From NCBI GenBank assembly GCA_016235165.1, contig JACRLX010000022.1:62001-126000 (forward strand): a DNA stretch of 64,000 nucleotides. Reading direction: 5' to 3'. The stretch comes from Rhodocyclales bacterium. Its GTDB lineage: Bacteria > Pseudomonadota > Gammaproteobacteria > Burkholderiales > Rhodocyclaceae. Position 1 is the first letter of the stretch; each line of letters begins with the position of its first letter. The notes below the pieces were generated by a model. The model was given only the letters and a program-made list of their open reading frames with translations, had not been told where the DNA came from and searched no databases. Positions 1-64,000 of this stretch are shown here, one piece after another. The position numbers and the translations under genes were made by a program.

Positions 1-339
1 CCGAAGGAAGTTGTCGGCCGTGCCATGATGCTCTACGACATTCCTTATCCTGGCAATGCAGCGGCGATCAAGAACAAGGATTGGGGCATGGATCGCATCA
101 ACTTCCAGGGCTGGCCCTACCGTTCGGCCACCGAACTGGTGGTCAGCGATTTGAAGAAGACCATGATCACCGGCGACGCCGGTTTCCTGGAGAAGCTCGA
201 TCCCAAGTTCGTTGCCAACGACCTGGTCAATTACAGCTTCATCAAGAAGGCGTTGGACGCGAATCCGAAGTGGAAGAACGACCATAGCGTGCCGAAGTCC
301 GGCGATCCCTTCACCCGCACCGAAACCATCGTCCTATGA
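1..339 (+). CDS. ABC transporter substrate-binding protein, C-terminal part
   Basis: The reading frame is open from base 1, so the gene begins outside the window; about 112 residues remain. The stop overlaps the start of the first permease (ATGA), which marks translational coupling. The context of two SsuC/TauC-type permeases suggests a periplasmic binding protein of the nitrate/sulfonate/taurine (NMT1-like) class. The remaining sequence has no metal or cofactor motif and ends in a charged tail typical of the last helices of such proteins. The ligand cannot be deduced; the downstream sulfur genes hint at a sulfur compound, but that is inference. Confidence 0.6.
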   Translation, partial: PKEVVGRAMMLYDIPYPGNAAAIKNKDWGMDRINFQGWPYRSATELVVSDLKKTMITGDAGFLEKLDPKFVANDLVNYSFIKKALDANPKWKNDHSVPKSGDPFTRTETIVL

Positions 340-1181
340 GCAATCAAGCCACATCCGGAGCGGCCACGGCCGCTTCCGGTGTGACCGGCGGCGCGGGCGC
401 ACGCTATGCAATGGCGGCGTCCCGCGGTACCGCCAACTTCGTGCTCGGCCTGCTGATCCTCGCCGTACTGTGGGGGATAGGCGGTTACATGATTGCAAGC
501 AATCCGAAGACGGCCAACTTTTCCGGCTTCGGCTTGCTGCCTACGCTGCAAGCCTTCCCCGAGTTGTGGGACATGGGCAAGTTGCAGAAGGCGACTTACG
601 CCAGTGGCTATCGCCTTGCTTCGGGCATGCTGATTGCAATTCTGATCGGGGTGCCGCTGGGCATCCTCATGGGACGCGTGCAGTGGTTCCGCAAGCTCAG
701 CAACTCGCCCTTCCAGTTGCTGCGGATGATCAGCCCCCTGTCCTGGATGCCGATTGCGGTCCTGGTTTTTTCTTCCTGGGACGGTTCGATCGTTTTCCTG
801 GTGGCCTTTGCCTCGGTCTGGCCCGTGATGTACCAGACCGCAGCGGGACTGGCCAAGGTCGATCCTGCATGGTTCAAGGTGGCGCGCAATCTGGGTGCAA
901 GCCAGGCGCAAATGCTGACGCAAATCATCCTGCCGGCGATCAGCTTCGACATCTTTACCGGAATTCGGCTTGCGCTTGGCGTAGCCTGGGTGGTGCTGGT
1001 ACCGGCCGAGCTGCTGGGAGTGACGTCCGGCCTTGGCTATGCGATCAAGGATGCGCGTGAAACCCTGGCCTACGACCACCTGACGGCAATGGTGCTGACC
1101 ATCGGCATCATCGGTTATGCGCTCGATACCATCTGCGCACAGTTGATCAAGAAGTTCAGCTGGCATCGCGGAGACGTGTGA
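336..1181 (+). CDS. ABC transporter permease (SsuC/TauC-type), first copy
   Basis: Inner-membrane permease of 281 residues. It has a soluble N-terminal extension rich in Ala, Ser and Thr (about residues 1-30), a first membrane segment near 34-52, and the binding-protein-dependent transport domain from about 90 onward. The EAA-type loop that contacts the ATPase is visible near residues 172-200 (AKVDPAWFKVARNLGAS). It overlaps the binding-protein stop by four bases and is followed one base later by a close paralogue, so the pair probably forms a heterodimeric channel. No ATPase is in the window; it probably lies upstream. The substrate is unknown. Confidence 0.8.
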   Translation: MSNQATSGAATAASGVTGGAGARYAMAASRGTANFVLGLLILAVLWGIGGYMIASNPKTANFSGFGLLPTLQAFPELWDMGKLQKATYASGYRLASGMLIAILIGVPLGILMGRVQWFRKLSNSPFQLLRMISPLSWMPIAVLVFSSWDGSIVFLVAFASVWPVMYQTAAGLAKVDPAWFKVARNLGASQAQMLTQIILPAISFDIFTGIRLALGVAWVVLVPAELLGVTSGLGYAIKDARETLAYDHLTAMVLTIGIIGYALDTICAQLIKKFSWHRGDV

Positions 1182-1182
1182 G

Positions 1183-2007
1183 ATGAGTAGCAACGCAGCC
1201 ACGCTGGCAAACCCTTCAACGCAGTCGCGTTCTTCCGCCGCCTTGGGCAGTGCGGCTTCCGGCCTTGCTTACTTCGTGGCAGGCCTCGCAATCCTGATCG
1301 GATTGTGGTGGCTGGCGATCTATATTGCGACGAAGAACCCCGCTTTGTCACAGTTCGCCAACTTCGGACCGGTGCCCGCCTTCAAGGCCATACCCCATAT
1401 GTGGGACAACGGGCTGATTCCGAAGGCCTTGCAATCGAGCGGTTACCGGCTGGGCATGGGCCTGCTGATTGCGATCGCCATTGGGGTACCGATCGGCATC
1501 GTCATGGGGCGCAACAAGCGCTTCCGCGACTTGACCAATTCCCCGTTCCAGTTGATGCGCATGATCAGCCCCCTGTCCTGGGAGCCGATCGCCGTTATCG
1601 TGTTTGCCGGCTGGGATTCGGCCATCATTTTCCTGATTGCCATCGCCGCCGTGTGGCCAATCATGTTCTCGACCGCCGCTGGATTGGCCAAGGTTGATCC
1701 GGCATGGTTCAAGGTTGCCCGCAACCTTGGCGCCAAACCCTGGCAACTGGTGACCGAGATCATCATTCCAGCCATCATGTTCGACGTGGTCACGGGTATC
1801 CGGCTGGCTGTCGGCGTGGCCTGGATCGTGTTGGTGCCCGCCGAGTTTCTTGGCGTCACGTCCGGTTTCGGCTACACCATCGAGGATGCGCGCGAGTCGC
1901 TTGAGTATGAACACTTGATGGCCATGCTGCTGGTGATCGGTGCCGTCGGCTATGTACTCGACAGTATTTGCATGGTCTTGATCAAGCGCTATAGCTGGCA
2001 CCGCTAA
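1183..2007 (+). CDS. ABC transporter permease (SsuC/TauC-type), second copy
   Basis: A 274-residue inner-membrane permease clearly paralogous to the preceding gene. Both share the segments SGYRL, FRKL/FRDL..NSPFQL, MISPLSW, AKVDPAWFKVARNLGA and VLVPAE.LGVTSG. The start ATG lies one base after the previous stop, so the two are co-translated. A second permease in tandem, rather than a homodimeric one, is less usual for this family and points to a duplication with subsequent divergence. It belongs to the same transcription unit as the binding protein and probably the sulfur genes that follow. Substrate not assignable from sequence. Confidence 0.8.
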   Translation: MSSNAATLANPSTQSRSSAALGSAASGLAYFVAGLAILIGLWWLAIYIATKNPALSQFANFGPVPAFKAIPHMWDNGLIPKALQSSGYRLGMGLLIAIAIGVPIGIVMGRNKRFRDLTNSPFQLMRMISPLSWEPIAVIVFAGWDSAIIFLIAIAAVWPIMFSTAAGLAKVDPAWFKVARNLGAKPWQLVTEIIIPAIMFDVVTGIRLAVGVAWIVLVPAEFLGVTSGFGYTIEDARESLEYEHLMAMLLVIGAVGYVLDSICMVLIKRYSWHR

Positions 2008-2079
2008 GCACGGACTGCAACGACAACAAGCACGGAACTTGCCGCGGCATGCCCCCGGCCCCACAGGAGACAGGAATAC

Positions 2080-2466
2080 ATGGCAAAGAAGCTGCACATC
2101 GTATGCGTGTCAGGCACCAAGGAGAAGCTGCAAATGGCTTCGATGATCGCCTCGGTGGCCGCCGCCACGGGCGACGAGGTTTCGGTATTCTTTTCGATGA
2201 ATGCGGTCAAGTACTTCATCAAGGGCAATACCGACGAAGCGCCGGCCGAGGGGGATTTCGGCCAGCTGCTCGGCAAGGGCGTGCCCCCGTTTCGCCAGCT
2301 TTTCCAGCATGCGGCGGAGCTGGGTGATGCCTCGCTCCTGCCTTGCTCGATGGCCCTCGATTTGCTGAAGATCAGCCATGACGATCTTGACCCCACGTTT
2401 GGTCCACCCACGGGACTGACCAAGTTTCTCAGCGATGCAGAAGGCGCCCAGCTGCTTTCTTTCTGA
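2080..2466 (+). CDS. DsrE-family sulfur-carrier-like protein
   Basis: Small cytoplasmic protein of 128 residues with the DsrE/DsrF fold signature: an N-terminal KKLHIVCVSGT strand, an alternating alpha/beta pattern, and a single conserved-type cysteine in the segment LPCSMALDLL near residue 90. DsrE-like proteins of this sort relay persulfide sulfur and often sit next to TusA, as here. A ribosome site (caggagacagg) precedes the ATG. It lies between the ABC permeases and TusA in one + strand unit. The exact subfamily (DsrE2/DsrE3) was not settled by eye. Confidence 0.75.
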   Translation: MAKKLHIVCVSGTKEKLQMASMIASVAAATGDEVSVFFSMNAVKYFIKGNTDEAPAEGDFGQLLGKGVPPFRQLFQHAAELGDASLLPCSMALDLLKISHDDLDPTFGPPTGLTKFLSDAEGAQLLSF

Positions 2467-2509
2467 TTTGCGCCACACCGTAACCGAAAATCCCAAGGAG
2501 GTTCCCCAA

Positions 2510-2740
2510 ATGAGTGTTACCAAGACGATCGACGCACGCGACACCTTCTGCCCCGGGCCGCTGATGGAGCTGATTTCCTACATGAAACACGCCACGGTGG
2601 GTGATGTGGTCGAACTCCTGTCCACCGACAGTGGTTCGGCCAACGATATTCCCGAGTGGGTAAAAAAGGTCGGCCATGAAATGGTCGGCACCGAGCAGGT
2701 GGAAGGTGTCTGGCACCTCAAGGTGCGCAAGGCGAAATGA
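2510..2740 (+). CDS. tusA: TusA/SirA-like sulfur carrier
   Basis: A 76-residue protein of the TusA family, which carries sulfur as a cysteine persulfide between sulfur enzymes. The hallmark Cys-Pro-Gly-Pro motif (DTFCPGPLMEL) is at residues 14-17 and is followed by the usual compact alpha/beta fold. An upstream in-frame ATG exists, but the start at 2510 is chosen because AAGGAG lies nine bases before it and it gives the family's usual length. The neighbouring DsrE-like protein and SQR-like flavoprotein suggest dedicated persulfide trafficking rather than general tRNA thiolation. Confidence 0.85.
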   Translation: MSVTKTIDARDTFCPGPLMELISYMKHATVGDVVELLSTDSGSANDIPEWVKKVGHEMVGTEQVEGVWHLKVRKAK

Positions 2741-2810
2741 CATCGGTCGGGCGTGGAACCGGCTGCGATCAGGGACAGAAGCAACAGGACATAATGGACA
2801 GGAGGAAGCA

Positions 2811-3944
2811 ATGAGGATCTTAGTCGTTGGTGGCGGAACTGCCGGCACCATCATCGCCAACAATCTGGCGCGTCGCCTGGGGCCCGAGACCCGTGCCGGC
2901 AAGGTGCGCATCACCATGCTTTCGGCTACCGACCGTCACATGTACCAGCCTGGCCTGCTCTATGTCGCATTCGGCCAGATGGCGCCCGATCAGCTTTACC
3001 GCGACCAGGCCAGCCTGCTGGAGCCCAATATCGAGTTCCACGTCGATCCGGTCAAGCAATTCAAGCCGGACCGGAATCAGGTCGTTACCGAAGCCGGCAA
3101 GACCCATGAGTACGATGTCATGGTGATCGCCACCGGATCGCGCATGGTGCCGGACGAAACCCCTGGCCTGACCGAAGGCGCGGAGTTCTTCTATACCGAA
3201 GCCTCGGCGGTCAAGATGTACAAAGCCCTGCGTGAATTCCAGGGGGGGCGCGTCGCCGTAGCAGTCGGCGTTCCGCACAAATGCCCGATTGCCCCGGTCG
3301 AGGTGATGTTTTCGCTCAATGACTACTTCAAGGCGCGCGGCATCCGCGACAAGGTGCAGCTCAAGTACCACTACCCGATCGGCCGCATCCACACCATCGA
3401 AAACGTCGCCAAATGGGCCAAGCCCGAGTTCGACAAGATTGGTGTCGAGTACGAGACACTGTTCAACATCAAGGAAGTCGATGCCAAGAACAAGATCCTC
3501 AAGAGCGAGGAAGGCACCGAGGTCAACTACGACATGCTGATCGTGATTCCCCAGCATCGCGGCATGGAAGTCATCGAACGCGACAACATGGGCCAGGGCG
3601 GCTGGATACCCACCGACCGCTACAAGCTGACCATGAATGGACACGACAATGTCTATGTGGTTGGCGACACCACCAACCTGCCGGTGAGCAAGACCGGTTC
3701 GGCGGCCCATTTCCAGGCCGAAGTCGTGGCCGAGAACATTGCGTCCATCGTCAAGATCGGGGCACCGGTAAGGGACTATGACGGAAAGGTATACTGCTTC
3801 ATCGAGGCGGGGCACGAAAAGGCCACCTATGCCATGTTCAATTACCTGAACCCGCCCGACCTCAAGCCGCCATCCAAGCCCATGCACTGGTTCAAGCTTT
3901 CCTACAACCAGATGTACTGGACCAGCGTTCGCGGCTTACTCTGA
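2811..3944 (+). CDS. FAD-dependent sulfide:quinone-reductase-like oxidoreductase
   Basis: A 377-residue flavoprotein with an N-terminal dinucleotide-binding GGGTAG loop (residues 7-12), an ATG motif near 107 and a C-terminal FAD-binding VYVVGD segment near 281-286. It resembles sulfide:quinone reductases: Cys158 sits in PHKCPIAP, and a second cysteine, Cys329, lies near the C-terminus (VYCFIEAG). These are the two cysteine positions expected for persulfide chemistry. GGAGGAAGC directly upstream supports the start at 2811. It lies between tusA and a DUF1641 gene; such flavoproteins are often found with DUF1641. The substrate could be sulfide or a protein persulfide; quinone as acceptor is inferred from family. 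Confidence 0.75.
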   Translation: MRILVVGGGTAGTIIANNLARRLGPETRAGKVRITMLSATDRHMYQPGLLYVAFGQMAPDQLYRDQASLLEPNIEFHVDPVKQFKPDRNQVVTEAGKTHEYDVMVIATGSRMVPDETPGLTEGAEFFYTEASAVKMYKALREFQGGRVAVAVGVPHKCPIAPVEVMFSLNDYFKARGIRDKVQLKYHYPIGRIHTIENVAKWAKPEFDKIGVEYETLFNIKEVDAKNKILKSEEGTEVNYDMLIVIPQHRGMEVIERDNMGQGGWIPTDRYKLTMNGHDNVYVVGDTTNLPVSKTGSAAHFQAEVVAENIASIVKIGAPVRDYDGKVYCFIEAGHEKATYAMFNYLNPPDLKPPSKPMHWFKLSYNQMYWTSVRGLL

Positions 3945-3956
3945 AGAGACCGAATC

Positions 3957-4391
3957 ATGACCACCCAGAACGAAACGCCCATGACGAACTTCAACGAAAG
4001 CGATTTGCAGCGCCTGGTGGAGTTCGCCCAGCTCGTCACCTCGGCCCAGGACGCGATGAACGACGATATCGTCAATCGCCTGGCTTCGACCTTGAGCGAG
4101 GGCATCAACATGCTCGATCGCCTGACGCGCAACCACGGCTTGCTGCACCTGTTGCGCGAGATGGACAGGCCGGAAAACCAGTGTTTCCTGATCTGCATGT
4201 CGAATGCCTTTACCGAGGCCAGCCGCGAGCTCGCCACCACTCCGCCGACAGGCGGCGGCATTGGCGGCCTGATCAAGCTGATCAGCGATCCAGGAACGCA
4301 GGAGGGCTTGCGCCTCCTGGCTTTGGTGGCCTCGCGCATGAGCAACGGTTTGCGCGATTTGCATCGGCGCGGTTTGGGCAGCTGTACCTGA
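3957..4391 (+). CDS. DUF1641 family protein
   Basis: A 144-residue, mostly helical soluble protein with the DUF1641 pattern: an N-terminal helix pair, a mid-protein stretch of Leu/Arg helices and a Gly-rich GGGIGGLIKL.SDP segment near residues 99-113. DUF1641 proteins have no established biochemical role but commonly accompany FAD oxidoreductases or formate dehydrogenases. Here it begins 12 bases after the SQR-like gene and ends the operon, 21 bases before a strong hairpin. An internal ATG at 3981 is a possible alternative start. It may be an accessory subunit of the flavoprotein. Confidence 0.7.
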   Translation: MTTQNETPMTNFNESDLQRLVEFAQLVTSAQDAMNDDIVNRLASTLSEGINMLDRLTRNHGLLHLLREMDRPENQCFLICMSNAFTEASRELATTPPTGGGIGGLIKLISDPGTQEGLRLLALVASRMSNGLRDLHRRGLGSCT

Positions 4392-4412
4392 GCCGGCAAG
4401 CCGTGGAAGTGC

Positions 4413-4450
4413 AAACAGAACGGCCACCCAAGCGGGTGGCCGTTCTGTTT
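4413..4450. terminator. Strong hairpin terminator after the sulfur operon
   Basis: A perfect 17 bp inverted repeat (4413-4429 and 4434-4450) with a four-base AAGC loop. The arms begin with AAACAGAA and end with TTCTGTTT. It separates the DUF1641 gene from napF. The flanking A and T runs are short, so termination could act in either direction. Confidence 0.75.
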
Positions 4451-4458
4451 GCTACCGG

Positions 4459-4464
4459 TACAAT
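4459..4464 (+). promoter_or_regulatory. Probable -10 element of napF giving a leaderless mRNA
   Basis: TACAAT lies so that a transcript starting seven bases downstream would begin at the A of the napF ATG (4471). No purine-rich ribosome site lies between. The 15 bases TACAATCGATCCATG recur exactly at 16749-16763 before another gene. No convincing -35 box is seen. Confidence 0.45.
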
Positions 4465-4470
4465 CGATCC

Positions 4471-4944
4471 ATGGTCAGTCGCCGCAATTTTCTGCGCGGA
4501 AATTTCAAGTCAACGGCGCCGCCGTTGCGTCCGCCTTGGGCACTCGCGGAACATCTGTTCATCAGGGCCTGTACCCGTTGTGGCGCTTGTGCCCCGGTTT
4601 GCCCGACCCGGATCATCTCGATCCAGTCGGGATTTCCGGAAATCGATTTCAAGCGCGGCGAATGCACTTTCTGCGGAGCGTGCGCCGAGGCTTGCCGCGA
4701 AGGCGCGCTTCAGGACAGCGAGTTGCAGCTTTGGCCCTGGGCGGTCAAGGCACAGGCAGGGCGGGACTGCCTGGCGAGACGCGGTGTCGAATGTCGTGTT
4801 TGCGGCGATCAATGCGGTGTCGGGGCGATACGCTTCAGCCCGCGCGTCGGCGGTCCGCCGGAACCCGACATCGACAGCAATGCCTGCACCGGATGCGGCG
4901 CCTGCGTGGCACCGTGTCCGGCGGCGGCGATTGTTATTGCTTGA
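4471..4944 (+). CDS. napF: NapF-type ferredoxin
   Basis: Cytoplasmic polyferredoxin of 157 residues associated with periplasmic nitrate reductase, thought to help mature NapA. It opens with an Arg-rich SRRNFLRG segment and carries three clusters of cysteines in CxxCxxCxxxCP-like spacing: CTRCGACAPVCP near residue 34, CTFCGACAEACR near 66, and CTGCGACVAPCP near the C-terminus. A further cysteine-rich segment (CRVCGDQCGVG) lies between. It is transcribed towards napB and overlaps that gene's 3' end by 11 bases. It is therefore separated from the rest of the nap operon and has its own probable promoter. Confidence 0.88.
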   Translation: MVSRRNFLRGNFKSTAPPLRPPWALAEHLFIRACTRCGACAPVCPTRIISIQSGFPEIDFKRGECTFCGACAEACREGALQDSELQLWPWAVKAQAGRDCLARRGVECRVCGDQCGVGAIRFSPRVGGPPEPDIDSNACTGCGACVAPCPAAAIVIA

Positions 4945-5368
4945 TGTTGCCGACGAAGCGGTTTTCGACCAGCGCCGGCGCATCAACCTGAGGTACGTGG
5001 CACTGGGTGCAGTTGTGGCGTGAAGGATCGAAGGCCTTGGTGGCGGCGACGAAATGGCTATCGCCGAGCTTGGGCGCATTTTTCTTCACGTAATTTTCGC
5101 TTCCGTGACAATCAAGGCACTGATTTTCGGCCAGGGTGACTTCGTCAAAGTTTTCCACCGCGTGAGGGATCACCGGCGGTTGCGTGCTGAAAGTGCGCGC
5201 AACCAGCGGTTGCGTGCCGGGACGCTTGCCGGCATAGACCATGGCCTCGGGCGCCTTGTCAGGCGCCGCGACATCGGCGCCGCGCATCGAAACCAGCGGT
5301 TCGTAACTGGCGCAACCGACGATGGCGGTCAGCAGCGAAGCCAGAAGGATGGTGGCGGTTTTCTTCAT
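4934..5368 (-). CDS. napB: NapB, dihaem cytochrome subunit of periplasmic nitrate reductase
   Basis: A 144-residue c-type cytochrome that passes electrons from NapGH-derived donors to NapA. Two haem sites are visible, CLDCH at residues 84-88 and CTQCH at 120-124, with distal-ligand histidines nearby (for example in HFVAA). The N-terminus is a short hydrophobic export signal ending in AIVGC, which fits a lipobox with Cys19. NapB is normally a soluble periplasmic protein, so lipid anchoring here would be unusual and is only a prediction. It is the last gene of napDAGHB and converges on napF. Confidence 0.9.
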   Translation of the reverse strand: MKKTATILLASLLTAIVGCASYEPLVSMRGADVAAPDKAPEAMVYAGKRPGTQPLVARTFSTQPPVIPHAVENFDEVTLAENQCLDCHGSENYVKKNAPKLGDSHFVAATKAFDPSRHNCTQCHVPQVDAPALVENRFVGNIKQ

Positions 5369-5399
5369 GATGGACTCCCCAGACGAGATTCGATGATGG

Positions 5400-6305
5400 T
5401 TATTTCGGTGCCGCTGACGCGACTCCGGCTACAGGTACCACGGTAGAGTTGAAGCGGGTGCCGAAGGCGAACACATCCTTCGAACAGATATCTATGCAGC
5501 GGCCGCAGTTGGTACAGTTGGTTTCCAGGATCACGGGAGGTGCTCCGTCGATCGCCTTCAGCGCCGGGCGGATTACCTGCGGCTCGGGACAGACGGCGAA
5601 GCAGTCCATGCAGTCGTTGCATGCGCTCCGCGCCGGCAGCTTGACGCGCGTCAGCGAGAAACTTCCGATCAGGCTGTAGAAGGCACCGACCGGGCAGAGG
5701 TGGCCGCACCAGCCGTGGCGCATGACGAACAGGTCGAAAAGGAACACCGCCAGCAGCACCGCCCAAGCCAGGCCCATGCCGAAGATCAGGCCGCGATGCG
5801 CCATCGACACCGGATTCACCATCTCCCAGGCGATGCTGCCGGTGACTGTCGCGACGACCAGCGTCATGCCCAGCATCCAGTAGCGCGTCGGCCGGCTGAT
5901 ATGGGCGCTGCCTTTCAAGCCCAGTCGTACCCGTAGCCAGTAAGCGAAATCCGTCACCAGATTGACCGGGCAAACCCAGGAACAGTAGGCACGGCCGCCG
6001 ACCAGCAGGTAGAGCAGCAGCACGATGGCCGCACCCGTGAGCGCCAGCTTTTCCGGCACCTGCCTTGCCAGCAGCGACTGCGCGATGACATAGGGATCGG
6101 CCAGCGGCAGCACGTTCAGCGTGTAGCTGAAATTCAGGTTGCCCTTGACGATCCAGATGCCGAACCAGGGACCGAGCAGGAACAGCAGCAGGATACCGAG
6201 CTGGCTGGCGCGGCGCAGTAGCAGCCACTTGTGCGCGGCCAGCCAGCCCTTGGCGGCAATTGCTTCGGCGCCGGGACGCAGGATAGGCTTTGCCGGCGCG
6301 CTCAC
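5400..6305 (-). CDS. napH: NapH, quinol dehydrogenase membrane component
   Basis: A 301-residue inner-membrane iron-sulfur protein that oxidises quinol for nitrate reduction together with NapG. Membrane helices lie around residues 32-52, 85-105, 145-165 and 180-200. Cys-containing loops AYCSWVCPV and WCGHLCPVG are typical of NapH. The C-terminus carries two 4Fe-4S motifs, CNDCMDCFAVCP and CTNCGRCIDICS, on the cytoplasmic side. The start is GTG, overlapping the napG stop (GTGA). No napC is present, so NapGH is the likely only quinol route to NapB in this locus. Confidence 0.9.
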   Translation of the reverse strand: MSAPAKPILRPGAEAIAAKGWLAAHKWLLLRRASQLGILLLFLLGPWFGIWIVKGNLNFSYTLNVLPLADPYVIAQSLLARQVPEKLALTGAAIVLLLYLLVGGRAYCSWVCPVNLVTDFAYWLRVRLGLKGSAHISRPTRYWMLGMTLVVATVTGSIAWEMVNPVSMAHRGLIFGMGLAWAVLLAVFLFDLFVMRHGWCGHLCPVGAFYSLIGSFSLTRVKLPARSACNDCMDCFAVCPEPQVIRPALKAIDGAPPVILETNCTNCGRCIDICSKDVFAFGTRFNSTVVPVAGVASAAPK

Positions 6306-7168
6306 AGCTTGCCTCCCTGCAAGGCCTTGGGCAATCCGGTCGCGCTACCCGGGGCGGCACCGGAAGTCGGCGCTGGCGGTACGGCGTCGGAGGAAAGGCC
6401 CTTGCCGCTCTCATACGTCATGCCCTCCGGCATGTTGTAGCGGTGCTCGATATCGGGTGCTACCAGGCTGCCGCCGGCCTTTTCCTTTTCCACCCAGCCC
6501 AGCCGGTAATGCGAACTGAGTTGCCCCTTGGCCATGTAAAGCGGGAAAACCTTGATCGCGGCGATTTCGGTGGGGCAGGCCTTCTCGCATTTGCCACAGC
6601 CGGTGCAGTGGTCGGAGTGCACCACGGGTATGAACAGGGTGTGCTTGCCCGTCCGGGCATTGGTTTGCGGTTCGAGCGTGATCGCCTTGTCGATCACCGG
6701 ACAAACCCGATAGCAAATGTCGCAGCGCAGGCCGAGGAAGTTGAGGCAGGTCTCGTGGTCCACCAGCACCGCGAGACCCATTTTCGACTTGTTGATGTCT
6801 TTCAGCGCGTGGTCGAGCGCTCCCGTGGGACACGCCTTGACGCAGGGAATGTCCTCGCACATTTCGCAGGGCGCCTGACGCGCGACGAAATAGGGCGTAC
6901 CGGTGGACAAGGGTTGTTCCGGCTTGGCGAGGTGCAGGATGTTGAATGGGCAATCGCGCACGCACATGCCGCAACGGATGCAGGCCGCCGAGAAATCCGT
7001 CTCCGCCAGTGCTCCGGGCGGGCGGATGGCGGCCGGGGGCAGCGCCCTGGCATGACGCGCGTAAAGCCCCACACCCAGTCCCAAGAGACCGACACCGCAG
7101 GCCATGCGCGCCGTGCCGGCGAGGAACTGCCGCCGCGCCGCGGTGCTGGGCTTGGATTCCGTGTCCAT
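6302..7168 (-). CDS. napG: NapG, periplasmic ferredoxin of the quinol dehydrogenase
   Basis: A 288-residue exported ferredoxin. A twin-arginine signal (ARRQFLAG) is followed by a hydrophobic stretch and an AxA-like end near residue 43. Four 4Fe-4S binding segments follow: CIRCGMCVRDCP, CEMCEDIPCVKACP, CDICYRVCP and CTGCGKCEKACP. With NapH it moves electrons from quinol to NapB and NapA. The C-terminal tail of about 50 residues is rich in Pro, Ala and Gly and lacks cofactors. It is translationally coupled to napH and 59 bases downstream of napA. Confidence 0.9.
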   Translation of the reverse strand: MDTESKPSTAARRQFLAGTARMACGVGLLGLGVGLYARHARALPPAAIRPPGALAETDFSAACIRCGMCVRDCPFNILHLAKPEQPLSTGTPYFVARQAPCEMCEDIPCVKACPTGALDHALKDINKSKMGLAVLVDHETCLNFLGLRCDICYRVCPVIDKAITLEPQTNARTGKHTLFIPVVHSDHCTGCGKCEKACPTEIAAIKVFPLYMAKGQLSSHYRLGWVEKEKAGGSLVAPDIEHRYNMPEGMTYESGKGLSSDAVPPAPTSGAAPGSATGLPKALQGGKL

Positions 7169-7227
7169 GATTCGCGACCGGGGAGCGCAAGCGCTTCACC
7201 ACTCCCCGCTACTCCCGTTCAATCCGC

Positions 7228-9777
7228 TCAGGCCTTGACCACCTTGGCCGCGCACTTCTTGAAGTCCGTCTCTTTCGAGATCGGACAGGTCGCGTCCAGG
7301 GTGAGCTTGTTGACCAGGCGGTGCTCGTCGAAGAAGGGGATGAAGATCAGCCCCTCCGGCGGCTTGTTACGGCCCTTGGTGTCGACCCGCAGCTCGATCT
7401 CGCCACGCCGCGTTGAAACCTTGACCACATCGTTGCGCTTGAGCCCGCGCTTCTCGGCATCCTTCGGGTGCATCCAGACCACGGCATCGGGGAAGGACTT
7501 GTAGAGTTCGGGCGCGCGCCGCGTCATCGAGCCGGTATGCCAGTGTTCCAGCACGCGGCCGGTGCACAGCCAGAGGTCGAAGTCCTTGTCCGGCATTTCC
7601 GCCGCTGGCTGGTAGGGCAGGGCGAATATCTTGGCCTTGCCGTCGGGATAACCATAGAACTTGACGCCTTCACCCTTCTTTACGTAGGGGTCATAGCCTT
7701 CGCGGAAGCGCCACAGGGTTTCCTTGCCGTCCACCACCGGCCAGCGCATGCCGCGCACCTTGTGGTAGGTCTCGAAGGGCGCCAGGTCGTGGGCATGGCC
7801 GCGACCGAAACCGGCATATTCCTCGAACAGGCCCTTCTGTACATAGAAGCCGAAAGCCTCGGACTCGTCGTTGCTGTAGCCGGCCCAGGCGTGGGCATTG
7901 ACCTTGGCCAGATCTTCCTTCGGGAACTTGTTGACCTGCCCGTTGGCATACAGCACATCGTACAGCGTCTTGCCCTTGAGCTCAGGTGCCTTGGCTACCA
8001 GATCCGCTGGCCAGACCTCCTCGACCTTGAAGCGCTTGGAGAATTCCATGTACTGCCACAGATCGGACCTGCACTCGCCCGGCGCCTTGACCTGCTGGCG
8101 CCACATCTGACCGCGCCGCTCGGCATTGCCGTACATGCCTTCCTTTTCCATCCACATGGCGCAGGGCAGGATCAGGTCGGCCGACATCGCCGACACCGTC
8201 GGGTAGACATCGGAGACGACGACGAAGGCCTTGGGATTGCGCCAGCCTGGATAGATCTCGCCATTGACGTTGGGGCCGGCCTGCATGTTGTTGGTGGTCG
8301 AGGTCCAGTAGAAGCCGATCTTGCCGTCCTTAAGCATTCGGCTTTGCAGCACGGCGTGGTAGCCGACCCAGTCCGGAATAGTGCCGGCAGGCAGCTTCCA
8401 CATCTTCTCGGAAAACTCGCGGTGCTTGGGATTCATCACCACCATGTCAGCCGGCAGGCGGTGGGCGAAGGTGCCGACCTCGCGCGCCGTGCCGCAGGCC
8501 GAGGGCTGGCCGGTCAGCGAGAAGGGGCTGTTGCCCGGCTCGGAAATCTTGCCCGTCAACAGGTGCACGTTGTAGATCATGTTATTGACCCAGGTGCCGC
8601 GCGTGTGCTGGTTGAAACCCATGGTCCAGTAGGAAGTGACCTTGACCTTCGGATCGGCATAGGCCTTGGCCAGTGCCTCCAGCCTGTCCTTGGGTACGCC
8701 GGAAATCTCGTGCGCCTTGTCCAGGGTGTATTCGGAGACGAACTGGGCGAAGTCATCGAAACTGATCGGCGCATGCTTGTTCGGGTCGCCCTTGGGTTTG
8801 CCGTCGGCGCCGGGGTAGCCGTTGTTCATCGCCACCTGTTCCAGCGGATGGTTGGGCCGCAGGCCGTAGCCGATGTCGGTGACGCCCTTGAAGAAGCCGA
8901 CGTTCTTCTTGACGAAGTCCTGGTTGACCGCCTTGTTCTGGATGATGTAGTTGCAGATGTAATTGAGGATCGCGAGGTCCGACTGCGGCTTGAAGATCAG
9001 CTCGTTGTCGGCCAGCTCGCAGGTGCGGTGGCTGAAGGTGGACAGCACGTGGATCTTGACGTGGCTGGCGGTGAGGCGGCGGTTGGTGATGCGCGACCAG
9101 AGAATAGGGTGCATCTCGGCCATGTTCGAACCCCACAGGGCGAACACGTCGGCATGCTCGGCGTCGTCGTAGCAGCCCATCGGCTCGTCGATGCCGAAGG
9201 TGCGCATGAAGCCGGCCACGGCCGAGGCCATGCAGTGGCGGGCGTTGGGGTCGATGCTGTTGGAGCGGAAGCCGGCCTTCATCAGCTTGGCGGCGGCATA
9301 GCCTTCCCACACCGTCCACTGGCCGGAACCGAACATGGCGACACCGCGCGGACCCTGGGTAGGCTCCTTCAAGGTGGCCTTGACCTTCTCGGCCATGATG
9401 TCGAAGGCTTGATCCCAGGAGATCGGCGCGAACTCACCGTTCTTGTCGAACTTGCCGTCCTTCATGCGCAAGAGCGGCTTGGTCAGGCGATCCTTGCCGT
9501 ACATGATCTTCGACAGGAAGTAACCCTTGACGCAATTGAGACCCTTGTTCACCGGCGCATCCGGGTCGCCCTGGGTGGCCACCACGCGGCCGTCCTTAAC
9601 CCCGACCAGCACGCCGCAACCCGTGCCGCAATAGCGGCAAACGCCCTTGTCCCAGCGCACGCCGTCCTGGCTCTGCGGCGCGGCGGCGAGCGCCACGCCG
9701 GGAAGGCTCATGCCGGCGCTGGCGGCCGCCGCGGCTGCGGCATTGGACTTGATGAATTCACGTCGCGTCAATTTCAT
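7228..9777 (-). CDS. napA: NapA, periplasmic nitrate reductase catalytic subunit
   Basis: An 849-residue molybdoenzyme reducing nitrate to nitrite in the periplasm. The twin-arginine signal TRREFIKSN is followed by an Ala-rich region ending near residue 32. The 4Fe-4S cysteines are at 47, 50, 54 and 82. Cys182 in [10 protein letters not shown] is the expected molybdenum ligand. The C-terminal domain contains the molybdopterin-binding stretches typical of NapA, including [16 protein letters not shown]. Length is normal. It lies second in napDAGHB, 29 bases after napD. Nap serves aerobic nitrate reduction, redox balancing or the first denitrification step; the FNR-type site upstream favours induction at low oxygen. 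Confidence 0.95.
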
Positions 9778-9806
9778 TTCGGATCTCCTTTGAGTGGTGC
9801 CACAGG

Positions 9807-10073
9807 TCAGGACCTGGGCTCGACTGAAACTTCGACATCGGGCTCGGTTTCGGTCTGGTGGTAGACCATGGCTGCCGACAAAACGCCGTCAAGCCGACCG
9901 AGGTGTTCGTAGGTGGCGACGTTGCTGCTGTCGTCGGCGGTTTCTATGGTGACGATGAACTTGCCTTCCGGAGAAATCGCATGGATTTCGACGCCTGCGA
10001 GGGTGGCGATTCCGGATTCCACAATTGCTGCCCGACCGGGGGCGGCATGGATGATCGCGCTGGAGATGTTCAT
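9807..10073 (-). CDS. napD: NapD, NapA signal-peptide chaperone
   Basis: A small cytoplasmic protein of 88 residues that binds the NapA twin-arginine signal and controls export. It starts [10 protein letters not shown], as NapD proteins do, and has the [15 protein letters not shown] strand pattern of the family. A longer frame would start at 10115, but the start at 10073 has a GGGAG ribosome site and the normal length. The acidic C-terminal tail ([12 protein letters not shown]) is a little longer than usual. It is the first gene of the nap operon, about 86 bases from the inferred transcription start. Confidence 0.85.
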
Positions 10074-10165
10074 TACGGAACTCCCATTCCGGGTAAGGTT
10101 GCGGTTCCGAATCATCGGGAACCCACGATGCCTATGACCTAAGCAAGGTTTTGTGCACTTGCACC

Positions 10166-10206
10166 ATCCTAGGCTTGCACGGGAGGCTTGCCTTGATGTC
10201 GATCAA
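10166..10206 (-). promoter_or_regulatory. FNR/ANR-type nap promoter
   Basis: TTGATGTCGATCAA at 10193-10206 matches the FNR-family consensus TTGAT-N4-ATCAA at every defined base. On the minus strand a -10 like TAGGAT lies at 10166-10171. This would place transcription near 10159 and the site centre at about -41, the usual class II activator position. The target is napDAGHB. Members such as FNR, ANR, DNR or NnrR cannot be told apart from the site alone. Confidence 0.75.
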
Positions 10207-10301
10207 GTCGATTTCGCATCGTCGCGCCGGTGGCGGCGCTAACTATGAAGCATCGGAAACCAGGTTGCGGATTGGGCGGGCGACCGGAAAATCCAGGGGT
10301 T

Positions 10302-11552
10302 TCAAGGCGATATTTGATCGACCACGATGCGTAGCCCCTTCGCCCCAGGCTTGACCGGAGCGCTTTTGCCGGTGAGATCGCCAGGGCCAGGCATGGCGTT
10401 TCCTGATTTGGAAACGCGGACTTCGACCCGCAATAGCGAGGCTGAAGAAATCTTGCTTTCGGCGCTTAGCGCTTGACTGTCATCTAGCGTGAAATCGAGC
10501 GGCAGATCGGCGACCTTGGCGCGCAGGGCGGCCAGCGGCATGCGCGGGCCATCGACGGCACGGGCGAAGATGAACACCACGTCCTGCGCATCGGCCTTGC
10601 CCTTCAATGCCGGTGCGAGTTCGACGCGGCCACCGACTGCCGCTTTCGCTGCTGCCGTGGGCCCTTGCGTTTTGGCCGCCGCAGCGCGATGCACCTCGTC
10701 CTGTGGCGGCGCGGCGGCCAGCAACTTCCCGTCGCCGGCTTGTCGGGCGCGGGCAATGCTGGCCTCGACCATCCGTGCATCTTCGCCGCCGGCCTCCAAC
10801 TGGGGTAACAGGCGCTCCCAAAGGCTGATCGCCTCGGCGTACCTTCCACCATCGAAGGCTTCACCGCCACCCAGAAACAGCGCCAGCATGTTGCGCGGTT
10901 CGATCTGCAGCGCCTTGCGCGTCAGTTCGCGCGCGCGCTGGTTGAAACCGTTGTCGCGCTGGACCAGCATCTCGGCGTATTCGGCAAGCAGTTCGGCGTT
11001 CCGGTCCAGCGTGGGGCCGATTCCGGCAAAGGCCTTTTCGGCATCGTCCCAGCGTCCGAGCGACTTGTAGGAGCGAGCGAGCATGGCCCAGCCTTCTGGG
11101 TTATCCGGATTTTGTTCCAGTTTCTGCGCCAGTCGAACGGTGAGTTGCTCCATGTCGGCCGACGCGCGCTGGCTACGTTCGGCCTCTGGAAGCAGGGCTG
11201 CCGGAGCGCCCAGCAGGAGATACAGTCCAACCGCAAGCAGAGGCAGCAGGAGCGCAATGGCGATGCCGCTGCGCTTGTCCCCGCTTCCCTCGACGGTTGC
11301 CTCGCCTGCCGCCGTATCTTCCAGCAACTGGCGTTGCAGTTCCTCGCGGGCCTCCACCAGTCCCCTCGCCGAGAGCATGCCGTTGCGATGGTCCCGCTCC
11401 AGCTCGGCCAGCCGGTCGCGGTGGATGGCGACATTGAGCCTGGCCTGGGAGTCGGCGCTGGCGACACGGCGATTCTGGCGCCACCACGGGCGCAACAGCA
11501 GCGCCAAGGCGACGACGACCAGCGCCGTGCCGGCCAGAATGAAGGCAATCAT
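10302..11552 (-). CDS. ccmI: CcmI, apocytochrome c chaperone
   Basis: A 416-residue inner-membrane protein that presents apocytochrome c to the CcmFH ligation complex. It has an N-terminal membrane helix (about residues 2-20), a cytoplasmic loop with leucine-zipper-like heptads (RDRLAELERDHRNG), a second helix near 98-120 and a periplasmic TPR region (about 125-270). A C-terminal beta-rich domain lies at about 305-416. It overlaps ccmH by four bases and is the last gene of the ccm operon. The fused C-terminal domain matches the long CycH/CcmI form rather than the short one. Confidence 0.88.
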   Translation of the reverse strand: MIAFILAGTALVVVALALLLRPWWRQNRRVASADSQARLNVAIHRDRLAELERDHRNGMLSARGLVEAREELQRQLLEDTAAGEATVEGSGDKRSGIAIALLLPLLAVGLYLLLGAPAALLPEAERSQRASADMEQLTVRLAQKLEQNPDNPEGWAMLARSYKSLGRWDDAEKAFAGIGPTLDRNAELLAEYAEMLVQRDNGFNQRARELTRKALQIEPRNMLALFLGGGEAFDGGRYAEAISLWERLLPQLEAGGEDARMVEASIARARQAGDGKLLAAAPPQDEVHRAAAAKTQGPTAAAKAAVGGRVELAPALKGKADAQDVVFIFARAVDGPRMPLAALRAKVADLPLDFTLDDSQALSAESKISSASLLRVEVRVSKSGNAMPGPGDLTGKSAPVKPGAKGLRIVVDQISP

Positions 11553-12025
11553 GAGTCGGTTGGGTCCAGCAAGGCGTCGGCGCGGCGGCGTTCCTCTTCG
11601 CCCAATTTGGCCTGCGGCGTGGATTCATTGCGCCGGCGGAGGAACATGACGAGCCCGCCGATGCCGCCTGCCAGCAGCAGGAAGGGGCCGCCCCAGAGCA
11701 GCCAGGTGCTCGGTTTGACCGGCGGGCTATAGCGAACGAAATCGCCGTAGCGGCCAACCATGAAGTCGAGGATTTCCTTGTCCGACTTGCCTTTGGCGAT
11801 CATTTTGCGAATTTCGCGCCGCAGGTCTTGCGCCAGTTCCGCGTGCGATCCGGCCAGCGATTCGTTCTGGCAGACCAGGCAGCGCAACTCCTCGCTGATC
11901 GCCACCATCCGTTTCTCGATCTCGACATCCGCCGCCATCGGTGCGGCTTCCTTGGCCATCGACGGGCCAGTCGCCAGCAGGCTGCCGCAGAGCAAAGCCG
12001 AGAGCATGAGTTTTCCCGTGCTCAT
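11549..12025 (-). CDS. ccmH: CcmH, haem-lyase thiol subunit
   Basis: A 158-residue membrane-anchored periplasmic protein with the redox motif LRCLVCQNE near residue 48, which reduces apocytochrome haem-site cysteines. A cleavable signal at the N-terminus ends near AKEA, and one membrane helix near residues 105-125 precedes a charged tail. The start at 12025 follows from the signal peptide and the four-base overlap with ccmF. Normally a ccmG (DsbE) gene lies between ccmF and ccmH; none does here. Confidence 0.88.
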   Translation of the reverse strand: MSTGKLMLSALLCGSLLATGPSMAKEAAPMAADVEIEKRMVAISEELRCLVCQNESLAGSHAELAQDLRREIRKMIAKGKSDKEILDFMVGRYGDFVRYSPPVKPSTWLLWGGPFLLLAGGIGGLVMFLRRRNESTPQAKLGEEERRRADALLDPTDS

Positions 12026-13965
12026 GCCGGTACCCCGCCGGGCAGGCCGGTGGCTGACTTGGCACGCAGGCGGTAGCGCCGATCGCTCATGGCGATAAGT
12101 CCGCCCAGCGCCATCAGCAGGCAGCCGCCCCAGATCCAGTCGACAAAGGGTTTGTAATACACACGCACGCTCCAAGCCCCCCGGTTGTCGAGCGGTTCGC
12201 CTAGCGAGACATATACGTCACGGGTAAACCCGGCGTCGATCGCCGCTTCCGTCATCGGCATCTGGGAAGAAAAATACTGACGCTTTTCCGGGTGCATCGA
12301 GCGCAGTACGCGACCCTCGCGCGACAGTTCGACGTCGCCGACCGAGGCCCGGTAGTTGGGCCCCATGGCCGTCTTGACGCCGATCAGGCGGAAGGTATAG
12401 CCGCCGACCTGCACGGTATCGCCGGGCTCCATGCGCACGTCCTTTTCTTCCTGATAGCCACCGACCATGGCCACGCCGACGACAAACACCGCGATGCCCA
12501 GATGCGCGAGCTGCATGCCCCAGAAGGCCGCGGGCGGATTTCCCGATTTCGCGCGCTCGATGGTTTGGAAAATGCTGCTGGCGGCAATCCAGACCGCCAG
12601 CAGCGAACTCATCGCCGTCAGCGGCGTCCAGCGCCCCATCAGCAGCGGAAAGGCAATCCCGGCAAGGATCGCCAGCACCAGGCTGATCCGCAGCCGGCGG
12701 GCGATGTCGCGGATGTCGGCCCGCTTCCACTGCGCCAGCGGGCCTGCCGACAGAAGGACCAGCAAGGGCACCATCACCGGCACGAACACGGCGTTGAAAT
12801 AAGGCGGTCCGACCGACAGCTTGCCCATGCCCAAGGCGTCGATCAGCAAGGGGTAGAGCGTACCCAGCAGTACGCTGGCGGTGCCGACCACCAGCAGCAC
12901 GTTGTTCATCAGCAGCAGGGTCTCACGCGACAGCAGGCCAAAGCTGCCGCCGGGCGAGACCTTGGGCGCACGCCAGGCATAGAGCAACAGGGAGCTGCCG
13001 ACCACGATCACCAGCAGCGCCAGGATGAAGATGCCGCGCCGTGGATCGCTGGCGAAGGCGTGAACCGAGGTCAGCACGCCGGAACGTACCAGAAAGGTAC
13101 CAAGCAGTGAGAGGGAAAACGCTGCGATGGCGAGCAGCACGGTCCAGTTCTTGAAGGCGCCGCGTTTTTCGGTGACCGCCAGCGAATGGATTAATGCCGT
13201 ACCGACCAGCCAGGGCATGAAGGAAGCGTTTTCCACCGGGTCCCAGAACCACCAGCCACCCCAGCCCAGTTCGTAGTAGGCCCACCAGCTGCCGAGGGCA
13301 ATGCCCAGGGTCAGGAAAACCCACGCGGCGGTGGTCCAGGGGCGCGACCAGCGTGCCCAGGCGGCATCCAGCCGGCCGGAGATCAAGGCGGCAATGGCAA
13401 AGGCAAAGGCCACCGAAAAACCGACATAGCCCATGTAGAGCATTGGGGGATGGAATACCAGTCCGGGATCCTGCAACAGCGGATTCAGGTCGCGCCCTTC
13501 GGCGGCAGCCGGCAGCATGCGTTCGAACGGATTGGAGGTGAATAGGATAAAGGCGAGCAGGCCGACGCCTACCAGCCCAAGCACGGCGAGAACCCTGGCC
13601 ACCATGGCTTCCGGCAGTTGCCGCGAGGCCAGCGACACCGCGGCGCCCCAGCCGGCGAGCATCAGCACCCAGAGCAGCAAGGAGCCTTCATGCCCCCCCC
13701 AGACCGCCGAAAAGCGGTATAGGGCGGGTAGCCGCGTGTTCGAGTGGTTGGCGACGTAGGCGATCGAGAAGTCGTTGGCGAGAAAACTTTGCGCCAGGCA
13801 GGCGAAGGAGACCGCGATCAGCAGGAACTGAGTCTGCGCGGCGGGTCGTGCCAGGGATACCCATTGCCGCCTTCCCCACTGGCTGCCAAGCAGCGGCATC
13901 ACGCCCTGCACGAGGGCAACAAAAAAGGCGAGGATGAGCGCGAAGTGCCCCAGTTCGGGCGTCAC
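12022..13965 (-). CDS. ccmF: CcmF, haem lyase core
   Basis: A 647-residue polytopic inner-membrane protein that attaches haem to apocytochromes. The conserved tryptophan-rich signature is present ([18 protein letters not shown]), as are haem-pocket histidines in [10 protein letters not shown] and in the loop SNTRLP...[11 protein letters not shown]. About 14-15 membrane helices are evident. A long open frame extends upstream, but the GTG at 13965 overlaps the ccmE stop (GTGA) and begins the family-typical [10 protein letters not shown]. It is directly followed by ccmH without ccmG. Confidence 0.92.
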
Positions 13966-14393
13966 TTCGCTTGGGCTTTCTTGACCTGATCGACGGCGTG
14001 TTGGGCTTCCGGCGGCATGTAGTTTTCGTCGTGCTTGGCCAGCACTTCGGTGGCGGCAAAGATGCCGTCTCCGCCCAGCTTTCCCTGGATGACCGCGCCC
14101 TTGCCTTCCTTGAACAGGTCGGGGAGGATGCCGGTATAAGCAACGGGAATATCCTTGGCGGTATCGGTGACGACAAAGTGAACGGTCATGTTGTCGCGCT
14201 TGACCGTGCCTTCCTTGACCAGGCCACCAATGCGGAAAGCCTTGCCTTGCGGCGCCTTGCCGGCGGCGACTTCGGAGGGCGTAACATACAGCGCAATGTT
14301 GCTGTCGAGGGCGTTCAGCGCGAGCATGGCGGCCAGCGCCAGCGAGGCGAGGCCGCCGGCGATCAGGGCAATGCGTTTCTGTCTGGGTTTCAT
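13962..14393 (-). CDS. ccmE: CcmE, periplasmic haem chaperone
   Basis: A 143-residue protein with one N-terminal membrane anchor (residues 7-28) and a periplasmic OB-fold that binds haem covalently. The haem-binding histidine lies in the motif [12 protein letters not shown] near residue 121, with the adjacent conserved tyrosine. The start at 14393 overlaps the ccmD stop by four bases and gives the expected length; the upstream extension of the frame is spurious. Confidence 0.92.
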
Positions 14394-14584
14394 GAAGTTC
14401 CGGATTGATGATCGAGTTCGTCGGCGAGGCGCTCGCGCGCAAGAGTGTCGCGAACCTCGGTGAGACGCTTCCTGGCCAGCAAAGGTTCCACGACCATCAG
14501 CACCAGACAGGCACCGAAGCTGCCCCATACGTAGAGCGCGTAGCCGCCCATGGCGAAGAAGTCGCCGACGCTATTCCAGTGCAT
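14390..14584 (-). CDS. ccmD: CcmD, haem exporter small subunit
   Basis: A 64-residue single-helix membrane protein. The family pattern is clear: [15 protein letters not shown] leading into one membrane segment and then a charged cytoplasmic tail ([15 protein letters not shown]). It helps release haem-loaded CcmE from CcmABC. It overlaps the end of ccmC by 14 bases and the start of ccmE by four. Confidence 0.85.
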
Positions 14585-15311
14585 GCTTCACCCATTCCGT
14601 GTGTCGCTCGCGTTCGAGGATGATGGCGCGCACCCGCGTCAGCGCCACTGCTATCGAATACATCCAGAACCCCAGGGCCATCAGTAGCATGCCCCAGAGC
14701 ATGGTCTGGGCCATCGATGGCGCCTTGTTGAGGTTGATGGTCGAGCCCTGATGCAGGGTATTCCACCATTTGACCGAGAAATAGATGATGGGGATGTTTA
14801 CCACGCCGACCAGGGCCAGGATGGCGCCCGCCTTGTCGGCGCGACGGGGATCGTCGATCGCGGCCTGCAAGGCCATGAAGCCGAGGTAGAGAAAAAAGAG
14901 GATCAACTCCGAGGTCAGGCGGGCGTCCCAGACCCACCAGGTACCCCACATCGGCTTGCCCCAGAAGGCGCCCGTCCAAAGCGAAAGCGCGGCCATAAGT
15001 GCGCCGGTAGGCGCCAGTGCCTGGGCCATCATGCCCGAGACCCGGGTATTGAGCGCCAGTCCGAGACCCGCCCAGAACGCCATGACCAAATAAATGAACA
15101 TCGACATCCAGGATGCGGGAACGTGCACGAAGATGATGCGATAGCCTTCGCCCTGCTGCGCGTCGGTAGGCGCGACGAAGAAAGAGATCCACAACCCGGC
15201 GATGCCGAAGACGGCAGCGGCGGCCCAGAACCACGGAATCATCCTGCCCGCGAGCGGATAAAAGCTCTGCGGACTGGCGTACTTGAACCAGTGGATGATC
15301 GACTGTTTCAC
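14571..15311 (-). CDS. ccmC: CcmC, haem handling protein
   Basis: A 246-residue membrane protein with six helices that loads haem onto CcmE. The tryptophan-rich WGTWWVWDARLTSELIL motif near residue 125 and the flanking histidines (FVHVPASWM, WWNTLHQGS) are diagnostic. The GTG start at 15311 overlaps the ccmB stop (GTGA) and yields VKQSIIHWFKYASP, the normal N-terminus. Longer in-frame sequence upstream is the shadow of ccmB. Confidence 0.92.
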   Translation of the reverse strand: MKQSIIHWFKYASPQSFYPLAGRMIPWFWAAAAVFGIAGLWISFFVAPTDAQQGEGYRIIFVHVPASWMSMFIYLVMAFWAGLGLALNTRVSGMMAQALAPTGALMAALSLWTGAFWGKPMWGTWWVWDARLTSELILFFLYLGFMALQAAIDDPRRADKAGAILALVGVVNIPIIYFSVKWWNTLHQGSTINLNKAPSMAQTMLWGMLLMALGFWMYSIAVALTRVRAIILERERHTEWVKHALE

Positions 15312-15973
15312 TCCAATGCCACCCTCAAGGCCGCCGTGGTTGCCCACGGCGCAAAAAATGCCGCCAGTACCAGCATCGCGGCAAGCAGGGAAAGATGCCC
15401 GCCAACGTCGAGTCCGGCGATATGGGCTTCGACCGCGCCCGCGCCAAAGATCAGGGCGGGAATGTACAGCGGCAATACCAGCAACGCCAGCAGCACGCCA
15501 CCACCACGCACTCCCAGTGTCAGTGCCGCGCCGATCGCTCCGATCAGCGACAAGAGCGGTGTCCCCAGCAGCAAAGCAAGGGTCAAGATGCCCAGCGCCG
15601 ATGCATCGAGGTCGAACTGCAATCCAAGCACTGGCGCCAGCAGCACCAGCGGCAAACCGCACAACAACCAATGCGCCAGTATTTTACCGGCAACCAGCAA
15701 GCCCAAGGGCGAGGGGGAGAGCGCCATCTGCTCCAGCGTGCCATCGAGGTGGTCGGCGGCAAACAGTCGCGGCAGGCCCAGCAGCGTTGCCAACAAGGCC
15801 GCAACCCAGAGGATGCCGGGCGCGATTTTCTTCAGCAGCACGGGTTCCGGCCCGATACCGAGCGGAAACAGGCTGGTGACGATGACGAAAAAGAAGACGG
15901 CTGTCAGCACTTCGCTCTTGCGACGCAGGGCCAGCAGCACATCGCGGCGCACGGTGGCGAGCAGCGGGTTCAT
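15308..15973 (-). CDS. ccmB: CcmB, haem exporter permease
   Basis: A 221-residue protein with six membrane helices. It forms, with CcmA, the ABC module that drives release of holo-CcmE. The N-terminal segment ATVRRDVLLALRRKSE and the LPRLFAADHLDGTLEQMALSP loop match CcmB. Start and stop overlap the neighbouring ccmA and ccmC genes by four bases each. Confidence 0.9.
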   Translation of the reverse strand: MNPLLATVRRDVLLALRRKSEVLTAVFFFVIVTSLFPLGIGPEPVLLKKIAPGILWVAALLATLLGLPRLFAADHLDGTLEQMALSPSPLGLLVAGKILAHWLLCGLPLVLLAPVLGLQFDLDASALGILTLALLLGTPLLSLIGAIGAALTLGVRGGGVLLALLVLPLYIPALIFGAGAVEAHIAGLDVGGHLSLLAAMLVLAAFFAPWATTAALRVALE

Positions 15974-16569
15974 AGCACCAGCGCCTTGCCGCCCGGTACC
16001 GGCAGCGGCTGATGGCTGGTCAATACCGCCATGCCGCCGTTGCCGAGATGCTCCGCGATGAGTTCGCCCAGAAGCTTCACGGCGCCTACATCGAGGGCGT
16101 TGAAGGCTTCGTCGAGTACCCAGAGCACGGCAGGACGGGTCAGCAGGCGGGCCAGCAGCACGCGCCGCTTTTGCCCCGCCGACAAGACCCGCACCGGGAG
16201 ATTTTCCCGACCGCGCAGGCCGAGCCGCATCAAGGCGGCCAGGGCGCTGCGTTCATTGAGCGTGACGCCATCCAGCGCCGTTGCAAGGCGCAAGTTCTCC
16301 AGTGGCGTGAGGTCTTCCTTGACAGCGGCGTGATGGCCGAGGTAGATCAGGTCGCGGCGAAACTCAGTCGAGGGCGCCGTTTCGCCCCGCCAGCGAATTT
16401 CTCCCGCATCAGCCGGTGAAAGCCCGACCAGAAGGCGCATCAGGCTGGTTTTTCCGGCGCCGTTGGCGCCCTGTACGTGCAGCCACTCGCCGGTTCCCAG
16501 TGAGAAGTCGACATCGGAGAACAGGCGGCGTTCACCGCGCGAACAGGCAAGACCGGAAACCTTCAGCAT
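15970..16569 (-). CDS. ccmA: CcmA, ATPase of the haem exporter
   Basis: A 199-residue ABC ATPase. The Walker A GANGAGKTS lies near residues 34-42, the signature LSAGQKRR near 130, and the Walker B VLWVLDEA near 150, followed by the switch histidine in TSHQP. ATP hydrolysis serves release of haem-CcmE. The frame is open upstream to 16941, but ATG 16569 begins MLKVSGLAC, the family start. It is the first gene of the ccm operon, and no FNR-type site is seen directly before it. Confidence 0.9.
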   Translation of the reverse strand: MLKVSGLACSRGERRLFSDVDFSLGTGEWLHVQGANGAGKTSLMRLLVGLSPADAGEIRWRGETAPSTEFRRDLIYLGHHAAVKEDLTPLENLRLATALDGVTLNERSALAALMRLGLRGRENLPVRVLSAGQKRRVLLARLLTRPAVLWVLDEAFNALDVGAVKLLGELIAEHLGNGGMAVLTSHQPLPVPGGKALVL

Positions 16570-16613
16570 GGCCCAATTGTGCCCGAAACCGGGCCGCCGC
16601 GATTTGCCGGGAA

Positions 16614-16715
16614 TCAAGCCTTTCGCGGCGGCAGCAACACCGTGGCGATCGCGGCGAGCACCAGGGCCAGGGCTACGAAGATGGGGCCGGCGCGTGGCAG
16701 TCGGGTGGCGGGCAT
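16614..16715 (-). CDS. Possible small single-helix membrane protein
   Basis: A 33-codon frame upstream of ccmA on the same strand. It encodes a short basic N-terminus, one hydrophobic segment (IFVALALVLAAIATVLL) and an RKA tail, the shape of a small membrane peptide. It ends 44 bases before ccmA. There is no homology evidence, and chance hydrophobic frames are common in GC-rich DNA, so this is only a candidate. Confidence 0.25.
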   Translation of the reverse strand: MPATRLPRAGPIFVALALVLAAIATVLLPPRKA

Positions 16716-16748
16716 GGCCCCCCGAGTGTCGCACGCGGGCCTGGCCAT

Positions 16749-16754
16749 TACAAT
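16749..16754 (+). promoter_or_regulatory. Probable -10 element giving a leaderless mRNA
   Basis: TACAAT seven bases before the expected first transcribed base, which would be the A of the ATG at 16761. The sequence from here through the start codon is identical to that before napF. No ribosome site is visible upstream of the ATG. Confidence 0.4.
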
Positions 16755-16760
16755 CGATCC

Positions 16761-17828
16761 ATGATCCCGCCTCGTCTGCTGCCACTGCTCGCCATGACCA
16801 CCTTGCTGTTGCTGCTGATGGCGGCGGCCTTGCTGGTGGCAAGCCATGGCGCACCCGCACTGGCGGCTCACATCGCCTTTGCGCTTGGCGTGATGCCCCT
16901 GATCTTTGCCGCCATGGCGTATTTCGTGCCCGTGCTGACACGCGGCCCGGCTGCGGCCACCGCCGCCTGGTTGCCGCCGCTGCTGGCCTTGTGTGCCGGG
17001 GGCCTGGTGGTTGCCGTCCTGGCGATGAACCTGTTAGCCGAAATCGCCGGTTTGGCCGCGTTGCTGGGTTTGTGCGGCGCGCTCGGCCTCGCCGCCTGGG
17101 CCATGGTCAGGGCGAGTCGCATGGTAGGCAGACGGCATTCCGGACTCGACTGGTACCTTGCGGCACTGGCAATGCTGGCGCTTGCCCTAGGCGCGATAGC
17201 GTTGCTGCCTTGGTTGCCTCACTTGCGAGCGGAACTGCGTCTTTTCCACCTGCATGCCAACCTGCTTGGCTTTGTCGGACTGACGGCCCTGGGGACTTTG
17301 CAAGTGCTGCTGCCAACCTGTATCGGCAAGCCGGATCCCGGGCTTGCAGTTCGCATGCGAAGCGATGTCTGGTGGGCCGGCGGCGCTGCCTTGCTGATCG
17401 CCGCAGGCGCATCTTCGTTGCTGCCCGCGGCTGTGGCCAAGCCAGTGGCGTTTGTTGGCGGCCTGCTCTACCTGGCGATTGTTCTGCGCGTTCTTGGCGC
17501 TTGGATCATGAATTATCGAGGCGCGCTGCTGAGTTTGCACCGTGCGGAATCATCCCTGCTTGCCGCGACGGCGGGCCTGGGCTCCCTGCTGGTGTCGGGC
17601 TTGTTGCATGGCTTCGGCGCTATGGCCGGCCGGCCGGCCATAGCGGGTTTTGTCGTCGCATTCTTGCTGCCTCTGGTCAGCGGCGCCGTGTCGCAACTAC
17701 TGCCGGTATGGCTGCGGCCCGGCCCGCAGGGGCAATGGCACGCGACCCTTCGTGCGCGCCTGTGCCGCTGGAGCGGACTGCGCGGCTGGATCTTCCTGTT
17801 CGCAGGGGTGTTGCTTACGGTGGGATGA
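16761..17828 (+). CDS. Polytopic membrane protein of unknown function
   Basis: A 355-residue protein made almost wholly of hydrophobic segments, with about 10-12 predicted membrane helices. Conserved-looking polar features inside the membrane part include HLHANLLGF near residue 160 with two histidines, YFVPVLTRGP near 53 and QVLLPT near 178. Paired histidines in a helix recall haem- or copper-binding membrane proteins such as the NnrS or haem-copper families, and the gene sits beside ccm. I cannot assign a family. The start is fixed by the -10-like element abutting the ATG. Confidence 0.7.
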   Translation: MIPPRLLPLLAMTTLLLLLMAAALLVASHGAPALAAHIAFALGVMPLIFAAMAYFVPVLTRGPAAATAAWLPPLLALCAGGLVVAVLAMNLLAEIAGLAALLGLCGALGLAAWAMVRASRMVGRRHSGLDWYLAALAMLALALGAIALLPWLPHLRAELRLFHLHANLLGFVGLTALGTLQVLLPTCIGKPDPGLAVRMRSDVWWAGGAALLIAAGASSLLPAAVAKPVAFVGGLLYLAIVLRVLGAWIMNYRGALLSLHRAESSLLAATAGLGSLLVSGLLHGFGAMAGRPAIAGFVVAFLLPLVSGAVSQLLPVWLRPGPQGQWHATLRARLCRWSGLRGWIFLFAGVLLTVG

Positions 17829-17884
17829 CCCGGCGGCGGCCGAATTGGAGGAATCAGGAGGTTTTCGCTGATTCGTCGGGAATT

Positions 17885-17929
17885 TGGTGGGTTGTCACAG
17901 ATTCGAACTGTGGACCTACGGATTAAGAG
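17885..17929. repeat. Left attachment-site copy (duplicated 3' end of tRNA-Lys)
   Basis: These 45 bases are identical to 21579-21623, the 3' half of the intact tRNA-Lys(CUU) gene including its CCA, and diverge on both sides. This is the classic scar of a tyrosine-recombinase element integrated in a tRNA gene. It marks the left boundary of a 3.7 kb insertion. Confidence 0.85.
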
Positions 17930-18075
17930 GCCAAGGCCGGACCCAAGCGCCGTCAAGTACTTAGCATCATCCGTTTTCTACAATCGACCGCGAAAGACTG
18001 CCCGCAAACCCGCGCCGTTGAAGGGTGCGATCCGATTTTGTAGAAGGCTTTGCGGGGAGCTCGCCAAGCGTGGAA

Positions 18076-18137
18076 GCGTTATCCACGGATCGACGGAGCG
18101 CCCCCCAAGGCTGGCGGAGTCGATCGGTGGATAACGC
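18076..18137. repeat. Inverted repeat with paired DnaA-box-like sequences
   Basis: Arms 18076-18094 and 18119-18137 are 19 bases each with one mismatch, separated by 24 bases. Each arm contains TTATCCAC followed by G or C, eight of nine bases of a DnaA box (TTATNCACA), in opposite orientation. Possible replication or regulatory site of the element. Confidence 0.5.
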
Positions 18138-18204
18138 GGGGCGGCATGGACACCCTGCCGGCTGCGGGCTATCATCCCGCTATTGAACGGATCGGGGCCG
18201 GATC

Positions 18205-18441
18205 ATGGGAACACTGAGTATTCCGCTTTCGAGCGAGGATGAAGCGGTATTGCGCCGGATTGCTTCGGTCAATCGAGTCACCGACAGCGAAGCCGCTGCC
18301 GCTGGCCTGCATGCCTACCTGAAATTCGAGTCCGAGCAGATCGCCAAGATTCGCGCCGGCCTGGATGCCGCCGACCGGGGCGAGTTTGTCCCGGACGCCG
18401 AAATGGACGCCTTCTTCGCCAGGCATGGCGCGGAGAATTGA
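18205..18441 (+). CDS. Antitoxin of a ParD/RelB-like pair
   Basis: A 78-residue acidic protein. Its N-terminal third (LSIPLSSEDEAVLRRIA) looks like a ribbon-helix-helix DNA-binding segment, and the C-terminal half is acidic, the usual toxin-binding part. It overlaps the toxin gene by one base (TGATG), as in type II modules. Such antitoxins also repress their own promoter. The exact antitoxin family is uncertain. Confidence 0.65.
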   Translation: MGTLSIPLSSEDEAVLRRIASVNRVTDSEAAAAGLHAYLKFESEQIAKIRAGLDAADRGEFVPDAEMDAFFARHGAEN

Positions 18442-18731
18442 TGCGCCTGCGCTGGACGCCACCCGCGAGAGATCACCTCGCGGAGATTCACAGTTACATC
18501 GCCAAGGACAATCCAGCCGCCGCCCGTCGCGTCATCGGCCAAGTCCGCAAGGATGCCGATCTGCTCAAAGACAATCCCGGCATGGGCAGACCTGGGCGGA
18601 TTGAAGGCACGCGGGAGCTTGTTGTTAGCCGCTTCCCCTACATCATCGTCTATCGCCCTGCTGCGCCTGACGAGGTGCATATCGCTGCCGTGATTCATTC
18701 GTCGCGGCTTTGGCCTGAGAAGATTCCATGA
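18441..18731 (+). CDS. RelE/ParE-superfamily toxin
   Basis: A 96-residue basic protein with the ParE/RelE pattern: MRLRWTPPARDHLAEIHSYIA at the N-terminus, the central NPGMGRPGR loop, then ELVVSRFPYIIVYR strands and a C-terminal HSSRLWP. In this superfamily ParE-type members poison DNA gyrase and RelE-type members cleave mRNA; the RPGR and HSSRLWP segments favour the ParE/plasmid-stabilisation type. The ATG at 18441 is chosen over the TTG three bases earlier. It is a maintenance module of the small element. Confidence 0.8.
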   Translation: MRLRWTPPARDHLAEIHSYIAKDNPAAARRVIGQVRKDADLLKDNPGMGRPGRIEGTRELVVSRFPYIIVYRPAAPDEVHIAAVIHSSRLWPEKIP

Positions 18732-18812
18732 AGCGGCCCAACGGAGCTGAGCACTGGATAAGCGGTAAGAAGGCTAAGCCTGCCACATCTCAGCCAACTG
18801 ACAAATCACTAG

Positions 18813-18875
18813 CAGCCACGCGGGAGTCGGAGTGGTTGAACTGATGGTTGTGAAGGAAAAGCCAGACCGAAAGAA
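18813..18875 (+). repeat. Direct repeat, copy 1 (vestigial gene start)
   Basis: About 54 of 63 bases match 19250-19312, including the exact block GGTTGAACTGATGGTTGTGA. It contains an ATG at 18844 that opens a 14-codon frame (MVVKEKPDRKKYGF, stop at 18888). This resembles the first residues of the regulator that begins at 19281. It looks like a duplicated gene start that was cut short. Confidence 0.6.
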
Positions 18876-18877
18876 AT

Positions 18878-19276
18878 ATGGGTTCTAAATCGAAGAAGAT
18901 CGTCCTACCCGGTAAAGCCTCTCGCCTGCTGCAAAAAGCGGCGAAGGATCGCGACATGGATGCCGGGGTGCTCGCCGGCGAGATTGTTGAAACGTTCTTT
19001 GCCCGCTCTCACGGTGCGAATCGTGCCGTGAGGCCGGGGCAGAGATTTCACTGCGGCCGGTTCCCTGATGTCGAGGTATGCATCACACGGATCGGCAGGG
19101 GTGGATGGCTGGATCTGGTAGACATGAATACCGGTCTGTACCTCAATACCGTGGATGCTACTGACTGGGATCAGATGGTGCAGTTCTTCGACCTGACGCC
19201 AATAGACCCTACTCCCGAGAACCCATCACGGCAACCGGCGAAAGCCAAGCAACCACGCGGCAGTCGGGGCGGTTGA
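18878..19276 (+). CDS. Hypothetical protein of the tRNA-Lys element
   Basis: A 132-residue soluble protein not recognised. The N-terminal third is helical and basic (SKSKKIVLPGKASRLLQKAAKDRD), the middle is a compact beta-rich part with two cysteines (FHCGRF, VEVCITRIG) and an acidic, Trp-containing region. The last 25 residues are Pro/Lys/Arg-rich and probably disordered. It ends four bases before the XRE regulator, so the two are likely co-transcribed. The start ATG overlaps the tail of a vestigial short frame. Confidence 0.5.
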   Translation: MGSKSKKIVLPGKASRLLQKAAKDRDMDAGVLAGEIVETFFARSHGANRAVRPGQRFHCGRFPDVEVCITRIGRGGWLDLVDMNTGLYLNTVDATDWDQMVQFFDLTPIDPTPENPSRQPAKAKQPRGSRGG

Positions 19277-19312
19277 ACTGATGGTTGTGACGAAAAAACG
19301 GGACCGAAAGAA
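19250..19312 (+). repeat. Direct repeat, copy 2 (junction of two genes)
   Basis: Counterpart of 18813-18875. It covers the last codons of the 132-residue hypothetical gene and the first codons of the XRE regulator, MVVTKKRDRKK. Confidence 0.6.
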
Positions 19313-19994
19313 GATCGTTGAAACGGCTGCTTCAGCCGCTTCCGACCAAGTGGCTAGGTCCCCGGCTCTCCCGCCTCTCGATGAAGGAATCGGGGCGCGA
19401 ATTCGTCTGGCAAGGGAGCGCCGAGGGTGGACTCAGAATCAGCTATCGACTCGCTCACGCTTAATCGATACAGAGCACAAGGGAATTGCGCGTACTGTCA
19501 TCGTGGGGTATGAAGCAGGAACACATAAACCCGGCGCTCGAGAAATTCGCCTGCTGTGCGAAGCCCTTCAAATAACTCCCAATTGGCTCCTGTTTGGCCA
19601 AGAAAATCCATTCGAGACTCTTCAGCCGAGCGTGGCCTTGGTCCGTGGTAGTAATGAACTCGTAACCGCAATGACCCTTGCTTTTACGATCTTGCTTCTC
19701 CGGCCCCATGAACGAGACACAATTTCAAGCTTGGTTCTTTCGTTGGGTGGTCGCGAAGTCGGGGACTTACGTCTGTCCGGCCTGTCAATCGTCGCGACCT
19801 GGGCAGCTGCAGAAGCGATGAAATATCTTCAAGATTTCGCTGACGGCGATGAGAGCTCGCCCCAGCAATTGTCGATACGTGACTTGATTACCGAGGCGTC
19901 TCGTGCGTTCGAGGCAAATGTGGGCACCAAGCTGCGCCTAAACGAAGACACGGACCAGTGGGAAGGGGAATGGCTGTACAAAGACCCTGAATAG
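19281..19994 (+). CDS. XRE-family transcriptional regulator
   Basis: A 237-residue protein with a basic N-terminal tail and a Cro/C1-type helix-turn-helix at about residues 34-90. Its recognisable core runs IGARIRLARERRGWTQNQLS, then IVGYEAGTHKPG, then LCEALQITPNWLLFG, as in phage repressors. The rest, about 150 residues, is a helical region with one hydrophobic stretch and an acidic C-terminus that I cannot assign. Base composition is visibly more AT-rich than the chromosome around it, consistent with acquisition. It probably represses the promoter at 20080-20110. Confidence 0.75.
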   Translation: MVVTKKRDRKKIVETAASAASDQVARSPALPPLDEGIGARIRLARERRGWTQNQLSTRSRLIDTEHKGIARTVIVGYEAGTHKPGAREIRLLCEALQITPNWLLFGQENPFETLQPSVALVRGSNELVTAMTLAFTILLLRPHERDTISSLVLSLGGREVGDLRLSGLSIVATWAAAEAMKYLQDFADGDESSPQQLSIRDLITEASRAFEANVGTKLRLNEDTDQWEGEWLYKDPE

Positions 19995-20024
19995 CTGACC
20001 TACGCAAGTACGCTTTCGCCTTAC

Positions 20025-20078
20025 AAAACCTAAGTCGTTGGTACCGGAATGTCGGTATTGGCGACTTAGGTTTTTTTT
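20025..20078 (+). terminator. Long hairpin with T-tract
   Basis: Perfect 13 bp arms at 20025-20037 and 20062-20074 around a 24-base loop, followed by a run of eight T (20071-20078, partly shared with the right arm). It follows the XRE gene and sits just before the -35 box of the next gene, separating the two units. Confidence 0.65.
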
Positions 20079-20079
20079 G

Positions 20080-20110
20080 TTGACATTTTTGGATAAGGTC
20101 GGACTATACT
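20080..20110 (+). promoter_or_regulatory. Sigma-70-like promoter of the phage-like genes
   Basis: TTGACA at 20080-20085 is a perfect -35 box. TATACT at 20105-20110 is a good -10 with a 19-base gap; ACTATA two bases earlier would give 17. Transcription would start near 20117, beyond the ATG at 20115. That rules out the longer frame and supports translation from 20145. Confidence 0.6.
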
Positions 20111-20144
20111 ACTTATGTCTTTTTTATCGACATTGAGGCCGACT

Positions 20145-20801
20145 ATGAATATCCCGCAGAACCTGCCCATCACCCCACTTCAATCGAAGGCAGCCCGCTA
20201 CCAGCTCGGCCTGACCCAGGCGAATGTTATTCAGGATTCCGGCCTGCCTGGCCACAAGCTCAAGGGCTTCGAGACCGGCCGGCTGATCCCGGACATGAAG
20301 TTCCTTGAAGGCCTGGCCAACTTCTACCAGGCCAAGGGCATCGAGCTTTCCGAACTCACCGAAGGCGAAGGTTTGACCCCGGTGAACGCCGCCGCGGTGA
20401 AGCCGATCTCCGACAAGCTGCAATCCCTCTCCGGCATGGCTTTCCGTATCGCTGTCCCGTTCGATCAGGTGGACACCCTGCTGGAGCGGATGGAAGCCAA
20501 CGACGAGCGCATTGACGAGGTTCTTGCCCAGCCGGCGAAGGCGGGATTCCTGTCCGACTACGACGAGTCCACCGAAGCGTTACAGCGCGAACTCTTCGGC
20601 TTGATGGCGGCGAACTATCTCCTGTTCCGTGCCCTGCAGGGCCGCTCTCTTACCGCCCGCACCGTGAAGACCGGGGACAAGAGAACCCAGCTCGACCTAC
20701 TCAATGCCTGGGTGAAGTTCGCTGAACTGACTCCACTGCTGCCCGGTGCCGCCGCTGACGCAGCCCCGGCCGACCAGGCCGTCGAGGGGGCCGAGCAATG
20801 A
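20145..20801 (+). CDS. Phage-like regulatory protein with helix-turn-helix
   Basis: A 218-residue protein. The N-terminal region (about residues 8-60) reads as an XRE-like helix-turn-helix: SKAARYQLGLTQANVIQ, then KLKGFETGRLIPD, then a helix ending in LSELTEGE. The rest is helical and contains a FELTPLLPG-like tail with Ala-rich low complexity. The start at 20145 is chosen because GAGG precedes it and the promoter lies just upstream. Proteins of this form occur at the start of small phage-like modules in betaproteobacteria, but I do not recognise a named family. Confidence 0.55.
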   Translation: MNIPQNLPITPLQSKAARYQLGLTQANVIQDSGLPGHKLKGFETGRLIPDMKFLEGLANFYQAKGIELSELTEGEGLTPVNAAAVKPISDKLQSLSGMAFRIAVPFDQVDTLLERMEANDERIDEVLAQPAKAGFLSDYDESTEALQRELFGLMAANYLLFRALQGRSLTARTVKTGDKRTQLDLLNAWVKFAELTPLLPGAAADAAPADQAVEGAEQ

Positions 20802-20926
20802 ACATCGCCGCCCCTGTTTCAATGCTGATCGGCAAAGGCAGCGGCCCTGCCCTCCTGGTCGCTGGCCTGATCGTCGCCGCCTGGCTTGCCCAGCAGGCAA
20901 AGACGCAGCCACAGCCACCGCGCTGA
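20798..20926 (+). CDS. Small single-helix membrane protein
   Basis: A 42-residue frame starting inside the previous stop (ATGA overlap), so it is translationally coupled. It has a short N-terminus, one hydrophobic helix (PALLVAGLIVAAWLA) and a polar Gln/Pro tail. The form resembles minor membrane proteins of filamentous phages, though similarity cannot be shown here. The coupled start makes it more credible than an isolated short frame. Confidence 0.5.
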   Translation: MNIAAPVSMLIGKGSGPALLVAGLIVAAWLAQQAKTQPQPPR

Positions 20927-20938
20927 CCGGAGGCCGCT

Positions 20939-21070
20939 ATGCCCGATGCCAACTCTCCCGCCGCCGTCCCGCCAGCGCCGACTTTCATCCCGGGACCCTG
21001 GTGGGCAGATCGCCGCTCCATCCTTGCCGGCTATGGAGCCTCGGGGCGCGGCGCACCGCACGGTCGGTGA
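20939..21070 (+). CDS. Short frame of unknown role, possibly a truncated phage gene
   Basis: A 43-codon frame preceded by GGAGG (20929-20933), six bases before the ATG. It encodes a Pro/Ala-rich start, then PGPWWADRRSIL and a Gly/Arg-rich end. It contains a copy of the 24 bp dispersed repeat and runs into the integrase remnant in another frame. It may be the 5' end of a gene whose remainder was lost at the junction near 21050. Confidence 0.35.
   Translation: MPDANSPAAVPPAPTFIPGPWWADRRSILAGYGASGRGAPHGR
20962..20985 (+). repeat. 24 bp dispersed repeat, copy A
   Basis: CGCCGT, four variable bases, then CCAGCGCCGACTTT. The same pattern occurs exactly at 40652-40675 and on the other strand at 62125-62148, with a close variant at 26599-26622. 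This copy lies within the short frame 20939-21070. Confidence 0.55.
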
Positions 21071-21074
21071 TGCG

Positions 21075-21533
21075 ATGGCGCTCGCGCTGCTGACCGGCCA
21101 ACGCCCTGCGGATGTGCTCAAGATGTGCCGCGATGACATCCGGGACGGCGCGCTGCACGTCGCGCAGAACAAGACTGGCAAGCGAATCGCCATTGCACTG
21201 ACCGGCGAGCTGGCCTCCCTGGTGGAAAAGCTGCTGGCGCATGCCAAGGCTCCGGCCTACCTGATCGCCAACGACGATGGCAGCGCCGTTACTGCGCAAC
21301 AGTTGCGCGGGCGATTCGAGAAAGCCCGAGAAGCCGCCAAGGTGAATTTTCAGTTCCGGGATATTCGGGCGAAGTCGGGGACCGAGGCGAGCGCCGCCGG
21401 CGGCCTCGATCATGCTCAGAAACTACTTGGCCACAAGCATCAGACGATGACGCAACACTACGTCCGCGCACGCCAGGGTGAGAGCGTTCAACCCCTGCGA
21501 AAGCCGGGAATTGTAGAAAAGGGGAGCCAATAG
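21075..21533 (+). pseudogene. Tyrosine recombinase (phage integrase), C-terminal remnant
   Basis: About 152 residues of the catalytic domain remain: the first arginine in LALLTGQRPADVLKM, the lysine in QNKTGKR, the RDIRAKSGTEAS box (family members often have this RD instead of HD), LLGHKHQTMTQHY with the nucleophile tyrosine, and a charged end. The N-terminal DNA-binding and SAM-like domains are absent, and homology fades at about 21050, where an unrelated short frame joins. The gene ends 45 bases before the attachment copy, the expected place for an integrase. It is probably inactive. Confidence 0.7.
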
Positions 21534-21578
21534 TAGAAAAGCGGCTTCCCGGGAAACCCCTGAAAGCCGCTTGAATAC

Positions 21579-21623
21579 TGGTGGGTTGTCACAGATTCGA
21601 ACTGTGGACCTACGGATTAAGAG
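21579..21623. repeat. Right attachment-site copy within tRNA-Lys
   Basis: Exact 45 bp direct repeat of 17885-17929. It covers the CCA end, acceptor, TPsiC-arm and part of the anticodon arm. Confidence 0.85.
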
Positions 21624-21654
21624 TCCGCTGCTCTACCAACTGAGCTAACAACCC
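21579..21654 (-). tRNA. tRNA-Lys (anticodon CUU)
   Basis: 76 bases including an encoded CCA. On the minus strand the seven-base anticodon loop reads CUCUUAA, giving anticodon CUU. Acceptor GGGUUGU pairs with ACAACCC; the D-arm (GCUCAGUUGGUAGAGC) and TPsiC-arm (GUUCGAAUC) are intact. The gene is the integration target of the 17885-21623 element, which restored its 3' half. Confidence 0.95.
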
Positions 21655-21674
21655 GAAGTGGGAATTATATTACG

Positions 21675-21750
21675 TGGTGGGTCGGGCGAGACTCGAACTC
21701 GCGACCAACGGATTAAAAGTCCGCTGCTCTACCGACTGAGCTACCGACCC
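21675..21750 (-). tRNA. tRNA-Lys (anticodon UUU)
   Basis: 76 bases with encoded CCA, 20 bases upstream of the other tRNA-Lys on the same strand. The anticodon loop reads CUUUUAA (anticodon UUU). Acceptor GGGUCGG pairs with CCGACCC and all arms are regular. The two genes probably share one precursor. Confidence 0.95.
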
Positions 21751-21845
21751 GGCCCAGAAGGGCGCGAATCCTACAGAGCTTCACCAGACCTGTCAAACTT
21801 TCGCCGGTGGGCATTTACCGGGTCGTGAATTGATGGAAATGCGGC

Positions 21846-21917
21846 AAAAAAACGCAACCCGGTTGAGGTTGCGTTGAATCCACCCCAAAGGAGGAGGGTG
21901 GAGGAGACAAGGGGCTA
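21846..21917 (-). ncRNA. Candidate small RNA with anti-Shine-Dalgarno loop
   Basis: On the minus strand a -35-like TTGTTT (21946-21951) and -10-like AAGAAT (21924-21929), 16 bases apart, would start a transcript near 21917. The RNA would contain an unpaired GUCUCCUCC, then a hairpin with stem CCACCC/GGGUGG whose loop shows UCCUCCUUU. A GC-rich terminator hairpin (21851-21859 with 21867-21875) ending in seven U closes it. No protein frame fits. The loop equals the 16S rRNA anti-SD tail, so it could pair with ribosome sites of many mRNAs. Expression is not shown. Confidence 0.5.
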
Positions 21918-22041
21918 ACCTGAATTCTTGGCAAAATTGATAGGTAAACAAGTGCTCGGTTGAAGAAATTTTTCACATGGGAATTTTTGCGGCGCTGCGG
22001 AAGCAGTTTCAACATCAAGCATCGATTAATAAGGAATGCGC

Positions 22042-22458
22042 ATGGAATGCACGGTACGTTGGCACGAAGGAATGAGTTTTGTCGCGGAGACTGGCAGTGG
22101 CCATCTGGTTTGCATGGATGGCGCGCCGGAAGCCGGGGGGCGCAATCTCGCGCCGCGACCCATGGAACTGTTGCTTGCCGGTACCGGGGGGTGTACTGCC
22201 TTCGATATCGTGCTGATCCTCAAGCGGGGCCGTCACGATGTGTCGGGTTGCGAGGTCAAGTTGCAGGCCGACCGTGCCGAGACCGACCCGAAGGTATTCA
22301 CCCGGATCAACATGCATTTCCTGGTGCGCGGCCGCAAGCTGAAGCCGGAAGCCGTCGAGCGGGCGGTTGCGCTCTCGGCTGAAAAGTATTGCTCGGCATC
22401 GATCATGCTGGGCAAGACCGCCGAAATCACCCACAGCTTCGAGGTGATCGAAGCCTGA
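22042..22458 (+). CDS. OsmC-family protein
   Basis: A 138-residue OsmC/Ohr-superfamily protein, thiol-dependent peroxidases that act on organic hydroperoxides. The two expected cysteines are visible: one in AGTGGCTAFDIV near residue 53 and one in SAEKYCSASIML near 117. The pattern PMELLLAGTGGC and the C-terminal E.THSFEV strand fit the YhfA-like branch. The start ATG at 22042 is chosen since AAGGA at 22031-22035 has correct spacing, whereas it abuts the ATG at 22036. It is a single-gene unit convergent with coq7. Confidence 0.8.
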   Translation: MECTVRWHEGMSFVAETGSGHLVCMDGAPEAGGRNLAPRPMELLLAGTGGCTAFDIVLILKRGRHDVSGCEVKLQADRAETDPKVFTRINMHFLVRGRKLKPEAVERAVALSAEKYCSASIMLGKTAEITHSFEVIEA

Positions 22459-22463
22459 GCGAT

Positions 22464-23090
22464 TCAGATCCAGTAGGAAAGCCGGGTCATCACCCGTGAC
22501 GACAGCTTCATCGCCGCCTTGACCGGGGGCGGAAGTTCCCTGGCGCCGTAACCGGCAGCGGTATCCGCGTGGCGTGTTTCATCCTGTTTCATTTGTTCCA
22601 GGATTTCCCAGGATTTGCGATCCTGGGCCGGGAGGCGCGCCTTGTGGCCTTCGAGATGGCCCTCGACCTGTCGCTCGGTTTCCGCCAGGAAACCGAGGCT
22701 CCATGCGTCGCCACACTTTCCGGCAATGACGCCAATCGCAAGTGAGCCGCCGTACCACAGCGGGTTGAGCAGGCTTTTGCGCCCGCCAAGTTCGGCAATG
22801 CGCGTTTCGGTCCAGTTGAGGTGTTCGGTTTCTTCCCGGGCGGCATGATCCAGCTCGCGCCTCACCGCCGGGTCGAGCGATGCCATGGCCTGACCCTGGT
22901 ACAAGGCCTGGGCGCAGATTTCCCCGCAGTGATTGATGCGCATCAGTGCCGCGACATGGCGTTTTTCTTCGGTGCTCAGCTCGGCCTCCGGCAAGTCGGC
23001 GCCGGGCATTCGCCGGCGCGTCGGGGCGCTGGCAAACACGGCGCGCAAAGCCTTGTCGAACTCCGGGATCAGCATATCGAGCATGGCCAT
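22464..23090 (-). CDS. coq7: Coq7-type demethoxyubiquinone hydroxylase
   Basis: A membrane-associated di-iron monooxygenase (208 residues from this start) for a late hydroxylation in ubiquinone synthesis. Iron ligands are apparent in [29 protein letters not shown] and a later [12 protein letters not shown] pair, the ExxH pattern of the ferritin-like fold. The frame extends to 23153, but [16 protein letters not shown] fits the family N-terminus; a start at 23084 is also possible. It supplies the quinone used by NapGH and aerobic respiration. It lies in a minus-strand run with CNP1-like and rppH. Confidence 0.85.
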
Positions 23091-23097
23091 GATGAAG

Positions 23098-23637
23098 TCA
23101 ATTGACCAACGGATGCTTGCCAAGGCGCAGTGCATTGCGCCCTTCATCCGCATTTCTGATGGCCATCCCCATGGGGCAGAAAAGGGTACGACTTACTATG
23201 GCATGAACCGGGTTCAAGGGCTTGTTTTCGATCTGGCGCCATTCCTGCCGCGCCATCTGAGTCTTGGACCAGGTCTTGTCGTTGCGCCCGGAAGCGTAAT
23301 GCTTCCACTTGCGTTCCGAGCAATGGATTCCCTCGAAGCTGACGTTGGTTGCGCCCCCCGACGTCCTGACCACCATGACATAGCGCACGACGCCGTCCTT
23401 GCCCGTGGTGATGGACGCGGTGTCGATGTAGTACTTGTTGGTGGCGACGGGGCTGACGTAGATTTCGACCAGCGTCTCGTCGGCGGGAAACGCCGGCGGC
23501 TCGACATCGCGCAGTTCCTGCCAAACCTCTGTCTCGAAATTATCGTTGCGCGGGTTGTATCCCGGGGCTTCCTTGGGGGTTTGCGCTACCGCGACCGTTG
23601 CCAACGCGAGCATCAGAAATGTGAGCGAATGCCTCAT
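23098..23637 (-). CDS. CNP1-like family exported protein
   Basis: A 179-residue protein with a cleavable signal peptide ([19 protein letters not shown]). The mature part shows the CNP1-like pattern: [60 protein letters not shown], and a late cysteine. The family is known from Neisseria and other betaproteobacteria and is of unknown function. Its ATG overlaps the rppH stop by four bases, so the pair is co-translated. Confidence 0.75.
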
Positions 23638-24161
23638 CGGGAGTGCTCTCCGGGCTCGGTTTCCCAACTGGGCACCCGGTCCAGGGGATTGGTGAACAGC
23701 AGACGCGAGAGCTCGAGCAATGCCGCCTCATATACGCCGCGCTTGAATTCGATCACGCTGGCTAGGGGCACCCAATAGCTGTTCCAGCGCCAGGCATCGA
23801 ATTCCGGGTGTTCGCTGGCGCGCAGGCAGACATCCGTGTCGCGGCCGACCAGGCGCAGCAGGAACCAGATCTGCTTCTGGCCGCGATAGGTGCTGCGCCA
23901 TTCGCGGCGTATCCACTGCTTCGGCACCTCGTAGCGCAACCAGTCGCGGGTGCGGCCGATGATCCGCACGTGTTCGGGCTTGAGGCCGGTTTCCTCCTCC
24001 AGTTCGCGCAGCATCGCCTGCTCGGGCGATTCGCCCTTCTTGATGCCTCCCTGCGGGAACTGCCAGGAATGTTCGCGGATACGCTTGCCCCAGAATACCT
24101 CGTTGCGATGGTTGACCAGAACGATGCCGACGTTCGGGCGAAAGCCTTCACGATCGAGCAT
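23634..24161 (-). CDS. rppH: RppH, RNA pyrophosphohydrolase
   Basis: A 175-residue Nudix hydrolase that removes pyrophosphate from mRNA 5' ends and so starts decay. The Nudix box [20 protein letters not shown] begins near residue 38. The N-terminus ([17 protein letters not shown]) and the [18 protein letters not shown] segment are characteristic of RppH. Length is normal. It is divergent from proS with 120 bases between, and linked to the CNP1-like gene downstream. Confidence 0.92.
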
Positions 24162-24281
24162 GATGCAAATTCCAATGATTGACTGGTGAACATTCTTTCA
24201 CAATCGCGGGCCGCTGGAAAGGCGCTTCTGTCTAAGGCGGCGATGGGTAAAATGCCCGCTTTCCGCTTTCCCGCCCAAATC

Positions 24282-26009
24282 ATGCGTGCCAGCCAGTTCC
24301 ACGTCGCCACCCTCAAGGAAGCCCCTGCCGACGCCGAGGTCGTTTCCCACCAGTTGATGATCCGCGCCGGCATGATCCGCAAGCTGGCCGGCGGCATCTA
24401 TTCCTACATGCCGATGGGCCTGCGGGTGATCCGCAAGATCGAAGGCATCATCCGCGAGGAGATGAACCGCGCCGGTGCCATCGAATTGCTGATGCCGGTG
24501 GTGCAGCCGGCCGAGCTGTGGCAGGAGACCGGGCGCTGGGACAAGATGGGCCCGGAGATGATGCGGGTCAAGGATCGCCACGACCGTGACTTCATCATCC
24601 AGCCGACCTCGGAAGAAGTGATCACCGACATCGCGCGCAACGAAATCCAGAGCTATCGCCAGCTACCGAAGAACTTCTACCACATCCAGACCAAGTTCCG
24701 CGACGAGCGCCGGCCGCGCTTCGGCGTGATGCGCGGGCGCGAATTCACCATGAAGGACGCCTACTCCTTCGACCGCGACGAGGCCGGCGCCGAGAAGAGC
24801 TACCAGGCCATGTACCAGGCCTACGTGCGCACCTTCGAGCGCATGGGCCTGACTTTCCGCGCCGTACGGGCCGACACCGGCAACATCGGCGGCTCGCTCT
24901 CGCACGAGTTCCAGGTGATCGCCGATACCGGCGAGGACCAGCTCGTGTACTGCCCGGATTCCGACTACGCCGCCAACATCGAACTGGCCGAGGCGCTGCC
25001 CCTGGCTGCCGCGCTGCCGGCGCCGACCGAGACCCTGCGCAAGGTCGCGACGCCCGACACCGTGCGCTGCGAGGACGTGGCCAAGCTGCTGGGCGTGGCC
25101 ATCGAACGCACCGTGAAATCGGTGGTGCTGGCCGTGGATATGCCGCTGGGCGCCGAAGTCTGGCTGTTGCTGGTGCGCGGCGATCATGAGCTGAACGAAG
25201 TCAAGGCCGGCAAGGTGCCGGGTCTCGACAACGGATTCCGCTTCGCCAGCGAACAGGAGATCATCGACCATTTCGGCTGCGTGCCCGGCTATCTCGGCCC
25301 GCTCAACACCAGGAAGCCGGTGAAAATCGTCGCCGACCGCACTGTGGCCCACATGGCGGATTTCGTCAGCGGCGCCAACGAGGCCGGCTTCCACGTCGCC
25401 GGCATCAACTGGGGGCGCGACCTGCCGGAGCCGGAGATCGTCGCCGACATTCGCAATGTCGTCGCCGGCGATCCCTCGCCGGACGGCAAGGGCCGGCTGG
25501 CGATCCAGCGCGGCATCGAAGTCGGCCACGTGTTCTTCCTCGGCACCAAATATTCCGAGGCGATGAACGCCACCTATCTGGACGAGACCGGCAAGCCGAA
25601 GCTGATGGTCATGGGCTGCTTCGGCATCGGTGTCACCCGCCTGGTGGGCGCCGCCATCGAGCAGGGTCACGATGCGAAGGGCATTATCTTTCCTGCCGCC
25701 ATCGCGCCCTTCCAGGTCGTCATCGTGCCGATGAACTACGCCAAGTCCGAAGCCGTGCGCCAGGCGTCCGGCACCCTGCTTGACAAGCTGCTTGCCGCCG
25801 GCGTCGACGCCATCCTCGACGATCGCGACGAGCGCGCCGGCTCGATGTTCGCCGACTGGGAGCTGATCGGCGTGCCGCACCGCGTGGTGGTCGGCGAGCG
25901 TGGCCTGAAGGACGGCAAGCTCGAATACAAGGGTCGTCGCGACGCCGAGGCGGTGATGGTCGACGTCGCGGAGATGCCGGCCTTCCTGAAGCGCGAGCTG
26001 CTCGGTTGA
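24282..26009 (+). CDS. proS: Prolyl-tRNA synthetase
   Basis: A 575-residue class II synthetase of the bacterial type. Motif 2 and 3 regions are visible ([23 protein letters not shown], then [13 protein letters not shown]), as is the editing insertion domain between them (about residues 230-400). The C-terminal anticodon-binding domain ends near KRELLG. The frame is open from 24186, but the ATG at 24282 gives the usual [18 protein letters not shown] start. A -10-like TAAAAT lies at 24249. The stop overlaps the next gene's TTG start. Confidence 0.95.
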
Positions 26010-26596
26010 TCGCGCGGCTGGTCCTGGTGCTCGCCGCGGCGCTGCTGCCGCTGGCGGCGCGGGCCGGAGCCCAGCAGTACGAACCCCTGGCAGCCAGCGT
26101 GCAGGCGAATCTCGCCGCGGCGATCGCCGATCGGGCCTCTCCCGAGCCGCAATTCGCCTCGATCCGGGACAAGGTCGATTGGCTGACCGAGATGTCCGGG
26201 CGGCTTTCGCGCCGCATGCCCGATCGCGAGGCGCGCCTCGACTTCCTCAAGACCGTGTATTACGAAGCCCAGCGTGCCGGGCTCGATCCGCAGATGGTGC
26301 TCGGCCTGATCCAGGTCGAGAGCGGCTTCAAGAAGTACGCCGTGTCGTCCGCCGGCGCGCGTGGCTACATGCAGGTGATGCCCTTCTGGGTCAAGCTGAT
26401 CGGCAACAAGGACAGCAACCTCTTCCACATGCGCACCAACCTGCGCTTCGGCTGCACCATCCTGCGCCACTACATCGACATGGAGCAGGGCAATCTCTAT
26501 CGCGCGCTGGGTCGATACAACGGCAGCCTGGGCAAGCCGGAGTATCCGAACATGGTGCGTGGGGCGTGGGAAAAGCAGTGGGGCTGGCGCAGGTAG
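26006..26596 (+). CDS. Lytic transglycosylase of the SLT family
   Basis: A 196-residue exported muramidase-like enzyme cleaving peptidoglycan without water. A signal peptide covers residues 1-20. The SLT domain occupies about 90-190: catalytic Glu in [27 protein letters not shown] and a final RYNGS. The start is TTG overlapping the proS stop (TTGA); no in-frame ATG exists near. It is co-transcribed with proS, a pairing seen in other betaproteobacteria. Confidence 0.85.
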
Positions 26597-26598
26597 TT

Positions 26599-26622
26599 TG
26601 CCGTAGCGCCGGCGCCGACTTC
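26599..26622 (+). repeat. 24 bp dispersed repeat, diverged copy
   Basis: TGCCGT, four bases, then CCGGCGCCGACTTC: three of the 20 fixed positions differ from the other copies. It lies between the transglycosylase and protease genes. Confidence 0.35.
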
Positions 26623-26656
26623 TACGCGTGCAAGCGCGTCGCACGGAGGCTTTGAG

Positions 26657-27289
26657 ATGCAAGGCGGAAGGCAGCTTCGATTGATTCTGGGCGTGGTGTT
26701 GCTGGGTGTTTCGCTACAGGCCGGTGCGGTATGGGTGAGGCTCATGGGCCTGGGGCCGAATCGAGCGGAATTGCAGATCAACCAGACGCCGGTGCGCGTA
26801 ATGTACCCGGGCCAGACCAGCCCCGAAGGCGTTCGCCTGCTCGTCGTGACCCGGGATTATGTCGAGATCGAGGCCAATGGCGCCAGCCATAGGTTGGCCC
26901 TCGGTCAGCGCGTCGAGCCACAGGTGATCCTCCAGGCCGACGCCCGCGGGCACTATGCGACGGAGGTGGCGATCAACGGCCGCCGCATCGTCGCCTTGGT
27001 CGATACCGGAGCGAGTACCGTCGCGTTCAGCCGATCGGAAGCCGAACGCCTCGGGCTGGACTATCGTCAGGGCCGGCGGATCAAGGTCGGCACCGCATCC
27101 GGACAATCGGAGGCGCACCTGATCACCCTGAACGAGGTTCAGGTGGGGCCCATTGTCCTGCGCGGCGTCGAGGCCACTGTGTCGGTCGAGGCAAACGCGC
27201 CGGCGGTTACGCTGCTGGGCATGAGTTTCCTGCGGCGACTGGATATGGTTACCGACGGTCGGCGGCTGAAACTGATGCAGATTCAATAG
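26657..27289 (+). CDS. Retropepsin-like aspartic protease (clan AA)
   Basis: A 210-residue exported or membrane-anchored protein. An N-terminal hydrophobic segment (residues 7-25) is followed by a variable region and then a retropepsin-like domain: ALVDTGASTVAFS near residue 115 carries the catalytic Asp-Thr-Gly, and LLGMSFLRRLDM is the second hallmark. These single-domain enzymes act as homodimers; substrates are unknown. CGGAGG precedes the ATG. It lies between the transglycosylase and metG. Confidence 0.8.
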   Translation: MQGGRQLRLILGVVLLGVSLQAGAVWVRLMGLGPNRAELQINQTPVRVMYPGQTSPEGVRLLVVTRDYVEIEANGASHRLALGQRVEPQVILQADARGHYATEVAINGRRIVALVDTGASTVAFSRSEAERLGLDYRQGRRIKVGTASGQSEAHLITLNEVQVGPIVLRGVEATVSVEANAPAVTLLGMSFLRRLDMVTDGRRLKLMQIQ

Positions 27290-27368
27290 CGCGGCGCGGC
27301 CGGTACAATTCGCCCCTTGAACAGCGGCAGGCCATGCGGCCGCCGCCGGCAACCGGAAAGACCGTCCC

Positions 27369-29534
27369 ATGACCCGCAAGATCCTCGTCACCAGCGCCCT
27401 GCCCTATGCCAATGGCGCGATCCATCTTGGCCATCTGGTCGAGTACATCCAGACCGACATCTGGACCCGCTTCCAGAAGATGCGCGGCCACGAGTGCTGG
27501 TATGTCTGCGCCGACGACACCCATGGCACGCCGATCATGCTGCGCGCCGAGAAGGAAGACATCACGCCCGAGCAACTGATCGCCCGCGTCCATGCCGAGC
27601 ATTCGCGCGATTTCGCCGGCTTCCACGTCGCCTTCGACAACTACCACACGACGCATTCCGACGAGACCCGGCAGTATTCCGAGGACATCTACGCCAAGCT
27701 CAAGGCCGCCGGCCTGATCGAGGTGCGTTCGATCGAGCAGTTCTACGATCCGGTGAAGAACATGTTCCTGCCCGATCGATTCATCAAGGGCGAGTGTCCG
27801 AAGTGCGGGACCATGGACCAGTACGGCGACGCCTGTGAGTCATGCGGCGCGGCCTATGCGCCGACCGAGCTGAAGAACCCCTACTCGGCGGTATCCGGCG
27901 CCAAGCCCGAGCTGCGCTCCTCCGACCATTACTTCTTCAAGCTCTCCGATCCGCGCTGCCAGGAATTCCTGCGCCGCGCCACGCGCGAAGTCTGCAAGGG
28001 TCAGCCCGAGGCCATCAACAAGCTGCAGGAATGGCTGGGCGAGCCGGGCGAGAACAGGCTCACCGATTGGGACATCTCGCGCGATGCGCCCTACTTCGGT
28101 TTCGAGATTCCCGGCGCGCCGGGGAAATTCTTCTACGTCTGGCTCGATGCGCCGATCGGCTACATGGGCTCGTTCAAGAACCTGTGCAAGAAGAAGGGGC
28201 TGGACTTCGACGCCTTCTGGGGCAAGGGCTCGCAGGCCGAGCTCTACCACTTCATCGGCAAGGACATCCTCTACTTCCACGCCCTGTTCTGGCCGGCGGA
28301 GCTGGAACACGCCGGCTATCGCATCCCCACCGGCGTCTTCGCCCACGGCTTCCTGACGGTCGATGGCGCCAAGATGAGCAAGTCGCGCGGCACCTTCATC
28401 ACCGCCGAGAGCTACCTCGCGCAGGGCCTGAACCCGGAGTGGCTGCGTTACTACTTCGCCGCCAAGCTCAACGGCACGATGGAGGACATCGACCTCAACC
28501 TCGACGACTTCGTCAGCCGGGTGAATTCGGATCTCGTCGGCAAGTACATCAACATCGCCAGCCGCGCCGCCGGCTTCATCGCCAAGCGCTTTGACGGCAA
28601 GCTCGATGCGCGCCATCTCAATGAACCCTTCCGCGCCGAACTGCCGGGGCTGATCGAGGCCGGCGAGGAGATCGCCGCGCACTACGAGGCGCGCGACTAC
28701 GCCCGGGCGCTGCGCCGCGTGATGGCGCTGGCCGATCAGATCAACCAGTACGTGGACCGCCATCAGCCCTGGCAACTGGCCAAGCAGGAAGGCCAGGACG
28801 CCAGGCTGCACGAGGTCTGCTCGCTGCTGATCAATGCCTTTCGCATCCTCACCATCTACCTCAAGCCGGTGCTGCCCAAGCTGGCCCATCGCGCCGAGGA
28901 GTTCCTCAACGTCGCGCCCTTGCACTGGCGTGACGCCGGCCACCTGCTGCCGCCGGCCCACCTGATCAATCCCTACGAGCACTTGATGCAGCGCATCGAT
29001 CCGAAGCAGGTCGAGGCCCTGGTGACGGCCAACCGCGAGTCGCTGGCGCCCACGGTCGCCGTTACCGGCCCGCGAAGCGGAAGCCCCGGTACGCAAGGCG
29101 CGCCAGCGCCGACTTCTGCCGAGCCCTCGCCGCAGCGCAAGGCCCAGCACCAGCAGGCCACCGAGGACAAGACCCAGGGCCAGGCCGAACCCAAGGCGCA
29201 GCACATCTCGATCGACGACTTCGCCAAGGTCGACCTGCGCGTGGCGCGCATCGCCGACGCGAAACATGTAGAGGGGGCCGACAAGCTGATCCAGCTCACG
29301 CTCGACCTCGGCACTGAAACGCGCAATGTCTTCGCCGGCATCAAGTCGGCCTACGATCCGGCGCAACTGGTCGGGCGGCTGACGGTGATGGTTGCCAACC
29401 TGGCGCCACGCAAGATGAAGTTCGGCATGTCGGAAGGCATGGTGCTGGCCGCCTCGGATGCCGACGGCAAGTCGCCCGGCATCTACCTGCTGTCGCCCGA
29501 CAGCGGGGCGCAACCGGGCATGCGGGTGAAGTGA
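27369..29534 (+). CDS. metG: Methionyl-tRNA synthetase with C-terminal tRNA-binding domain
   Basis: A 721-residue class I synthetase. The HIGH-like motif is in [14 protein letters not shown] near residues 8-21, the zinc cysteines in CPKCG and CESCG, and KMSKS in [10 protein letters not shown]. The anticodon domain follows, then a linker of roughly 60 residues rich in Pro, Ala and Gln (about 555-612). A tRNA-binding OB domain is at the end ([11 protein letters not shown]). The linker includes a 13-base match to the dispersed repeat (29103-29115). A -10-like TACAAT lies at 27303. The stop overlaps the acylphosphatase start. Confidence 0.95.
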
Positions 29535-29806
29535 TGGAAGTCCGCCGCCTGGTCATCTGCGGCCTCGTTCAGGGCGTTGGTTTCCGCTATGCGATGGTCG
29601 CGCAAGCCCGCATGTACGGAGTTACCGGCTGGGTGCGCAATCGGCGCGACGGCACGGTCGAGGCCATGATCGCGGGCGGCGCCGAGCAGGTCGCGGCGAT
29701 GCTGGCCTGGAGCCATCACGGGCCAGCCGGCGCCAGCGTCGACCACGTCATGGTCGAAATCGGCAGCGGCGAATTTTCTTCCTTCGAGCAACTACCCACG
29801 GCTTGA
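29534..29806 (+). CDS. Acylphosphatase
   Basis: A 90-residue enzyme hydrolysing acyl phosphates. The family signature GLVQGVGFRYAMVAQA carries the catalytic Arg (near residue 18), and GWVRNRRDGTVEAMI has the catalytic Asn. The start ATG overlaps the metG stop by one base. Physiological substrate unknown, as for the family. Confidence 0.9.
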   Translation: MEVRRLVICGLVQGVGFRYAMVAQARMYGVTGWVRNRRDGTVEAMIAGGAEQVAAMLAWSHHGPAGASVDHVMVEIGSGEFSSFEQLPTA

Positions 29807-29869
29807 ATTTCCGCGCATTGCCATTATTCTTGAACGGTTAATCCAACACACCCCGCAAGGAGCATCAGC

Positions 29870-30466
29870 ATGGCCGTACTCGTAGGCAAAGCCGCCCCCG
29901 ATTTCACCGCAACCGCTGTCTATGGCAACAACGAAATCAAGGAACTCAAGCTGTCCTCGTTCAAGGGCAGACATGTCGTCCTCTTCTTCTATCCGCTCGA
30001 CTTTACCTTCGTCTGCCCGTCGGAGTTGATCGCCTTCGACCATCGCCTCGACGAATTCAGGAAGCGCGGCGTCGAGGTCATCGGTTGTTCGATCGACTCG
30101 CAGTTTACTCACCTCGCCTGGAAGAACACCGCGATCAACAACGGTGGCATCGGTCAGGTCGGCTATCCCCTGGTGGCCGACATCAACCATGCCATCTGCC
30201 AGGCCTATGACGTCGAGGCCGCTGGTGGTGTCGCTTTCCGCGGCTCCTTCCTGATCGACAAGACCGGCGTCGTCCAGCACCAGGTGGTCAACAACCTGCC
30301 CTTGGGCCGCAACATCGACGAGATGCTGCGCATGATCGATGCCCTGCAATTCACCGAAGAGCACGGCGAGGTCTGCCCCGCCGGCTGGCAAAAGGGCAAG
30401 CAGGGCATGACCGCCTCGCCCGACGGTGTCGCCAAGTACCTGGCGGAAAACGCGGCCGTACTCTGA
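29870..30466 (+). CDS. 2-Cys peroxiredoxin (AhpC/TSA family)
   Basis: A 198-residue thiol peroxidase reducing hydrogen peroxide and organic peroxides. The peroxidatic cysteine is in DFTFVCPSEL near residue 50 and the resolving cysteine in GEVCPAGWQKG near 170. The YF-type C-terminus is replaced by a plain tail. A GCAAGGAG ribosome site precedes the ATG. It is a single-gene unit closed by the hairpin at 30485. Confidence 0.93.
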   Translation: MAVLVGKAAPDFTATAVYGNNEIKELKLSSFKGRHVVLFFYPLDFTFVCPSELIAFDHRLDEFRKRGVEVIGCSIDSQFTHLAWKNTAINNGGIGQVGYPLVADINHAICQAYDVEAAGGVAFRGSFLIDKTGVVQHQVVNNLPLGRNIDEMLRMIDALQFTEEHGEVCPAGWQKGKQGMTASPDGVAKYLAENAAVL

Positions 30467-30484
30467 TCCGATTGCGTCGTGTAA

Positions 30485-30514
30485 AAAGGCCGCGTCCCGC
30501 TAGGGCGCGGCTTT
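30485..30514. terminator. Bidirectional hairpin between peroxiredoxin and ChaN genes
   Basis: Arms 30485-30498 and 30503-30514 pair over about 12 bp with a small bulge (GCCGCG against CGCGGC) and end in A and T runs. It serves two convergent genes. Confidence 0.65.
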
Positions 30515-31444
30515 GGCAAACGCCAAGCAGGGGTCCGGACGTTGCGCCCTCGGCGTGAACCAGATGAGGTCGTAGGCAGGCGCCAGTCCAACCCGATCAC
30601 GTTCATACCCACCCGGATCGTTCAATCCCTCGCTGATCTCGACCAGCGCGATACTGAACATGCGCGTGCCGGGCCGGCGAGCTTCGATGTAGCGGGGCAC
30701 GCCAATATCGCGCCGGGCATGGCCGCGACCAAGAATGAAGATCGCACCGCCATCGAGATGCCGCAGCGCCGAGTCGGCAAGCGTCGCATCGCGCAATCGC
30801 TGGGCACGCACCAGCCCGTCGCGCAGCTGGGGCCCGACCTTGCCGCAATGCGAGCGTTCGATCACGGAAGCCATGAATGCCTCGCGAGCGTCGTCCCACG
30901 TGGTGCGCAGCGAAAGTCGATCCGCTTCTTCCGCGGACAGATTGACGAACCCGTCACGCACCACCGGCCGCAGCTTATCGCGCGGCAGGTTGGTGGCCCG
31001 CAGCGGTAACCCCGCACCGATCGCCTTGGCGATGACATTTCGGTACTGCGCGGCGTCCCAGCCGCGCAACAGCGAGGCCGGGTCGCGGCCGACCCTCAGC
31101 GCTTCGTCGATGGCGCCCTGCTGGTCGGCGTCGAACTGTTCCATCAGCAGTGTTGGGCGCTGGCCGGCATCGACAGCTGCCGAAAGCAGTTCCAGTTGCA
31201 GGCGATGATGTTCGGGATTGTCGTGAGTTTCGCCGAGGAGCAAGAGTTCAGCCCTTGCCACCCGCTGCCGCAATTCCGGCAGGCCGACAAACCTTGCGCC
31301 GACAGGATCCCAGATACGACCTGCCAGCGGATGATCCACGCCCTCCAGGGTGCTTTGGGGCAGGGTTCCGCAGGCGCCGAGTGTCAGCAGAAAAATGCCG
31401 GCCAACGCGCGCCAGTTTCGGAACCACCCATCCAGCGTCAGCAT
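30500..31444 (-). CDS. ChaN-family haem-binding lipoprotein
   Basis: A 314-residue protein with a hydrophobic start ending in a lipobox (LTLGAC, Cys near residue 25). The ChaN/DUF399 domain follows, with LLLGETHDNPEHH near 72, a LMEQFD motif and a late GRGHARRDIGVPRYI. Family members bind haem at dimer interfaces and are linked to iron uptake. It is next to a Sel1-repeat gene on the same strand with only five bases between, implying co-transcription. Confidence 0.8.
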   Translation of the reverse strand: MLTLDGWFRNWRALAGIFLLTLGACGTLPQSTLEGVDHPLAGRIWDPVGARFVGLPELRQRVARAELLLLGETHDNPEHHRLQLELLSAAVDAGQRPTLLMEQFDADQQGAIDEALRVGRDPASLLRGWDAAQYRNVIAKAIGAGLPLRATNLPRDKLRPVVRDGFVNLSAEEADRLSLRTTWDDAREAFMASVIERSHCGKVGPQLRDGLVRAQRLRDATLADSALRHLDGGAIFILGRGHARRDIGVPRYIEARRPGTRMFSIALVEISEGLNDPGGYERDRVGLAPAYDLIWFTPRAQRPDPCLAFAKAAP

Positions 31445-31449
31445 GCGGC

Positions 31450-32619
31450 CTATTTTGAGTCCTGATCGAGCAAGCGCAGGATTTCATGCGCCTGAGGTAT
31501 GCCGGCCTTTTCGGCCTGCTCCAGCCAACGGCGCGCCTCCTCGGGATCACGTGCCGTGCCACGCCCGGCCATATACAGGCGCCCGACATTGAACTGCCCG
31601 GGCGGGAAGCCTTCCCTTGCGGCCGCCAGGTAGTGCCCGAAGGCCGCCGTTTCATCCCTGGTCACGCCGCGTCCTTTTTCGTAAAGCTCGCCGAGATTGT
31701 TGCGCGCGGAGTTCTCGCCTTTCGTCGCCGCCTCGGCATAGAACTTGGCGGCGCGCGCTGGATCCGGTGTCCCGGAAATACCTTCCGCATGCATCCAACC
31801 CAGTAACGTGGTTGCGCTGGCTCGGCCGTCGCGAGCCGCTCGCTCCAGGCGCGCTAGGGCACACGCCGCGTCGGGTGGTTCCGCCTCCAGGCAGATGCGG
31901 CCCATGCGTTCGTTGGCGGCAACATGGCCGGCATCCGCCGCCTCGCGTATTAGATTGACAGCGCGCGCCGGATCGCTGTCTTCGATGCACTGGGCATAAC
32001 GAAAGCGGGCACCGGCAAAGCCCTTTTCCACGGCTGCGGCAAAGCGCAGGCAGGCCCGCTCCACGCTTTTGGCACCTTCGAGCCCATGCAGTTCGATTAC
32101 CCCAAGCACGTAGTCGGCGGTCCCGATTCCGCGTGCAGCCATGTTTTCCAAGGCCGGACGGGTGCCTCCGAAGCGCCTGGGGAACTGGCCGGCATAGGCG
32201 GTAAACAGGGCGTCGTTGCCCCGCGACAGCGCCTTTTCCGCCGATCGCAGCGCGCGCAACGCCAATTCGGCCAGCTTCTGATTGGCCTGCGTGTCATCCG
32301 GAGTTACCGCCAACGCGTTTTGCAATGCAACCGCGTCCTCGTCGATAAGCTGGAACTCAGCCGCGGGATCGAACTGTAGCGGCGCGGCGACGGGTTTTCC
32401 TGGTGGTGTTTTTCTTGAACCAAGTTTTGCAGCCTTGGTCTTGAGCTTGTGCTTATGCGTACTTGTGGCGATCTTTTTTGGCCTTGTCTTCGCCCAAGTG
32501 GGATCCGTCGGCCCGAGTGTCAGGCCAAGGGCGATCAACAGGCTGGTGGCGATGCTGTAAAATCTTCTCAAATCAAAAAGTAACGGCGTGCTGATGAGGT
32601 CGATTCTTAATTTTGGCAT
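31450..32619 (-). CDS. Exported Sel1/TPR-repeat protein
   Basis: A protein of about 389 residues, if it starts at 32619. A hydrophobic signal-like segment (FYSIATSLLIALGLTLG) is followed by a Lys-rich stretch. At least four Sel1 repeats then follow (for example ATTLLGWMHAEGISGTPDPARAAKFYAEAA and ARNNLGELYEKGRGVTRDETAA), folds that scaffold protein contacts. The start is uncertain: 32619 overlaps the divergent cytochrome c gene by 26 bases, and a TTG nearer the hydrophobic segment could be the real start. Confidence 0.7.
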   Translation of the reverse strand: MPKLRIDLISTPLLFDLRRFYSIATSLLIALGLTLGPTDPTWAKTRPKKIATSTHKHKLKTKAAKLGSRKTPPGKPVAAPLQFDPAAEFQLIDEDAVALQNALAVTPDDTQANQKLAELALRALRSAEKALSRGNDALFTAYAGQFPRRFGGTRPALENMAARGIGTADYVLGVIELHGLEGAKSVERACLRFAAAVEKGFAGARFRYAQCIEDSDPARAVNLIREAADAGHVAANERMGRICLEAEPPDAACALARLERAARDGRASATTLLGWMHAEGISGTPDPARAAKFYAEAATKGENSARNNLGELYEKGRGVTRDETAAFGHYLAAAREGFPPGQFNVGRLYMAGRGTARDPEEARRWLEQAEKAGIPQAHEILRLLDQDSK

Positions 32620-32956
32620 CGCGCTGAACAAGCTGATCATTGCGTCAGCACTGGCTTTCGCCTTGAATCCTGCGTTAGCGCAGGCGGTCAATGAAGACGC
32701 GGCAATGGAACTGGCCAAGGCGGGCAAGTGTTTCCGCTGTCATTCCGTCGAGAAGGCCAAGAAGGCGCCCTCCTACAAGCGGATTGCCGAGCGCTACAAG
32801 GGGAAGGCGGATGCGGAGGCGAAATTGGTCCAGCACCTCTCGGGAACCAGATCCGTCAAGGTTGAAGGTGGCGGCGATGAGGAACACGATCCGCCGCCAG
32901 CCAAGGATGCTGCCGATCTCAAGAACCTGGTGCATTGGATATTGTCTCGGGGGTAG
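32594..32956 (+). CDS. Small class I cytochrome c
   Basis: A 120-residue periplasmic monohaem cytochrome. A signal peptide ends at ALAQA near residue 30. The haem site CFRCH is near 45-49. An SGTRSVKVEGGGDEEHDPP segment precedes the C-terminal helix with DLKNLVHWIL. The usual Met ligand is not obvious. Its haem domain resembles the C-terminal domain of the dihaem protein at 36712-37926. It converges on the MtrB-like gene and could be a soluble electron carrier for that system; this is inferred from position only. Confidence 0.8.
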   Translation: MRSILNFGIALNKLIIASALAFALNPALAQAVNEDAAMELAKAGKCFRCHSVEKAKKAPSYKRIAERYKGKADAEAKLVQHLSGTRSVKVEGGGDEEHDPPPAKDAADLKNLVHWILSRG

Positions 32957-32984
32957 CGTTCGTGCATTCCCGAGGTAACCCCCA

Positions 32985-33020
32985 AAACGACGCGGGCCGC
33001 AAATGCGGCCCGCGTCGTTT
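32985..33020. terminator. Perfect hairpin between cytochrome c and mtrB-like genes
   Basis: 16 bp arms (32985-33000, 33005-33020) without mismatch, AAAT loop, beginning AAACGACG and ending CGTCGTTT. It can serve both convergent units. Confidence 0.8.
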
Positions 33021-33034
33021 GCTGCGGCGGTGGA

Positions 33035-35344
33035 TTACCAGTTCTTGATGACCGCGGACACGCCGAACACATGGTTGCTGGAGCGCGGCGCGGTCTGGCC
33101 GTTCAGCAGAATGTTCGCGTCGCTGGTCGCGGCAAGGTTGTCATAGGCCCAGTCGGCGGACTTCAGGTTCTCGTAGATATAGTTGAAGCGCCAGGTGATC
33201 TGCTTGCTGTAATCCCACTTGGCGAAGAGCTGCAGGGTATGCAGTTTGCTCCAGTTGTCTGGCATGTTGGTTTGCGCCGGCGCAATGCCGGTACCTGTTG
33301 ATATCGCCGCTTTGCCGACACCGCTATTGAAGACATAGGTACCGCCAACATCCCATTTCTCCCAGTCTTCCGGCTGCCATTTCATGCCGAGGCCGAGCGT
33401 GTGGTCCCGGTTCAACAGATTGGCCGTCCATTCGAGGTTGGCTGCCGTCGCGGTAGCGCCCTGGCGGCTCCGTTGCTTGGTACCGGTATCGCCGAAGTTG
33501 TAGAAGGCAAATGTGGTCAGGTGTTCTTCCGGCTGCCACTGCGCGTCGAGACTCAGGTTGGTGCCGTCGGCCAGGGTGCGGCCAAGGCAGGTATCGGGGA
33601 GTCCGGCAATCGCCGCGGCCAGTCTTGCGTCGACGATGGTGCCGCAGTTCTTGTCTGCCGCGCGTTTGCGGAATGTGTCGGCACCGGCCTGAATGCTGAC
33701 AGTTTCCGAGACCGTCCAGTTGCCGGAGGCGCGAATGCGATCCTCGTCGAAATCCTGATACAGGAAGGAGCGCATTGCAGGATTGTTGGTATTGTTGGTT
33801 CCTGCTGCGGGATTCCAATAGGTGTTGCGGAAGTAGGAGTTCTTGTCGTACTCGGAACCGCGGCGCTGCGTATGGCTGTAGCCGACGTTGCCAAGGACAT
33901 CGGTACCGATGGGACGCCGTAGCTCCAAGGAGACCTTGTCGGTATTGGTGTAATCGCGGTCGGCGTGGTTCTCGTACTGCGCATCCTTCATGGAGTAATG
34001 GACGCTCTTGCGCTCGATTCCGGCACGCGCAATGGTCTTCGGGGCAATCTCGTAGTCGCCGTCGAGACTGAATAGGTGTTCCCGTGTGCTCAGCGGTGCG
34101 TTCCGCCGACTCCCGGTGTTGATTGCCGCCCCGGCAGGTACCGCGTTGTTGTCGCGGGAAACATACAGGTAGTTTGCGACCGGTGTCTGGTTGTCACTGT
34201 TGTGGTACTGATAGGCCAGCTTCAGATTCATCTTGTCGATGGGCTTGGTCGTAAGCGCCACATCGAGCAGGGACTTGACCACCTTCCCGTCCAGCGACGC
34301 CCTTGGGGGCACATTGCCGGCGGTACCGACGCCGAGGTTTGCGGAATAGGGCAGGAAGGCATCATTCTGGCGTGCGATGCTGTAGGAAAACTTGCTCGTC
34401 AGGCGAGTCGAATTGCTGAAGTTGTAGGCGCCAGTGGCATTGACCTGGTGATAGTCATTGCTCGGGGCGAGTGACATGCGTTGGGTGGCATCGCCAGCAT
34501 CGAATGGATTGGCCACGGAAAACGACGTCAGATTGTTGTGGAACTTCGAATAGCTGTAACCAAGAGAGAACTGGGCCAGCTTGCTGTTGTAGGAAAGGAC
34601 AGCGTCGACGATGCTCGTCTTGTCGTCGATCTGGTAAGGGACAAGCATGGATTTGCTTTGCGGGGTGGGCAATCCGGTCAGGCGAGTTCCATCGCGACGG
34701 TCCTCACGGAAGCTGACCTTCCAGTCCCAGTTGCTGCTGGCGAGGCCGCTGAATCCGATGCGCAGAATGTCGCGGTTCTGCTCGAGGTCGAACTTCTTCA
34801 TCACGGCATTCAGGTTCGCGGCGTTGGACGAAACGCCGTTGTTGATGGCGAACCCCGCAGGAAGTGTCAGGTTGCTGGTACCGAGTCCATCATGGATGAA
34901 ATAGGTCGGTGATGTCAGTGCCTTGCTCAACTGGTCATAGCTGAAGCTGGCATTCCAGAGTCCCTGCACACCGCCATCGGCCTGAAACTTGCGCGAATCG
35001 AGACCGAGCGTGGAGCTGAAGACATGCCAGTACTGGGCATCGTTGTTCGCGTCCCGGGAAAGCCAGTTGAAACCCGCTATGGGGAACCCCCCCTTGTCCT
35101 TCAGGCCTGAAAACTGGCCGAAGCGGTATCCCCGCTGGGTATTGGTTCCAACGCCAAGTTCGACGTAGTTGTCCGACCAGCGCGACATGTCGGCGTCGCG
35201 GAACAAAATGTCGGTGTCCTTGAAGAGCCGCGCGGTCATAACGGGGTCGGCAAGCGCCGGGCCGGTGCCAAGGGCGGCGAGGGCGGATGCGACGGCCACG
35301 CCCATGGCGTGGCGGCGAAGGGTAATCAGATTGTCCTGGTTCAT
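33035..35344 (-). CDS. MtrB/PioB-family outer-membrane beta-barrel
   Basis: A 769-residue porin-like protein that in Shewanella and relatives sheathes a decahaem cytochrome through the outer membrane. The signal peptide ends near ALADP (residue 33). The mature part is a succession of amphipathic strands ending with a terminal tryptophan (VSAVIKNW), as in outer-membrane barrels. Phrases such as YNFSNSTRLTSKFSYS and LSLGYSYSKFHNN recur. The N-terminal CxxC of Shewanella MtrB is not seen; only two cysteines occur, in one loop. It directly follows the decahaem gene. Direction of electron flow (metal reduction or iron oxidation) cannot be told. Confidence 0.85.
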   Translation of the reverse strand: MNQDNLITLRRHAMGVAVASALAALGTGPALADPVMTARLFKDTDILFRDADMSRWSDNYVELGVGTNTQRGYRFGQFSGLKDKGGFPIAGFNWLSRDANNDAQYWHVFSSTLGLDSRKFQADGGVQGLWNASFSYDQLSKALTSPTYFIHDGLGTSNLTLPAGFAINNGVSSNAANLNAVMKKFDLEQNRDILRIGFSGLASSNWDWKVSFREDRRDGTRLTGLPTPQSKSMLVPYQIDDKTSIVDAVLSYNSKLAQFSLGYSYSKFHNNLTSFSVANPFDAGDATQRMSLAPSNDYHQVNATGAYNFSNSTRLTSKFSYSIARQNDAFLPYSANLGVGTAGNVPPRASLDGKVVKSLLDVALTTKPIDKMNLKLAYQYHNSDNQTPVANYLYVSRDNNAVPAGAAINTGSRRNAPLSTREHLFSLDGDYEIAPKTIARAGIERKSVHYSMKDAQYENHADRDYTNTDKVSLELRRPIGTDVLGNVGYSHTQRRGSEYDKNSYFRNTYWNPAAGTNNTNNPAMRSFLYQDFDEDRIRASGNWTVSETVSIQAGADTFRKRAADKNCGTIVDARLAAAIAGLPDTCLGRTLADGTNLSLDAQWQPEEHLTTFAFYNFGDTGTKQRSRQGATATAANLEWTANLLNRDHTLGLGMKWQPEDWEKWDVGGTYVFNSGVGKAAISTGTGIAPAQTNMPDNWSKLHTLQLFAKWDYSKQITWRFNYIYENLKSADWAYDNLAATSDANILLNGQTAPRSSNHVFGVSAVIKNW

Positions 35345-35374
35345 GACATCACCTGTCGACAGGGTTCGCTCGAA

Positions 35375-36352
35375 TCAGCGCTGCAGACGCGCGCCGGAGG
35401 GATGGTTGGTCCCGTGGACCTTCATGTGGCAATTGGTACAGGATGCGCCGGCAACACGCTGGAGGTTCGCAGTGCTGGGCCCTCCCGGAAAGACCTCGGC
35501 GCCGAACGCGGTGCTGCCATGACCGGTGTTATGGCACTGTTGGCAAAGGTAGGGCATGCGCGTTTTGAGCATCGGCGAATTATTGGTGCCATGGGGGTCG
35601 TGGCAGTTGGTGCAGTCGTCCTGGGCCGAGCGATGTTCCCAGAGGAAAGGTCCGCGCATCTGGGCATGGCACTGGTAGCAGGTTTCATTGACCGAGTTCT
35701 TTTGCAGCGAGGCCTTGGTGGTCGAGCCGTGGGGCTGGTGGCAGGACGAGCAGGCGAAGAAGCCCGTCTTTGTCGGATGGGTGGAGATCCGGTGGATGGC
35801 GGCGCGCCGGTCCTGGTGACAGCTGAAACAGACGCTGGCCTGGGTTTCGGCGACGAGCACCGGGTCCTTGGTCGCATGCACACGGTGGCAACTGGCGCAG
35901 GCGGTTTTCGTCTGGTCGTGCTTGCTGCCCTGCCAATGCGTGCGGTTGCCGTTCTGGTGGCAGGACAGGCAGGCTTCGTTCTGTTGCTCCGAGGGCGCTT
36001 TGCTGCCAAAAACGACTGGAACCAGGCCGGCCTTGCGGGGGGTTTTCAGGTGCTCCGTCAGATCGCCGTGGCAACTGCCGCACATGGCGTCTTCGGGATT
36101 GCCGGTGAGCGAAGTACCCTTTGCCATGGGTGTCCGGGCATCTCCCTTGACCGCATGCCTGGTCCGAGTAATGCCGTAATAACCTTCGTGGCATTCGATG
36201 CAGGGTTTGATCTCACCGCTCTCCGTCCGTGTGCGGGGGTTCGCGCCATCTTTCCCGCCAGCCTGGGCATTTGCCTGATTCACCATGCCCAGCAACGCCA
36301 GCATGCTCAGGCAGGACACGATGGCGCGGAGGATTTTGCTGGGATTATTCAT
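35375..36352 (-). CDS. Decahaem c-type cytochrome (MtrA/PioA/MtoA type)
   Basis: A 325-residue periplasmic multihaem cytochrome. Ten CxxCH motifs are counted: CIECH, CGSCH, CLSCH, CASCH, CFSCH, CSSCH, CYQCH, CTNCH, CQQCH and CTNCH, plus many free histidines as distal ligands. The signal peptide ends at ANAQA (residue 31). The frame runs to 36433, but ATG 36352 yields a proper signal. With the barrel gene 30 bases downstream it matches the trans-outer-membrane conduits MtrAB, PioAB and MtoAB. No MtrC-like outer cytochrome is present, as in PioAB/MtoAB, which favours Fe(II) oxidation by analogy only. Confidence 0.9.
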   Translation of the reverse strand: MNNPSKILRAIVSCLSMLALLGMVNQANAQAGGKDGANPRTRTESGEIKPCIECHEGYYGITRTRHAVKGDARTPMAKGTSLTGNPEDAMCGSCHGDLTEHLKTPRKAGLVPVVFGSKAPSEQQNEACLSCHQNGNRTHWQGSKHDQTKTACASCHRVHATKDPVLVAETQASVCFSCHQDRRAAIHRISTHPTKTGFFACSSCHQPHGSTTKASLQKNSVNETCYQCHAQMRGPFLWEHRSAQDDCTNCHDPHGTNNSPMLKTRMPYLCQQCHNTGHGSTAFGAEVFPGGPSTANLQRVAGASCTNCHMKVHGTNHPSGARLQR

Positions 36353-36711
36353 GGTTTCGATTCCGACGAGGCGACGATGCGTTTCGCTGAACGGCTGGTT
36401 TTGGGCCATGCATTTCGACATGCAGGGACACAATCATGACAAATTACATTACTAAAGTTCTATTTCATATTGATTCAAACAGACTTTTCCCATCATTGCA
36501 AGCTGTTTGCTGGGTCCGGGCAGCTTTTTCCCTACATAGCTTGTTAGTTTTCTGCAACATCCCGAGATTCTTATTGTGAACAGCTAATTGTCGTGATTAG
36601 ATGAAGTTTTAGACGAGGTTTTTGCCGGCATGAGAAACCCATGACCTGCCGGTCGGCATGCCATGGATTGCGCGCTAGCGGAATTGGACCGGACGGCCCG
36701 GTGCCTGCGAC
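36353..36711. other. AT-rich intergenic region upstream of the decahaem cytochrome gene
   Basis: About 360 bases without a credible gene and far more AT-rich than the surroundings. It separates the MtrAB-like pair from the dihaem gene on the same strand, so it probably holds a promoter for the pair. On the minus strand TTGAAT (around 36470) could be a -35 box, but no clear -10 follows. No FNR-type palindrome is present. Confidence 0.4.
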
Positions 36712-37926
36712 CTACTTCGCGCGGGTCGCGATGTAGTCGGCAACGACCTTGTATTCGTTGCCTTTCATGTCGTCGGTGACGCCTTCTTCCTTGTGCGTCT
36801 TGTTCTTCGTCAGCCGCGAGACGACGCATTCCCAGTCGCCCTTGTATTTTTCGTGAATTTTCTTCATGGGCGGCCCGGTTTTCTTCTGCACGTAGGCATG
36901 GCATTGCGGACAGCCGACGCGCTCTATGATTGCCTTGGCGGCATTTTCATCCAGCGGGCCCGGTGGCGCGCCTGTCGGCGCCGGGCAAGGCGGCAGGTCG
37001 GAGCCGTCCCGATAGGCAAGCTTCTTCTTGCCGCCGGCGGGAGTTGATTCTGCCGGCTCGGCTTTCGCCGCCTCCTTTGCCTGAGCCTGGGCTTCGGCGT
37101 CGCGCTTTGCTCGTTCGTCGGCGTCGCGTTTTCGCTGTGCCACGGCCTCCACATCACGCCTGGCCTTGGCCTCGGCTTCCAGTCGGGCGCGTTCGTCGGC
37201 CTCGCGTTTTGCCGTCGCCTGGGCTTCGGCTTCCTTGCGCGCGCGTTCCTCGTTCTCCTTGCGGATTGCGTCCAGTGCCGCCGTGTCCTTGCGCGCCTTG
37301 GCCTCCGCCTCGCGCTTGGCCATGTCTTCCTTCTCCTGCTTTGCCCTGGCCTGGGCGTCGGCGTCGCGCCTGGCTAGCGCCTTGGCCTCCGCTTCCTGAC
37401 GCGCCCTGGCTTCGGTGTCTTTTTTCGCCTGGATCCTGGCCTCCGCCGCAGTCCTGGCTTTCGCTTCGGCTTCCCGCTTGGCCTGGGCTTTTGCCTCGGC
37501 AGCGGCCTTGGCCTTGGCTTCCGCCTCCTGCTTGGCTTTCTGCGCTGCGAGGCGCTTCGCCTCCGGGCTGCCGGGCTTGGGCCTGGCCGCCTCGGCCGTG
37601 GCCTGTTCTTCGAAAGTCGTGGCCGCAAGCCATTCCGCCAGGGCGCGGATCTCGGCCGGCGATACTTCCTTCAGCTCGTTGGCATGGGCGGCCGCGCCGG
37701 AGATCGCCGCGGACGTCTTGCCCGGGTCGCCCTTGAGCGTCCCGCGCATCACCTTTACCGAAAGGGCGATGCCACGGGCTTCATGGAAGTGACACTGGGA
37801 ACACTGCTTCCGGTCGAACAACGCGCGTCCGCCGGGCTTGGCCTGGGCCAGGGCGCCGGCGGCAAACAGCATGGCGGCCATACCGGCAAAATACTGGATG
37901 GAACGGGGAAAGCGCGGCGACGCCAT
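36712..37926 (-). CDS. Dihaem cytochrome with TolA-like helical linker
   Basis: A 404-residue exported protein. The signal peptide covers residues 1-29 (ends ALAQA). Haem domain 1 has CSQCH at 42-46. Residues 121-290 are an uninterrupted Ala/Glu/Lys/Arg-rich stretch (repeated units like REAEAKAR, KEAEAQATAKR) predicted to be a long helix or coiled coil as in TolA. Haem domain 2 has CPQCH at 339-343 and resembles the small cytochrome at 32594. As a single helix the linker would be about 25 nm, near the width of the periplasm. It lies upstream of the MtrAB-like pair and five bases after the DUF3365-type gene. Electron bridging is inference. Confidence 0.8.
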   Translation of the reverse strand: MASPRFPRSIQYFAGMAAMLFAAGALAQAKPGGRALFDRKQCSQCHFHEARGIALSVKVMRGTLKGDPGKTSAAISGAAAHANELKEVSPAEIRALAEWLAATTFEEQATAEAARPKPGSPEAKRLAAQKAKQEAEAKAKAAAEAKAQAKREAEAKARTAAEARIQAKKDTEARARQEAEAKALARRDADAQARAKQEKEDMAKREAEAKARKDTAALDAIRKENEERARKEAEAQATAKREADERARLEAEAKARRDVEAVAQRKRDADERAKRDAEAQAQAKEAAKAEPAESTPAGGKKKLAYRDGSDLPPCPAPTGAPPGPLDENAAKAIIERVGCPQCHAYVQKKTGPPMKKIHEKYKGDWECVVSRLTKNKTHKEEGVTDDMKGNEYKVVADYIATRAK

Positions 37927-37931
37927 CGGGT

Positions 37932-38813
37932 TCAACCTGGCTGCTTGTTGAAGAAGTCCATTGCCTTGATCAGGCTGCGCCGCATGCGGTTGAAGGATGA
38001 ACTCAGGTGGGCTACCTCGTCGCTGCCGCCTTCATTGAACTCGCCGATTTCAAAGTTGCCGCGGCTGATTTCCTCGGCAATCGCGGCCATCTCGCCCAGC
38101 CGGTTGATGATCAATCCGGAGAGCATGATGTTGAGCAGGACGAATACCGCGATAAAGACGCCGGTCAAGGTAAACATGAAGGTCTTGAACATGCGATCCG
38201 CATTGGCCACCGGCACCGACATGGGCACCATGACGATCTGGGCGCCGACGATTTCCTTGAGCTTCCAGCCATAGCCGTTGTCGCCGTAGATCTTGAACAT
38301 TTGCGGCGGTGCCTTTTCCGGCGTCGTGTGGCAGCCCAGGCAACCCGACTGCTTGATCTGGATCGGTCGCGCCAGATACAGGTAGGGCCCCTTGTTGGTT
38401 TCGCGCATGCCCCATTCCTCTGTCTTGGTGGCATCGGCGCGGAAAGAATTGATGACCCGCGCTTCCCAGTCGGCGGGGCGGTGCTTGACATTGGTCGGAT
38501 TCAGCGCAACTTCGCGGTAACCGTATTCGGGATAGCGCTTCTGTACCGCTTCCATGACCTTGTTGGCGGCGTAGGCCGGCACGCCCATCATCAACATCTC
38601 TTCTTCTTCGGAAGTTTCGCGCAGATTGGGGCCGACTTCGTTGACCGCCCAGGTGCGTGCGGAAAGGATGGTTTCCATCAGTACGCCGGCATTGGAAAGG
38701 ACTTCGTCGCGCGCGTTGTCGTTGAGCTGTTTGTAGGAAAAATAGCCGGACGCGGCCAAGGCAAGGCCGAACACGACCAGCAACATCAAATTGAACTTTC
38801 CCCTCAGCTTCAT
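37932..38813 (-). CDS. Membrane-bound DUF3365 (Tll0287-like) haem protein with HAMP
   Basis: A 293-residue inner-membrane protein. Helix 1 spans residues 9-25. A periplasmic Tll0287-like domain carries a c-type haem motif CLGCH at 158-162, with WAVNEVGPNLRE and ALNPTNVKHRPADWE segments typical of DUF3365. Helix 2 is at about 209-236 and a HAMP-like region at 237-285. No kinase, GGDEF or methyl-accepting output follows; the protein simply ends. It may be a membrane electron-transfer haem protein feeding the adjacent cytochromes, or a sensor partner lacking its own output. It is the first gene of the unit; a -10-like TATATT lies near 38917-38922. Confidence 0.75.
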   Translation of the reverse strand: MKLRGKFNLMLLVVFGLALAASGYFSYKQLNDNARDEVLSNAGVLMETILSARTWAVNEVGPNLRETSEEEEMLMMGVPAYAANKVMEAVQKRYPEYGYREVALNPTNVKHRPADWEARVINSFRADATKTEEWGMRETNKGPYLYLARPIQIKQSGCLGCHTTPEKAPPQMFKIYGDNGYGWKLKEIVGAQIVMVPMSVPVANADRMFKTFMFTLTGVFIAVFVLLNIMLSGLIINRLGEMAAIAEEISRGNFEIGEFNEGGSDEVAHLSSSFNRMRRSLIKAMDFFNKQPG

Positions 38814-38970
38814 GCGAAATCTCCGCTTGGTATTCGGCGCGAAGGATATCACGCGCAATGTATACGGCTGCCGCCCGGAGTCGGGTGCGGGGCCTTCCGC
38901 CGCCGACGTGTACAGTAATATATCTAAAGGCTGAAATATTCGTGATATCGGCCATTCGTTTGCCTGAAGG

Positions 38971-39729
38971 GTGCGTCACTCTGTGTCCCAGGTTAGTGCT
39001 CCGGTTTCGACCACGGTCGTCGCCAGCGACATCGCTGGCGCCGCCGCTTTTGGCGCCGCCGTGCTGGAGCGCTTCGAGCAGGTCCTGGCCGTGGTGCGCG
39101 GCCTTGGTTTCGTGACCCAGGAGCCGGGCCGCCCGAATCTCACGCTTACCCTTGCCCCCGATCAGGAACCCGGATCCGCACTGGATGCCATGGCCAAGGC
39201 TGCCGCCGGATTCGATGCCGCCGTGACCCCGCTCAGCTTGCGTAGCGTGGTCCATTTCGGGGTTGTGTTCCGCACCGAGTCAGCCACCGGAGTCAGCTAT
39301 GTCGGCTCGGCAATTCGCACCACGCAAAGCGCCTTGCGTCGCGTACCGTCGGCCGGAGGGTTTCTGGCGACGGCAGAGTTTGCGGTCTATGCCGCCAAGT
39401 ACCCGCAACTGCCCTTCCGCATGCGGCCGGTCACCTCGGGAGCCGCGATCGACGGCCTCAGTCACCTGCTGTTTGGCGACATTGCCGCGGATATGGCGCC
39501 TGCTTCCGCGGTGGCATCCGGTATCGCCGATGCCGCTTTTGTCGAATTCGCCAAGCGGCGCCTGGCGGAGGAAATCGGCCCTTTCGCCAATGCACTGGTG
39601 GATCGCGCGGTGCGCGCCGCGACGGCGACGGACCAACTGGTGAGCCAGCTCGCGAGCGATATCGACAACCCGGCGGCGCGCAAGAAGTTCGAGGACGACA
39701 TGCTGCGTTTTGCCAAATCCAGATGCTGA
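38971..39729 (+). CDS. Uncharacterised protein
   Basis: A 252-residue soluble protein from a GTG start. The N-terminal part (TTVVASDIAGAAAFGAAVLERFEQVL) and the central VVHFGVVFRTESATGVSYVGSAIRTTQSALRRVP segment recall a degenerate class III nucleotide cyclase fold, but the catalytic Asp, Asn and Arg residues cannot be recognised. The C-terminal half is helical. The next gene begins 42 bases downstream on the same strand. Function unknown; a start further downstream is possible. Confidence 0.5.
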   Translation: MRHSVSQVSAPVSTTVVASDIAGAAAFGAAVLERFEQVLAVVRGLGFVTQEPGRPNLTLTLAPDQEPGSALDAMAKAAAGFDAAVTPLSLRSVVHFGVVFRTESATGVSYVGSAIRTTQSALRRVPSAGGFLATAEFAVYAAKYPQLPFRMRPVTSGAAIDGLSHLLFGDIAADMAPASAVASGIADAAFVEFAKRRLAEEIGPFANALVDRAVRAATATDQLVSQLASDIDNPAARKKFEDDMLRFAKSRC

Positions 39730-39770
39730 GGCCGATAGAATCGGCACTTGCTCATTCGGGACGGCTCAAC

Positions 39771-40643
39771 ATGGGTTTTTTCAGCAAGTTGCTGAACCAG
39801 TCGCAACCGGCGGCCTGCGTGCTGCCGGAAACCCACGCCGTGGTTCGGCAGATCGTCGGCGTGCTTGGCTACGATGTCGTCGCCACCGCCGATTACGGTT
39901 CGAGGTTGGCGCCGGCAGTGAATTTCGCGGTCGAATATTTCGACAAACAGATCGCCCAGATTCCCGGTCCGCTGGATATTTCCGCCGCGCACTACATGCA
40001 TCATCCCCTGGTCCATGCGCTGTTTCCGGCGCGCCAGGAAATTTCCCACGGCATCGGGCGCAGCGTGGATGTCAAGCAGCCCTTGGCATTTCTCGCCGGT
40101 GCCGACCAGCCCGAGGTGTTTGCCCTGCTCGGCGTGCGGCGGCAAAAGCCGTCCGGGAGTTCGAGCAGTCCGGTGTTTTCCGATCACACCCTGCGTTGCC
40201 TGGCGGCCACGGAATCGGGGGCGCGACAGGGCTTGCGCACCGCGGCGCTGACCCGCCTGGTGACCGCCTACGGCGAGCACCTGGACAAGTTGCGCAAGCA
40301 CGAAAAGTTGCCGCGCGCTTCCTGGAATATCGAAAACCGGGCCGACCTCGGTATGGCCGAGACCGACAAGGATGCGGTCGTGTTGGCCAAGGAGGAACTG
40401 CGTCCGCAAAAAATGCTGCGTGGCCTGGTGTCCTGGCTACAGCGTCCGGACGATGTGTTGCAGGTGATTGCCGAGGCACCGACAGGGACGCCAAACGATG
40501 CCGCCGCGCAAATCGAGGCCATGCCGGAGCTGAAAATTCTCGACCGTCGGCGCTGGCTGGTTTGCTACGTGCGCTTCCCCACCGCCGAGGGGGTCGCGGC
40601 CATGCATAACGAACACGGCCAGCATCGTTACATTCGCGTCTGA
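39771..40643 (+). CDS. Uncharacterised protein
   Basis: A 290-residue soluble protein, start MGFFSKLLNQSQ. Visible features are FAVEYFDKQIAQIPGPLDIS near residue 55, HYMHHPLVHALFP, a mid-protein SDHTLRCLAATESG with one of its few cysteines, and a C-terminal ELKILDRRRWLVCYVRFPTAEG. I recognise no domain. A -10-like TAGAAT lies at 39736. It is probably expressed with the gene before it; both stand between the cytochrome locus and PHB synthase. Confidence 0.55.
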   Translation: MGFFSKLLNQSQPAACVLPETHAVVRQIVGVLGYDVVATADYGSRLAPAVNFAVEYFDKQIAQIPGPLDISAAHYMHHPLVHALFPARQEISHGIGRSVDVKQPLAFLAGADQPEVFALLGVRRQKPSGSSSSPVFSDHTLRCLAATESGARQGLRTAALTRLVTAYGEHLDKLRKHEKLPRASWNIENRADLGMAETDKDAVVLAKEELRPQKMLRGLVSWLQRPDDVLQVIAEAPTGTPNDAAAQIEAMPELKILDRRRWLVCYVRFPTAEGVAAMHNEHGQHRYIRV

Positions 40644-40651
40644 GCCCGGCG

Positions 40652-40675
40652 CGCCGTACCACCAGCGCCGACTTT
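40652..40675 (+). repeat. 24 bp dispersed repeat, copy B
   Basis: CGCCGT, ACCA, then CCAGCGCCGACTTT. It lies in the 39-base gap between the stops of two convergent genes. Confidence 0.55.
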
Positions 40676-40682
40676 CGGAGGT

Positions 40683-41207
40683 TCAGAGATCCTGCAATGC
40701 AGCTTCCGGGCCGAGGATGCGAAACAGCCCGCGCAGTCTGTCGCGTCTGGCGAGGCGCAGCAAATCCTTGTCCGCGGAGACCAGCCAGTCGGCGCCGGCA
40801 TCGCGCGCCAGTTCGAGGAACTTCTGGTCGTCACGGTCCCTGCAGCGCGGCAGGTCGACGATGTTCGCGGCCGCCGGCGCCATGTGGCGGGTAACGCAGG
40901 CATCGTAGGCCGCCAGGGCGGCGCGCTGCGCGTCGTTGTCCAGTTTGAACATGGGATAGGCGAGCACGCGACGAAACTCGCCGAAGCAGGCGTCGTTGGT
41001 CAGCGCCTGCCATGCTCCGCTCTCAAGCTTGCGTCGCAGCGGGGCAAAGCGGCTGTCGGCAAACACGAACAGGGACACCAGCACATTGGTGTCGAACACC
41101 ACGCGGCGAACTGCCGCAGCAGGTAAAACGGGCGCGGAGCCTTGTGACTCCGCAGCCGTTGTTTCGTTGGGAAGCCCGCCCCGGGGCAGGGCTTCCGTGG
41201 TGGCCAT
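40683..41207 (-). CDS. PIN-domain protein (putative toxin component)
   Basis: A 174-residue protein of the PIN ribonuclease fold, COG1569-like. The first acidic site is in RRVVFDTNVLVSLFVF near residue 38, later acids in DRDDQKFLELA and DWLVSADKDLL. The first 32 residues (LPRGGLPNETTAAESQGSAPVLP) look unstructured and unlike the family, so an internal start near VRRVVFDTN may be used, or the tail was added by insertion. Its ATG overlaps the phaC stop by one base. No antitoxin is adjacent. Confidence 0.7.
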   Translation of the reverse strand: MATTEALPRGGLPNETTAAESQGSAPVLPAAAVRRVVFDTNVLVSLFVFADSRFAPLRRKLESGAWQALTNDACFGEFRRVLAYPMFKLDNDAQRAALAAYDACVTRHMAPAAANIVDLPRCRDRDDQKFLELARDAGADWLVSADKDLLRLARRDRLRGLFRILGPEAALQDL

Positions 41208-43009
41208 TACTTCTTCTTCGGCGCGTCGAGGCGGAACTTGACGAAGGAGCCGGGCGCATCTTCCAGCGCCTTGAACTTGCCCTTGGCCGGATCGCGCGCT
41301 GGGACCTTTTCGTCATTGAGCTTGGTGATCCACTTCTGCCAGTCGGTCCACCACGAGCCTTCGTGCTGGCGGGCAGAGGCGAACCATTCGTCGGGCGTCT
41401 CGGGACGGGCGTCATTGGTCCAGAAGCCGTACTTGTTGGCCGATGGCGGATTGACGATGCCGGCGATGTGGCCCGAGCCGCCGAGCACGAAGCGCACCGG
41501 GCCGCCGAGGGCGGTGGAGCCGAGGTAGGTGCTCTTCCACGGTGCGATGTGGTCCTCGACCGTGGAAATGAAGTAACTCGGCGTCTTCACCTTGGAAAGA
41601 TCGATCGGGGTGTCAAGCAGGGTGATGCCGCCGGGTACGCGCAGCAGGTTCTTCATGTACATGTTGCGCAGGTAGTAGCTGTGCATCTTGTAGGGCATGC
41701 GCGTGGAATCGGAGTTCCAGTACAGCAGGTCGAAAGGGAAGGGCTCCTTGCCCATCAGGTAGTTGTTGACCACGAAGGACCAGATCAGGTCGTTCGAGCG
41801 CAGCATGTTGAAGGTGCCGGCCATCTCCGAGCCCTCCAGGTAGCCGCGTTCCTCCATCTTCTTTTCCAGGCTGGTGACCTGGCCTTCGTCGATGAAAACG
41901 CCCAGCTCGCCCGGCATCGAGAAGTCGAGCAGGGCGACGAAGAAGGTGGCCGAGGCGATGCGCTTGTCCTTCTTGGCCGCCATGTAGCCCATGGTCGAGC
42001 CGAGCAGGGTGCCGCCCAGGCAGTAGCCGATCAGGTTGATTTCCTTTTCGCCGGTCTGCTGGCAGACCATGTCGATCGCGGTTAGCGCGCCTTCGGTCAG
42101 GTAGTCGTCGAAGCCCTTCTTCGCCAGCTTGGCGTCCGGATTCACCCAGGAGATGACGAAGACCGTGTGGCCCTGGTCGGTACACCACTTGATCCAGGAA
42201 TTGCTCTCGCGCAGGTCGAGGATGTAGTACTTGTTGATCCAGGGCGGGATGATCAGCAGCGGCCGCTTGAACTGTTCCTTGGTGGTCGGGTTGAATTGCA
42301 GCAACTGGATCATCTCGTTCTGGAAGATGACCTTGCCCGGCGTCGAGGCGACGTTCTTGCCCATTTCGAAGGCCGACGGGTCGGTCATCTTGACGCGCAG
42401 CTGGCCGCCGCCTTCCTCGATGTCGCGCAACAGGTTGTTGAAGCCCTTGAGCAGGTTCTGGCCGTTGCTCTTGACGGTTTCGCGCAACACCTCGGGGTTG
42501 GTCATGGCGAAATTGGATGGCGCCAGGGCGTCGATGAACTGGCGGGTGAAGAAGTTCACCTTCTTGCGCGAGACATCGTCGAGGTCTGCGACATTGGTCA
42601 CCGAGTCGTGGATGTGGCGCGCGGTGATCAGGTAGGACTGCTTGATGAAGTCGAACAGGAAATGCTCTTCCCACTCGGCGTCGGCGAAGCGCTTGTCGCC
42701 CTTCTTCGGCTGTGCCACCGGCGTGCCCTGCATGCCCATCATGCGCAGCGTGGAGTGCTGCCACAGCGAGAAGTAATCCCACACCAGGTTCATCTGTGCC
42801 TGCGCCAGCTTGTAGGGGTTGGCCAGCATCTTGGCCATCATGTCCATGAAGGCCTGGGCGATGCCGAGATCGTCTGAGGGTGCCGAAATGCCCTTCTTCA
42901 TCTGGCGCTTCATGTGATCGGTGATCAGGTGCGAGGCGCGTTCGGCGACCTCGGCATAGGTCTTGGCGATTTCCTTGGGATCGGGCAAGGCGGCGGCGTG
43001 TTTGGACAT
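41207..43009 (-). CDS. phaC: Class I polyhydroxyalkanoate synthase
   Basis: A 600-residue polymerase that links (R)-3-hydroxyacyl-CoA units into PHB granules. The lipase-like box GYCLGG carries the catalytic cysteine at 330; the Asp in VEDHIAPW and His in GSGHIAG complete the triad. The N-terminal domain and PWINKYYILDL are class I features. It is monocistronic except for the overlapping PIN gene; phaA/B are not adjacent, though a thiolase is encoded in the liu block. Confidence 0.95.
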   Translation of the reverse strand: MSKHAAALPDPKEIAKTYAEVAERASHLITDHMKRQMKKGISAPSDDLGIAQAFMDMMAKMLANPYKLAQAQMNLVWDYFSLWQHSTLRMMGMQGTPVAQPKKGDKRFADAEWEEHFLFDFIKQSYLITARHIHDSVTNVADLDDVSRKKVNFFTRQFIDALAPSNFAMTNPEVLRETVKSNGQNLLKGFNNLLRDIEEGGGQLRVKMTDPSAFEMGKNVASTPGKVIFQNEMIQLLQFNPTTKEQFKRPLLIIPPWINKYYILDLRESNSWIKWCTDQGHTVFVISWVNPDAKLAKKGFDDYLTEGALTAIDMVCQQTGEKEINLIGYCLGGTLLGSTMGYMAAKKDKRIASATFFVALLDFSMPGELGVFIDEGQVTSLEKKMEERGYLEGSEMAGTFNMLRSNDLIWSFVVNNYLMGKEPFPFDLLYWNSDSTRMPYKMHSYYLRNMYMKNLLRVPGGITLLDTPIDLSKVKTPSYFISTVEDHIAPWKSTYLGSTALGGPVRFVLGGSGHIAGIVNPPSANKYGFWTNDARPETPDEWFASARQHEGSWWTDWQKWITKLNDEKVPARDPAKGKFKALEDAPGSFVKFRLDAPKKK

Positions 43010-43033
43010 GGGGGCTCCTAGGGTTGGCCGGGT

Positions 43034-44047
43034 TTAACTCAGGTAACGGATGAATCCGTCTTTTTCGATGCGTTGCATGCTTTCTGCATGTTCAAGGTAA
43101 TTCAGGTGGGCGATAGCCTCGCCCATGGCAAACATGGTCTGGTGCGGATCGGGGATCTCGCGGTCGAACAGCACGGGAATCAGTTCCGCTGCCGACCTGG
43201 GGGTGCCGCGACAGGCATTCAGCAGCAATTCGCAGCGTTGTGCATGGTGGGCATGCAGTTGGTCCACCCGTGTGTGCAGGCCATGGAAGGGGCGTCCGTG
43301 GGAGGGCAATACCAGGGTGTCCTCGGGCAGGACACGCAACTGGTCGATCGATGCCAGGAACAGGCCGAGCGGATCGGCATGCGGCGTGCTGGCCATCACC
43401 GAAATATTCGTCGAAATCCGCGGCAGCAGCATGTCCCCGGAAATCAGGATGCCAAGCTCGGCGCAGTAAAGGCTCATGTGCTCCGGCGCGTGGCCGTGGC
43501 CGACGATGGTGCGCCACTCGTGGTCGCCGACGCGCAGGCGTTGATCGGGGAGCAGGCGTCGGTAGGTGGCGGGAATCTCGGGCACGCCGCGCTTGAATCC
43601 GTTGCCGCGCAGGATCAGGCTGTCGATACGCGCCTGATCGAGGCCATGGCAGCGAAAGAACTCCACCATGACGCTGACGCGGTAACCGGCGATCTGCTCG
43701 ACCATCATGTGCGCGGCGAGGTAGTCGCCCTGCGAGATCCACAGGCCGGCGCCGGTTTCCTGTTCCAGCCAGGCAGCCAGCCCCAGATGGTCGGGGTGGC
43801 AGTGCGTGACGATGGTGCGCGTCAAACGCCGTCCGGCCAGCGCCGACTTCCAGGCCTGCTTGATCGGCTCCTGGGCGAAGCCGGTATCGACCGCCGCGTA
43901 GCCGTCACCGTCGGCCAGCAGCCAGGTATTAATGTGGTTCAGCGCGAAAGGCAGCGGCATGCACAGCCACTCCACGCCGGGCGCGAGCGCGACGGCCACG
44001 CCGGGGGCAGGGGAGGTCTCGTGGGGATAGGCGATGGGAGCGTTCAA
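43034..44047 (-). CDS. MBL-fold metallo-hydrolase
   Basis: A 337-residue metallo-beta-lactamase-fold enzyme. The metal site is in TIVTHCHPDHLGLA near residue 88, further ligands in GHGHAPEHMSLY and LPSHGRPFHGL. The N-terminus has LNHINTWLLADGDGYAAVDTGF, typical of glyoxalase-II-like proteins acting on thioesters. The C-terminal HLNYLEHA segment fits the long LACTB2-like type. Divergent from liuR and between phaC and the liu locus, so an acyl-thioester substrate is plausible. Confidence 0.8.
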   Translation of the reverse strand: MNAPIAYPHETSPAPGVAVALAPGVEWLCMPLPFALNHINTWLLADGDGYAAVDTGFAQEPIKQAWKSALAGRRLTRTIVTHCHPDHLGLAAWLEQETGAGLWISQGDYLAAHMMVEQIAGYRVSVMVEFFRCHGLDQARIDSLILRGNGFKRGVPEIPATYRRLLPDQRLRVGDHEWRTIVGHGHAPEHMSLYCAELGILISGDMLLPRISTNISVMASTPHADPLGLFLASIDQLRVLPEDTLVLPSHGRPFHGLHTRVDQLHAHHAQRCELLLNACRGTPRSAAELIPVLFDREIPDPHQTMFAMGEAIAHLNYLEHAESMQRIEKDGFIRYLS

Positions 44048-44171
44048 GCCGCGTCTCTTTGCAACGGGGAGGGGAATCTGCTTAAACTTGCCGGCAGGCG
44101 GTCCGGCATTTTATCCAATTTTCAGGGCCTTATGTGCGGTGCAGCATTTTTGCCGTGCGGGGTCTGCGCTC

Positions 44172-44588
44172 ATGAACGAAACCCAAACCATCACCGAGCT
44201 GGCCCGTGAATTCGGCGTCACCACCCGCGCCATACGTTACTGGGAATCGCACGGCTTGGTCTCGCCGGCGCGCGAGGGCGGCAACCGCATCTACAGCAAG
44301 CGCGACAGTACCCGCCTCAAGCTGGCCTTGCGCGGCAAGCGCCTGGGCCTTTCCCTGGCCGAGATCAAGGACCTGATCGACATGTACGACACGGCCGAGG
44401 ACGAATCGACCCAGTTGCTGTCCTTCCTCGGCGCGCTTGAGCAGCGGCGTGCGGCGCTGGAACAGCAGCGCGACGACATCGAGGCGGTGCTCAAGGAAAT
44501 CAACCGCTTCGAGCGTCAGTGCCGGGAAATGCTGAAGGCCGGTCAGGCTCCTGGAAAGGCGGCAAGAAGGAAACCCCGCACTAGTTGA
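44172..44588 (+). CDS. liuR: LiuR-type MerR-family regulator
   Basis: A 138-residue MerR-type regulator. The winged helix starts TITELAREFGVTTRAIRYWESHGLVSPAREG. Next come GGNRIYSKRD and a coiled-coil dimerisation helix (EQRRAALEQQRDDIEAVLKEI). No metal-binding cysteines are present apart from one near the end, matching organic-ligand regulators. The position immediately before isovaleryl-CoA dehydrogenase and a palindromic operator identifies it as the leucine-degradation regulator LiuR. The start is chosen at 44172, as the upstream frame lacks a family-like N-terminus. Confidence 0.85.
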   Translation: MNETQTITELAREFGVTTRAIRYWESHGLVSPAREGGNRIYSKRDSTRLKLALRGKRLGLSLAEIKDLIDMYDTAEDESTQLLSFLGALEQRRAALEQQRDDIEAVLKEINRFERQCREMLKAGQAPGKAARRKPRTS

Positions 44589-44607
44589 CGTTGACGTCAA
44601 CGTTAAC
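44584..44607. promoter_or_regulatory. LiuR operator overlapping the liu promoter
   Basis: A perfect 16 bp palindrome ACGTTGACGTCAACGT (44588-44603) within a 24 bp near-perfect one. It overlaps the liuR stop and lies 37 bases before the next gene. TTGACG (44585-44590) and TACCAT (44608-44613), 17 bases apart, could be the promoter boxes. MerR-type regulators bind between -35 and -10, as here. Confidence 0.7.
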
Positions 44608-44643
44608 TACCATTCGCCACCTGCTTCCTCGGCCGGAGAACAC

Positions 44644-45114
44644 ATGCCGCATACCGCACGTCCCGCCCAGAAACGCTTCGAGCCGCGCAACCCCGACTGG
44701 GAAGCCGCCGTGCGCGGCAGCTTCGCCCGCCAGGGGGTGATGAGCCTGATCGGCGCCGAAATGGGAGCGCTGGCCCCAGGACATTGCGAAATCCGCCTGC
44801 GCTACCGCGAAGATCTGACCCAGCAGAACGGCTTCTTCCACGCCGGCATCACCAGCACCATCGTCGACAGCGCCGGCGGCTATGCCGGCCTGACGCTGAT
44901 GCCGGCTGGCTCAGACGTCCTGACCGTCGAATTCAAGCTCAACCTGCTGGCTCCCGCCGATGGCGACTACCTCGTCGCCGAGGGCCAGGTGCTGAAGACC
45001 GGCCGCAATCTCGTAATTTCGCGCGGCGAGGTCTATGCCATCAGGAACGGCAATGCCACCCACTGCGCGACCATGCAGCAAACCCTCATGACGATGTACC
45101 CCAAGGAGAACTGA
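44644..45114 (+). CDS. PaaI-type hotdog thioesterase
   Basis: A 156-residue acyl-CoA thioesterase of the hotdog fold. The active-site region NGFFHAGITSTIVDSAGGYAGLTLMP near residue 63 has the general Asp, and VEFKLNLLAPA follows. It is the first structural gene after the LiuR operator and ends directly before the acyl-CoA dehydrogenase start. It probably releases CoA from stalled acyl-CoA intermediates. Confidence 0.8.
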   Translation: MPHTARPAQKRFEPRNPDWEAAVRGSFARQGVMSLIGAEMGALAPGHCEIRLRYREDLTQQNGFFHAGITSTIVDSAGGYAGLTLMPAGSDVLTVEFKLNLLAPADGDYLVAEGQVLKTGRNLVISRGEVYAIRNGNATHCATMQQTLMTMYPKEN

Positions 45115-46305
45115 ATGCTCGGAATCAACTTTGACCTCGGCGAAGACATCGACGCACTGCGCGACGCAATCTGGGAGTTCGCCAGAAGGGAAATCCTGCC
45201 GCGCGCGGCCGACATCGACCGCGACAACCTGTTCCCCGCCGATCTGTGGCGCAAGCTGGGCGAGATGGGCCTGCATGGCATGACCGTGCCCGAGGAGTTC
45301 GGCGGCACCAACATGGGCTATCTGGCCCATGTCGTGGCGATGGAGGAAATCTCCCGCGCTTCGGCTTCCGTGGGCCTGTCCTACGGCGCGCACTCGAACC
45401 TCTGCGTGAACCAGATCCGCCGCAACGGCAACGACGCCCAGCGCAGGAAGTACCTGCCCAAGCTGGTTTCCGGCGAGCATGTCGGCGCATTGGCGATGTC
45501 CGAGCCGGGCGCCGGCTCCGACGTGGTGTCGATGAAGCTGCGCGCCGACCTGAAGGGAACTGGGGCAGATGCGCGCTATGTCCTCAACGGTTCCAAGATG
45601 TGGATCACCAACGGCGGGGATGCCGACACCCTGGTGGTCTATGCCAAGACCAACGCGGATGCCGGCCCCGGCAACGCAAAAGCGGGCATGACCGCCTTCA
45701 TCGTCGAGAAGGGTTTCAAGGGCTTCGGCAAGGGCCAGCACCTGGACAAGCTGGGCATGCGCGGTTCCAACACCTACCCGCTGTTCTTCGACGACTGCGA
45801 GGTGCCGGTGGAAAACGTCCTCGGCGGTGAAGGCAACGGCGTCAAGGTGCTGATGAGCGGCCTGGACTACGAGCGCGCCGTGCTCTCCGGCGGCCCGCTG
45901 GGCATCATGGCGGCCTGCATGGACGTGGTTATCCCCTTCGTCCACGAGCGCAAGCAGTTCGGCCAGAGCATCGGCGAATTCCAGTTGATGCAGGGCAAGC
46001 TGGCCGACATGTATTCGACCTGGCAGGCCTGTCGCGCCTATGTGTATGCCGTGGCCAAGGCCTGCGACCGCGGCGACCACGCACGCAGCCTGCGCAAGGA
46101 TGCCGCCGGCGCCATTCTCTACTCGGCAGAAAAGGCCACCTGGATGGCCGGCGAGGCGATCCAGGCCCTGGGCGGTGTCGGCTACACCAACGAGTATCCG
46201 ACCGGCCGGCTGTGGCGCGACGCCAAGCTCTATGAAATCGGCGCTGGAACCAGCGAGATCCGCCGCATGCTGATCGGCCGCGAACTCTACAGCGAGACCA
46301 TGTGA
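45115..46305 (+). CDS. liuA: Isovaleryl-CoA dehydrogenase
   Basis: A 396-residue FAD acyl-CoA dehydrogenase oxidising isovaleryl-CoA to 3-methylcrotonyl-CoA in leucine breakdown. Flavin-binding [18 protein letters not shown] and [17 protein letters not shown] are visible, as are [17 protein letters not shown] (with the isovaleryl-type catalytic Glu) and [32 protein letters not shown]. The ATG follows the previous stop directly. Identity is supported by liuB-E downstream. Confidence 0.92.
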
Positions 46306-46826
46306 TGAGCACGGGAAAACGTGAGGAATGGCTGCGCCAGGAGGCCGAGGTCCGGGCCCGTTCGAGCCAGGAAGGCGTGCTCACGCTGGAGCACCTGCGC
46401 GAGAATTCCGGCCTGGAACTCTTTCGCAAGATGCTCTCCGGCGAGCTGCCGCGTCCGCCGATTTCGGACACCCTGGGCTTTCTGCTGGTCGAGGCGGAAA
46501 AGGGCCGCGCGGTGTTCCAGGGCCACCCGCAACACCGTCATTACAACCCGATCGGTTCGGTGCATGGCGGCTTCCACTGCACGCTGCTCGATTCCTGCGT
46601 TGCCTGCGCGATCCAGAGCACGCTGGAGCCGGGGCAGGGATACACCACGATCGAACTCAAGGTGAATTTCATCCGTGCGCTGACCGATCGCGTCGGCCCG
46701 GTGCGTGCCGAAGGCAAAGTGATCCACGCCGGCAAGCAGATCGGCACCGCCGAGGGCAAGCTCTACGACGCCGACGGCAAGCTCTATGCCCATGCCACGA
46801 CCACCTGCCTGATTTTCACGGTCTGA
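46305..46826 (+). CDS. Hotdog-fold thioesterase
   Basis: A 173-residue PaaI-like acyl-CoA thioesterase. An N-terminal helical region of about 50 residues precedes the hotdog domain: YNPIGSVHGGFHCTLLDSCVACAIQSTL carries the His/Gly/Asp active-site region, and GYTTIELKVNFIRALT follows. The start ATG shares a base with the liuA stop. It is the second of three consecutive thioesterases in this operon. Confidence 0.8.
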   Translation: MSTGKREEWLRQEAEVRARSSQEGVLTLEHLRENSGLELFRKMLSGELPRPPISDTLGFLLVEAEKGRAVFQGHPQHRHYNPIGSVHGGFHCTLLDSCVACAIQSTLEPGQGYTTIELKVNFIRALTDRVGPVRAEGKVIHAGKQIGTAEGKLYDADGKLYAHATTTCLIFTV

Positions 46827-46828
46827 TC

Positions 46829-47266
46829 ATGGGCAAGCTCCTCGACACCTATCGCGGCACCGTCTATCCCTGGCACTGCGACCACATGAATCACATGAAC
46901 GTGATGTATTACGTCGGCAAGTTCGACGAGGCGACCTGGAACCTGATGTCCCACATCGGCATGAGCGCCGCCTTCCTGCGCCAGCACCATCGCGGCATGG
47001 CGGCGGTGGACCAGCGCATCGGCTACCAGCGCGAGCTGCATGCCGGGAACACGGTGGCCATCCGCAGCGGCATCGTTTCCGTCGGCGAGAAGAAGATCAT
47101 TTTCTTCCACGAAATGCGCGATGCCGACAAGGACGAAATTTCGGCGATCACCCTGCTTACAGGCGTGCATATGGACACCCAGATGCGCAAGGCTTGCGCC
47201 CTGCCGGAACAGGTACGGGAAACGGCGCAGTCACTGGTGGTGGATTACGTCCTTCCGTGGTCCTGA
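46829..47266 (+). CDS. 4-hydroxybenzoyl-CoA-type thioesterase
   Basis: A 145-residue hotdog thioesterase of the FcbC/YbgC type. The N-terminus YPWHCDHMNHMNVMYYVGKFDEA contains the family's catalytic-Asp region, here DHMNHMN, and TWNLMSHIG follows. It starts two bases after the preceding thioesterase. Substrate unknown. Confidence 0.8.
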   Translation: MGKLLDTYRGTVYPWHCDHMNHMNVMYYVGKFDEATWNLMSHIGMSAAFLRQHHRGMAAVDQRIGYQRELHAGNTVAIRSGIVSVGEKKIIFFHEMRDADKDEISAITLLTGVHMDTQMRKACALPEQVRETAQSLVVDYVLPWS

Positions 47267-47296
47267 TGCGGCGCCCATCGTGAAAGAGGAAAACCC

Positions 47297-48466
47297 GTGA
47301 CCGGACAGATCGAGAAAGTCGGCGCCCACAGGACGGCGATTCGCGTCCTTGGCGCCGAGCACAAGGAAGAAATCGAGCAGGTGCGCCAGTTCTTCTGCAA
47401 CTACGCCGCCTGGCTGGGCGTGGATCTGTGCTTCCAGAACTTCGACGAGGAAATGGCCAGCCTGCCCGGGCGCTACTCGGCGCCGGAGGGCCAGCTGTTC
47501 TTCGCCACCGTCGACGGCAAGGGCGCCGGGTGCGTCGGAATTCGCGCGTACTCCGAGGGTGTCTGCGAACTCAAGCGCCTGTATGTCGAGCCGGGCTTTC
47601 GCGGGCTCGGCGTCGGCCGCGAGCTGGCGCTGGCCGCGATCCGCGCCGCGCGCAGGATCGGCTACCGCAAGATCATGCTCGACACCCTGCCGGCGATGCG
47701 CATCGCGGTGAAACTCTACCGCGACCTCGGTTTCACCGCCGCCCCGGCCTATTACCAGACGCCGGTGGAGGGCACGCAGTTCCTCGCCCTCGACCTGGAA
47801 AACTGGTCCGAAGACAGGGTCGAAAGCGACAACCTGTATCACCTGTTCGACTTCAACCGCGCCTGGGCACGCCAGATCCGCGAGGTCGATCCGGACTATT
47901 TCGAACGCTTGTCCCACCTGCAGACGCCGCAATATCTGTGGATCGGCTGCTCGGATTCGCGCGTACCGGCCAACCAGATCGTCGGCCTGCTGCCGGGCGA
48001 GGTCTTCGTCCATCGCAACGTCGCCAACGTGGTGGTGCATACCGACCTCAACTGCCTGTCGGTGATCCAGTTCGCCATCGATGTGCTCAAGGTGCGCCAC
48101 GTCATGGTCGTCGGCCACTACGGTTGCGGCGGCGTGCAGGCGGCGCTCGAACACAAGCGCGTGGGACTGGCCGACCTCTGGCTGCGCCATGTGCAGGATG
48201 TGCATACCCGCCACCAGGCGCGGGTGGACGAATTGCCTGCGGAACGGCGACACGACCGCCTGTGCGAACTCAACGTGCTGGAACAGGTGCAGAACGTCGC
48301 CCGCACCGTCTGCGTCCAGGACGCCTGGCAGCGTGGCCAGGAACTGACCATCCATGGCTGGATCTACGGCCTCAAGGACGGCCTGCTGCGCGACCTCGGC
48401 CTCACCCTGACCTCATCCGAACATGTCGCCGAGCGTTATCAGGCGGCGCTGGAAACCCTCAACTGA
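47297..48466 (+). CDS. Fusion of GNAT acetyltransferase and beta-carbonic anhydrase
   Basis: A 389-residue two-domain protein. Residues about 14-165 form a GNAT domain, with the acetyl-CoA loop ELKRLYVEPGFRGLGVGREL. Residues about 175-389 form a complete beta-carbonic anhydrase: zinc ligands Cys218, His274 and Cys277 (in CSDSRVP and VGHYGCGG) with Asp220/Arg222 dyad. The anhydrase could supply bicarbonate to the biotin-dependent methylcrotonyl-CoA carboxylase encoded downstream; the GNAT role is unknown. The fusion is uninterrupted, in frame, and without a linker stop. Confidence 0.88.
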   Translation: MTGQIEKVGAHRTAIRVLGAEHKEEIEQVRQFFCNYAAWLGVDLCFQNFDEEMASLPGRYSAPEGQLFFATVDGKGAGCVGIRAYSEGVCELKRLYVEPGFRGLGVGRELALAAIRAARRIGYRKIMLDTLPAMRIAVKLYRDLGFTAAPAYYQTPVEGTQFLALDLENWSEDRVESDNLYHLFDFNRAWARQIREVDPDYFERLSHLQTPQYLWIGCSDSRVPANQIVGLLPGEVFVHRNVANVVVHTDLNCLSVIQFAIDVLKVRHVMVVGHYGCGGVQAALEHKRVGLADLWLRHVQDVHTRHQARVDELPAERRHDRLCELNVLEQVQNVARTVCVQDAWQRGQELTIHGWIYGLKDGLLRDLGLTLTSSEHVAERYQAALETLN

Positions 48467-48477
48467 AAGGAAACACC

Positions 48478-49659
48478 ATGTCCGATTCCGTCGTCATCGT
48501 TGCCGCCGCCCGCACGCCCATGGGCGGCTTCATGGGTGATTTCGCGTCCCTTGCCTGCGCCCAGCTCGGCAGCGCTGCCATCAAGGCCGCCGTCGAGCGC
48601 AGCGGACTCCGGCCCGAGCAAGTCGACGAAGTCATCATGGGCTGCGTGTTGCCCGCCGGCCAGGGCCAGGCCCCGGCGCGCCAGGCCAGTCTCGGCGCCG
48701 GCCTGCCGCTGACGGCAGGTGCCACCACGGTGAACAAGATGTGCGGCTCCGGCATGCGCGCGGCGATGTACGCCCATGACATGCTCGTCGCCGGCAGCGT
48801 CGATGTGATGGTCGCCGGCGGCATGGAATCGATGAGCAATGCGCCCTACCTGCTGCCCAAGGCGCGCGGCGGTTTCCGCCTCGGCCATGGCGAGGTCAAG
48901 GACCACATGTTCCTCGACGGCCTCGAAGATGCGTATGACAAGGGCCGCCTGATGGGCACCTTTGCCGAAGAATGCGCGGACAGCTACAAGTTCACGCGCG
49001 AGGCCCAGGACCAGTTTTCCATCGCCTCCACCACGCGCTCCAAGCAGGCCAACAGCGACGGCAGCTTTGCCTGGGAAATCGCTCCGGTGACGGTCGCCGG
49101 CAAGAAAGGCGACGTCGTGGTCGACCGCGACGAGCAGCCCTTCAAGGCCAACCTGGAAAAGATCCCGACGCTGAAGCCCGCCTTCCGCAAGGATGGCACG
49201 GTGACGCCGGCCAATTCCTCGTCGATTTCCGACGGCGCCGCCGCGCTGGTGATGATGCGGGCGTCGACGGCGGCAAAGCTCGGCGCCAAGCCCGTTGCTA
49301 CGGTCGTCGGCCACTCCACCTTCGCCCAGGAGCCGAATCTCTTCACGACGGCGCCGGTCGGCGCGATCAGGAAGCTGCTGGCGAAGAACGCGTGGTCGGT
49401 GGATAGCGTCGACCTCTGGGAGATCAACGAAGCCTTTGCCGTGGTGACCATGGCGGCGATGCACGACCTCAAGCTGCCGTACGACAGGGTCAACATCCAC
49501 GGCGGTGCCTGCGCCCTGGGCCACCCGATCGGCGCCTCCGGCGCGCGGATCATGGTGACCCTGATCGGAGCCCTGCAGAAGTACGGCAAGAAGCGCGGCA
49601 TTGCCAGTCTGTGCATCGGCGGCGGCGAAGCGACCGCGATCGGCATCGAACTCTGCTGA
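48478..49659 (+). CDS. Acetyl-CoA C-acyltransferase (thiolase)
   Basis: A 393-residue thiolase. The acyl-accepting cysteine is in [12 protein letters not shown] near residue 89; the other catalytic residues are in [16 protein letters not shown] and [12 protein letters not shown]. It could cleave acetoacetyl-CoA formed from leucine, or condense acetyl-CoA for PHB made by phaC nearby. GGAAACACC precedes the ATG. The gene order within the liu block supports a catabolic role. Confidence 0.9.
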
Positions 49660-49666
49660 GCCGGCG

Positions 49667-50524
49667 ATGACGCTGCAGACGCTCACCTACAGCACCGAGG
49701 GACGCATCGCCCGCATCACGCTGAATCGCCCTGATCGACTCAACGCCATCGTGCCGGAGATGCCGCGCGAGATCCGACTGGCGGTGGAACGTGCGAATGC
49801 CGACGACGACATCCATGTCATCATCCTGCAGGGCGCCGGGCGCGCCTTCTGTTCCGGCTACGATCTCAAGGACTTCGCCGAGGCCGACGTCGATACTCCC
49901 TGCACCCAGTCCATGCCCTGGGACCCGATGGTCGATTACCGCGCCATGAAGGGTTTCACCGACGACTTCTTCAGCCTCTGGCGCAGCCACAAGCCGACCA
50001 TCTGCAAGGTGCAGGGCTTCGCCGTCGCCGGCGGCAGCGACATTGCGCTGTGCTGCGACCTGGTGCTGATGGCCGAGGACGCGAAGATAGGCTACATGCC
50101 GGCGCGCGTGTGGGGCTGCCCGACCACGGCCATGTGGGTCTATCGCCTCGGCGCCGAAAAGGCCAAACGCATGCTGCTCACCGGCGACACCATCGACGGT
50201 CGCACGGCGAAGGAATGGGGCCTGGTGATCGACGCCGTGCCCGAGGCGGAGCTGGAGGACGCGGTGCTGAAGCTTGCCCGGCGCATGGCCGGCGTGCCGA
50301 AGAACCAGCTCATGATGCAAAAACTCATGATCAACCAGGCCTACGACAACATGGGGCTGGCCAACACGCAGATGATCGCCACGCTGTTCGACGGCATCAC
50401 CCGCCACTCGCCCGAAGGCCAGTGGTTCAAGCACTACGCCGAGGAGAAGGGCTACAAGGAGGCCGTGCGCCTGCGCGATTCCGGCGAGCCGATCCCCGGC
50501 AGCAAGTCATACAAGGATTATTGA
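49667..50524 (+). CDS. Enoyl-CoA hydratase/isomerase family protein
   Basis: A 285-residue crotonase-fold protein. The oxyanion-hole parts are [15 protein letters not shown] near residue 60 and [16 protein letters not shown] near 118. In place of one catalytic Glu is a [11 protein letters not shown] segment, so activity may differ from standard hydratase. The C-terminal tail is long and charged. It is distinct from the liuC hydratase later in the operon. Confidence 0.85.
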
Positions 50525-50525
50525 G

Positions 50526-51665
50526 ATGGTACTGAGCCCGGAACAGGAACAGATCCGCGACATGCTGCGCGATTTCGCGCGCGAACAACTCGCGCCCAAG
50601 GCCGCCGAATGGGACCGGACCTGCCACTTCCCGCGCGAGGAACTGCGCGCGCTCGGCGAACTCGGCTGCTGCGGCATGGTCGTGCCCGAGGAGTGGAACG
50701 GCGCGGGGCTGGACTATGTTTCACTGGCGCTGGCGCTGGAGGAAATCGCCGCCGGCGATGGCGCCACCTCGACCATCATCAGCGTGCAGAACTCGGTGGT
50801 CTGCGGCCCCATCAATGCCTTCGGCACGGATGCACAAAAGGAAACGTACCTCAAGAAGCTCGCCAGCGGCGAGTGGCTCGGCTGCTTCTGCCTCACCGAA
50901 CCGCATGTCGGCTCCGACGCCGCGGCGATCCGCACCAAAGCCGTGAGGGATGGCGACCACTGGGTGTTGAACGGCGTCAAGCAGTTCATCACCACCGGCA
51001 AAAACGCGCAAGTCGCCGTGGTTTTCGCGGTGACCGATCCGGGCGCGGGCAAGAAGGGCATCTCGGCCTTCATCGTTCCCGCCGACACCCCGGGCTACAT
51101 TGCCGCCCGCGTCGAGGAAAAGCTCGGCCAGCATGCCTCGGATACGGCGCAGATCCTGTTCGAGGATTGCCGCATTCCGGCCGAGAACCTGCTCGGCGCC
51201 GAGGGCCAGGGTTATCGGATTGCACTCGCCAACCTGGAGGGCGGCCGCATCGGCATCGCCGCCCAGGCGGTGGGCATGGCGCGCGCGGCGTTCGAGGCGG
51301 CGCTGGCATATGCGCATGAGCGCGAGAGCTTCGGCAAGCCCATCTTCGAGCACCAGGCGGTGAACTTCCGCCTTGCCGACATGGCGGTACAGATCGAGGC
51401 GGCGCGCCAGTTGGCGCATCACGCCGCCAGCCTCAAGGATGCTGGCAGGCCCTGCCTCAAGGAGGCTTCGATGGCCAAGCTCTTTGCCTCCGAGATGGCC
51501 GAGAAGATCTGCTCCGATGCCATCCAGATCCACGGCGGCTACGGCTACGTGAATGACTTTCCGGTCGAGCGCATCTACCGCGACGTGCGCGTTTGCCAGA
51601 TCTACGAGGGCGCGTCGGACATCCAGCGCCTGGTGATCGGCAGATCGCTGGCGGGTGCATCATGA
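50526..51665 (+). CDS. Acyl-CoA dehydrogenase
   Basis: A 379-residue FAD acyl-CoA dehydrogenase. [17 protein letters not shown] and [18 protein letters not shown] bind flavin; the short-chain type catalytic Glu is expected in [22 protein letters not shown]. It starts one base after the hydratase stop. Butyryl- or 2-methylacyl-CoA are plausible substrates within branched-chain degradation. The stop is three bases before the VapBC operator. Confidence 0.9.
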
Positions 51666-51667
51666 AG

Positions 51668-51695
51668 TGCATCAAATGATGCTATATTTGATGCA
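51668..51695. promoter_or_regulatory. Operator-promoter of the VapBC-like pair
   Basis: Perfect 10 bp inverted repeat TGCATCAAAT/ATTTGATGCA with an eight-base gap. It includes TATATT, a -10-like box at 51683-51688. It sits 21 bases before vapB and is the likely autoregulation site. Confidence 0.65.
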
Positions 51696-51716
51696 TTCCG
51701 CCACTGCACGGAGCCC

Positions 51717-51974
51717 ATGATGAGAACCACGGTTACGCTGGATGATGAACTGCTCGCCGATGTCGAACAACTGAGTGGGATTCACGACCGCTCCCAACTG
51801 CTGCGCGAGGCGCTTCTGGAAATGCGCCATCGTCTTGCTTCGCAGCGGCTGGCTTTGCTGGCCGGCACGGAACCCGGGGTCGTCGCGCCGCCGCGCCGAC
51901 GGGCCCCCAATTTCGTTTCCGAGCCGGAAGCGACGCCCTATTCGGCCAAAAAGCGTTCGAAGGCCAGCCGATGA
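51717..51974 (+). CDS. VapB-type antitoxin
   Basis: An 85-residue protein. MRTTVTLDDELLADVEQLSGI is a typical ribbon-helix-helix start; SQLLREALLEMRHRLASQRL is the following helix. The C-terminal part is Pro/Arg-rich and would bind the toxin. Two ATG codons are in tandem (51717 and 51720). Overlaps vapC by four bases (ATGA). Confidence 0.8.
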   Translation: MMRTTVTLDDELLADVEQLSGIHDRSQLLREALLEMRHRLASQRLALLAGTEPGVVAPPRRRAPNFVSEPEATPYSAKKRSKASR

Positions 51975-52333
51975 AAGTGCTTGCCGACACCTCGGTTTGG
52001 GTGGACTACATGCGCAATGAACAGGCCCCGATTCTGAGTCGGCTCAGGTTGGGCGACATCGTGATGCACGACTATGTCATTGGCGAAATCGTGCTGGGCG
52101 GGGTCAGTGCGAGCAAGCTCGCCATGTTCAGGCAGATGCGACGCTGTCACTGCGCCAGCCACGAGGAAGTGATGCACCTGATCGCCGAACGCCGCCTGGC
52201 CGGTCGCGGACTCGGTTACGTCGACAGCCACTTGCTCGCCGCCGCACTGATCGATCGTTTGCAGCTTTGGACAATGGACAAGGCCCTGCAGCAGGTGGCG
52301 CAGGAGTTCGGCTGCGGGCTGAAGGTGCATTGA
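51971..52333 (+). CDS. VapC-type PIN-domain toxin
   Basis: A 120-residue ribonuclease toxin. The acidic metal site is recognisable: Asp in KVLADTSVWVDYMR, Glu in DYVIGEIVLGG, and a late acid in GYVDSHLLAAA, then LWTMDKAL. The module interrupts a catabolic operon between the acyl-CoA dehydrogenase and the isomerase gene, likely as an insertion tolerated because all genes keep the same direction. Confidence 0.85.
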   Translation: MKVLADTSVWVDYMRNEQAPILSRLRLGDIVMHDYVIGEIVLGGVSASKLAMFRQMRRCHCASHEEVMHLIAERRLAGRGLGYVDSHLLAAALIDRLQLWTMDKALQQVAQEFGCGLKVH

Positions 52334-52354
52334 ACTTTCCAGCGGAGAAACCCG

Positions 52355-52963
52355 GTGACCGACAAACTCCCCATCGTTTTCTACTTCGACTTCACCTCGC
52401 CCTACTCCTACCTGGCCAGCGAGCGCATCGATGAACTCGCGGCGAAGTACGATCGCCGGGTGCAATGGCGGCCGGTGATGCTCGGCGCCGCCTTCAAGGC
52501 CTCTGGCATGCCGCTGCTGGTGACGATTCCGCTCAAGGGCGAGTACAGCAAGCGCGATTTCGACCGCTCGGCGCGCTTCATGGGCATCCCCTACCGCTTC
52601 CCGCCCAAGTTTCCCGTGTCCTCGCTGTCGGCGGCGCGCGCCTATTACTGGCTGCATGGGCAGGACTGCGGCAAGGCGCGCGAATTCGCCCACGCCGTGT
52701 TTCGCGCCTACTGGACGGAAGGCCGCGACATCAGCGATACGGCGGTGGTGCTCGACATCGTGCGCAGCCAGGGCCTGGAAGTCGGCGCCTGCGAGACGGC
52801 GATCGCCACCCAGGAGATCAAGGACAAGGTGAAGAACGAGACCGACGCGGCGATCGTCCAAGGCATGTTCGGCGCGCCATACTTCATGGTCGACGGCGAG
52901 CCCTTCTGGGGCGCCGACAGTTTGCCGCAGATCGAAAGGTGGCTTCAAACCGGGGGTTTCTAG
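52355..52963 (+). CDS. DsbA-family 2-hydroxychromene-2-carboxylate isomerase-like protein
   Basis: A 202-residue kappa-class glutathione transferase-like protein from a GTG start. [16 protein letters not shown] is the diagnostic N-terminus, with the SPYSY serine as active residue. Later [26 protein letters not shown] is the thioredoxin-like cis-Pro region. In this context it is an accessory of uncertain role; the family name derives from naphthalene degradation. Its stop shares a base with the liuB start. Confidence 0.8.
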
Positions 52964-54570
52964 TGTCCATCATCAAGTCAAAACTCAACACGCGCAGCGA
53001 CGATTACCGCGCCAATGTCGCCGCCATGCAGGCGCTGGTCGACGACCTGCGCGAGAAGACCGCACTGGTCTCGCAAGGCGGCCCCGAGGAGCATCGCAAG
53101 AAGCACGTCGCCCGCGGCAAGCTCTTGCCGCGCGAACGCATCAACGGCCTGCTCGATCCCGGCGCACCTTTTCTCGAGCTGTCGGCGATGGCCGGCTGGA
53201 ACATGTTCAACAACGAGGTCAATTCCGGCGGCGTGGTCACCGGCATCGGCCGCGTGCAGGGCGTCGAATGCATGATCGTGGCCAACGACGCCACGGTGAA
53301 GGGCGGTTCCTACTTTCCGATCACGGTCAAGAAGCACCTGCGGGCGCAGGAGATCGCGGCGCAGAACCGTCTGCCCTGCATTTACCTGGTCGATTCCGGC
53401 GGTGCCAACCTGCCGACCCAGGACGAGGTCTTCCCCGACCGTGACCACTTCGGCCGCATCTTCTACAACCAGGCCAACATGAGCGCTGCCGGCATTCCGC
53501 AGATCGGCGTGGTGATGGGTTCCTGCACCGCCGGCGGCGCCTACGTGCCGGCGATGTCCGACGAATCGATCATCGTCAGGAACCAGGGCACCATCTTCCT
53601 TGGCGGACCGCCGCTGGTGAAGGCCGCAACTGGCGAAGTGGTGAGCGCCGAGGACCTCGGCGGCGGCGACGTGCATACGCGCATTTCGGGCGTCTGCGAC
53701 CACCTCGCCGAGAACGACCACCACGCCTTGTCGATCGCGCGTCGCGTGGTCGGCAACCTGAACTGGACGAAGCCGATGTCATTGGACCTGGCGACGCCGG
53801 AAGACCCGCTCTACGATCCTGCCGAGCTGATGGGCATCATCCCGGCGGACCCGCGCAAGCCCTACGACGTGCGCGAAGTGATCGCCCGCGTGGTCGACGG
53901 TTCGCGCCTGGACGAATTCAAATCGCGTTACGGCACCACGCTGGTCACCGGCTTCGCGCGCATCCACGGTTACCCGATCGGCATCGTCGCCAACAACGGC
54001 ATCCTCTTCGGCGAGTCGGCGCAGAAGGGCGCGCACTTCATCGAGCTTTGCGCCCAGCGCGGGATTCCGCTGCTGTTCATGCAGAACATCACCGGCTTCA
54101 TGGTCGGCCGCAAATACGAAAACGCCGGCATCGCCAAGGACGGCGCCAAGATGGTGACGGCGGTCGCCACCGCCCAGGTGCCGAAATTCACCATGATCAT
54201 CGGCGGCAGCTTCGGCGCCGGCAACTACGGCATGTGCGGCCGTGCCTACAGCCCGCGCCTGTTGTGGATCTGGCCCAATGCGCGGGTCTCGGTGATGGGA
54301 GGCGAGCAGGCCGCCTCGGTGCTGTCCACCATCAAGCGCGACAGCATGGAAGCCGCCGGCAAGACCTGGCCCAAGGACGACGAAGAGGCCTTCAAGGCGC
54401 CGATCCGCGCCCAGTACGAACACCAGGGCCATCCCTATTACGCCACGGCGCGCTTGTGGGACGACGGCATCGTCGATCCGGTGCAGACCCGGCGCACGCT
54501 GGGCCTGGGAATATCGGCCTCATTGAACGCACCGATTCTGCCGACCAAGTTCGGCGTCTTCCGCATGTAG
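52963..54570 (+). CDS. liuB: Methylcrotonyl-CoA carboxylase carboxyltransferase (beta) subunit
   Basis: A 535-residue carboxyltransferase adding carboxybiotin-derived CO2 to 3-methylcrotonyl-CoA. Oxyanion regions [20 protein letters not shown] and [19 protein letters not shown] are present. The GTG start at 52963 overlaps the previous TAG and gives the family length. Works with the biotinylated LiuD subunit downstream. Confidence 0.92.
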
Positions 54571-54582
54571 CCTGGAGCGACC

Positions 54583-55374
54583 ATGTACAACAACATCGTT
54601 ACCGAAGTCGACCTCGGCGTCGGCATCATCACCCTCAACCAGCCGGAGCGGCACAACGCCTTCGACGACGCGCTGATCGCGGAACTCTCCGACGCCATTG
54701 ATCGCATGAGCATCGATCCGGCCGTGCGCGTGCTGGTGATCTCCAGCACCGGCAAGAGTTTCTGCGCCGGCGCCGACCTCAACTGGATGAAACGCGCCGC
54801 CGGCTACGGCGAAGAAGAGAACCTGCGCGACTCGCGCGCCCTGGCGGGCATGCTGCGCCGCCTGGCGCAGTGCCCGAAGCCGACCATCGCCCGCGTGCAG
54901 GGGCCGGCCTACGGCGGCGGCGTCGGCCTGGTCGCCTGCTGCGATATCGCCGTTGCCACCTTCGACGCGCAGTTCTCGCTGACGGAAGTCAAGCTCGGCA
55001 TCATCCCGGCGGTGATCAGCCCGCACGTGATCGCGGCGATCGGCGAGCGCTATGCGCGGCGCTACATGCTGACCGCCGAGCGTTTCTCCGCCGCCGAGGC
55101 TTACCGCATCGGCCTGCTGCATGAAATGGTGACAGACGAAACGGCGCTCGACGAGGCGCTCGGCGAGATCATCGACGCCCTGCTGAAGAACGGCCCGCGC
55201 GCGCTGGCCGAGTGCAAGCAACTGATTTCCGCCGTGGCCTGGAAGCCGCTCTCCGACGAGGTGGTCGAGGACACGGCGCAGCGCATCACGCGCCTGCGCG
55301 CCAGCGAGGAAGGTCGCGAAGGCATGACGGCCTTCCTGGAGAAGCGCAAACCCAACTGGATCGCCCAGGGCTGA
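54583..55374 (+). CDS. liuC: Methylglutaconyl-CoA hydratase
   Basis: A 263-residue crotonase hydrating 3-methylglutaconyl-CoA to HMG-CoA. FCAGADLNWMKRAAGY near residue 60 and QGPAYGGGVGLVACCDIAVA near 106 shape the oxyanion hole; the catalytic Glu is in SLTEVKLGIIPAVISPHV. The LNWM tail of the first motif is typical of LiuC. Lies between liuB and liuD. Confidence 0.92.
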   Translation: MYNNIVTEVDLGVGIITLNQPERHNAFDDALIAELSDAIDRMSIDPAVRVLVISSTGKSFCAGADLNWMKRAAGYGEEENLRDSRALAGMLRRLAQCPKPTIARVQGPAYGGGVGLVACCDIAVATFDAQFSLTEVKLGIIPAVISPHVIAAIGERYARRYMLTAERFSAAEAYRIGLLHEMVTDETALDEALGEIIDALLKNGPRALAECKQLISAVAWKPLSDEVVEDTAQRITRLRASEEGREGMTAFLEKRKPNWIAQG

Positions 55375-55377
55375 GCC

Positions 55378-57390
55378 ATGTTCACGAAAATACTGATTGC
55401 CAATCGAGGCGAGATCGCCTGCCGCGTCATCAGGACCGCGCGGCGCATGGGCATCCGCACCGTCGCCGTGTATTCCGAGGCCGATGCCGGTGCGCGCCAC
55501 GTGCGCCTGGCCGACGAGGCGGTGTGCATCGGTGCGCCGCCGCCACGCGAGTCCTATCTGGTGATCGACAAGATCATAGCCGCGGCGCTGGCCACCGGCG
55601 CCCAGGCCATCCATCCCGGCTACGGCTTCCTTTCGGAAAACGAGGAGTTCGCCGAGGCGTGTGCTGCGAACGGCATCGCCTTCGTCGGGCCGCCGGTCAG
55701 CGCCATCCGCGCCATGGGCCTCAAGTCGGAAAGCAAGAAGCTCATGGAAAAGGCCGGCGTGCCGCTGACACCCGGCTACCACGGCGACGACCAGGATCCA
55801 GCGCATCTGAAGCAGCAGGCCGACACCATCGGCTACCCGGTGCTGATCAAGGCTTCGGCCGGCGGTGGCGGCAAGGGCATGCGCGCGGTGTGGAAGGCCG
55901 AGGAGTTCGCCGACGCGCTGGCCTCCTGCCAGCGCGAGGCCAAGTCCTCCTTCGGCGACGAGCACGTGCTGATCGAGAAATACCTGCAGCGCCCCCGCCA
56001 TATCGAGATCCAGGTCTTCGGCGACAGCCACGGCAACTGCGTGTATCTGTTCGAGCGCGACTGCTCGGTGCAGCGCCGCCACCAGAAGGTAGTCGAGGAG
56101 GCGCCGGCTCCCGGCATGACCGCCGAACGTCGTGCCGCGATGGGCAAGGCGGCGGTCGACGCGGCCAAGGCGGTCGCCTATGTCGGCGCCGGCACGGTGG
56201 AGTTCATCGTCAATCAAGATGGCACGTTCTACTTCATGGAGATGAACACCCGCCTGCAGGTCGAGCATCCGGTGACGGAAATGATCACCGGGCTCGATCT
56301 TGTCGAGTGGCAACTCAAGGTCGCCGCCGGCGAGCCGCTGCCGCTGGCGCAGGAACAGTTGCGCATCCACGGCCATGCGCTGGAAGCGCGCATCTATGCC
56401 GAGGACCCGGACAAGGGCTTCCTGCCGTCGATCGGCAAGCTGATCCATCTGTCGCCACCCGCCGAGACCATCAACGTGCGCGTCGATACCGGCGTCGAGC
56501 AGGACGACGAAATCTCCCCGCACTACGATCCGATGATCGCCAAGCTCATCGTCTGGGACGGCAGTGACACAAATGCGCGGGAACGGGCGCTGGCGCGCAT
56601 GCTGCAGGCGCTGGCCGACTACCGCGTGGTCGGCGTTTCCAACAACATCGGCTTCCTTTCGCGCCTGGTGGCCTGCCCGGCCTTCGCCCAGGCCGACCTC
56701 GACACCGGGCTGATCGAGCGCGAGCGCGGCTTCCTCTTCCCCGAGGGCGGCGAGCCACCGGCCGAAGCCTGGATGGTCGCCGCGCTCGCCGAGCTGATCC
56801 ATGATCGGGAGTATGCGGCGGCCGAGGCCGTGGCCGGCAACGATCCCTACTCGCCCTGGCACGCCCGCGACGGTTGGCGGGTCAACAGCACGGCGCGACG
56901 CGAGATCCGTTTGCGTGCCGGCGAGCTTGAAAAGGTCGTCAATGCCGCCTATGCGGGCGCCGGCATTCAGCTCGAATTCGCCGGCCGGACGGTTGCGGCG
57001 GCCGGACGCTTCATCGACGGCGGCCAGCTGCGCGTCGACCTCGGCGGCCGGCGCATCAGCGCCACCGTGGTGGCCGCCAACGAAAAGCGCCATGTCTTCA
57101 TCGATGGCGTTTGCCATGTCTTCGCCGCCATCGATCCGCTGTTCCACGCCGGCAGCGGCGGCGGATCTGAGGGAGGGCTCACCGCGCCGATGCCGGGCAA
57201 GGTGATCGCGCTGATTGCCGCGGTGGGCGCGAAGCTGGAAAAGGGCGCGCCGCTGCTGATCCTCGAAGCCATGAAAATGGAACACAGCATCGCCGCGCCG
57301 GCGAACGGTACGGTAAAGGCCTTCCTGTTCAATGTCGGCGAACAGGTGAGCGACGGTGCCGAGCTAGTAGAATTCGAGGTCGAAAAGTAA
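55378..57390 (+). CDS. liuD: Methylcrotonyl-CoA carboxylase biotin-containing (alpha) subunit
   Basis: A 670-residue protein with biotin carboxylase (residues 1-450), a linker domain and a C-terminal biotinyl domain. The ATP-grasp glycine loop KASAGGGGKGMRAV near residue 160 and the biotinylated lysine in EAMKMEH near 635 are visible. It uses bicarbonate and ATP, the link to the encoded carbonic anhydrase. It begins three bases after liuC. Confidence 0.95.
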   Translation: MFTKILIANRGEIACRVIRTARRMGIRTVAVYSEADAGARHVRLADEAVCIGAPPPRESYLVIDKIIAAALATGAQAIHPGYGFLSENEEFAEACAANGIAFVGPPVSAIRAMGLKSESKKLMEKAGVPLTPGYHGDDQDPAHLKQQADTIGYPVLIKASAGGGGKGMRAVWKAEEFADALASCQREAKSSFGDEHVLIEKYLQRPRHIEIQVFGDSHGNCVYLFERDCSVQRRHQKVVEEAPAPGMTAERRAAMGKAAVDAAKAVAYVGAGTVEFIVNQDGTFYFMEMNTRLQVEHPVTEMITGLDLVEWQLKVAAGEPLPLAQEQLRIHGHALEARIYAEDPDKGFLPSIGKLIHLSPPAETINVRVDTGVEQDDEISPHYDPMIAKLIVWDGSDTNARERALARMLQALADYRVVGVSNNIGFLSRLVACPAFAQADLDTGLIERERGFLFPEGGEPPAEAWMVAALAELIHDREYAAAEAVAGNDPYSPWHARDGWRVNSTARREIRLRAGELEKVVNAAYAGAGIQLEFAGRTVAAAGRFIDGGQLRVDLGGRRISATVVAANEKRHVFIDGVCHVFAAIDPLFHAGSGGGSEGGLTAPMPGKVIALIAAVGAKLEKGAPLLILEAMKMEHSIAAPANGTVKAFLFNVGEQVSDGAELVEFEVEK

Positions 57391-57405
57391 TCAGTACAGA
57401 CACGA

Positions 57406-58332
57406 ATGACCCTCCCCAGCAAAGTACGCATCGTCGAAGTCGGCCCGCGTGACGGCCTGCAGAACGAAAAGAAGCCCGTTCCCACCGAGACCAAGGTCGA
57501 ACTGATCCAGCGCCTGGGCCAGGCCGGCCTCAAGAGCATCGAGGCCACGGCCTTCGTCTCGCCCAAGTGGATGCCGCAGATGGCGGACGCTGCCGAGGTC
57601 TTCGCCGCAATCGAGAAGCTGCCGGACGTTTCCTACCCGGTGCTGACGCCGAACATGAAGGGCTTCGAGGCCGCGCTGGCCGCCGGGGCGAAGGAGGTCG
57701 CCGTGTTCGGCGCGGCTTCCGAATCCTTTTCGCAGAAGAACATCAACTGCTCGATCGCCGAGTCGCTGGAGCGCTTCCGCCCCATCGTCGAGGCGGCGAA
57801 GGCGGCGGACGTCAGGGTTCGCGGCTATGTCTCCTGCGTGCTGGGCTGCCCCTACGAGGGCGAGATCATGCCGCTGGCCGCAGCCGACGTCGCTGTCGCC
57901 CTGATCGAGATGGGCTGCTATGAAGTCAGCCTCGGCGACACCATCGGCATCGGCACGCCGGAGCGCACCAAGGACATGATCGAGGCCGTGGCACGCCGCG
58001 TGCCGCTGAAGAAGATCGCCGGCCACTTCCACGACACCTACGGCATGGCGACCGCCAATATCTACGCCGCGCTGCAGATGGGCATCGGCATCTTCGACAG
58101 TTCCGTCGCCGGCCTCGGCGGCTGCCCCTATGCCGCGGGCGCCTCCGGCAATGTGGCCACCGAGGACGTGGTCTGGCTGCTCAAGGGCCTGGGAATCGAC
58201 ACCGGCATCGACCTCGACGCCCTGGTCGACACCGGCGCCTGGGTCTCGAAAAAGCTCAAGCGCGAATCCGCCTCGCGCGTGGCGCGCGCCCTGCTCGCAA
58301 AACGCGAAGCCAAGAGCGTTGCCGCGGCGTGA
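57406..58332 (+). CDS. liuE: Hydroxymethylglutaryl-CoA lyase
   Basis: A 308-residue TIM-barrel lyase cleaving HMG-CoA to acetyl-CoA and acetoacetate. The first strand [12 protein letters not shown] carries metal-binding Asp; [11 protein letters not shown] and [12 protein letters not shown] contribute further ligands; [15 protein letters not shown] has the active-site cysteine loop. Its stop overlaps the next gene's GTG. It ends the core liu pathway. Confidence 0.95.
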
Positions 58333-58547
58333 TCCCGGACGGGAAACATGAGCTTGGCGCCGACGCCAGCGTGGCCTCGCCGTGCATCGACGTCTGCAGA
58401 ATGGAGGGCGAGCTCTGCATCGGCTGTTACCGCAGCCTCGACGAGATCGCCAAGTGGTCGAAGGCCGACGACGGGGAAAAACGACAGATTCTCGCCGCCG
58501 TGGCCCGGCGCCGCAGCTGCGTGATCGAGAACACGCCCCGGACCTGA
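58329..58547 (+). CDS. DUF1289 family protein
   Basis: A 72-residue protein with the family's cysteine pattern: [27 protein letters not shown], four cysteines that probably bind zinc or an iron-sulfur cluster. The start is GTG, overlapping the liuE stop; the stop overlaps the next ATG. Function unknown. Confidence 0.8.
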
Positions 58548-59512
58548 TGAAGCTCCCGGACTCGATCCAGGTCATCGAGCGCGGCTGGCTTTCGTCGAAC
58601 AACGTGCTGCTGTTCGAGGGCGAATCCGCCACCCTCGTGGATGCCGGCTATGTCGGCCATGCCCCGCAGACCGTGGCATTGGTAAAGTCGGCGCTTGCCG
58701 GCTGGCGAAGCCACAACCCCGGCAGACAAGGTCCGGCACGGCGCGGTTCGCCGGGACTTGGCCGCATCGTCAATACCCACTCGCACTCCGACCACATCGG
58801 CGGCAATGCCAGCCTGCAGGCGGCATTTGGCTGCCGCATCGCGATACCCGCCGGCATCGAGCGCATGGTTGCCGAATGGGACACCGACGCCCTGTTGCTC
58901 GACCAGGCGAAACAGCAGGGCGAACGCTTCGCCCATGACGAGGTGATCGAGGCCGGCGGCGAGTTCGAAATGGGCGGCCTGTCCTGGAAGGCCCATGCGG
59001 CACCCGGCCACGACATGAATGCGCTGATCTACCATTGCGCCGAGCAGCGCATCCTGATTTCCGGCGATGCCTTGTGGCAGGACGGCTTCGGCATCATCTT
59101 CGGCGAACTGATGGGCGACCAGGATGCCCTGCCGGCGACACGCCGCACGCTGGAGGCCATCGCTTCCCTGCCCGTCGATATCGTCATTCCCGGCCATGGT
59201 CCGGCCTTCGGCGACGTGGATGGCGCCCTGGCGCGCGCCTTCCGCCGCCTCGATTCCTTCGCCGCCGACCCGACGCGTGTCGGCCGCAACGCGGTGCGCG
59301 CCTGCTTCATCTTCAACCTGCTCGACCTGCAGCGATTGCGCGAAGAGGAGCTTCCCGCCTACCTGAAGAGCGTGCCTTTCTTCCACAATGTCAATGTGCG
59401 CATGCTGGGCTTTTCCGACGACGATTTCGCCTCCTGGCTGCTGGGCGAGCTCCTGCGCTCGCGTTCCATCGAACTGCGCGACGGCTGGATCTATCCGACC
59501 ATCGCGCCCTGA
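58547..59512 (+). CDS. MBL-fold metallo-hydrolase with a basic insertion
   Basis: A 321-residue metallo-beta-lactamase-fold protein. The metal site is in NTHSHSDHIGG near residue 82, with PGHDMNALIYH and IPGHGPAFGD later. Compared with the MBL protein at 43034, KSALAG is followed by about 15 extra residues (Arg/Gly/Pro-rich, about 53-71) before the metal motif. The insertion lies on a surface loop and keeps the frame. Co-translated with the DUF1289 gene; probably acts on an acyl thioester. Confidence 0.8.
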   Translation: MKLPDSIQVIERGWLSSNNVLLFEGESATLVDAGYVGHAPQTVALVKSALAGWRSHNPGRQGPARRGSPGLGRIVNTHSHSDHIGGNASLQAAFGCRIAIPAGIERMVAEWDTDALLLDQAKQQGERFAHDEVIEAGGEFEMGGLSWKAHAAPGHDMNALIYHCAEQRILISGDALWQDGFGIIFGELMGDQDALPATRRTLEAIASLPVDIVIPGHGPAFGDVDGALARAFRRLDSFAADPTRVGRNAVRACFIFNLLDLQRLREEELPAYLKSVPFFHNVNVRMLGFSDDDFASWLLGELLRSRSIELRDGWIYPTIAP

Positions 59513-59557
59513 GCGGCATCGCGCCAAGGGTGGCGCCAATCCGCTATGCTAGCCGCC

Positions 59558-60400
59558 ATGCAAGTCGTGCTCATCAGCGGCCTTTCCGGCTCCGGCAAGT
59601 CCATCGCGCTCAATGTGCTCGAGGACTCCGGCTATTACTGCGTCGACAACCTGCCGGCGCCGCTGCTTTCTGACCTGGTGCGTCACTTGCGCCTGGAGGG
59701 CCACGAGCGGGTGGCGGTGGCGGTCGACATGCGCGGCGGGTCGAGCATCGCCGCCCTGCCGCCGCAGCTGCGCCACCTCGAATCCGACGGCGTCGGCCTG
59801 CGCTTCGTGTTCCTCGATGCGCGCAACGAAGTCCTGATCCAGCGCTTTTCCGAAACCCGGCGCCGGCATCCGCTGGCCGAGGGCGACGTCACCCTGGACG
59901 AGGCCATCGCGCGCGAACGGGAAGCGCTGGAAACCCTGGCCTCGCTCGGCCACCACATCGACACCGGCAACCTGCGTCCCAACGCCTTGCGTGCCATCGT
60001 CAAGGATTTCGTCGCGCTCGACGAAGGCAGCGGCCTGACCTTGCTGTTCGAATCCTTCGGCTTCAAGCACGGCATTCCGCTCGACGCCGACCTGGTGTTC
60101 GACGTACGCTGCCTGCCAAATCCCCACTACGACCCCGCGCTGCGGCCGCTTACCGGGCGCGACGAAGCAGTGATCCGCTTTCTCGAAGCGCAGCCGGAGG
60201 TCGGCAGGATGGAGTCCGACCTGCGCCGCTTCATTGCCGACTGGCTGCCGGCTTACGTGCGCGACAACCGCTCCTACCTGACCGTCGGCATTGGTTGCAC
60301 CGGGGGACAGCATCGCTCGGTGTATCTCGCCGAAAAGCTCGCGGCGCATTTCCGTCCCCTGGCCCGCGTGCTGGTGCGTCATCGCAGCCTGGTCGAATGA
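59558..60400 (+). CDS. rapZ: RapZ-type RNase adapter/nucleotide-binding protein
   Basis: A 280-residue P-loop protein. Walker A GLSGSGKS is at residues 8-15. The C-terminal domain contains the YLTVGIGCTGGQHRSVY signature of RapZ/YvcJ. In enterobacteria it delivers the GlmZ small RNA to RNase E; the role in this group is less clear. TATGCT (59544-59549) lies just before the ATG. hprK and ptsN are not adjacent here. Confidence 0.9.
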   Translation: MQVVLISGLSGSGKSIALNVLEDSGYYCVDNLPAPLLSDLVRHLRLEGHERVAVAVDMRGGSSIAALPPQLRHLESDGVGLRFVFLDARNEVLIQRFSETRRRHPLAEGDVTLDEAIAREREALETLASLGHHIDTGNLRPNALRAIVKDFVALDEGSGLTLLFESFGFKHGIPLDADLVFDVRCLPNPHYDPALRPLTGRDEAVIRFLEAQPEVGRMESDLRRFIADWLPAYVRDNRSYLTVGIGCTGGQHRSVYLAEKLAAHFRPLARVLVRHRSLVE

Positions 60401-60843
60401 AGTCGCCCCTGCCCGAAGGCCTGCGCGAGCTGTTCGAGCAGGCCACCCGTCGTGGCGCGGTGCCCTGGCACGGGCTGCTGCGGCCGGGCGACTGGGCGCT
60501 GCTGGCGGTCGCGGCGGTGCTGGTCGCGGCCTCCTTCCCCCTGCTTTGGCGTGGCGGCGTCGCCGATCGCGCCATCGTCAAGCGCGATGGCCAACTGGTC
60601 ACCGAACTGGCCCTGAATGCGCCGCGCCGTTACGAGGTGCAGGGGGCGATCGGCACCACGGTGATCGAGGTGCAGCCGGGACGCGCCCGCGTCCTGTCCG
60701 ACCCGGGGCCGCGCCAATATTGCGTGCAGCAGGGCTGGCTGACACGCGCCAATGCGGTGGCGATCTGCGCGCCGAATCACGTCAGCCTGCAACTCGGCGG
60801 GCGCGGCGGCGCCAACGCGGCCTATGACAGCATCAACTATTGA
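60397..60843 (+). CDS. NusG domain II-containing membrane-anchored protein
   Basis: A 148-residue protein. One membrane segment (about residues 33-55) is followed by a beta-rich part including IVKRDGQLVTELALNAPRRYEVQG and GRARVLSDPGPRQYCVQQGWLT, as in NusG-II proteins found with Gx transporters. A cysteine pair is in YCVQQG and AICAPNH. Overlaps rapZ by four bases and the next gene by 20. Such pairs are thought to take part in redox or quinone-linked transport. Confidence 0.75.
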   Translation: MKSPLPEGLRELFEQATRRGAVPWHGLLRPGDWALLAVAAVLVAASFPLLWRGGVADRAIVKRDGQLVTELALNAPRRYEVQGAIGTTVIEVQPGRARVLSDPGPRQYCVQQGWLTRANAVAICAPNHVSLQLGGRGGANAAYDSINY

Positions 60844-61357
60844 GCTGCCGGTCGGCGATGACGACCGGCGCATTGCGCGCCATGCTGCCGCCGCGATCGC
60901 GCTTTCCGTGGCCGAGGCGGCCCTGCCCAGCCCGCTGCCGGGAATCAAGCCGGGCCTGGCCAACATCATCGTGCTGGTGGTGCTGGCGCGCCACGGCTGG
61001 CGCGATGCCGCCTGGGTCAGCCTGCTGCGGGTGGTGGCCGGCAGCCTGGCGATCGGGCAGTTCCTCGCTCCCGGTTTCTTTCTCGCCCTGGCCGGCGCCT
61101 TGTGCAGCCTGGCCGTGCTGGCGCTGGCGCAGGCCCTGCCGGCGCGCTGGTTCGGCCCGGTGACGGCGAGCGTGCTGGCTGCCTTCGCCCACATCGGCGG
61201 CCAGATCCTGGTGGCCCGTGCCTGGCTGGTGCCGCATGACGGAGTATTTTTGCTGGTGCCCATGTTCGCCGCCGCGGCCTTGTTCTTCGGCACGCTCAAC
61301 GGCCTGATCGCGGCGCGCCTGCTGGCGGCGACAGCTGACGCGGACTCCGCGCCGTGA
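60824..61357 (+). CDS. Gx transporter family protein
   Basis: A 177-residue membrane protein with five or so helices and the LPGIKPGLANIIVLVVLARHG segment typical of the Gx transporter family (once named heptaprenyl diphosphate synthase component I). Pairing with a NusG-II protein is the usual arrangement. The start at 60824 follows a plausible site inside the preceding gene; a downstream start is possible. Confidence 0.8.
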   Translation: MTASTIELPVGDDDRRIARHAAAAIALSVAEAALPSPLPGIKPGLANIIVLVVLARHGWRDAAWVSLLRVVAGSLAIGQFLAPGFFLALAGALCSLAVLALAQALPARWFGPVTASVLAAFAHIGGQILVARAWLVPHDGVFLLVPMFAAAALFFGTLNGLIAARLLAATADADSAP

Positions 61358-61962
61358 TCGTTCCGCTGTTCCCCCTGCGCTCCGTGCTGTTCCCCGGCGG
61401 GCGCTTGCCGATGAAGATATTCGAGCAGCGCTACATGGACATGGTCACGGTTTGCCTCAAGGAGTCTGCTTCCTTCGGCATCTGCCTGCTTGCCGCCGGG
61501 GAAGAAGTGGCGAGGCCCGGGCAGGCGCCGGCGGTGCCGGAGCGGTTCGGCACATTGGCCCACATCACCGACTGGGACATGCCGCAGCTTGGCGTGCTCA
61601 ACATCGTCGCCCAGGGCGGCGAGCGCTTCCACATCCTGCGCCATTGGGTCGAGCCTTCCGGCTTGTTGCGCGGCGAGATCGAGCGGGTGCCCGAGCCCGC
61701 CGCGCTGCCGATTCCGGGAGCCTACGCGCGCCTGGTGCCGCTGTTGCGCGCCATCATCGAGGACATGGCCAAGACGGCGCCGAATGCGCCGGCCAAGCCA
61801 TATCGCTTCTTCGACGTCGGATGGCTGGGCATGCGCTATGCCGAAGTGCTGCCGATACCCCTGGCCGCCAAGCAGAAGCTGCTGGAAATCGAGGACGGCA
61901 TCGACCGCCTGGAAATCATCTACCGCTTCCTCGAAAGCAAGGGATTGCTGCCGGAGGGCTGA
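61354..61962 (+). CDS. Lon N-terminal (LON substrate-binding) domain protein
   Basis: A 202-residue stand-alone LON_substr_bdg protein from a GTG start. VPLFPLRSVLFPGGRLPMKIFEQRY is the domain's hallmark, and LNIVAQGGERFHIL follows; no protease part. Function unknown. It overlaps mutY, on the other strand, by 43 bases at the 3' ends. Confidence 0.85.
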   Translation: MIVPLFPLRSVLFPGGRLPMKIFEQRYMDMVTVCLKESASFGICLLAAGEEVARPGQAPAVPERFGTLAHITDWDMPQLGVLNIVAQGGERFHILRHWVEPSGLLRGEIERVPEPAALPIPGAYARLVPLLRAIIEDMAKTAPNAPAKPYRFFDVGWLGMRYAEVLPIPLAAKQKLLEIEDGIDRLEIIYRFLESKGLLPEG

Positions 61963-63005
61963 ACAAGTCCCTCAAGTATCCGCCGCACCGGCGCTGGCAG
62001 GCCGGTCTGAGCCACCTCGTCGGCGCCGACCCATCGCAGACCCGGTTCCCTGGCCACGGCAAGCGGTTCGACGAGCAGCAGCAAGGGGGTGATGCGCAGG
62101 CGGAAATGACTGAAGGCGTGGTCAAAAGTCGGCGCTGGGGATACGGCGACCACCCGGCAAGCGAAGTGTTGCGCCGCCCAGCTTGCCGCATCGGCCGTTG
62201 CCGGCAGTTCCGGCAGCGACAGCAGGCCGCCCCAGATGCCGCTCGGAGGCCGGGTTTCCAGCAGGACGCGGTCGCCGTCAAGCAGCACCAGCAGCGTCGC
62301 CTCGCGGCGCGGAACCGCCGTGCGTGGTTTCGGGCTCGGCAACTCGGTGGTGCGCCCGCTCTTCAGCGCGACACAGATGTCATTGAGTGGACAGGCATCG
62401 CAGCGCGGCTTGCCGCGCGTGCAAACCATGGCGCCGAGGTCCATCTGCGCCTGGTTGTAGGCGCCGCCGTTGCGCGCCGGCATCAGTTCGGCGGCCAGCG
62501 CCCATAGCTGCCTTTCCACTGCACCGACACCCGGAAAGCCCTCGATGCCGAAGGCGCGGCACAGCACGCGCTTGACGTTGCCATCGAGGATCGGCGCCTG
62601 CGCGCCGAAGCAGAAGGTGGCGATCGAATTGGCGGTGGAACGGCCGATGCCGGGCAGGCGGGCAATGACATCCGGGTCGCGGGGAAACTCGCCGCCGTGC
62701 GCACCCATCACGGCTTGCGCGCAGGCGTGCAGGTTGCGCGCGCGGGCGTAGTAGCCCAGCCCGCTCCACAAGGCCATGACCTCGGCCACGGGTGCCGCGG
62801 CAAGCAAGTCAAGATTGGGCAAGCGCCGCAGGAAGCGCTCGTAGTAAGGCAGCACCGTCGCCACCTGGGTCTGCTGCAGCATGATCTCCGACAGCCAGAC
62901 GCGGTAGGGGTCGCGCGTGTTCTGCCACGGCAGGTCGTGGCGACCGTGGTGTTTGTGCCAGTTGACCAGGCGCGCGGCGAAGTCCTGGCCTTCGGGGAGC
63001 CTCAC
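61920..63005 (-). CDS. mutY: A/G-specific adenine glycosylase MutY
   Basis: A 361-residue base-excision enzyme removing adenine opposite 8-oxoguanine. The catalytic domain has [12 protein letters not shown] and [15 protein letters not shown] with the catalytic Asp after; the iron-sulfur cysteines are in [17 protein letters not shown]. The C-terminal Nudix-like domain contains the dispersed repeat, read as VAVSPAPTF, before DHAFSHFRL. Its stop overlaps the Lon-N gene and its start overlaps the purT stop by four bases. Confidence 0.93.
62125..62148 (-). repeat. 24 bp dispersed repeat, copy C, inside mutY
   Basis: On the minus strand: CGCCGT, ATCC, then CCAGCGCCGACTTT. It is read in frame within the C-terminal domain of MutY. 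Confidence 0.5.
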
Positions 63006-64000
63006 CCCCTGACCGGCCTTACCCGGCTTGCCGCGAGCTTGGCACGGCGGCGCGCCTCGTCGGTGGTGTCGGCATTCGCCACCGCCACACCCATGCGGCG
63101 CTTGAGGAAACTCTCCGGCTTGCCGAACAGGCGCAGGTCGGATTCCGGCACCTGCAGGGCTTCGGCGACGCCCTCGAAGGCGATGCCCTTCTCATCCAGG
63201 CCGCCATACACCACCGCCGAGGCGCCGGGGCGACGCAGCGTGGTATCGACCGGCAGGCCCAGGATCGCCCTTGCATGCAACTCGAATTCGGAGAGGCGCT
63301 GCGTAGCCAGCGTCACCAGGCCGGTGTCATGCGGGCGCGGGCTGACCTCGGAGAACCAGACCTGGTCGCCCTTGACGAACAGCTCGACGCCGAAGATGCC
63401 GCGCCCGCCCAGGTTGGAGGTCACGGCACGGGCGATGTCGCGCGACTTTTGCAATGCGGTCGGCGTCATCGCCATCGGTTGCCAGCTCTCGACGTAGTCG
63501 CCATTCACTTGCACATGGCCGATCGGGTCGCAGAAGAAGGTCTCGACTTCGCCCGATGCGCGAGCTGTTGGATTGGCGCCGCTGGCCCCGAGTGCACGCA
63601 CCGTGAGCTGGGTGATTTCGTAGTCGAAATCGATGAAGCCCTCGACGATGACGCGCCCGGCGCCGACGCGGCCGGCGGCCTGCGAGTAGTCCCAGGCCTG
63701 TTGCACGCCGGCCGCGGACTTCACCAGCGACTGGCCCTTGCCGGACGAGGACATCACCGGCTTGATCACGCAGGGGTAGCCGATGCCCGGTTTGTCAGAC
63801 CCGTCGATCGCCGCCCGCAGCTCGGCCAGCGTGTCGGCGAACTGGTAGGGCGAGGTGGCCAGCCCGAGTTCCTCGGCGGCCAGGCGGCGGATGCCTTCGC
63901 GGTTCATGGTCAGCTGCGCGGCGCGTGCGGTGGGGATGATCTCGGGGCGGTGGCCGCCGGCGCCGTCGCGCTCGATCTCGACCAGCGTGGCGGTGGCGAT
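63002..64000 (-). CDS. purT: PurT, formate-dependent GAR transformylase, partial
   Basis: An ATP-grasp enzyme making formyl-GAR in purine synthesis. The frame is open to the window edge, so the N-terminus is missing; 332 residues are present. [32 protein letters not shown] and [15 protein letters not shown] are diagnostic. [15 protein letters not shown] segment just before the [12 protein letters not shown] motif appears to be extra relative to the family, again in frame. Overlaps mutY by four bases. Confidence 0.93.

Follow-up and report, generated by a model that had tools for sequence, protein, structure and literature searches.

A two-headed class I cytochrome with a predicted jointed helical linker beside an MtrAB-type conduit: a candidate periplasmic electron carrier

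Between quinone-linked proteins and the MtrAB conduit, electrons have to traverse the periplasm, and how they do so is disputed: weakly binding shuttles and long haem wires have both been proposed (PMC4484225, PMC10734462). The width of the periplasm is quoted as 250–300 Å (PMC8928145), and redox centres in electron transfer chains typically lie less than 15 Å apart (PMC11520253). MtoD of Sideroxydans lithotrophicus (PDB 4XXL), a periplasmic class I cytochrome of 11 kDa with a single haem, bis-His ligated and at +155 mV, has an MtrAB-type neighbour and was proposed as a periplasmic shuttle (PMC4412085). A later study describes another monohaem periplasmic carrier of S. lithotrophicus, PmcA, and reports that PmcA, not MtoD, interacts with MtoA and with the inner-membrane ImoA (PMC13390432). 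For the PCC3 periplasmic multihaem cytochromes, a crossing by one single protein has been proposed, in the form of a packed wire of 21–27 haems (PMC10734462, PMC5566968). The triheme cytochrome PgcA of Geobacter sulfurreducens works outside the cell with minerals; its monohaem domains are separate, on long flexible (PT)x linkers, and electron transfer by tethered motion over up to 180 Å, not along a packed haem chain, was demonstrated (PMC11520253). PdsA is described as a periplasmic dihaem cytochrome of some mtrCAB clusters (PMC8805035) and is compared here by that description.

The window, the whole stretch of 64,000 nucleotides analysed here, encodes a cytochrome that resembles each of these in part. 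It shares with PgcA the separate monohaem domains on a long linker, and the tethered motion shown for PgcA is proposed here; however, a charged, single-jointed helix is predicted for its linker, which has 169 residues without Pro or Gly, and its gene lies beside mtrAB. The class I fold of its C-terminal head, the presumed periplasmic setting and the type of neighbour are those of MtoD, but two class I domains are joined, with the candidate distal His at another alignment column. PmcA, compared by its description, has one head instead of two. A single-protein crossing as proposed for PCC3 would here rely on two CxxCH motifs and a non-conducting helix. Like domain II of TolA, the protein has a long Ala/Glu/Lys-rich, putatively helical region in the periplasm, with cytochromes at both ends and a signal peptide assigned by eye in the places where TolA carries its membrane anchor and globular domain III (PMC8928145). 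Tethered haem domains are a published principle, and the helical, jointed version beside mtrAB is a variant of it; neither such a version nor any cytochrome on a single-helix linker was found in the open-licence literature, searched mostly through titles and the beginnings of abstracts. If the reading is true, free shuttles, haem wires and flexible tethers would be joined by a further route across the periplasm. A conserved, two-headed, jointed carrier in an mtrAB locus would be another, directly testable solution to the crossing and could become a component of engineered electron conduits.

Table 1. Features of the two-headed cytochrome gene and its neighbours (positions in the window).
Feature	Position	Strand	Basis
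Two-headed cytochrome gene	36712..37926	-	404 aa, ATG at 37926; orthologues in same genus
Signal peptide, about residues 1-28	37843..37926	-	Alignment, ALA before invariant Gln28; cleavage site by eye
N-terminal haem domain, residues 30-112, class I cytochrome c	37591..37839	-	Pfam, PDB profile, alignment
First CxxCH, residues 42-46, CSQCH	37789..37803	-	Translation
A/E/K/R helical linker (predicted), residues 122-284, 18-residue repeat	37075..37563	-	Composition, AlphaFold
Conserved joint RKDTAAL (predicted), residues 212-218	37273..37293	-	AlphaFold break in two orthologues, alignment
C-terminal haem domain, residues 304-404	36715..37017	-	PDB profile, alignment, hhalign
Second CxxCH, residues 339-343, CPQCH	36898..36912	-	Translation
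Tll0287-like haem c inner-membrane protein with HAMP	37932..38813	-	Pfam; stop 5 nt before cytochrome start
Decahaem MtrA/DmsE-family cytochrome, 10 CxxCH	35375..36421	-	TIGR03508, 248.6 bits (cut-off 192.2)
MtrB/PioB outer-membrane barrel	33035..35344	-	TIGR03509, 322.6 bits (cut-off 240.05)
Monohaem cytochrome, MtoD homologue	32594..32956	+	4xxl, E 2.3e-26; Pfam PF00034, 5e-8

The gene is read from the minus strand, the plus-strand frame of the same interval containing stops (Table 1). Its translation from the ATG agrees with the original prediction on both CxxCH motifs, which are present in all 13 sequences covering both heads (the window's included) out of 14 orthologues in total. In the alignment Gln28, the residue behind the presumed cleavage site, was kept in 14 of 14 sequences. 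No second hydrophobic segment was seen by eye and no anchor at either end, and in the alignment Cys is not conserved at any of the first 30 residues. The protein had been imagined as tethered; with a signal peptide placed by eye as its one hydrophobic segment, it differs in this from TolA, and tethering is not supported. A promoter and terminator scan returned no promoter-like site and six terminator-like sites against 4.7 in shuffles, and a plasmid search gave no match.

Judged from their profiles, both heads are class I haem domains and are homologous to each other (hhalign of the N-terminal against the C-terminal head, probability 93.9%, E 1.5e-7). The N-terminal head matched Pfam PF13442 at E 1e-4, under that family's cut-off, and as a profile against the PDB it matched a covalently connected c555 trimer and c551/c552; MtoD (4xxl) was not among its matches at E 0.1. 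For the C-terminal head MtoD was the best natural PDB match, at 1.1e-5 and ranked after the c555 trimer. This head is the best conserved part of the protein, with a mean column identity of 90% against 78% for the N-terminal domain. His81 (14/14) and Met60 are invariant in the N-terminal head and His378 (13/13), Cys314 and Cys367 in the C-terminal one, where the two cysteines perhaps form a disulfide. His81 and His378 align with each other and are both candidate distal ligands, and both heads are probably bis-His ligated. Met387 is disfavoured as a haem ligand because it is replaced by Leu in 6/13 sequences, whereas His/Met ligation is possible for the N-terminal head since Met60 is invariant. 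The assignment is made less certain by the distal His of MtoD-like proteins, which the alignment places in a longer loop, nine columns after His378, and by the missing MtoD match of the N-terminal head. The haem domains were modelled poorly by AlphaFold (block pLDDT 35–78), and fold searches with the models returned 7, 1 and 8 matches, none at E ≤0.001, the models being too uncertain.

The cytochrome had also been placed in a unit with a membrane haem protein and next to decahaem and barrel genes, and the Tll0287/HAMP, TIGR03508 and TIGR03509 matches bear this out. Scored by family, these neighbours are an MtrAB/MtoAB/PioAB-type porin-cytochrome conduit: mtrA starts 290 nt downstream of the two-headed gene and is followed by mtrB, whose product is the sole MtrB/PioB match in the genome. 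The upstream membrane protein carries a CLGCH motif, a Tll0287-like domain (Pfam, 2.2e-35) and a HAMP domain (5.6e-7), and its nearest solved relative in the PDB is Tll0287 itself (5b82, E 0.0036). Beside mtrB stands a monohaem MtoD homologue, here and in seven of the eight relatives' loci reaching that far; the His of its EEH motif aligns with a His of MtoD (4xxl). The presence of this gene speaks against the two-headed protein replacing the usual soluble shuttle, as had been suggested. Within 31450–32956, the MtoD-like gene (+) shares sequence with the beginning of a Sel1-repeat gene (-), and one of the two starts may be wrong. On the other side of the module, two divergent genes at 38971–40643 (+) encode proteins of 252 and 306 aa that have no Pfam match up to E 0.1; of the 13 fetched loci in which the module's start is present, 12 have the one and 12 the other. 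Elsewhere in the genome there are three NapC/NirT-family matches and a separate TolA on contig C17 (TIGR02794, over cut-off). OmcA/MtrC (TIGR03507) had no match in the genome; 14 control genomes also had none over the cut-off, so the comparison has no positive control.

The two-headed cytochrome was found in 14 of 31 same-genus genomes, its own included. A close-relative pattern search returned named records of this kind from two uncultured beta-proteobacteria, a Rhodocyclales bacterium and a Sulfuritalea sp. The Tll0287/HAMP gene is the upstream neighbour in 14/14, with a gap of 5 nt in the window and of 5–10 nt in the 13 fetched loci, and the two genes may be co-transcribed. Downstream, mtrA follows in 11/14, in one of them with the gene split over two contigs; in the remaining three the contig stops inside the two-headed gene or within about 0.45 kb past it. 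The layout of two haems and a linker near mtrAB, expected in relatives by the original prediction, was thus recovered.

Outside the genus the protein was not seen in the samples searched at family, order and class level, the genomes of which overlap between searches. When the whole protein was searched against 199 family genomes, 75 had some match, with both ends matched only in the window and one congener, and C-head-like cytochromes or linker-like stretches making up the others; as nine candidates were scored per genome, a miss in this search is weak. Head-domain profiles were used instead, because whole-protein queries attract unrelated A/E/K-rich proteins and single cytochromes. Apart from the own genome, the N-terminal domain had 11 weak matches in 399 order genomes, the strongest at E 1e-7 and all within frames of 110–362 aa; in 369 class genomes at E 1e-7 it matched the own genome alone. 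The C-terminal domain was matched in 14 of 297 family genomes at E 1e-9, with more than 100 bits only in the five that carry the module. Occurrence in one genus leaves little diversity for testing constraint.

Nineteen further mtrB loci of the genus were fetched, and 11 more contigs with an mtrB match, several of them fragments, were left out. One of the 19 (L121; G151:C72, 8866–10660) is a remnant of the same locus, in which the final 44 residues of the 306-aa divergent neighbour adjoin an mtrB that begins at residue 220. This stretch lacks the membrane haem gene, the two-headed gene and mtrA all at once, along with the 5' part of mtrB and the other divergent gene; the arrangement is either a deletion or an assembly join. 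The genes on its far side, which we take to be a PHA synthase and a PIN-type protein, are shared with the locus in the window. In the protein search, the L121 genome gave only weak matches, the best of them (E 1.6e-9) to a linker-like stretch. None of the other 18 mtrAB loci, several on short contigs, had the membrane haem gene or the N-terminal domain at E 1e-6. A gene like the window's monohaem cytochrome was present near 12 of these 18 and lay directly upstream of mtrA in four. Because of these absences and the 12 loci with a monohaem gene, the two-headed protein appears tied to one mtrAB type, occupying the place that a single-headed cytochrome has in some others. At a separate locus (L116; G211:C66, 4349–5543) the decahaem mtrA is split into two overlapping frames with six and four CxxCH motifs, through a frameshift or an assembly error.

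The linker had been described as about 170 residues of Ala, Glu, Lys and Arg without a helix breaker. In the window a Pro- and Gly-free run does extend over residues 122–290 (169 aa; 34% Ala, the remainder mainly E, K, R, Q and D), but single Gly or Pro residues lie inside the linker in 11/13 sequences and a conserved break is predicted in its middle. Nor is the linker a ruler, its length ranging from 142 to 283 aa among the 13 sequences, corresponding to 21–42 nm if each were one helix. The charge pattern is more than chance. Compared with composition shuffles, all 13 sequences had an excess of E→K pairs at i,i+4 (z 4.0 to 7.2) and a deficit of like charges at this spacing (z −4.5 to −5.7), figures that are inflated by the repeated units and by kinship among the sequences. 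When only non-Ala residues were shuffled, the median z was 4.3 and 5.6 for the two opposite-charge orders and −5.8 for like charges. Over lags of 2–44, a lag of 18 residues, or five helix turns, was the top self-match in 11/13 and the second in 2/13. Ala at every second position dominates the N-terminal arm in 13/13 and the C-terminal arm in some sequences only. In E. coli TolA (residues 51–310), by comparison, lag 18 was outside the four strongest and the every-second-position Ala was not seen over the domain. Between linker and C-terminal head lies a short, Ala/Pro-rich tail of 20–37 residues.

In the AlphaFold model of the window protein the linker is helical, with a pLDDT of 76–88 over residues 121–270 in blocks of ten and of 67 in 271–280. 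The expected helix, however, was not unbroken: it consists of helices 121–211 and 215–283, with a break at 212–214. In an orthologue with a far longer linker (L059), helices 186–293 and 296–404 are separated by a break at 294–295. Both breaks fall on the motif RKD(T/S/P)xxL, with the Asp at residue 214 in the window protein and 295 in L059. The models have a mean pLDDT of 65 and pTM values of 0.26 and 0.28, and as they share one set of 14 sequences, differently ordered, they are not independent. In the alignment the Asp of the joint is followed by Thr (11 sequences), Ser (1) or Pro (1), an invariant Leu stands at +4, and positions −12, +4 and +7 hold large hydrophobic residues in 13/13. Asp followed by Thr, Ser or Pro is a classical helix start. 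The middle of the linker, residues 191–235, is free of gaps, and its mean majority share of 0.84 exceeds those of the arms on either side (0.78 and 0.73). The linker is therefore predicted as two helices with a conserved break mid-way, and the modelled break is compatible with a kink and a hairpin alike.

On this material, we tentatively favour, at slightly less than even confidence, the reading that the two-headed protein is a soluble, jointed electron carrier of the periplasm that serves a single MtrAB conduit. This is supported by the linkage of the gene, with the Tll0287/HAMP gene upstream in every locus and mtrA downstream wherever the contig continues far enough, by L121, where the two-headed gene is absent along with its membrane haem neighbour, mtrA and the 5' part of mtrB, and by the 18 other mtrAB loci that have neither the membrane haem gene nor the N-terminal domain. 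Further support comes from the homology of the heads with their aligned His81 and His378, from the resemblance of the C-terminal head to the bis-His shuttle MtoD, from the break, which recurs at the same motif in two orthologues that differ in arm length, and from PgcA as a demonstrated case of tethered haem domains. The reading is weakened by the separate MtoD homologue, by which the carrier role is possibly already filled, by the upstream membrane protein, which is sensor-like and no known quinol oxidase, and by the poor haem domains in two AlphaFold models built from the same 14 sequences.

With docking partners, open and closed states and the direction of electron flow all presumed, such a carrier might work as follows. 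MtrA would most likely be the docking site of one head; the other would bind a partner in the inner membrane, with the Tll0287-haem/HAMP protein as the simplest candidate and a quinol-linked cytochrome as the alternative. Opened at the joint, the protein would reach about the width of the periplasm; closed at the joint, its heads would meet and an electron could pass between them, with the tail before the C-terminal head adding play. We consider it unlikely, but worth stating, that the crossing is caliper-like in full, the protein opening from the inner-membrane haem protein to MtrA and closing for the head-to-head transfer.

A different use of the same joint is the best-surviving alternative. 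The linker could fold back at the KDT turn into a helical hairpin of the kind put forward for TolA domain II. The two haem heads would then be neighbours at its open end, and the helices, instead of bridging, would act as a stalk or handle or offer a docking surface. Both AlphaFold models break at this turn, and in L059 the flanking helices are nearly equal in length (108 and 109 residues) and the block pLDDT is symmetric about the turn, with 86–92 in residues 191–230 and 88–96 in 361–400. This symmetry suggests packing of the arms, and thus a hairpin, in the L059 model, the window model being less clear. The description of TolA domain II as a hairpin (PMC8928145) fits the same picture and takes away the original parallel with TolA as a straight span of the periplasm. 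The arms, on the other hand, counted from the start of the linker, are unequal in most of the 13 sequences (difference −6 to +58). L058 differs from L063 and L060 by 18 residues in one arm and by 0–2 in the other, and L055/L056 differ from L061/L062 by 10 residues in one arm alone. The correlation between arm lengths (Pearson 0.70, Spearman 0.48, p 0.10) is swayed by the longest and shortest linkers. No hydrophobic stripe was found in the 26 arms of the 13 sequences, a test for a hairpin or coiled coil that does not discriminate because E. coli TolA domain II, described as a hairpin, has none either. A hairpin is a minority possibility, which we regard as doubtful rather than remote.

The linker as a rigid, straight rod of 25 nm that joins carriers on both membranes at once is quite improbable. 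The helix-forming composition and the opposite charges at i,i+4 would suit a rod, and its length is near the quoted periplasm width of 250–300 Å (PMC8928145), but the break is conserved, no anchor was seen at either end and the linker would span anything from 21 to 42 nm across the 13 sequences. The haems would moreover be too distant for direct transfer, compared with the less than 15 Å typical of redox chains (PMC11520253). A straight helix is non-conducting, and haems held 25 nm apart cannot exchange electrons along it, which removes the straight conducting bridge from the original proposal. For this reason a bridge works only if the heads meet or if each shuttles alone, as the jointed carrier would allow.

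A role beside the main electron flow is still less probable, though the most constant neighbour of the gene invites it: the two-headed protein could be the redox-sensing partner of the Tll0287/HAMP protein and report the state of MtrA. Besides its HAMP domain that protein has a haem domain of the Tll0287 type, and most of its NCBIfam hits, none of which reaches its cut-off, are to sensor kinases and chemoreceptors and cover the HAMP part. In Pfam, however, no kinase or methyl-accepting output domain was found behind the HAMP domain, and two redox heads together with the linkage to mtrAB suit a carrier better. The Tll0287/HAMP protein may descend from a sensor and serve in electron transfer. 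That the linker is a low-complexity expansion acting as a mere spacer is highly improbable, for although it is built of 18-residue repeat units and often changes by 18 or 10 residues between relatives, it is kept between two conserved heads in all 13 sequences covering both and its gap-free middle segment is better conserved than the flanking arms.

Long charged helices of another kind were also encountered. Four loci (L004, L005, L009 and L019) contain frames of 755–1063 aa with Pro-free, A/E/R/K-rich stretches of 241–583 residues, which carry no CxxCH motif and repeat at multiples of eight residues.
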